NCBI GenBank assembly: GCA_023381945.1
Contig: JAMCQY010000114.1
Location: forward strand, 1 to 16,581
Direction: 5' to 3'
Source of the DNA: Deltaproteobacteria bacterium
GTDB taxonomy: Bacteria > Desulfobacterota > Desulfobaccia > Desulfobaccales > 0-14-0-80-60-11
Length of the DNA: 16,581 bases
The first letter of the stretch is position 1. Each line of letters opens with the position of its first letter. The translations under genes and the position numbers were made by a program. Below the pieces are notes generated by a model. It was not told the DNA's origin, made no database searches, and saw nothing but the letters and a program-made list of their open reading frames with translations. Shown here piece by piece: positions 1 to 16,581 of the stretch.

Positions 1-398
1 CCGGGGAAACAGTCATCTCCCGGCCGGCTGCTGAGCCATTCATTAAATTGGGCCACCAGTTCCCAAAATTGGGCCACAGCCGTTTCTCCCGCCGGGGTCA
101 GCCAGGCTCGTCCGCCCTGGCGCCCGCCAAAAGTCCGCGAAACCAGTTCTTCTCCAGACAGGCGATTCATGTTGGCCACCAGGGTCCAGGCATGGCTGTA
201 AGCCATTTCCATGGCCCGGGCCGCGGCCGCGATGGAGCCGGTTTCCCTGATCTTCTCCAGGAGAATCACCCGGCCCCAACTCAGGAAGGTTTCGCCCTGC
301 TTCTCCAACCAGAGGCGCCCTTTGATCTGCACCCCCTGGAATTCGGGGCTTGCCGCCAGGGCGGTGCCCCGGCCGTGATTGGGCCTTTTGCCTTTCAT
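1..398 (-). CDS. ModE-like winged-helix transcriptional regulator (partial, C-terminus off left edge)
   Basis: The minus strand encodes at least 132 residues without a stop before the window edge. The protein has the look of the N-terminal DNA-binding domain of ModE, the molybdate-responsive regulator: GRVILLEKIRETGSIAAAAR (about 42-61), then the recognition-helix stretch MEMAYSHAWTLVANMN (63-78), then a wing with GGRQGGRAWLTPAGE (91-105). In the family this region binds DNA and a separate C-terminal Mop domain binds molybdate. The gene leaves the window before that domain could be seen, and many homologues lack it. I chose the ATG at 396-398 because AAGGA lies 7 bases upstream. An in-frame ATG at 411-413 would add five residues but has no ribosome site. 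It is divergent from the PhoH gene. A role in molybdenum or tungsten or another oxyanion response is inferred from the family only. Confidence 0.82.
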   Translation of the reverse strand, partial: MKGKRPNHGRGTALAASPEFQGVQIKGRLWLEKQGETFLSWGRVILLEKIRETGSIAAAARAMEMAYSHAWTLVANMNRLSGEELVSRTFGGRQGGRAWLTPAGETAVAQFWELVAQFNEWLSSRPGDDCFP

Positions 399-763
399 GA
401 CGTTATCCTTCATGGAGAATAGCCAAAATCACCGCCAATTTCAATCGAATTTTTGCAATTTTCCTCAGGCCAGACCTGGGTTTTGCCGTACGGCATTCAA
501 GCCATTGCAAACCGTATTTTATTGTCATCCTGCACGAAATCAAGGAGTCAACGTACGGATCGCTATCTAACCAATCAAAATTTAAGGAATATTTTCTAAG
601 TTATCCAAGTCTCTATCCTTTGGCGAAAGCTCTTTCCAAAATAGTCACTATATGCCAAACTACAATTGGCTAGCCTTGCTGTTCATTTACGTTGCACCAG
701 AGACAGTTGATTCTCTTACCTGAACGCCGGCGACCCCGAACAGATTACCAAGGAAGGGGTGCT
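399..763. other. Divergent intergenic region between the ModE-like gene and phoH
   Basis: This AT-rich gap of about 365 bases must hold the promoters of both divergent genes. I found no convincing -35/-10 pair, no RNA gene and no coding frame with family features. Two small items stand out: ATCGCTATCTA at 559-569, which matches 10 of 11 bases of the first half of the E. coli ModE operator consensus, and a short inverted repeat GCCAA-N7-TTGGC around 654-670. Neither is proven. Confidence 0.5.
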
Positions 764-2065
764 ATGAAAAAAATCTATATCCTGGATACCAACGTCCTGT
801 TGCACGATCCAGAATCCCTGTTTTCTTTTGAAGATAATAATATTGTCCTGCCGTTGTCAGTTATTGAGGAATTGGACCGGATCAAGAGAAGAGGGGACGA
901 CGTAGGCCGCAACGCCCGGGATGCCTCCAGAAAGCTGGACGATCTGAGGCTGGTGGGGCACCTGTCCGAAGGCGTGCCGCTACCGAACGGCGGCTCTCTG
1001 AAGATCGAACTGAACGGGCATCAGAACCATGACCTGCCGAATGGGGTCGATCTGACTAGCGTGGATAACAGGATCCTGGCCCAGGCTTATCATTTGATGA
1101 AAAGCGCCAATACCCCGGTGGTCCTGGTTACCAAGGATTTGAACCTGAGAATTAAGGCCGACGTCCTGGGCATCGCCACCGAAGATTTCTACAGCGATAA
1201 AGTTGACTACCATAAATTGTATAAAGGCGTCCGGGAACTCTATATCTCCCGGGAAGAAATCGACCGGTTTTACCAGGAAGGGTCCCTCGACTTCAGCGGA
1301 GACAATCTCTATCCCAACCAATTCTGCATCTTAAAGCTCCAGGAAAAGCCCTCCGTTTCGGCCCTGGCCAGGTATACCGATCAAAAACTCAGCAAGCTGG
1401 TTTATGAAAGTAAGACGGTTTATGGCATCAAGGGCTTGAATAAGGAGCAGAAATTCGCCCTGGAGCTGCTGCTGGACGACCACCTCAAGATCGTTACCCT
1501 GGTGGGCAAGGCCGGCACCGGCAAGACCATCCTGGCCCTGGCCGCGGGTCTGGAAAAGGTCTTCGAGGGGAACGGCAAATATAACCGGCTGCTGATCACC
1601 CGGCCCATCGTGCCCCTGGGCAACGACCTGGGCTATCTCCCCGGCGACAAGGAAGACAAGATCCGGCCCTGGATGCAGCCAATTTACGACAACCTGGAGT
1701 ACCTCTGCAACGAACATATTCGGCCCAATGGTTCAACCGAATATTTGCTGAGCAATGGCAAGATCGAGCTGGAGGCCCTGACCTATATCCGCGGCCGCAG
1801 CATCCCCCGCCAGTTCATCATTTGCGACGAAAGCCAGAACCTCAGCCCCCATGTCATCAAGACCATCCTCACCCGGGTGGGCCGCGGCAGCAAGATCATC
1901 TTCACCGGCGACCCTGAGCAGATCGATCATCCTTATCTGGACGCCTCTTCCAATGGCCTGAGCTACCTGGTGGAAAGGATCAAGGAAGAGGGCATCTCCG
2001 GGCACATTACCTTGATTAAGGGTGAAAGGTCAGGGGTGGCCGAGCTGGGCGCCAGATTGTTGTGA
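764..2065 (+). CDS. PIN-PhoH family protein (RNase/ATPase)
   Basis: A 433-residue protein joining an N-terminal PIN domain to a C-terminal PhoH ATPase domain, the normal layout and length for PhoH2-type (YlaK-like) proteins, which are known as ATP-dependent RNA unwinding and cleaving enzymes. PIN acidic residues are visible in YILDTNVL (D8) and VIEELD (E35/E36), with VTKDLNLRIKA further on. The ATPase part has Walker A GKAGTGKT at 248-255, Walker B FIICDESQN with D355/E356, and FTGDPEQ with D383. The ATG at 764 is preferred to an upstream in-frame ATG at 692 because AAGGAAGGGG sits just before it and the 24 extra residues do not resemble a PIN domain. The cytoplasmic role is probably RNA metabolism; the exact substrate is unknown. 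It is monocistronic, with a hairpin-plus-T terminator about 150 bases downstream. Confidence 0.93.
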   Translation: MKKIYILDTNVLLHDPESLFSFEDNNIVLPLSVIEELDRIKRRGDDVGRNARDASRKLDDLRLVGHLSEGVPLPNGGSLKIELNGHQNHDLPNGVDLTSVDNRILAQAYHLMKSANTPVVLVTKDLNLRIKADVLGIATEDFYSDKVDYHKLYKGVRELYISREEIDRFYQEGSLDFSGDNLYPNQFCILKLQEKPSVSALARYTDQKLSKLVYESKTVYGIKGLNKEQKFALELLLDDHLKIVTLVGKAGTGKTILALAAGLEKVFEGNGKYNRLLITRPIVPLGNDLGYLPGDKEDKIRPWMQPIYDNLEYLCNEHIRPNGSTEYLLSNGKIELEALTYIRGRSIPRQFIICDESQNLSPHVIKTILTRVGRGSKIIFTGDPEQIDHPYLDASSNGLSYLVERIKEEGISGHITLIKGERSGVAELGARLL

Positions 2066-2095
2066 GAAACAGAGTTCGAATTTTTCACCGCTACC

Positions 2096-2173
2096 AAATC
2101 CCCCCTATCCCCCCTTTTGCAAAGGGGGGGAACTAAAGGTCCCCCTTTGAAAATGGGGGATTTAGGGGGATCT
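2096..2173. repeat. GC-rich palindromic repeat, family A, copy 1
   Basis: Two arms face each other: AAATCCCCCCTATCCCCCC... and ...GGGGGATTTAGGGGGAT. Each arm is itself a small hairpin (C-run, TTTTGCAAA, G-run), and the outer ends pair with one another. Related copies lie at 5181-5272 and 14721-14802. This looks like an intergenic REP-type or MITE-type repeat, placed here between phoH and its terminator. Confidence 0.85.
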
Positions 2174-2211
2174 AAAAAATCAGCAAACCGAATTAAATCT
2201 CGACCAATGAA

Positions 2212-2243
2212 CAAGGCGGCGGCCCAAACCGCTGCCTTGTTTT
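2212..2243 (+). terminator. Rho-independent terminator after phoH, probably bidirectional
   Basis: CAAGGCGGCGG and CCGCTGCCTTG form an 11-bp stem with one G-U pair around CCCAAA, followed by TTTT on the plus strand. On the minus strand the same stem lies just past the stop codon of the alkyl-sulfatase remnant, with a weaker T tract, so it may once have served both convergent genes. Confidence 0.7.
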
Positions 2244-2246
2244 GGC

Positions 2247-2533
2247 CTATGGGGTGACGATGTTGAACCGGGGATCGAACTTATCCAACAGCAAAAATAA
2301 CTCGCCCAATTTTTCTTTCTGGCCATCAATCTTGAGATCGCCGCCGGCGAGTTTGGCCTCGAGCGCCGGCTTGCCGCCCAGGATCACTTGATCAAAAGTT
2401 GCCCGGGTCAGTGTAACGGTGGCGTCGGCCCCCTGCACCTGCTTATTGGCCGTGTGATTCAGGGCGCCGTTCTCCAGGGCCAGGACGTATTGCTCCTTGG
2501 TGTACCGGCTCTCCTTTTTATGGCCTGAAGCAG
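2247..2533 (-). pseudogene. 3' remnant of an alkyl sulfatase gene (Alkyl_sulf_C / SCP2-like domain)
   Basis: The minus strand encodes roughly 90 residues that match the C-terminal SCP2-like domain of metallo-beta-lactamase-fold alkyl sulfatases (SdsA/BDS1 type): YVLALENGALNH, then DATVTLTRATFDQVILG, and the characteristic end LLDKFDPRFNIVTP followed by TAG. That family normally has about 600 residues with a zinc-binding N-terminal domain, and nothing of that domain is present. The similarity stops where the family B repeat begins (2531), and reading further upstream gives only repeat-encoded residues and then a stop. The frame has no ATG and no ribosome site; a GTG at 2438 lacks any Shine-Dalgarno sequence. 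I read it as a gene truncated by deletion or rearrangement at the repeat. The alternative, a free-standing SCP2-like protein, is unlikely without a start. Confidence 0.75.
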
Positions 2534-2587
2534 GGGCGGACCCAGGTGTCCGCCCTTATTGAGGGCGCACGCGGGTGCGCCCCGGCA
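2531..2587. repeat. Double-hairpin intergenic repeat, family B, copy 1
   Basis: It contains GGGCGGACCC...GTGTCCGCCC followed by GGGCGCAC-GCGG-GTGCGCCC, two successive imperfect hairpins. The same unit recurs at 10173-10231 and 16475-16534. This copy sits exactly at the break of the alkyl-sulfatase remnant. Confidence 0.85.
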
Positions 2588-2827
2588 ATTAGACAGGTAT
2601 TACTCCACCCGCTTAAGGGGCGGCGGGACCCAGGCGCCCTCCAGGACACTCCGTTTGGGAAAATCCAACGCTTAGGCAATCGCCCCTCCTTTCCCAGCCG
2701 CCCCTGCGATGGGCTCAAGCCCCGCATCTTAATGGGTCCGGTTCTTTAAGCAATCATTAAGTTCTCGGGATTTCCATAAAATGCGCCTGGAGCAATAATC
2801 GGACTGGAGAGCAAAATGAATTTTTCC

Positions 2828-2856
2828 TTGACAAAGGACAAAGCTTTACAATAAAC
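2828..2856 (+). promoter_or_regulatory. Probable sigma-70-type promoter of the trxB-like/arsR operon
   Basis: A perfect TTGACA at 2828-2833 is followed by AT-rich sequence. At 17-base spacing the -10 would be ATAAAC (2851-2856), which is weak, so the -35 is firmer than the -10. It lies 40-70 bases upstream of the start codon. Confidence 0.45.
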
Positions 2857-2865
2857 ATATTTATT

Positions 2866-2877
2866 TATATTAATATA
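2866..2877. promoter_or_regulatory. 12-bp palindrome TATATTAATATA, possible ArsR operator
   Basis: A perfect 12-bp palindrome lies between the putative -10 and the AGGAGG ribosome site of the trxB-like gene. The second gene of this operon encodes an ArsR-type repressor, and members of that family usually bind AT-rich palindromes over their own promoters. The site is a candidate only, since AT-rich palindromes arise easily by chance. Confidence 0.35.
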
Positions 2878-2896
2878 TTGAGGAGGGGCACTGTTG

Positions 2897-3856
2897 ATGG
2901 CTGAAGCTGTACTCTTTGATCTGGTGATCATCGGCGGCGGTCCCGGCGGCCTGACTGCCGGGATATATGCCATGCGCGCCGCGCTCAAAACCATACTGAT
3001 TGAAAAAGGGCTGCCCGGCGGCCAGATCAACCTGACCGAAAGCGTGAAAAATTATCCAGGTTTTGAGAATATCAGCGGTTTTGACCTGTCCCAGAAGTTT
3101 TTGCAGCACGCCCAGGCCTACGGGCTGGAAGTGCGAAACGCCGAAGTGGTTGCAGTGGAACCGGGATTAAAATTTCATACCATTCGGTTAGCCAACGGTG
3201 GCACGCTAAATACCCTGGCAGTGATCCTGGCCACCGGCGGCAGCCCACACAAGCTGGGGATTCCTGGGGAATCGGAATATTACGGCCGGGGAGTATCCTA
3301 CTGCGCCACCTGCGACGGCTTCTTTTTCCGCGGCAAGACCGTGGTGGTGGTGGGCGGCGGCGACACCGCCCTGGAGGAGGCGCTTTACCTCGCCAAGATC
3401 ACCAAGCAGGTTTACCTGGTTCACCGCCGGGACGCCTTTCGGGCCAGCCGGATTTTGCATCAGCAGGTGGAGCGCGAAGGCAAAATCCAGGTCTTATGGA
3501 ATACCGTGATTACTCAAGTGAAATCCAATGCCAGCGGCGTTTATGCGGTTGATTTGCAGGACACGCAGACGAAGGCCGCTCGGGAATTGGCCACGGACGG
3601 CGTCTTCATCTTCATCGGCTTTATGCCCAACAACCAATTGGTGCCCGCCGGGATTCGCCTGGATCATGAGGGCTACGTGATGACCGATGAACGCTGTCAG
3701 ACCAATATCTCGGGGATCTTCGCCATCGGCGACCTGCGGCAGAAAAATGCCAAGCAGATCGTCATTGCCGCCGCGGATGGCTGTACCGCAGCCCTGTCCG
3801 CGGCCCTGGATGTGGAAATCAAAAAGAATCATAACAACCAGTCTCCCCAGGGATGA
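2897..3856 (+). CDS. trxB: Thioredoxin-disulfide reductase (TrxB-like flavoprotein)
   Basis: A 319-residue protein of the usual low-molecular-weight TrxB length. The FAD site GGGPGGLTAGIYAMRA is near the N-terminus (about 12-27). The redox motif CATCDGFFF has cysteines at 136 and 139. The NADP(H)-binding part shows VVVVGGGDTALEEA, and VHRRDAFRAS is the arginine pattern linked to NADPH preference. The C-terminal FAD motif is FAIGDLRQKNAKQIVIAAADG. In the family it passes electrons from NADPH through FAD and the CxxC pair to thioredoxin. AGGAGG at 2881-2886 precedes the ATG; a TTG one codon earlier is also possible. The stop overlaps the next gene's ATG (ATGA), indicating translational coupling to the ArsR regulator. 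The partner thioredoxin is not adjacent, but a putative thioredoxin-fold selenoprotein lies 1.5 kb downstream. Confidence 0.92.
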   Translation: MAEAVLFDLVIIGGGPGGLTAGIYAMRAALKTILIEKGLPGGQINLTESVKNYPGFENISGFDLSQKFLQHAQAYGLEVRNAEVVAVEPGLKFHTIRLANGGTLNTLAVILATGGSPHKLGIPGESEYYGRGVSYCATCDGFFFRGKTVVVVGGGDTALEEALYLAKITKQVYLVHRRDAFRASRILHQQVEREGKIQVLWNTVITQVKSNASGVYAVDLQDTQTKAARELATDGVFIFIGFMPNNQLVPAGIRLDHEGYVMTDERCQTNISGIFAIGDLRQKNAKQIVIAAADGCTAALSAALDVEIKKNHNNQSPQG

Positions 3857-4233
3857 GGAACAGGATTATCAAGACGCCAATCTCCCTACAGCCCTCGGGC
3901 GCCTCAGAGGGTCTCGAGGCAGGGACGCCCTTGGAGCAATCCCTAGAGATGGTGGCCTTTGTGGCCAGGACTCTGGCGGATGAAAATCGTCTGCGGATTC
4001 TGTTGTGCCTTGATAATGGCAAAAAGTCGGTCTCCGGCATTGTCGAGGAACTGAGCCTGTCGCAGCCGCTGGTGTCCCATCACTTGAAGGAACTGCGCCG
4101 GGCCTTGCTGGTCAGGGTGGAGCGCCGCGGCCCCTTTGTATATTACGAGCTGGCCGACAACCGGATCCTGAATATTCTGGCGGCCCTGAAAGATCTGGCC
4201 TCCGACCTGCTGGCCGCCCGGACGAGCTTTTGA
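3853..4233 (+). CDS. ArsR/SmtB-family transcriptional regulator
   Basis: A 126-residue winged-helix protein. The typical ArsR opening VARTLADENRLRILLCL (about 36-52) is followed by KKSVSGIVEELSLSQPLVSHHLKELRRA, which holds the recognition helix, and by the wing VRVERRGPFVYYELAD. The ELCVCDL metal-binding box of classical ArsR/SmtB proteins is absent, so the signal sensed cannot be read from the sequence. The ATG overlaps the trxB-like stop codon (ATGA). About 30 residues precede the conserved part, so an internal start at 3949 is possible, although coupling favours 3853. Co-transcription suggests it controls its own operon, perhaps through the palindrome at 2866-2877. Confidence 0.85.
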   Translation: MRNRIIKTPISLQPSGASEGLEAGTPLEQSLEMVAFVARTLADENRLRILLCLDNGKKSVSGIVEELSLSQPLVSHHLKELRRALLVRVERRGPFVYYELADNRILNILAALKDLASDLLAARTSF

Positions 4234-4242
4234 TTTTTAGTT

Positions 4243-4344
4243 GTCAGCTATCAGCATTCAGCTATCAGCTAAAGCAAAAGCAGTGAAATATCTGATTTGT
4301 CCTGTTCTTAAGCTGACGGTTGAAAACTGACCGCTGAATGCTTT
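4243..4344. repeat. Inverted repeat with CAGCTATCAGC/CATTCAGC modules
   Basis: AGCATTCAGCTATCAGCT (4253-4270) matches the reverse complement of 4325-4342 at 15 of 18 positions. The left arm also contains a near-tandem TCAGCTATCAGC. It is noncoding, sits right after the ArsR stop and resembles dispersed intergenic repeats. It might fold in the 3' end of the trxB-like/arsR mRNA. No poly-T tract follows, so it is not a standard terminator. Confidence 0.6.
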
Positions 4345-4402
4345 AAAGTCTTAAAGGGAATGAAATGGGCAGGCAGGCTCGGCAAACAGAAGTAATAATA
4401 AG

Positions 4403-4440
4403 CCAAGGGGGCGGACTTGACTTCTACCCTGCCCCCTTGG
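4403..4440 (-). terminator. Possible hairpin terminator after the CGCGC peptide gene
   Basis: CCAAGGGGGC (4403-4412) and GCCCCCTTGG (4431-4440) form a perfect 10-bp stem around 18 bases. It starts 20 bases past the stop codon of the minus-strand small gene. On the minus strand it is followed by CTTATTATTACTT, so the U tract is weak. Confidence 0.45.
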
Positions 4441-4459
4441 GCCAGGTTAAGCCGTTGTT

Positions 4460-4564
4460 TTACTTCTCCTTAGGCTTTTCAGCCTGCTGCTGGGGTTTGG
4501 CAACTTCGGCCTTGCCTTTCTTCAAGGAACAGCCGCAGCCGCAGGTGCTTTTTTGCTCTGCCAT
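4460..4564 (-). CDS. Small cysteine-rich peptide with CGCGC motif (34 aa)
   Basis: A 34-residue reading frame starts MAEQKSTCGCGC and continues with a Lys/Gln/Glu/Pro-rich, probably disordered tail ending KPKEK. It has no membrane segment. Support for it being real: AGGAGGT sits 7-8 bases before the ATG, a 16-bp inverted repeat of ArsR-operator style lies 29 bases upstream of the start, and it follows an ArsR gene on the same strand. The three cysteines at 8, 10 and 12 suggest binding of a soft metal or metalloid, or a redox role. That is inference, since I do not recognise a named family. The neighbouring ArsR protein has a similar CTCGC cluster, which hints at a shared ligand. It is too short for default gene callers. 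Confidence 0.7.
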   Translation of the reverse strand: MAEQKSTCGCGCSLKKGKAEVAKPQQQAEKPKEK

Positions 4565-4592
4565 CCTGCTCACCTCCTTTCTATTTAGGTAT

Positions 4593-4608
4593 TTAAGTAA
4601 CTACTTAA
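4593..4608. promoter_or_regulatory. Candidate ArsR operator upstream of the CGCGC peptide gene
   Basis: TTAAGTAACTACTTAA is an inverted repeat with 7-bp arms around AC. A related element, TTTAAGTGATTGCTTAAA, lies over the promoter of the adjacent ArsR gene. Two like operators at the two genes suggest one regulator controls both. Confidence 0.6.
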
Positions 4609-4634
4609 TTATTGAGAGAAAAAAAAGCGCCCAC

Positions 4635-5042
4635 CTATTTCGACTTCAGCTCCTCAATTCTCTGGCGAACATTTTCCAGTTCATTTTGCAGGTCCTGCGC
4701 ATATTGCTTCAAGGACTCCAGAGGGGTTTCGCGTCGCTCTTTTTCCCGCCAATGGCCGCTGCCCCGGCAGCCGCAGGTGCAGACCTCCGACAGCCGGCGC
4801 CGGTATTCTTCCAAGACTTCGGGATTAACGGCATACGGAATCCAGTATCCCTGGCGCTCGCTCCTGACCAACCCGGCCTGTTTCAGAATTTTAAGATGCT
4901 GCGAAGCCGCCGCCGCGGTTATGCCCGTCAGTCGGGCAATTTCTTTGGCCCCCAAAGGGCCTTGACCCTTCAAGAGTTCAAGGATTTTTACCCGGGTTTC
5001 CACCGCCAGGGCCTTGAACATTTCGGAGATTTCACATTCCAT
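4635..5042 (-). CDS. ArsR/SmtB-family regulator with C-terminal Cys cluster and coiled-coil-like tail
   Basis: A 135-residue protein. The N-terminal winged helix begins MECEISEMFKALAVETRVKI, followed by GAKEIARLTGITAAAASQHL (recognition helix with the SQHLK pattern) and the wing RSERQGYWIPYAVN. After it comes a CTCGCRGSGHW segment, a possible metal or metalloid site together with the Cys near the N-terminus. A charged helical tail (SLKQYAQDLQNELENVRQRI) may be a coiled coil. I prefer the ATG at 5042. An in-frame ATG at 5063 abuts the operator and would leave a leader of only about 11 bases. Neither start has a clear Shine-Dalgarno sequence. The promoter and operator just upstream indicate autorepression. 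The likely co-regulated gene is the CGCGC peptide gene 70 bases downstream. The inducer (arsenic, selenium or another thiophilic species) is unknown. Confidence 0.87.
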   Translation of the reverse strand: MECEISEMFKALAVETRVKILELLKGQGPLGAKEIARLTGITAAAASQHLKILKQAGLVRSERQGYWIPYAVNPEVLEEYRRRLSEVCTCGCRGSGHWREKERRETPLESLKQYAQDLQNELENVRQRIEELKSK

Positions 5043-5062
5043 GAACGGTAACCGATTAAGCA

Positions 5063-5080
5063 TTTAAGTGATTGCTTAAA
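5063..5080. promoter_or_regulatory. Candidate ArsR operator at the arsR promoter
   Basis: TTTAAGTGATTGCTTAAA has 6-bp arms TTTAAG/CTTAAA. It lies directly downstream of the -10 box, over the expected transcription start, where a repressor would block initiation. It shares its outline with the repeat at 4593-4608. Confidence 0.6.
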
Positions 5081-5109
5081 TATATATTATCATCCAACCC
5101 CTTTGTCAA
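5081..5109 (-). promoter_or_regulatory. Sigma-70-type promoter of the minus-strand arsR gene
   Basis: On the minus strand, TTGACA (5109-5104) and TATATA (5086-5081) are separated by 17 bases, a near-consensus arrangement. The operator-like inverted repeat follows immediately. Confidence 0.7.
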
Positions 5110-5126
5110 GTCTTTTTTGAAAAAAT

Positions 5127-5316
5127 TTTTATAGCAATTGCCAAAAGTTTTTTCCTAAATGTGGTGTACGCAACTTCTCAAAATCCCCCCTATCCCCCCT
5201 TTTTCAAAGGGGGGAACTCAGTGGAATTCCTTTAAAAGTCTCCCTTTGAAAAAGGGGGATTTAGGGGGATTTGAAAAGCCAGCCACCAGAAGAAACTTTT
5301 GGCAAACACTATAAAA
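5127..5316. repeat. Large inverted repeat enclosing repeat copy A2
   Basis: The left arm 5127-5150 and right arm 5293-5316 match at 21 of 24 positions as inverted repeats: TTTTATAG, three mismatched bases, then a perfect 13-bp TTGCCAAAAGTTT. Between them lies the family A palindrome. The whole looks like a short MITE-like insertion or a cruciform-capable leader. The right arm runs into AAAAGGAG, the ribosome site of the selenoprotein gene. Confidence 0.65.
5181..5272. repeat. GC-rich palindromic repeat, family A, copy 2
   Basis: It has the same arrangement as copy 1: AAATCCCCCCTATCCCCCC at the left and GGGGGATTTAGGGGGATTT at the right, each adjoining a small C-run/G-run hairpin. It lies in the leader of the selenoprotein gene, inside a larger inverted repeat. 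Confidence 0.85.
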
Positions 5317-5327
5317 GGAGAAAAACC

Positions 5328-5645
5328 ATGCTCAAAGTCAGATTTTTCCTGAACGAACCCAACGGCAAGCCGTGAAAGCATTTCCTCCAGATGATGCCCA
5401 GGTTGGGCCAAAAGTACCGTTTCGAATGCGAAGTCATCTCCAAGCCCATTGCCGAATACCAAGCGGATGAATATTTTGAATTAGACCTGCCCACGGCGCC
5501 AGCAGTAATGGTGGCTGACGAGATCGTGGTGGAGGGCGCCGACGTGCCCGAGGATAAGATCGAGGCCGTCATCTGCCGGCATCTGGGACTGCCTGAGCCG
5601 GAGCCGCAGAAAAAGGGCTTCTTCGGAAGGCTCTTAGGCGGATAA
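5328..5645 (+). CDS. Putative selenoprotein: thioredoxin-fold protein with in-frame TGA (Sec) at codon 16
   Basis: From an ATG with AAAGGAG 7-8 bases upstream, the frame reads MLKVRFFLNEPNGKP, then TGA at 5373-5375, then continues without another stop to 5645 (105 residues including Sec16). The two halves make sense as one domain: a first strand KVRFFL, a Sec where the thioredoxin fold places its reactive Cys, a helix (KHFLQMM), then the later LPTAPAVMVADEIVVEG with a probable cis-proline (P58) as in glutaredoxin-like and redox-active disulfide proteins. Cysteines occur at 34 and 83. A SECIS-like hairpin follows the TGA at a suitable distance. The codon after the TGA to the next ATG (5391) is coding-like, and that ATG has no ribosome site, so restart is less likely. 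A small thiol/selenol oxidoreductase is inferred; substrate unknown. The alternative is a nonsense mutation. The gene is 21 bases from the TVP38 gene, probably the same operon. Confidence 0.68.
5376..5430 (+). promoter_or_regulatory. Bacterial SECIS-like element after the in-frame TGA
   Basis: GCCC (5396-5399), loop AGGTT (5400-5404) and GGGC (5405-5408) form a tight stem-loop whose loop starts 25 bases after the TGA. The AGGU-type loop resembles the apical loop of the E. coli fdhF SECIS, which SelB recognises. GCATT (5378-5382) can pair with AATGC (5425-5429) as a distal closing stem. The apical stem is only 4 bp, so the element is plausible but not proven. Confidence 0.55.
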
Positions 5646-5666
5646 CCAGAGGCATAAAGGAGCCTT

Positions 5667-6365
5667 ATGCCGACCGAAAAACTCAGAAAAACCGCCCTGA
5701 TCAAGGCGGCTATCCTGGCGGTCTTCGTGGTGGCGGCTATCCTGGCGGTGCGTTATACCTCCATCAAGGACTTCCTGACGGTGGCGAGGCTTGGCGGTCT
5801 CCTTGAAGCCGCAGGCTGGTGGGCGCCCCTGGCCTTTATCCTGATTTACGCCGCCGGGATCTGCCTGTTTATTCCGGGCACCCTGCTCACCACCCTGGGG
5901 GCCGCGATTTTCGGCCCCTATTGGGGTTTCTTATATGTTTGGATCGCCGCCATGCTGGGAGCCACCGGCGCCTTCCTCATCGGCCGCTACCTGGGCCGGG
6001 AATTTGCCGCCTCCCTCATCGGCGGCCGGCTCCGGAAATACGATGACGCCATTGAGAGGAACGGCTTCGCCACCGTGCTCTACCTGCGCCTGGTCTATTT
6101 CCCTTTCACCCCCATGAACTTCGGCATGGGTCTGACCAAGGTAAGGTTCAGGGATTATTTCTGGGGCACCGGCCTGGGCATCCTGGTGGGGACCTTTATC
6201 TTTACCTTCTTCGTGGGCACCGTCAAAGAAGTCTGGGCCACCGGCCACTGGGCCAACCTGCTGAACTGGAAGGTGTTCTTCTCCCTGGCCCTGTTTATCG
6301 GGTCACTGTTCATTCCCAAAATCATCAACAGGCTAAAGAATTGGCAAGACCTTAAGTCCCGTTAA
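5667..6365 (+). CDS. TVP38/TMEM64 (DedA-superfamily, VTT domain) membrane protein
   Basis: A 232-residue integral membrane protein with segments at roughly 12-30, 48-71, 76-105, 155-190 and 200-218. The VTT/SNARE-associated domain is recognisable: FIPGTLLTTLGAAIFGPYWG, GRYLGREFA and the conserved YLRLVYFPFTPMNFGMGLT-V----Y--GT-LG pattern. E. coli relatives are YdjX and YdjZ. The family is thought to act in membrane lipid or small-molecule movement, and members often sit in metal or metalloid gene clusters; no substrate can be assigned here. Its start has AAAGGAG 4-5 bases upstream. It follows the putative selenoprotein by 21 bases, so the two are probably co-transcribed and may act on the same compound (inference). 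Confidence 0.88.
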   Translation: MPTEKLRKTALIKAAILAVFVVAAILAVRYTSIKDFLTVARLGGLLEAAGWWAPLAFILIYAAGICLFIPGTLLTTLGAAIFGPYWGFLYVWIAAMLGATGAFLIGRYLGREFAASLIGGRLRKYDDAIERNGFATVLYLRLVYFPFTPMNFGMGLTKVRFRDYFWGTGLGILVGTFIFTFFVGTVKEVWATGHWANLLNWKVFFSLALFIGSLFIPKIINRLKNWQDLKSR

Positions 6366-6428
6366 GATGCTGACCCAAGCAATTTTCACTGCCAAATTTA
6401 TCCAAATTTCCCGATAGTTATCCCATTG

Positions 6429-6456
6429 TTGGCAAATATTTTTTTTTAGATATTAT
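6429..6456 (+). promoter_or_regulatory. Possible promoter upstream of the hybrid sensor kinase
   Basis: TTGGCA (6429-6434) and TATTAT (6451-6456) are spaced by 16 bases, in an AT-rich gap 115 bases before the start codon. The -35 has four to five of six consensus bases. The rest of the gap 6366-6570 shows no gene, repeat or strong hairpin. Confidence 0.4.
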
Positions 6457-6570
6457 GTCAAATTATTAGCTTAATTCTGATTGCGGATTATTGCCAAGCC
6501 TCTTTCCGCCTTGAGGAATCACCCTCTTTTGCCCCTAAAAATCCCAAGGTATGGCTGATATAAGGGGTCC

Positions 6571-9500
6571 ATGACTAGCAGGTTTCCGGGACAATCCGAT
6601 TACAACCTTTTCGTTTACGGTCTAGCCTTCATCGGGCTGGGAATCGTCTCCTGCCTTCTCTCCAAAGACATTAAACAACGGCTTGCCTGGATTTGGCTGG
6701 CTCTCTTTGGCTTTGCTTACGGAGTCCGCATCTGGCTGGATCTGCTGGCCCAAGTCTGGCAAGAGACGGTATGGCTTGGAGCTTGCCGCTGGGGGCTCTT
6801 AGCCGCATCTTTCCTATTCCTGGCTGAATTTGGGCGACTTGGCCTGGTTCGGCAACGGAGCCCGGGGCCGGGGCGCTGGCTTTTGGGAATCCTGGCGCTC
6901 TTTGGCTGCCTGGGAGCCCTGTCGGGCTGGAAGGGATTGAGCGCCACCACCCGGTATCTGGGGTTGATTGGCGGCCTGTCAGCGGGTTTAGCCCTGTTCA
7001 GGGAAGGCCACCAGAATAATCCCCCAGGCAAGACCTGGCTGATTGGCGGAGGAATAAGCCTTCTCCTATATTCCCTGACCATCGGTCCGGTAGTTCACCC
7101 GGCTGCTTTCCTCCCGGCTGCGGTGCTCAATTTCCAGATGTTCACCGAACTGAGCGGCCTGCCGGCAAGGCTCCCGCAGAGCTTTCTGGCAATGATGATC
7201 ACCGTCATAATCCTGGGTTACCTCCAGGCCACCTGGCCGGTGGACCTATCTAAGAGTCGCCGATGCCGCCTCCGTTATATGTACGGCACGGTCGCGGCCC
7301 TGGTGATTATCCTGGTGGCGGGCTGGATACTTACAAAATTCTTGGGCAATTTAGCCCTGGAGCAGATCCGTAAGGACACCGTCGGCCGCAGTAATCTTAT
7401 CATTCAGCGCCTCAGCTTCGAACTGGAACAAGCCGAAGCTGCGGCCAGGGCCATGTCCGGCTCTCCCTGGCTCAGACCCGCCCTGGTGTCGAAATCGCCC
7501 CAGAGCCTGGCGAAGGCCAACTCGGTATTGGACCGCTACCAATCACACTTCGGCGCCTCTCCGGCCTATATTTTGGATCGGAACGGCGCCACCGTCACTT
7601 CTTCCAACCGAAATTCCCAGCAGAGCTTTGCAAACCATAATTTTGCTTTTCGGCCATATTTTCAAGAAGCCGTTATGGGCTTGCCGAGCCGCTATTTCGC
7701 CGTCGGGGCGATCACCAAAAAGCCGGGGTTTTTTGCGGCCTATCCGATTGTGGCGGGTGGTGGAAGGGTGGTGGGAGTGGCCGCGCTCAAAACGCCCCTG
7801 GATAAATTTCAACAGGAATTACGGGAAAGCGATCCGGCCTTTCTCCTCGATCCCCACGGCGTCATCTTTTTAAGTAGCCGCCCCAGCCTGGACCGCCAAA
7901 GTCTATGGCCCGTAGCCATATCTGTAGCTGATGTCCAAAAATCACAGTTCGGCGTTAGCGATTTTAAGCCGGTATTTCCCCACGTCCAAGCGGACGGGGC
8001 CGAGGTGAGGATGGCGAACCAGACTTATCTGTTTTTTCGCCAATACCTCAACACTCCGGCCACCCTGGGCTGGTCCCTGGTCTTGCTGGCTCCGGACAAC
8101 ATGTTGGTGTTCTATCGCCTGGTGGGCGTCGCCGCGACCTTTACCATGATTTTATTTACCCTGCTGGCGGCCGGCAGCAATCTATACATCAGGGAAGGAG
8201 CTAAACGCACCATTGCTTCCGAGGCTCGCTTTCGGGCCATGTGCGATGCCGCGCCCGAGGCGGTGTTTGTCTTCGACACCGCCACCCGGAAGATTCTGGA
8301 CGCCAATCCCATTATGTCCCAGTGGCTGGGTTACAGCCTGGAAGAACTCCTCAACCTGAAGATCGATCAACTCCTGGTTTCGGAGCCCTTGGATAAGGAA
8401 GATTGCTGGCAATGTTCAGCGAAGCTGAAGCCGATCTCGTGTCACCGCTATCGCCGGAAGGATGGCTCCCTTATTGAGGTGGAATGCACTACCGCCACGC
8501 TGTTCTACGACCATCAGTTAATGGAGCTGGTCTTCGCGCGGAACATCACCGAGCGCAAGCGGGCCGAAGAGGCGCTGCGGGATTCGGAAGAAAAATATCG
8601 CCGGCTGATGGAAACCGCCAATGATGCCATCTTTACTGCCGATCTAAAAAGCGGCATTATTGTGGATGCCAACCGCAAGGCGGCGGAGTTGTTGGCCAGG
8701 CCTCCGGAAAAACTCATCGGATTGCATTATAGCCAACTCTTTTCTCACGAAGACGCAGAACGTTACCGGGATCTGTTTCGCCAGTTAGACTTGAAGGGCG
8801 GATTCATCGAAAGTGATATTCAGGTGATGGACAGCGCCGGCCGCGGCATACCCGTGGAGATCAGCACCAGCAGAGTGAAAGTGGGCGGCAGACACCTGGT
8901 TACCGGCATCTTTCGGGATATCTCGGAACGCCAGCGGGCCGAGGAAGAAAAGGCCAGCCTTACGGCTCAGCTCATTCAGGCCCAGAAAATTGAAGCTATC
9001 GGCACCCTGGCGGGGGGCATCGCCCACGACTTTAATAACCTCCTCACCGGCGTCCTGGGCAATATCAGTTTGGCGATGCTGGATCAGGAAGAGGACAGCC
9101 CCAGCCGGGATAGATTGACCGCGGCGGAAAAGGCCTGTCTCCAAGCCCAGAGGCTGGCCCGCCAACTGCTGACCTTTGCCAAGGGCGGCGCCCCGATTAA
9201 GGAGCTGATTTCTTTAGAGAGCCTCATCACCGAAACCGCCTGTCTCGCCGCCATTGGCTCCCGGGTGAAATGCAAATTTAACTTCCCGGATAGTCTCTGG
9301 GCCGCGGAAGTGGACCCCGGACAAATCAGCCAGGTCTTCCAAAACCTGGTGATCAATGCTATTCAGGCCATGCCGGCCGGTGGGACGATCACAGTGCAGG
9401 GAGAAAACCTGGAAGTTGGGCAGCAAAATGAACTTCCCCTCAGCGCCGGCCGATATGTCAAGATCGTCGTGCAGGATCAGGGGATCGGCATCTCCCCCAA

Positions 9501-10122
9501 TTATCTTCCGAGAGTCTTCGATCCCTATTTCACCACCAAGCCAGGCGGGAACGGCCTGGGTCTGACCACGGTATATTCCATTGTGAGGAACCATGGCGGA
9601 CAAATTATGGTGGAGTCAAGCCTGGGCAGGGGCACGACCTTTCAGGTCTTTCTCCCGGCGGTCACCCGGGAGGTCGCCCCGCGCCGGGAGGAAAATCGTC
9701 AGGTATCATCCAACCAGTTGAAGATATTGGTGATGGATGACGAGGAAATAGTGCGGGACCTGTTGGATAAAATGTTAGGCCATCTCGGCTACCGGGCGAC
9801 TTTAGCCAAAGATGGGGCCGAAGCCTTGGAACTGTTCATTGCGGCCCGGGAAGCCGGAGAGAATTTTTCCGCAGTGATTCTGGATTTAACCGTTCCCGGG
9901 GGCATGGGAGGAAAAACCGCTTTGGAACAATTTTTGAGAATCGATCCCCAAATCAAAGCTATCGTTTCCAGCGGTTACTCCGACGACCCGACCATGGCCG
10001 AATTTGCCCAAAACGGCTTCAGCGGCGTTATTACCAAGCCTTACAGGATTGCCGAACTGAGCCGGGTTTTAAATCAAGTGCTTGCCAACCATCTCGTCAT
10101 CACAGCTAAAGAGCTTTCCTGA
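6571..10122 (+). CDS. Hybrid sensor histidine kinase (multi-TM, Cache-like sensor, 2x PAS, HisKA, HATPase, receiver)
   Basis: A very long 1183-residue membrane kinase. The N-terminus (about 10-225) is a multi-helix membrane region. A further TM (236-258) starts a periplasmic Cache/DctB-like ligand domain (about 265-500), closed by a TM near 518-540. Two PAS domains follow (about 552-665 and 674-795). The HisKA motif GIAHDFNNLLTGVLGN has phospho-acceptor H819. ATPase boxes are NLVINAIQAMPAGG, DQGIGISP, FDPYFTTKPGGNGLGL. The receiver domain (1051-1170) has acid pocket D1056/D1057, phospho-acceptor D1105 and K1156. In the family, ligand binding drives autophosphorylation and transfer to the receiver Asp. 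No DNA-binding or output regulator is adjacent, so the final partner must be encoded elsewhere. The extra 7TM-like module before the Cache domain is uncommon. AAGGGG precedes the ATG. Confidence 0.93.
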   Translation: MTSRFPGQSDYNLFVYGLAFIGLGIVSCLLSKDIKQRLAWIWLALFGFAYGVRIWLDLLAQVWQETVWLGACRWGLLAASFLFLAEFGRLGLVRQRSPGPGRWLLGILALFGCLGALSGWKGLSATTRYLGLIGGLSAGLALFREGHQNNPPGKTWLIGGGISLLLYSLTIGPVVHPAAFLPAAVLNFQMFTELSGLPARLPQSFLAMMITVIILGYLQATWPVDLSKSRRCRLRYMYGTVAALVIILVAGWILTKFLGNLALEQIRKDTVGRSNLIIQRLSFELEQAEAAARAMSGSPWLRPALVSKSPQSLAKANSVLDRYQSHFGASPAYILDRNGATVTSSNRNSQQSFANHNFAFRPYFQEAVMGLPSRYFAVGAITKKPGFFAAYPIVAGGGRVVGVAALKTPLDKFQQELRESDPAFLLDPHGVIFLSSRPSLDRQSLWPVAISVADVQKSQFGVSDFKPVFPHVQADGAEVRMANQTYLFFRQYLNTPATLGWSLVLLAPDNMLVFYRLVGVAATFTMILFTLLAAGSNLYIREGAKRTIASEARFRAMCDAAPEAVFVFDTATRKILDANPIMSQWLGYSLEELLNLKIDQLLVSEPLDKEDCWQCSAKLKPISCHRYRRKDGSLIEVECTTATLFYDHQLMELVFARNITERKRAEEALRDSEEKYRRLMETANDAIFTADLKSGIIVDANRKAAELLARPPEKLIGLHYSQLFSHEDAERYRDLFRQLDLKGGFIESDIQVMDSAGRGIPVEISTSRVKVGGRHLVTGIFRDISERQRAEEEKASLTAQLIQAQKIEAIGTLAGGIAHDFNNLLTGVLGNISLAMLDQEEDSPSRDRLTAAEKACLQAQRLARQLLTFAKGGAPIKELISLESLITETACLAAIGSRVKCKFNFPDSLWAAEVDPGQISQVFQNLVINAIQAMPAGGTITVQGENLEVGQQNELPLSAGRYVKIVVQDQGIGISPNYLPRVFDPYFTTKPGGNGLGLTTVYSIVRNHGGQIMVESSLGRGTTFQVFLPAVTREVAPRREENRQVSSNQLKILVMDDEEIVRDLLDKMLGHLGYRATLAKDGAEALELFIAAREAGENFSAVILDLTVPGGMGGKTALEQFLRIDPQIKAIVSSGYSDDPTMAEFAQNGFSGVITKPYRIAELSRVLNQVLANHLVITAKELS

Positions 10123-10172
10123 CCCCGACGCTCGATTTATCTCTAATACCAGGTGCAGTCAAAAGGAGATTT

Positions 10173-10231
10173 TGTAGGGCGGACCCATGTGTCCGCCTAA
10201 ATAAGGGCGCACACGCGGGTGCGCCCCTGCA
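10173..10231. repeat. Double-hairpin intergenic repeat, family B, copy 2
   Basis: TGTAGGGCGGACCC...GTGTCCGCC is followed by GGGCGCAC-ACGCG-GTGCGCCC. It has the same two-hairpin layout as copies at 2531 and 16475. It lies 50 bases past the sensor kinase stop and could stabilise or end that mRNA, but there is no T tract. Confidence 0.85.
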
Positions 10232-10300
10232 ACAGACATTTCTTGTTCCTCGGCTGCAATTTGCTGCTCTCCTGGGAGAGAACCCGAATCAGCCTGTCCC

Positions 10301-10340
10301 GCTTCACTTAGTACTGTCGGATATGCTACAGAAGTGAAGC
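10301..10340. repeat. 9-bp inverted repeat GCTTCACTT/AAGTGAAGC
   Basis: Perfect arms at 10301-10309 and 10332-10340 enclose 22 bases, within which CTGT and ACAG may also pair. It lies about 190 bases upstream of the putative sigma-54 promoter. It could be a regulator binding site or a hairpin at the 3' end of a transcript; nothing decides between these. Confidence 0.45.
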
Positions 10341-10512
10341 TAATCCTCCGGCTCATCTAACTTACGGTAATATATGCTTTTATTGCTCTCCTTGCTGGCT
10401 GATAGGCTACCGCAGAAAAAAGTGCAGCATTTGCTAGAGGCTGCATTTCCTCTCACCGTTCTCGCGTCATTCTTTTTTCTTGAATTTCAAAATCTTAGGC
10501 CTACAAACCTCC

Positions 10513-10528
10513 TGGTACATCCTTTGCA
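10513..10528 (+). promoter_or_regulatory. Candidate sigma-54 (-24/-12) promoter for the nitroreductase
   Basis: TGGTACATCCTTTGCA keeps the required GG (10514-10515) and GC (10526-10527) exactly 10 bases apart and differs little from the TGGCAC-N5-TTGCA consensus. It lies about 175 bases before the nitroreductase start, on its strand. Confidence 0.5.
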
Positions 10529-10703
10529 GTATTAGTTGCGGTCTAGCCTATGACCGGTTTTAGAAATTCACCGTTTCGAGCCTTCCCGGGGTTTTTGCCT
10601 ATGCTGGGTGCTTTTCCTGTGCTGGCTGTTGGCTAAAACTTTGCCCTATCTGCCGCCTACAGGTTTTTAAAGCAGGCGTGTAATCAAGCAAGAGGGGAGA
10701 AAT

Positions 10704-11273
10704 ATGGATCTTTACGAAGCCATTCATCACCGTCGCAGCCACCGTCTTTACAAGCCAGACATGCCGAAACGTGAGGCCCTGGAACGGGTGGTGGAAGCCG
10801 GCCTCTGGGCCCCGTCCGGCATGAACACCCAGTGTTGGGATATCACCGTATTGGCCGGCAAGGCCCGCGACGGCTTAGTAGACCTGATCAACCTGTCCCT
10901 AAAGAAACTGGTCCCGATCATGCAACAGGCCGGCGTCACCGAAACCAGCCAGCAGCGGGTGGCTGCGTTTTTCAAGGACCTGGGGAGAGCCCCGGTGGTC
11001 ATCGCCGTGACCATTTGGAAATGGGACGCTCCCGGCGCCGGCAACTTTCAAAGCGGCGCCGCCTTGATGCAGAATATGCTGCTGGCGGCCCATGCCGAGG
11101 GTCTGGGGACCTGCTGGATGACCGCGGGGAGCCTGGTGGAAAAGGAAGTCCTGGAGTACCTCGGCAAACCTAACCAGAGTCTCCTGGCCATCACCCCCAT
11201 CGGTTACTCCGCCAAGGAACCGCCAGTGCCGCCTCGCAAAGAGCGTCCGGTGCGGTGGCTGGGGTTTGAGTAG
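10704..11273 (+). CDS. Nitroreductase-family FMN-dependent oxidoreductase
   Basis: A 189-residue cytoplasmic protein with the family's N-terminal FMN-phosphate motif AIHHRRSHRLYKPD (R10, R11, S12), the LWAPSGMNTQCWD segment (about 33-45), and the C-terminal GLGTCWMTAG and ITPIGYSAKEPPVPPRK patterns. Family members use NAD(P)H and FMN to reduce nitro groups, quinones, enones or flavins. The natural substrate is not readable from sequence. AGGGGAG precedes the ATG. It stands alone: a 580-base gap lies upstream and a 29-base palindrome begins at the stop codon. The acyl-CoA operon begins 89 bases later, so read-through is possible. Confidence 0.9.
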   Translation: MDLYEAIHHRRSHRLYKPDMPKREALERVVEAGLWAPSGMNTQCWDITVLAGKARDGLVDLINLSLKKLVPIMQQAGVTETSQQRVAAFFKDLGRAPVVIAVTIWKWDAPGAGNFQSGAALMQNMLLAAHAEGLGTCWMTAGSLVEKEVLEYLGKPNQSLLAITPIGYSAKEPPVPPRKERPVRWLGFE

Positions 11274-11298
11274 GGGCGGGTTTAAAACCCGCCCCTAC
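11270..11298. repeat. Perfect 14-bp-arm palindrome, family C; possible terminator
   Basis: GTAGGGGCGGGTTT and AAACCCGCCCCTAC pair perfectly around one A. The left arm includes the nitroreductase stop codon TAG. It would make a very stable hairpin at the mRNA end, although no T tract follows. Its GTAGGGGCGG start resembles the start of family B repeats. Confidence 0.7.
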
Positions 11299-11362
11299 GG
11301 AAAATCAACCGATCTTTTCGCAATAATCATTCTTAGCCTTGGTATCTTTCCAGGAGGATTTA

Positions 11363-12547
11363 ATGGATTTTCAGCTCACCGATGAACAGCGCATGATCAA
11401 GGAGACCGTGTACAAATGGGCAGTCAATGAACTGGGGCCGCTGCAGGAAAAGATCGATGAGGAAGACTGGTTTCCCCCCGATTTTTTCAAAAAATGCGCC
11501 GAAATCGGCATCCTCGGCATCACCATAGACGAAAAATACGGCGGCCTGGGCGGAGACGTGCTGATGCAGACCCTGGCCATCGAAGAGATGAGCCGCATCT
11601 GCCCGGCCCTGGCCATGACCTACGGGGCGCACTCCAACCTCTGCGCCCACAATATCCACCGGAACGCCAGCGAAATGCTCAAAGAGAAGTATTTGCCGCC
11701 GCTGGTCAACGGCGCAAAGATCGGCGCCATGGCCCTCACCGAACCCAACGCCGGCTCCGATGCCATGAGCATCCGCACCCGCGCGGTGCGCCAGGGTGAC
11801 AAATATCTCCTCCGGGGCAGCAAGATCTTCATCACCAACGGCACGGTGGCCGACACTCTGCTGGTCTATGCCAAGACCGCGCCGGAACAGGGCGCCAAGG
11901 GGATCAGCGCCTTCATCGTGGAGAAGGATTTTCCCGGTTTTTCGGTGTCCCGCAAGCTGAAGAAATGCGGCATGCGCGGCTCCCCCACGGCGGAGCTGAT
12001 CTTCGAGGACTGCGAGGTGCCGGCAGAAAACTTGGTGGGCCAGGAAAATATGGGCGTGCACGTCATGACCAGCGGGCTGGACGCGGAGCGCATCGTGTTG
12101 GCCGGCGGTTCATTAGGCATGGCGCAGCAAGCCCTGGAATATTCCATCCGCTACTCGGTGGAGCGGGAGCAGTTTGGCCAGCCCATCGCCAATTTCCAGA
12201 TGATTCAGCAGAAGCTGGCCGACATGTACACCCGCACCGAGGCCGCCAGACTGCTGGTTTACCGGGCCGCCGACCTGGCCCAGAAATCCCCCCGGGGCGG
12301 CAAAGGCACGGAACTGAACCGCCTGGCTGCCGCGGCCATCCTCCTGGCGGCGGAAACCGCCACCTGGGTCTGCGGCCAGGCCATTCAGATTCACGGAGGC
12401 TATGGCTACTGCCTGGAATTTCCGGTGCAAAAGCTCTGGCGCGACGCCAAACTCTACGAAATCGGCGCGGGCACCAGCGAGGTCCGGCGCATGATCATTG
12501 CCCGGGAACTCACCCGGGAAGCCTTTGCCCGGAAGGCGCAGCGATAA
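11363..12547 (+). CDS. Acyl-CoA dehydrogenase, isovaleryl-CoA dehydrogenase-like
   Basis: A 394-residue flavoprotein of normal ACAD length. It shares with isovaleryl-CoA dehydrogenases the stretches MTYGAHSNLCAHNI, MALTEPNAGSDAMS (FAD/substrate site), ITNGTVADTLLVYAKT, GMRGSPTAELIFEDCEVP, SGLDAERIVLAGG and YEIGAGTSEVRR. In IVD the catalytic base is the Glu of the SGLD-E segment (here E242), not the Glu of the YEGT position used by medium-chain enzymes; here that second position reads YEIGAG, so the IVD arrangement is kept. It likely oxidises isovaleryl-CoA (or a similar branched acyl-CoA) to 3-methylcrotonyl-CoA and passes electrons to ETF. The ATG at 11363 follows AGGAGG; an upstream in-frame ATG at 11339 lacks a ribosome site. 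It heads a five-gene co-directional cluster. Confidence 0.9.
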   Translation: MDFQLTDEQRMIKETVYKWAVNELGPLQEKIDEEDWFPPDFFKKCAEIGILGITIDEKYGGLGGDVLMQTLAIEEMSRICPALAMTYGAHSNLCAHNIHRNASEMLKEKYLPPLVNGAKIGAMALTEPNAGSDAMSIRTRAVRQGDKYLLRGSKIFITNGTVADTLLVYAKTAPEQGAKGISAFIVEKDFPGFSVSRKLKKCGMRGSPTAELIFEDCEVPAENLVGQENMGVHVMTSGLDAERIVLAGGSLGMAQQALEYSIRYSVEREQFGQPIANFQMIQQKLADMYTRTEAARLLVYRAADLAQKSPRGGKGTELNRLAAAAILLAAETATWVCGQAIQIHGGYGYCLEFPVQKLWRDAKLYEIGAGTSEVRRMIIARELTREAFARKAQR

Positions 12548-12561
12548 CGGAGGTTTGGCAG

Positions 12562-13014
12562 ATGCGGTTTAAGGTCCCGGACCCCGACTTCGAAAAACGT
12601 GTACGCGGCAGTTTTAACCGGCAGAAGCTGATGAGCGCCATTGGCGCCGAATTGACCAGGCTCCTGCCGGGCGAAGCGGAGATCAGCCTGCCGTACCGGG
12701 ACGATTTGACCCAGCAGCATGGCTTTGTCCATGCCGGGATCATCGCCACCATTGCCGATACTGCCTGCGGCTATGCCGCCTTCAGCCTCATGCCCGCCGA
12801 CGCCGCAGTGCTGACCGTCGAATACAAAATCAACCTGATGTCCCCGGCCGTAGGCGAGCTCTTCCTGGCCCGGGGCCGGGTCATCAGGCCGGGGAAGACC
12901 CTCAGCGTCTGCACGGCTGAGGTCACGGCCCACGATCAGGGAAAATCTAAACCGGTGGCCACCATGCTGGCGACCATGATGGCTCTTATCAATCAAGCCG
13001 GTTTGACCGGCTAG
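12562..13014 (+). CDS. PaaI-type hotdog-fold acyl-CoA thioesterase
   Basis: A 150-residue hotdog (4HBT) protein. The motif QQHGFVHAGIIATIADTACG (about 53-72) carries the HGG/HAG-x-D pattern of PaaI thioesterases, followed by LTVEYKINLMSPA, the central strand. In the family it hydrolyses acyl- or phenylacyl-CoA and frees CoA. Here it may relieve accumulation of pathway acyl-CoA intermediates (inference). It begins 14 bases after the ACAD stop, with GGAGG 8 bases before its ATG, so the two are surely co-transcribed. The exact substrate cannot be told. Confidence 0.88.
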   Translation: MRFKVPDPDFEKRVRGSFNRQKLMSAIGAELTRLLPGEAEISLPYRDDLTQQHGFVHAGIIATIADTACGYAAFSLMPADAAVLTVEYKINLMSPAVGELFLARGRVIRPGKTLSVCTAEVTAHDQGKSKPVATMLATMMALINQAGLTG

Positions 13015-13044
13015 GCGACGGTTGCCTGAGCCGACGGAGAAATC

Positions 13045-13827
13045 ATGAGTGAACCGTTAATTCTGGAGGACAGGCAGGACCGGGTGGCCGTGCTTACCCT
13101 GAACCGGCCGGAGGTGATGAACTCCTTCAACTTCCCGATGCTTCTAGCCCTGAAGGAGAAGGTGGAGGCGGTGCATTTCGACCCGGAGGTCCGGGTGGTG
13201 ATCATCACCGGCGCAGGGCTTAAGGCCTTTTGTGCGGGCGCCGACCTGAAAGAACGCGCCACCATGAGCGAGGCCCAGGTGCGCCAGTTCATCTTTACCA
13301 TTCGCAACCTGTTCACCTTTATCGAATACTTGAACAAGCCGGTGATCGCCGCGGTCAACGGCATTGCCCTGGGGGGAGGGACCGAACTGGCCCTGTCCTG
13401 CGACATCCGCCTGGCCTCGGCCACGGCCGCCATGGGGCTGACCGAAACCCGGCTGGCCATTATTCCCGGCGCCGGGGGCACCCAGCGGCTGCCGCGCCTG
13501 ATCGGCCGCGGCAAGGCCAAGGAGCTGATCTTTACCGGCCGCAAGGTCGACACCCGGGAGGCCCTGCAGATCGGGCTGGTCAATAAGGTCTGTGAACCGG
13601 AGGCATTGCTGGATGAGTGCAAGGCCATGGCGGGGCAAATCTGCGAGGCCGGCCCCATTGCCATCCTGCAGGCCAAATACGCCATCAACTTTGGCCTGGA
13701 GGCCGATCTGCATACCGGTCTGGCCATTGAATCCAATGCCTACTGGGTGACCATCCCGACGGAGGACCGGCTGGAAGGGCTGGCGGCATTTCGTGAAAAG
13801 CGTAAACCGGTGTATAAGGGTAAGTGA
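13045..13827 (+). CDS. Enoyl-CoA hydratase, AUH/LiuC-like (probable methylglutaconyl-CoA hydratase)
   Basis: A 260-residue crotonase. It resembles AUH/LiuC methylglutaconyl-CoA hydratases more than general crotonases: FCAGADLKERATMSEAQV, IALGGGTELALSCDIR, MGLTETRLAIIPGAGG, AKELIFTGRKV and, near the end, HTGLAIE followed by IPTEDRLEGLAAFREKRKP. Both catalytic glutamates are present (E114 in GGGTELA and E134 in GLTETR), so true hydratase activity is expected. The predicted reaction is 3-methylglutaconyl-CoA to HMG-CoA, the step after methylcrotonyl-CoA carboxylase, which fits the ACAD upstream and the carboxyltransferase downstream. It starts 30 bases after the thioesterase with a CGGAG site. 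Confidence 0.9.
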   Translation: MSEPLILEDRQDRVAVLTLNRPEVMNSFNFPMLLALKEKVEAVHFDPEVRVVIITGAGLKAFCAGADLKERATMSEAQVRQFIFTIRNLFTFIEYLNKPVIAAVNGIALGGGTELALSCDIRLASATAAMGLTETRLAIIPGAGGTQRLPRLIGRGKAKELIFTGRKVDTREALQIGLVNKVCEPEALLDECKAMAGQICEAGPIAILQAKYAINFGLEADLHTGLAIESNAYWVTIPTEDRLEGLAAFREKRKPVYKGK

Positions 13828-13866
13828 GATGCAGCGGACTATCTTCAGATTGGGAGATGAATCGTT

Positions 13867-14649
13867 ATGACTGATTCCATCAAGCTTACCCGGGACGCCG
13901 AAATCGCCCTGGTCCTGTTGAACCGGCCCCAGGCCTTCAACGCTATCAACCCGGAACTGGTTCAGGGCCTGACCTCGCAGCTCATGAGCCTGGCAGGCGA
14001 CCCTGAGGTACGCGGCATAGTCCTCTCCGGCGAGGGCAAGGCCTTCTGCGCCGGCGGCGACCTGAAATACTTCCTGAGCTTTCCCGGCGGCCCGGCCCGG
14101 GCCATTCATCAGACCGCCGGCTATTTTCATCAAGCCATCATCGAGATTCGCCGCATGGAGAAACCGGTCATCGCCGCGGTCAATGGCGTGGCCGCGGGCG
14201 GCGGCTTTTCCATGGCCCTGGCTTGCGATTTTCGGGTCATGGGCGAATCCGCCGTGCTCAAACAGGCCTATACCTCGGCGGGCTTGAGCCTGGACGGCGG
14301 CGGCTCCTTCACCCTGCCCCGCCTGGTCGGCCTGGCCCGGTCCCTGGAGATTATCGCTTTCGACCGGCCGATCAAGGCTGATCAAGCCCTGGCCTGGGGC
14401 CTGGCGACCAAGGTCGTGCCGGATGCTCAGGTGGTCACCGAAGCCATGAGCATGGCCCATGAACTGGCCGGAAGGTCGCTCCACTCCTTCGGCTGGGCCA
14501 AGCGCTTGCTCACCGACTCGTTTGACAGCGCTTTTGAAGCTCATATTGAGCGGGAGCGCCGGGGGCTGGCCGAGTGCGCCGGACATCCCGACGGACAAGA
14601 GGGCCTGAAGGCCTTCGTAGAGAAGCGCAAGCCGGTGTTTATGAAGTAA
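13867..14649 (+). CDS. Crotonase-family protein lacking one hydratase Glu (PaaG/isomerase-like)
   Basis: A 260-residue crotonase with the CoA-binding and oxyanion parts intact (FCAGGDLKYF, NGVAAGGGFSMALACDFR). The first hydratase glutamate is replaced (GGGFSMAL, S115), while an aspartate, D143 in SLDGGGSF, occupies the second acid region. This pattern is like enoyl-CoA isomerases and PaaG rather than hydratases. It may therefore shift a double bond (for instance between 2- and 3-enoyl-CoA forms) or do another crotonase reaction. It is 39 bases downstream of the AUH-like gene, with GGGAG before the start, and is quite divergent from it, so it is not a recent tandem duplicate. The exact reaction is unknown. 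Confidence 0.88.
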   Translation: MTDSIKLTRDAEIALVLLNRPQAFNAINPELVQGLTSQLMSLAGDPEVRGIVLSGEGKAFCAGGDLKYFLSFPGGPARAIHQTAGYFHQAIIEIRRMEKPVIAAVNGVAAGGGFSMALACDFRVMGESAVLKQAYTSAGLSLDGGGSFTLPRLVGLARSLEIIAFDRPIKADQALAWGLATKVVPDAQVVTEAMSMAHELAGRSLHSFGWAKRLLTDSFDSAFEAHIERERRGLAECAGHPDGQEGLKAFVEKRKPVFMK

Positions 14650-14887
14650 TGTCTTGATGGCACAGGCGTCCGGCTATGCGGCGCAGGCCAAAGCGGCAAT
14701 CATAGTGCAGGGTGTTAAAGCCCCCCCTTTGAAAAAGGGGGATTTAGGGGGATTTCATGGGTGTATTAAAATCCCCCCTACCCCCCTTTAGAAAAGGGGG
14801 GAGATAAAAAAACACTTACAAAGCCTTTCCAATTATGAAAAATCACTGATTCCACATCAGGCGAACCTGACAAACCAAAGGAGCACA
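14650..14887. other. Intergenic region before the carboxyltransferase gene
   Basis: A gap of about 240 bases filled mostly by repeat copy A3. The last 80 bases are AT-rich and end in AAAGGAG 4 bases before the ATG. I saw no convincing promoter, so the carboxyltransferase may be transcribed through from upstream. Confidence 0.5.
14721..14802. repeat. GC-rich palindromic repeat, family A, copy 3 (arms inside-out)
   Basis: It has the same two arm types as copies 1 and 2, but in swapped order: the C-run/TTTGAAAAA/G-run arm with GGGGGATTTAGGGGGATTT comes first (14721-14755) and the AAATCCCCCCTACCCCCC arm second (14769-14802). The GATTT/AAATC ends therefore face inward instead of outward. Confidence 0.85.
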
Positions 14888-16468
14888 ATGTCAGATAACC
14901 GCACCCATTGGGAAAGTGAGGAAGCGAAGCTGGATGAGCTGGCCTATCAGGCCGTCTGGCCCGGCGGCGAAAAGGCGGTGCAGCGCCTGGCCAAGCAAGG
15001 CAAACAGCCGGTCCGGGCCCTGATCGGCAAGCTCATTGATCCGGACACGGAATTCTATGAATTCAGCCGGATTGCCGGCTTCGGCATGGATTATCCGGAC
15101 GTCTACGACGTGCCTTGCGGCGGGCTGGTGACCGGGCTGGGGAAGATCCACGGCAATTGGACCATGATCTTTGCCAATGACAGCCGGGTGAAAGCGGGCA
15201 CCTATTTCCCCATCACCCTGAAGAAACATATGCGGGCCCAGGCCATGGCCGAACGCTGCGGCCTGAACTGCGTCTACATCGCCGATTCCGGTGGCGCCTA
15301 TCTGCCCATGCAGGCCGAGGTTTTCCCGGACGACCAGCAATTCGGCTCCATGTTCTACAACATGGCGCGCATGAGCGCCATGGGCTTAAAACAGATCACC
15401 ATGAGCACCGGCGGCAACACCGCGGGCGGCGCTTATATCGTCTTTATGGCCTGCCAGTCGGTGATGATCGATCAGATGTCCTACTCCTTCCTGGGCGGCC
15501 CGCCGCTGGTCAAGGCGGCCACCGGGGAAGTCATTTCGGCGGAAGATTTGGGCGGGGCCCGGGTGCATACCCAGCGCTCCGGGGGCGCCGACCATCTCTG
15601 CGAGTCTCAGGATGAGGCCATAGCAACGGTGCGGGAGATTCTGGCGCTCGAGCCGCCGCAAAAACTATACAGCCATCGCTATGAGGAAATGCCGCCCCGG
15701 GCGCCGGTGGAGACCATCTACGACCTGCTGCCGGCCAACGTCCATCAGGGTATCAACACGCGCGCCTTTCTCCAGGCCATTGCCGATGACAGCCAGTTTG
15801 CCGAATACAAACGGCCCTACGCCCCCGGCGTCGGCGACAACATCATCACCGGCAAAGTCCGCCTCAAGGGCCTGCCGGTGGGCGTCGTCGCCTCCAACGG
15901 CATCGGCATCATCTTCGCCCAGGCGGCCCAAAAGGCCACGGAATGGGTCGTGCGCTGCTGCCAGGACAAGATCCCGCTGCTTTTTATCCAGGCCTCGCCG
16001 GGCTATATGGTGGGCTCGGATTCCGAACACTTCGGCATCGGCAAATACGGGGCGGATATGGTGCGGGTGGTGTCCTGCGCCCAGGTCCCCCGGGTGCAGT
16101 TGGTGATCGGTCCCGACAACGGCGCGGCCAATTACGGCATGTGCGGCCGCGGTTATCGGCCGCATTTTCTCTTTTCCACCATGCGGGCCCGGACTTCGGT
16201 GATGAGCGGCCGTTCCGCGAGGGAAGTGCTCATGTCCATCGAGGAGCGCAAGCGCGGCAAGCCCATGAGCGAAGAGGAAAAACAGACCTTCCGCCAGCAG
16301 ATGATCGACAAGTACGACGGCGAGGCCCACCCCTTTTTTTGCGGGGCGCGGCTGCTCAATGACCGGGTGCTGAAATTCAAGGAGATGCGCGGCTGGCTGG
16401 CCATGGCTTTCGAGGTGAGTCTGCTCAAGCCCATCGGAGACCCCATGTTTGGGAATTTGCGGTTTTAG
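14888..16468 (+). CDS. Biotin-dependent acyl-CoA carboxyltransferase (methylcrotonyl-CoA carboxylase beta-like)
   Basis: A 526-residue carboxyltransferase of MCC-beta length with both N and C crotonase-like halves. MCC-type signatures are DSGGAYLPMQAEVFPD, GGNTAGGAYI (N-half oxyanion site), LGGPPLVKAATGEVISAEDLGGA, and in the C-half LLFIQASPGYMVG, ACAQVPRVQLVIG-like text and NGAANYGMCGRGYRP. In the family it transfers carboxyl from carboxybiotin to 3-methylcrotonyl-CoA, giving 3-methylglutaconyl-CoA, the substrate of the LiuC-like enzyme upstream. The biotin carboxylase and carrier are not in the window and may lie beyond the right edge or elsewhere. Substrates such as geranyl-CoA, or use in a decarboxylating complex, are not excluded. 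AAAGGAG precedes the ATG. A family B repeat begins 6 bases after the stop. Confidence 0.9.
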   Translation: MSDNRTHWESEEAKLDELAYQAVWPGGEKAVQRLAKQGKQPVRALIGKLIDPDTEFYEFSRIAGFGMDYPDVYDVPCGGLVTGLGKIHGNWTMIFANDSRVKAGTYFPITLKKHMRAQAMAERCGLNCVYIADSGGAYLPMQAEVFPDDQQFGSMFYNMARMSAMGLKQITMSTGGNTAGGAYIVFMACQSVMIDQMSYSFLGGPPLVKAATGEVISAEDLGGARVHTQRSGGADHLCESQDEAIATVREILALEPPQKLYSHRYEEMPPRAPVETIYDLLPANVHQGINTRAFLQAIADDSQFAEYKRPYAPGVGDNIITGKVRLKGLPVGVVASNGIGIIFAQAAQKATEWVVRCCQDKIPLLFIQASPGYMVGSDSEHFGIGKYGADMVRVVSCAQVPRVQLVIGPDNGAANYGMCGRGYRPHFLFSTMRARTSVMSGRSAREVLMSIEERKRGKPMSEEEKQTFRQQMIDKYDGEAHPFFCGARLLNDRVLKFKEMRGWLAMAFEVSLLKPIGDPMFGNLRF

Positions 16469-16474
16469 AAGGTA

Positions 16475-16534
16475 TTGTAGGGGCGGACCCGCGTGTCCGC
16501 CCTGAGGGCGCACACCTGGATGTGCCCCTACGCA
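16475..16534. repeat. Double-hairpin intergenic repeat, family B, copy 3
   Basis: TGTAGGGGCGGACCC...GTGTCCGCCC is followed by GGGCGCACACCTGGATGTGCCCC. The two hairpins match copies at 2531 and 10173, though the second hairpin has diverged. It immediately follows the carboxyltransferase gene. The final 47 bases of the window show nothing further. Confidence 0.85.
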
Positions 16535-16581
16535 CAGGCGTACCGACGGCGTCTTTGTGGGTTGAGCGCTACGCACCGAAA

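Follow-up and report, generated by a model that had tools for sequence, protein, structure and literature searches.

The window, a stretch of 16,581 nucleotides analysed here as a whole, carries a short gene with a single in-frame UGA codon, set among genes for a thioredoxin reductase, two ArsR-family regulators, a small cysteine-rich peptide and a membrane protein. The gene, tsoC, very probably encodes a selenoprotein. The features of the locus are listed below in order of position.

2894 to 3856, forward strand: trxR, a thioredoxin reductase gene with a CATC active site (TIGR01292, 369.5 bits against 343.45), overlapping tsoR by 4 bases
3853 to 4233, forward strand: tsoR, encoding an ArsR/SmtB-type regulator (NF045707, 160.1 bits against 115)
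4235 to 4353, no strand: a 119-bp stretch in the position of tsoA-tsoB-tsoC1, containing an inverted repeat (4253-4268/4327-4342)
4460 to 4564, reverse strand: a Cys-rich peptide of 34 aa (MAEQKSTCGCGCSLKK...), encoded downstream of arsR2 and with its own ribosome site
4635 to 5063, reverse strand: arsR2, encoding another ArsR-family regulator, which contains a CTCGC stretch (NF033788, 84 bits against 55)
5128 to 5313, no strand: an element of about 186 bp bounded by 28-nt terminal inverted repeats, lying between arsR2 and tsoC and immediately 5′ of the ribosome site
5316 to 5320, forward strand: Shine-Dalgarno sequence AGGAG, seven bases 5′ of the ATG at 5328
5328 to 5645, forward strand: tsoC (TsoC2 type), 105 aa with the probable selenocysteine (Sec) as residue 16
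5373 to 5375, forward strand: the UGA codon, codon 16, very probably read as selenocysteine
5396 to 5408, forward strand: SECIS hairpin GCCCA-GGU-UGGGC, 5 bp with a GGU loop; the stem lies 20 nt and the loop 25 nt from the UGA
5499 to 5501, forward strand: codon of the presumed cis-Pro (P58 of TAPA)
5574 to 5576, forward strand: codon of Cys83
5667 to 6365, forward strand: a VTT-domain (TVP38/DedA-like) membrane protein (PF09335, 86.2 bits), the next gene after tsoC, in conserved synteny

The tsoC frame and its UGA codon

The frame from 5328 to 5645 forms one gene of 105 codons that reads MLKVRFFLNEPNGKPU-KHFLQMMPRLG... and contains no in-frame TGA other than codon 16. Ordinary ORF calling returns 5391-5645 (84 aa), and the protein-set entry for the window, P0002, is exactly this shortened form. 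The original prediction had proposed the ribosome site, the single TGA, coding-like sequence before it and a standard gene call from 5391, and each of these is borne out by the window and its relatives.

The protein search returned 1901 relatives at E 0.01. Sixty-two copies of TsoC were gathered from 45 sequences, the window included, and 61 of them are intact; the copy at L009 (genome G008) is a fragment and is excluded from every codon and hairpin count, and a distant Cys form in G012 lies outside the intact set. Codon 16 is TGA in all 61 intact copies, one of which shares only 31% identity with the window. Of 395 sampled genomes of the phylum, 31 yield a TsoC match (30 over the cut-off), and 42 of the 43 matches contain exactly one internal TGA, the exception with none being the match of G012, which falls below the cut-off. 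In the order of G284, TsoC is present in 15 of 29 genomes and all 28 matches carry one TGA; the two samples overlap in several genomes.

Codons 2-15 show a pN/pS of 0.17 over 43 comparisons, made with those of the 60 relatives whose identity to the closer of two query paralogues is 70% or more, and are thus under purifying selection before the UGA. Synonymous divergence (pS) is 0.667 before the TGA vs 0.363 after it, a fall that is expected of an RNA element 3′ of the codon. If the TGA were instead a true stop, translation would restart at the ATG at 5391 or 5394, as the standard ORF call has it, and the 15 upstream codons would be a leader or a chance stretch. A later start (ATG, GTG or TTG at codon +6 or +7) does exist in 58 of the 61 copies, but it is absent from three and is preceded by a 4-mer resembling a ribosome site in only 15 of the 58, against 57 of 61 copies with such a 4-mer 5′ of codon 1. 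Moreover, N9, P11 and G13 are invariant in alignment A4, as are residue 16, L26, L54, P55 and A59 (P58 nearly so), and the Cys homologues read straight through residue 16. Judged by the upstream pN/pS and the ribosome-site counts, the early start explains the copies better than the later ATG, and a restart is highly improbable. Homologues beginning at the later ATG had been posed as a refutation of the selenoprotein; the copies favour the early start.

The predicted SECIS-like hairpin after the TGA is likewise supported by covariation. In alignment A1 (61 sequences), helix columns 24-28/32-36 are paired in 97.7% of 305 cells, with double-sided changes in three helix pairs (six cells), and RNAalifold recovers the same helix. 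None of 500 shuffles of A1 reaches any of five helix measures, a control that ignores relatedness. In a sliding control, which keeps relatedness, the true register ranks top on percentage paired, double-change pairs, pair types and covariation score, and is level with slide -1 on double-change cells (6 each). Helix variants include CCU-AGG-UUA in L054, UCCC-GGGA in L070 and CCCC-GGGG in L068; pairing is lacking in four sequences at one helix position and in three at another. Codon choice within the hairpin is biased as well, the Arg codon being AGG in 56/56 cases vs 35/213 elsewhere in the same genes (Fisher p 5e-34) and the Pro codon CCC in 56/57 vs 198/449 (Fisher p 3e-17), with p values that overstate the effect because the TsoC copies are related.

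Folding energy is less distinctive: the window's 48-nt stretch (-7.8 kcal/mol, z +0.41) is no different from shuffles, and the 24-nt hairpin by itself, at -7.0 kcal/mol, is borderline against the published -7.5. The bacterial SECIS model, as given in the Fig. 2 legend of a 2026 review (PMC13188914), has a loop of 3-9 nt, a stem of 4-16 bp, a G in the first two loop positions, a UGA-to-loop distance of 16-37 nt and an MFE of -7.5 kcal/mol or lower. The tsoC hairpin lies within the model's loop, stem, loop-G and distance limits (GGU, 5 bp, 25 nt). A scan of the window with Rfam at gathering thresholds matched no family. As far as the alignments can tell, the hairpin is real across the family and is preserved by compensatory changes.

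Family membership, decoding machinery and fold

The window protein matches the NCBIfam equivalog NF045708 (seleno_TsoC, "NEPxGxxU motif selenoprotein TsoC") at 147.8 bits vs a cut-off of 45, over profile positions 1-86 of 87, and the UGA falls on the U of the motif NEPNGKPU. The review places TsoC in the Tso (three selenoprotein operon) system, citing Haft and Tolstoy 2025 (PMC13188914). The family had not been recognised as a described selenoprotein; the NF045708 match and the listing in the review identify it as TsoC, and the idea of an undescribed family was discarded. The window gene shows no difference from TsoC of NF045708, but its neighbours TsoA and TsoB are missing here.

Residue 16 is spanned by 25 of 32 retrieved proteins and is Trp in 17, Cys in 6 and Arg in 2. 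Cys aligned to this residue, the homologue pattern to be looked for, is therefore present in these six proteins, and also in the distant G012 form, whose motif is NNPMGVRC and whose TsoC score of 27.8 bits is below 45. The entries with Trp at the Sec position are P0003, P0004, P0006 and 14 other database proteins; most simply, they would come from short contigs on which genes were called with TGA as Trp.

At L073 (1712-2716, reverse strand), a natural fusion joins the Cys-form TsoC domain to a DUF5714 region (164 bits) that is common with MbdU (NF045648), a metal-binding double selenoprotein. MbdU is a different protein: TsoC is without DUF5714, and the G012 fusion protein, which has MbdU as its best NCBIfam match, scores 318.7 bits, under the cut-off of 600. 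A search of the public protein set with the G012 Cys domain returned its own cluster only.

The selenocysteine-decoding genes, whose search had been proposed as a check, are found in most of the relatives' genomes. SelB is over the cut-off in 22 of 23 distinct genomes (7/8 and 16/16, with one genome common to both sets), SelD in 15 of 19, and tRNA-Sec in 20 of 26 (6/8, those at 73.9 bits or more, and 14/18); no tRNA-Sec over the cut-off was found in G003, G004, G304, G360, G404 and G409. In G402, the nearest relative as judged by this locus, SelB and tRNA-Sec are present and no SelD passes the cut-off. Among 14 control genomes, SelB and SelD each pass in 2, and tRNA-Sec passes in 5, so its cut-off is not fully specific; at E 1e-10 just 2 of the 14 remain. 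Selenocysteine decoding in the window's own organism is assumed from these genomes of relatives.

A reassigned code in which TGA is read as tryptophan, to which the 17 of 25 Trp entries would point, can be set aside as scarcely credible: trxR and tsoR of the window both end in TGA, SelB and tRNA-Sec occur in most relatives searched, the SECIS helix covaries, residue 16 is Cys in 6 of 25 proteins, and TGG stands at this codon in 0 of 61 genomic copies. The selenoprotein reading of the original prediction is supported by TGA conservation, upstream constraint, SECIS covariation and family membership, and we consider it very probable that the gene encodes a selenoprotein of the TsoC family.

For the predicted thioredoxin fold the evidence is profile similarity. 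An hhalign comparison of the family with Thioredoxin_3 (PF13192) gives 84.5% probability (E 6.9e-6) over 54 columns, covering residues 21-82 and leaving out the N-terminal active-site part. Individually, 8 of 54 members match Thioredoxin_3 (best E 1.6e-4), and the window protein is not among them. Profile similarity thus lends moderate support to a thioredoxin-like fold. The similarity includes the Pro-Ala loop; TsoC differs in having one Sec and no CxxC partner. The cis-Pro loop that had been claimed coincides with the nearly invariant P58, inside the Thioredoxin_3-aligned stretch, and its geometry is still presumed from sequence. A PDB sequence search gave no convincing relative, its two matches (E 0.053 and 0.1) being weak and unrelated. 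A Pfam match to Helicase_C_2, seen in 27 of 54 members with a best E of 0.011, was rejected as chance; the window protein itself scores 14.2 bits against a cut-off of 25.3.

The position of a second cysteine varies among the 61 copies: Cys12 is present in 13, Cys83 in 32, both in 0 and neither in 16. Since no second Cys is common to all copies, they cannot all rely on an internal selenylsulfide. Likelier candidates are a mixed selenylsulfide formed with a partner and a metal(loid) selenolate.

An apparently trimmed tso operon

With the Tso system (TsoA NF045695, TsoB NF045694, TsoR NF045707) the window shares tsoR and tsoC, and its locus is without tsoA, tsoB and tsoC1. The gene order is otherwise that of G284 and, from tsoR onward, that of G402. 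In G284 (L050), the order is trxR-tsoR-tsoA-tsoB-tsoC1, then the peptide and arsR2 reversed, then tsoC2 and VTT. G406 (L105) has the same order, with trxR cut by the contig end, and so does G402 (L102) from tsoR on, where its contig begins; G404 (L101) reads trxR-tsoR-tsoA-tsoB-tsoC1-tsoC2-VTT with arsR2 more distant. The window keeps trxR, tsoR, the peptide, arsR2, tsoC2 and VTT.

The window trxR is 72-78% identical to its matches in G284, G404, G001 and G406. Among 29 genomes no other long match exceeds 48%, and G379 and G014 contain short fragments of 61-73%. The gene adjoins tsoR in the window, G284, G404 and G406, and the G001 match is on a different contig from tso. The window trxR belongs to a distinct group that is tso-linked in several relatives. 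Matches to arsR2 are found in 11 relatives' loci at 69-83% and in L054 at 57%. In 11 other loci, relatives of the Cys-rich peptide adjoin arsR2 or lie close to it, and the peptide itself has no Pfam or NCBIfam match. The VTT gene follows tsoC2 with a strong match (67-82% identity) in 16 of 44 relatives' sequences and a weak one (31-36%) in 6 of 44. A methyltransferase double selenoprotein (NF047649) adjoins the locus in G002, as found by a family scan of one locus (L075), and tblastn relatives of 70-73% occur in five other loci of the order. The G284 genome also contains a TsoB-family match over the cut-off with no in-frame stop (C128:37540-39243), i.e. a form without UGA codons, as well as a normal two-UGA TsoB elsewhere.

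The 119 bp at 4235-4353 correspond in position to L102 262-2782 (reversed), a segment running from immediately behind tsoR to the final bases of tsoC1. No match to TsoA, TsoB or TsoC1 is left in the window by tblastn. There is a real, though lesser, chance that tsoC is correctly read and this gap is an assembly artefact, created by an assembler jump over a repeat at 4235-4353. The stretch is A+T rich (G+C 0.378 vs 0.566 for the window), holds an inverted repeat, and is found where the closest relative by locus, G402, has the full set. However, no exact copy of the repeat word of 4235-4353 occurs anywhere else in the window, so the stretch does not show itself as a dispersed repeat, and the two junctions with G402 coincide with gene ends. 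TsoA and TsoB (at E 1e-20) are moreover both missing from 4 of 42 TsoC genomes (G028, G136, G301, G382); a lone TsoC thus seems to occur, in assemblies that may be incomplete. G008, with its fragment of TsoC, has no TsoA and a weak partial TsoB match, and some other absences of TsoA or TsoB touch contig ends.

A genuinely trimmed operon, from which the usual partner selenoproteins are gone, would make the locus unusual within a family that is itself already known. With tsoA, tsoB and tsoC1 gone, TsoC2 would act together with trxR, the regulators and VTT, or with proteins encoded elsewhere in the genome. It is conceivable, if rather doubtful, that TsoC2, trxR, the two ArsR-type regulators, the CGCGC micropeptide and VTT form a self-sufficient minimal module without TsoA and TsoB, so that Tso would fall into two halves that can be separated and that each have a TsoC paralogue of their own. 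The other four loci with a lone TsoC (L061, L068, L071, L072) argue against it, having no trxR and, in L071 only, a partial VTT match. L072 has a reversed ArsR-family gene adjoining, and a comparison by eye of the ORFs around the four genes revealed no common partner.

Proposed function of TsoC and wider significance

In the proposed mechanism, the hairpin at 5396-5408 would direct SelB and tRNA-Sec to insert selenocysteine at the UGA (5373-5375), yielding the 105-aa protein. This protein would adopt a thioredoxin-like fold and present a single selenol at the place of the first cysteine of the thioredoxin CxxC. TsoC is probably cytosolic and may cycle between the selenol and a mixed selenylsulfide, or its selenol may carry a soft metal(loid). 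The module would be under the switch of two ArsR-family regulators, the linked thioredoxin reductase would keep it reduced, and the VTT protein could perform a membrane step. A metal(loid)/thiol function for TsoC has about even odds, and its metal(loid) part draws on the neighbouring genes only. A competing reading, somewhat less probable, has TsoC act as a plain thiol/selenol reductase or a peroxidase partner of thioredoxin and gives it no part in metal(loid) chemistry. The thioredoxin-like similarity and the linked thioredoxin reductase fit such an activity; the ArsR-family regulators on both sides, the methyltransferase selenoprotein neighbours in relatives and the fusion of the Cys form to a domain common with a metal-binding selenoprotein speak against it.

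SECIS covariation and codon constraint back TsoC as a real selenoprotein family independently of the family model. The locus also suggests that an operon reduced to TsoC alone can exist, points to the linked thioredoxin reductase as the reductant, and offers a small testable unit of the Tso system, whose chemistry is not stated in the passages of PMC13188914 consulted. The TsoC paralogues differ in the placement of their only extra cysteine, Cys12 and Cys83 never standing together.

The element at 5128-5313, absent from G402, looks like a miniature mobile element. It also has an inner 31-nt inverted repeat, and its CCCCCTTTTTCAAAGGGGG core recurs in the window at 2110-2159 and 14723-14801.
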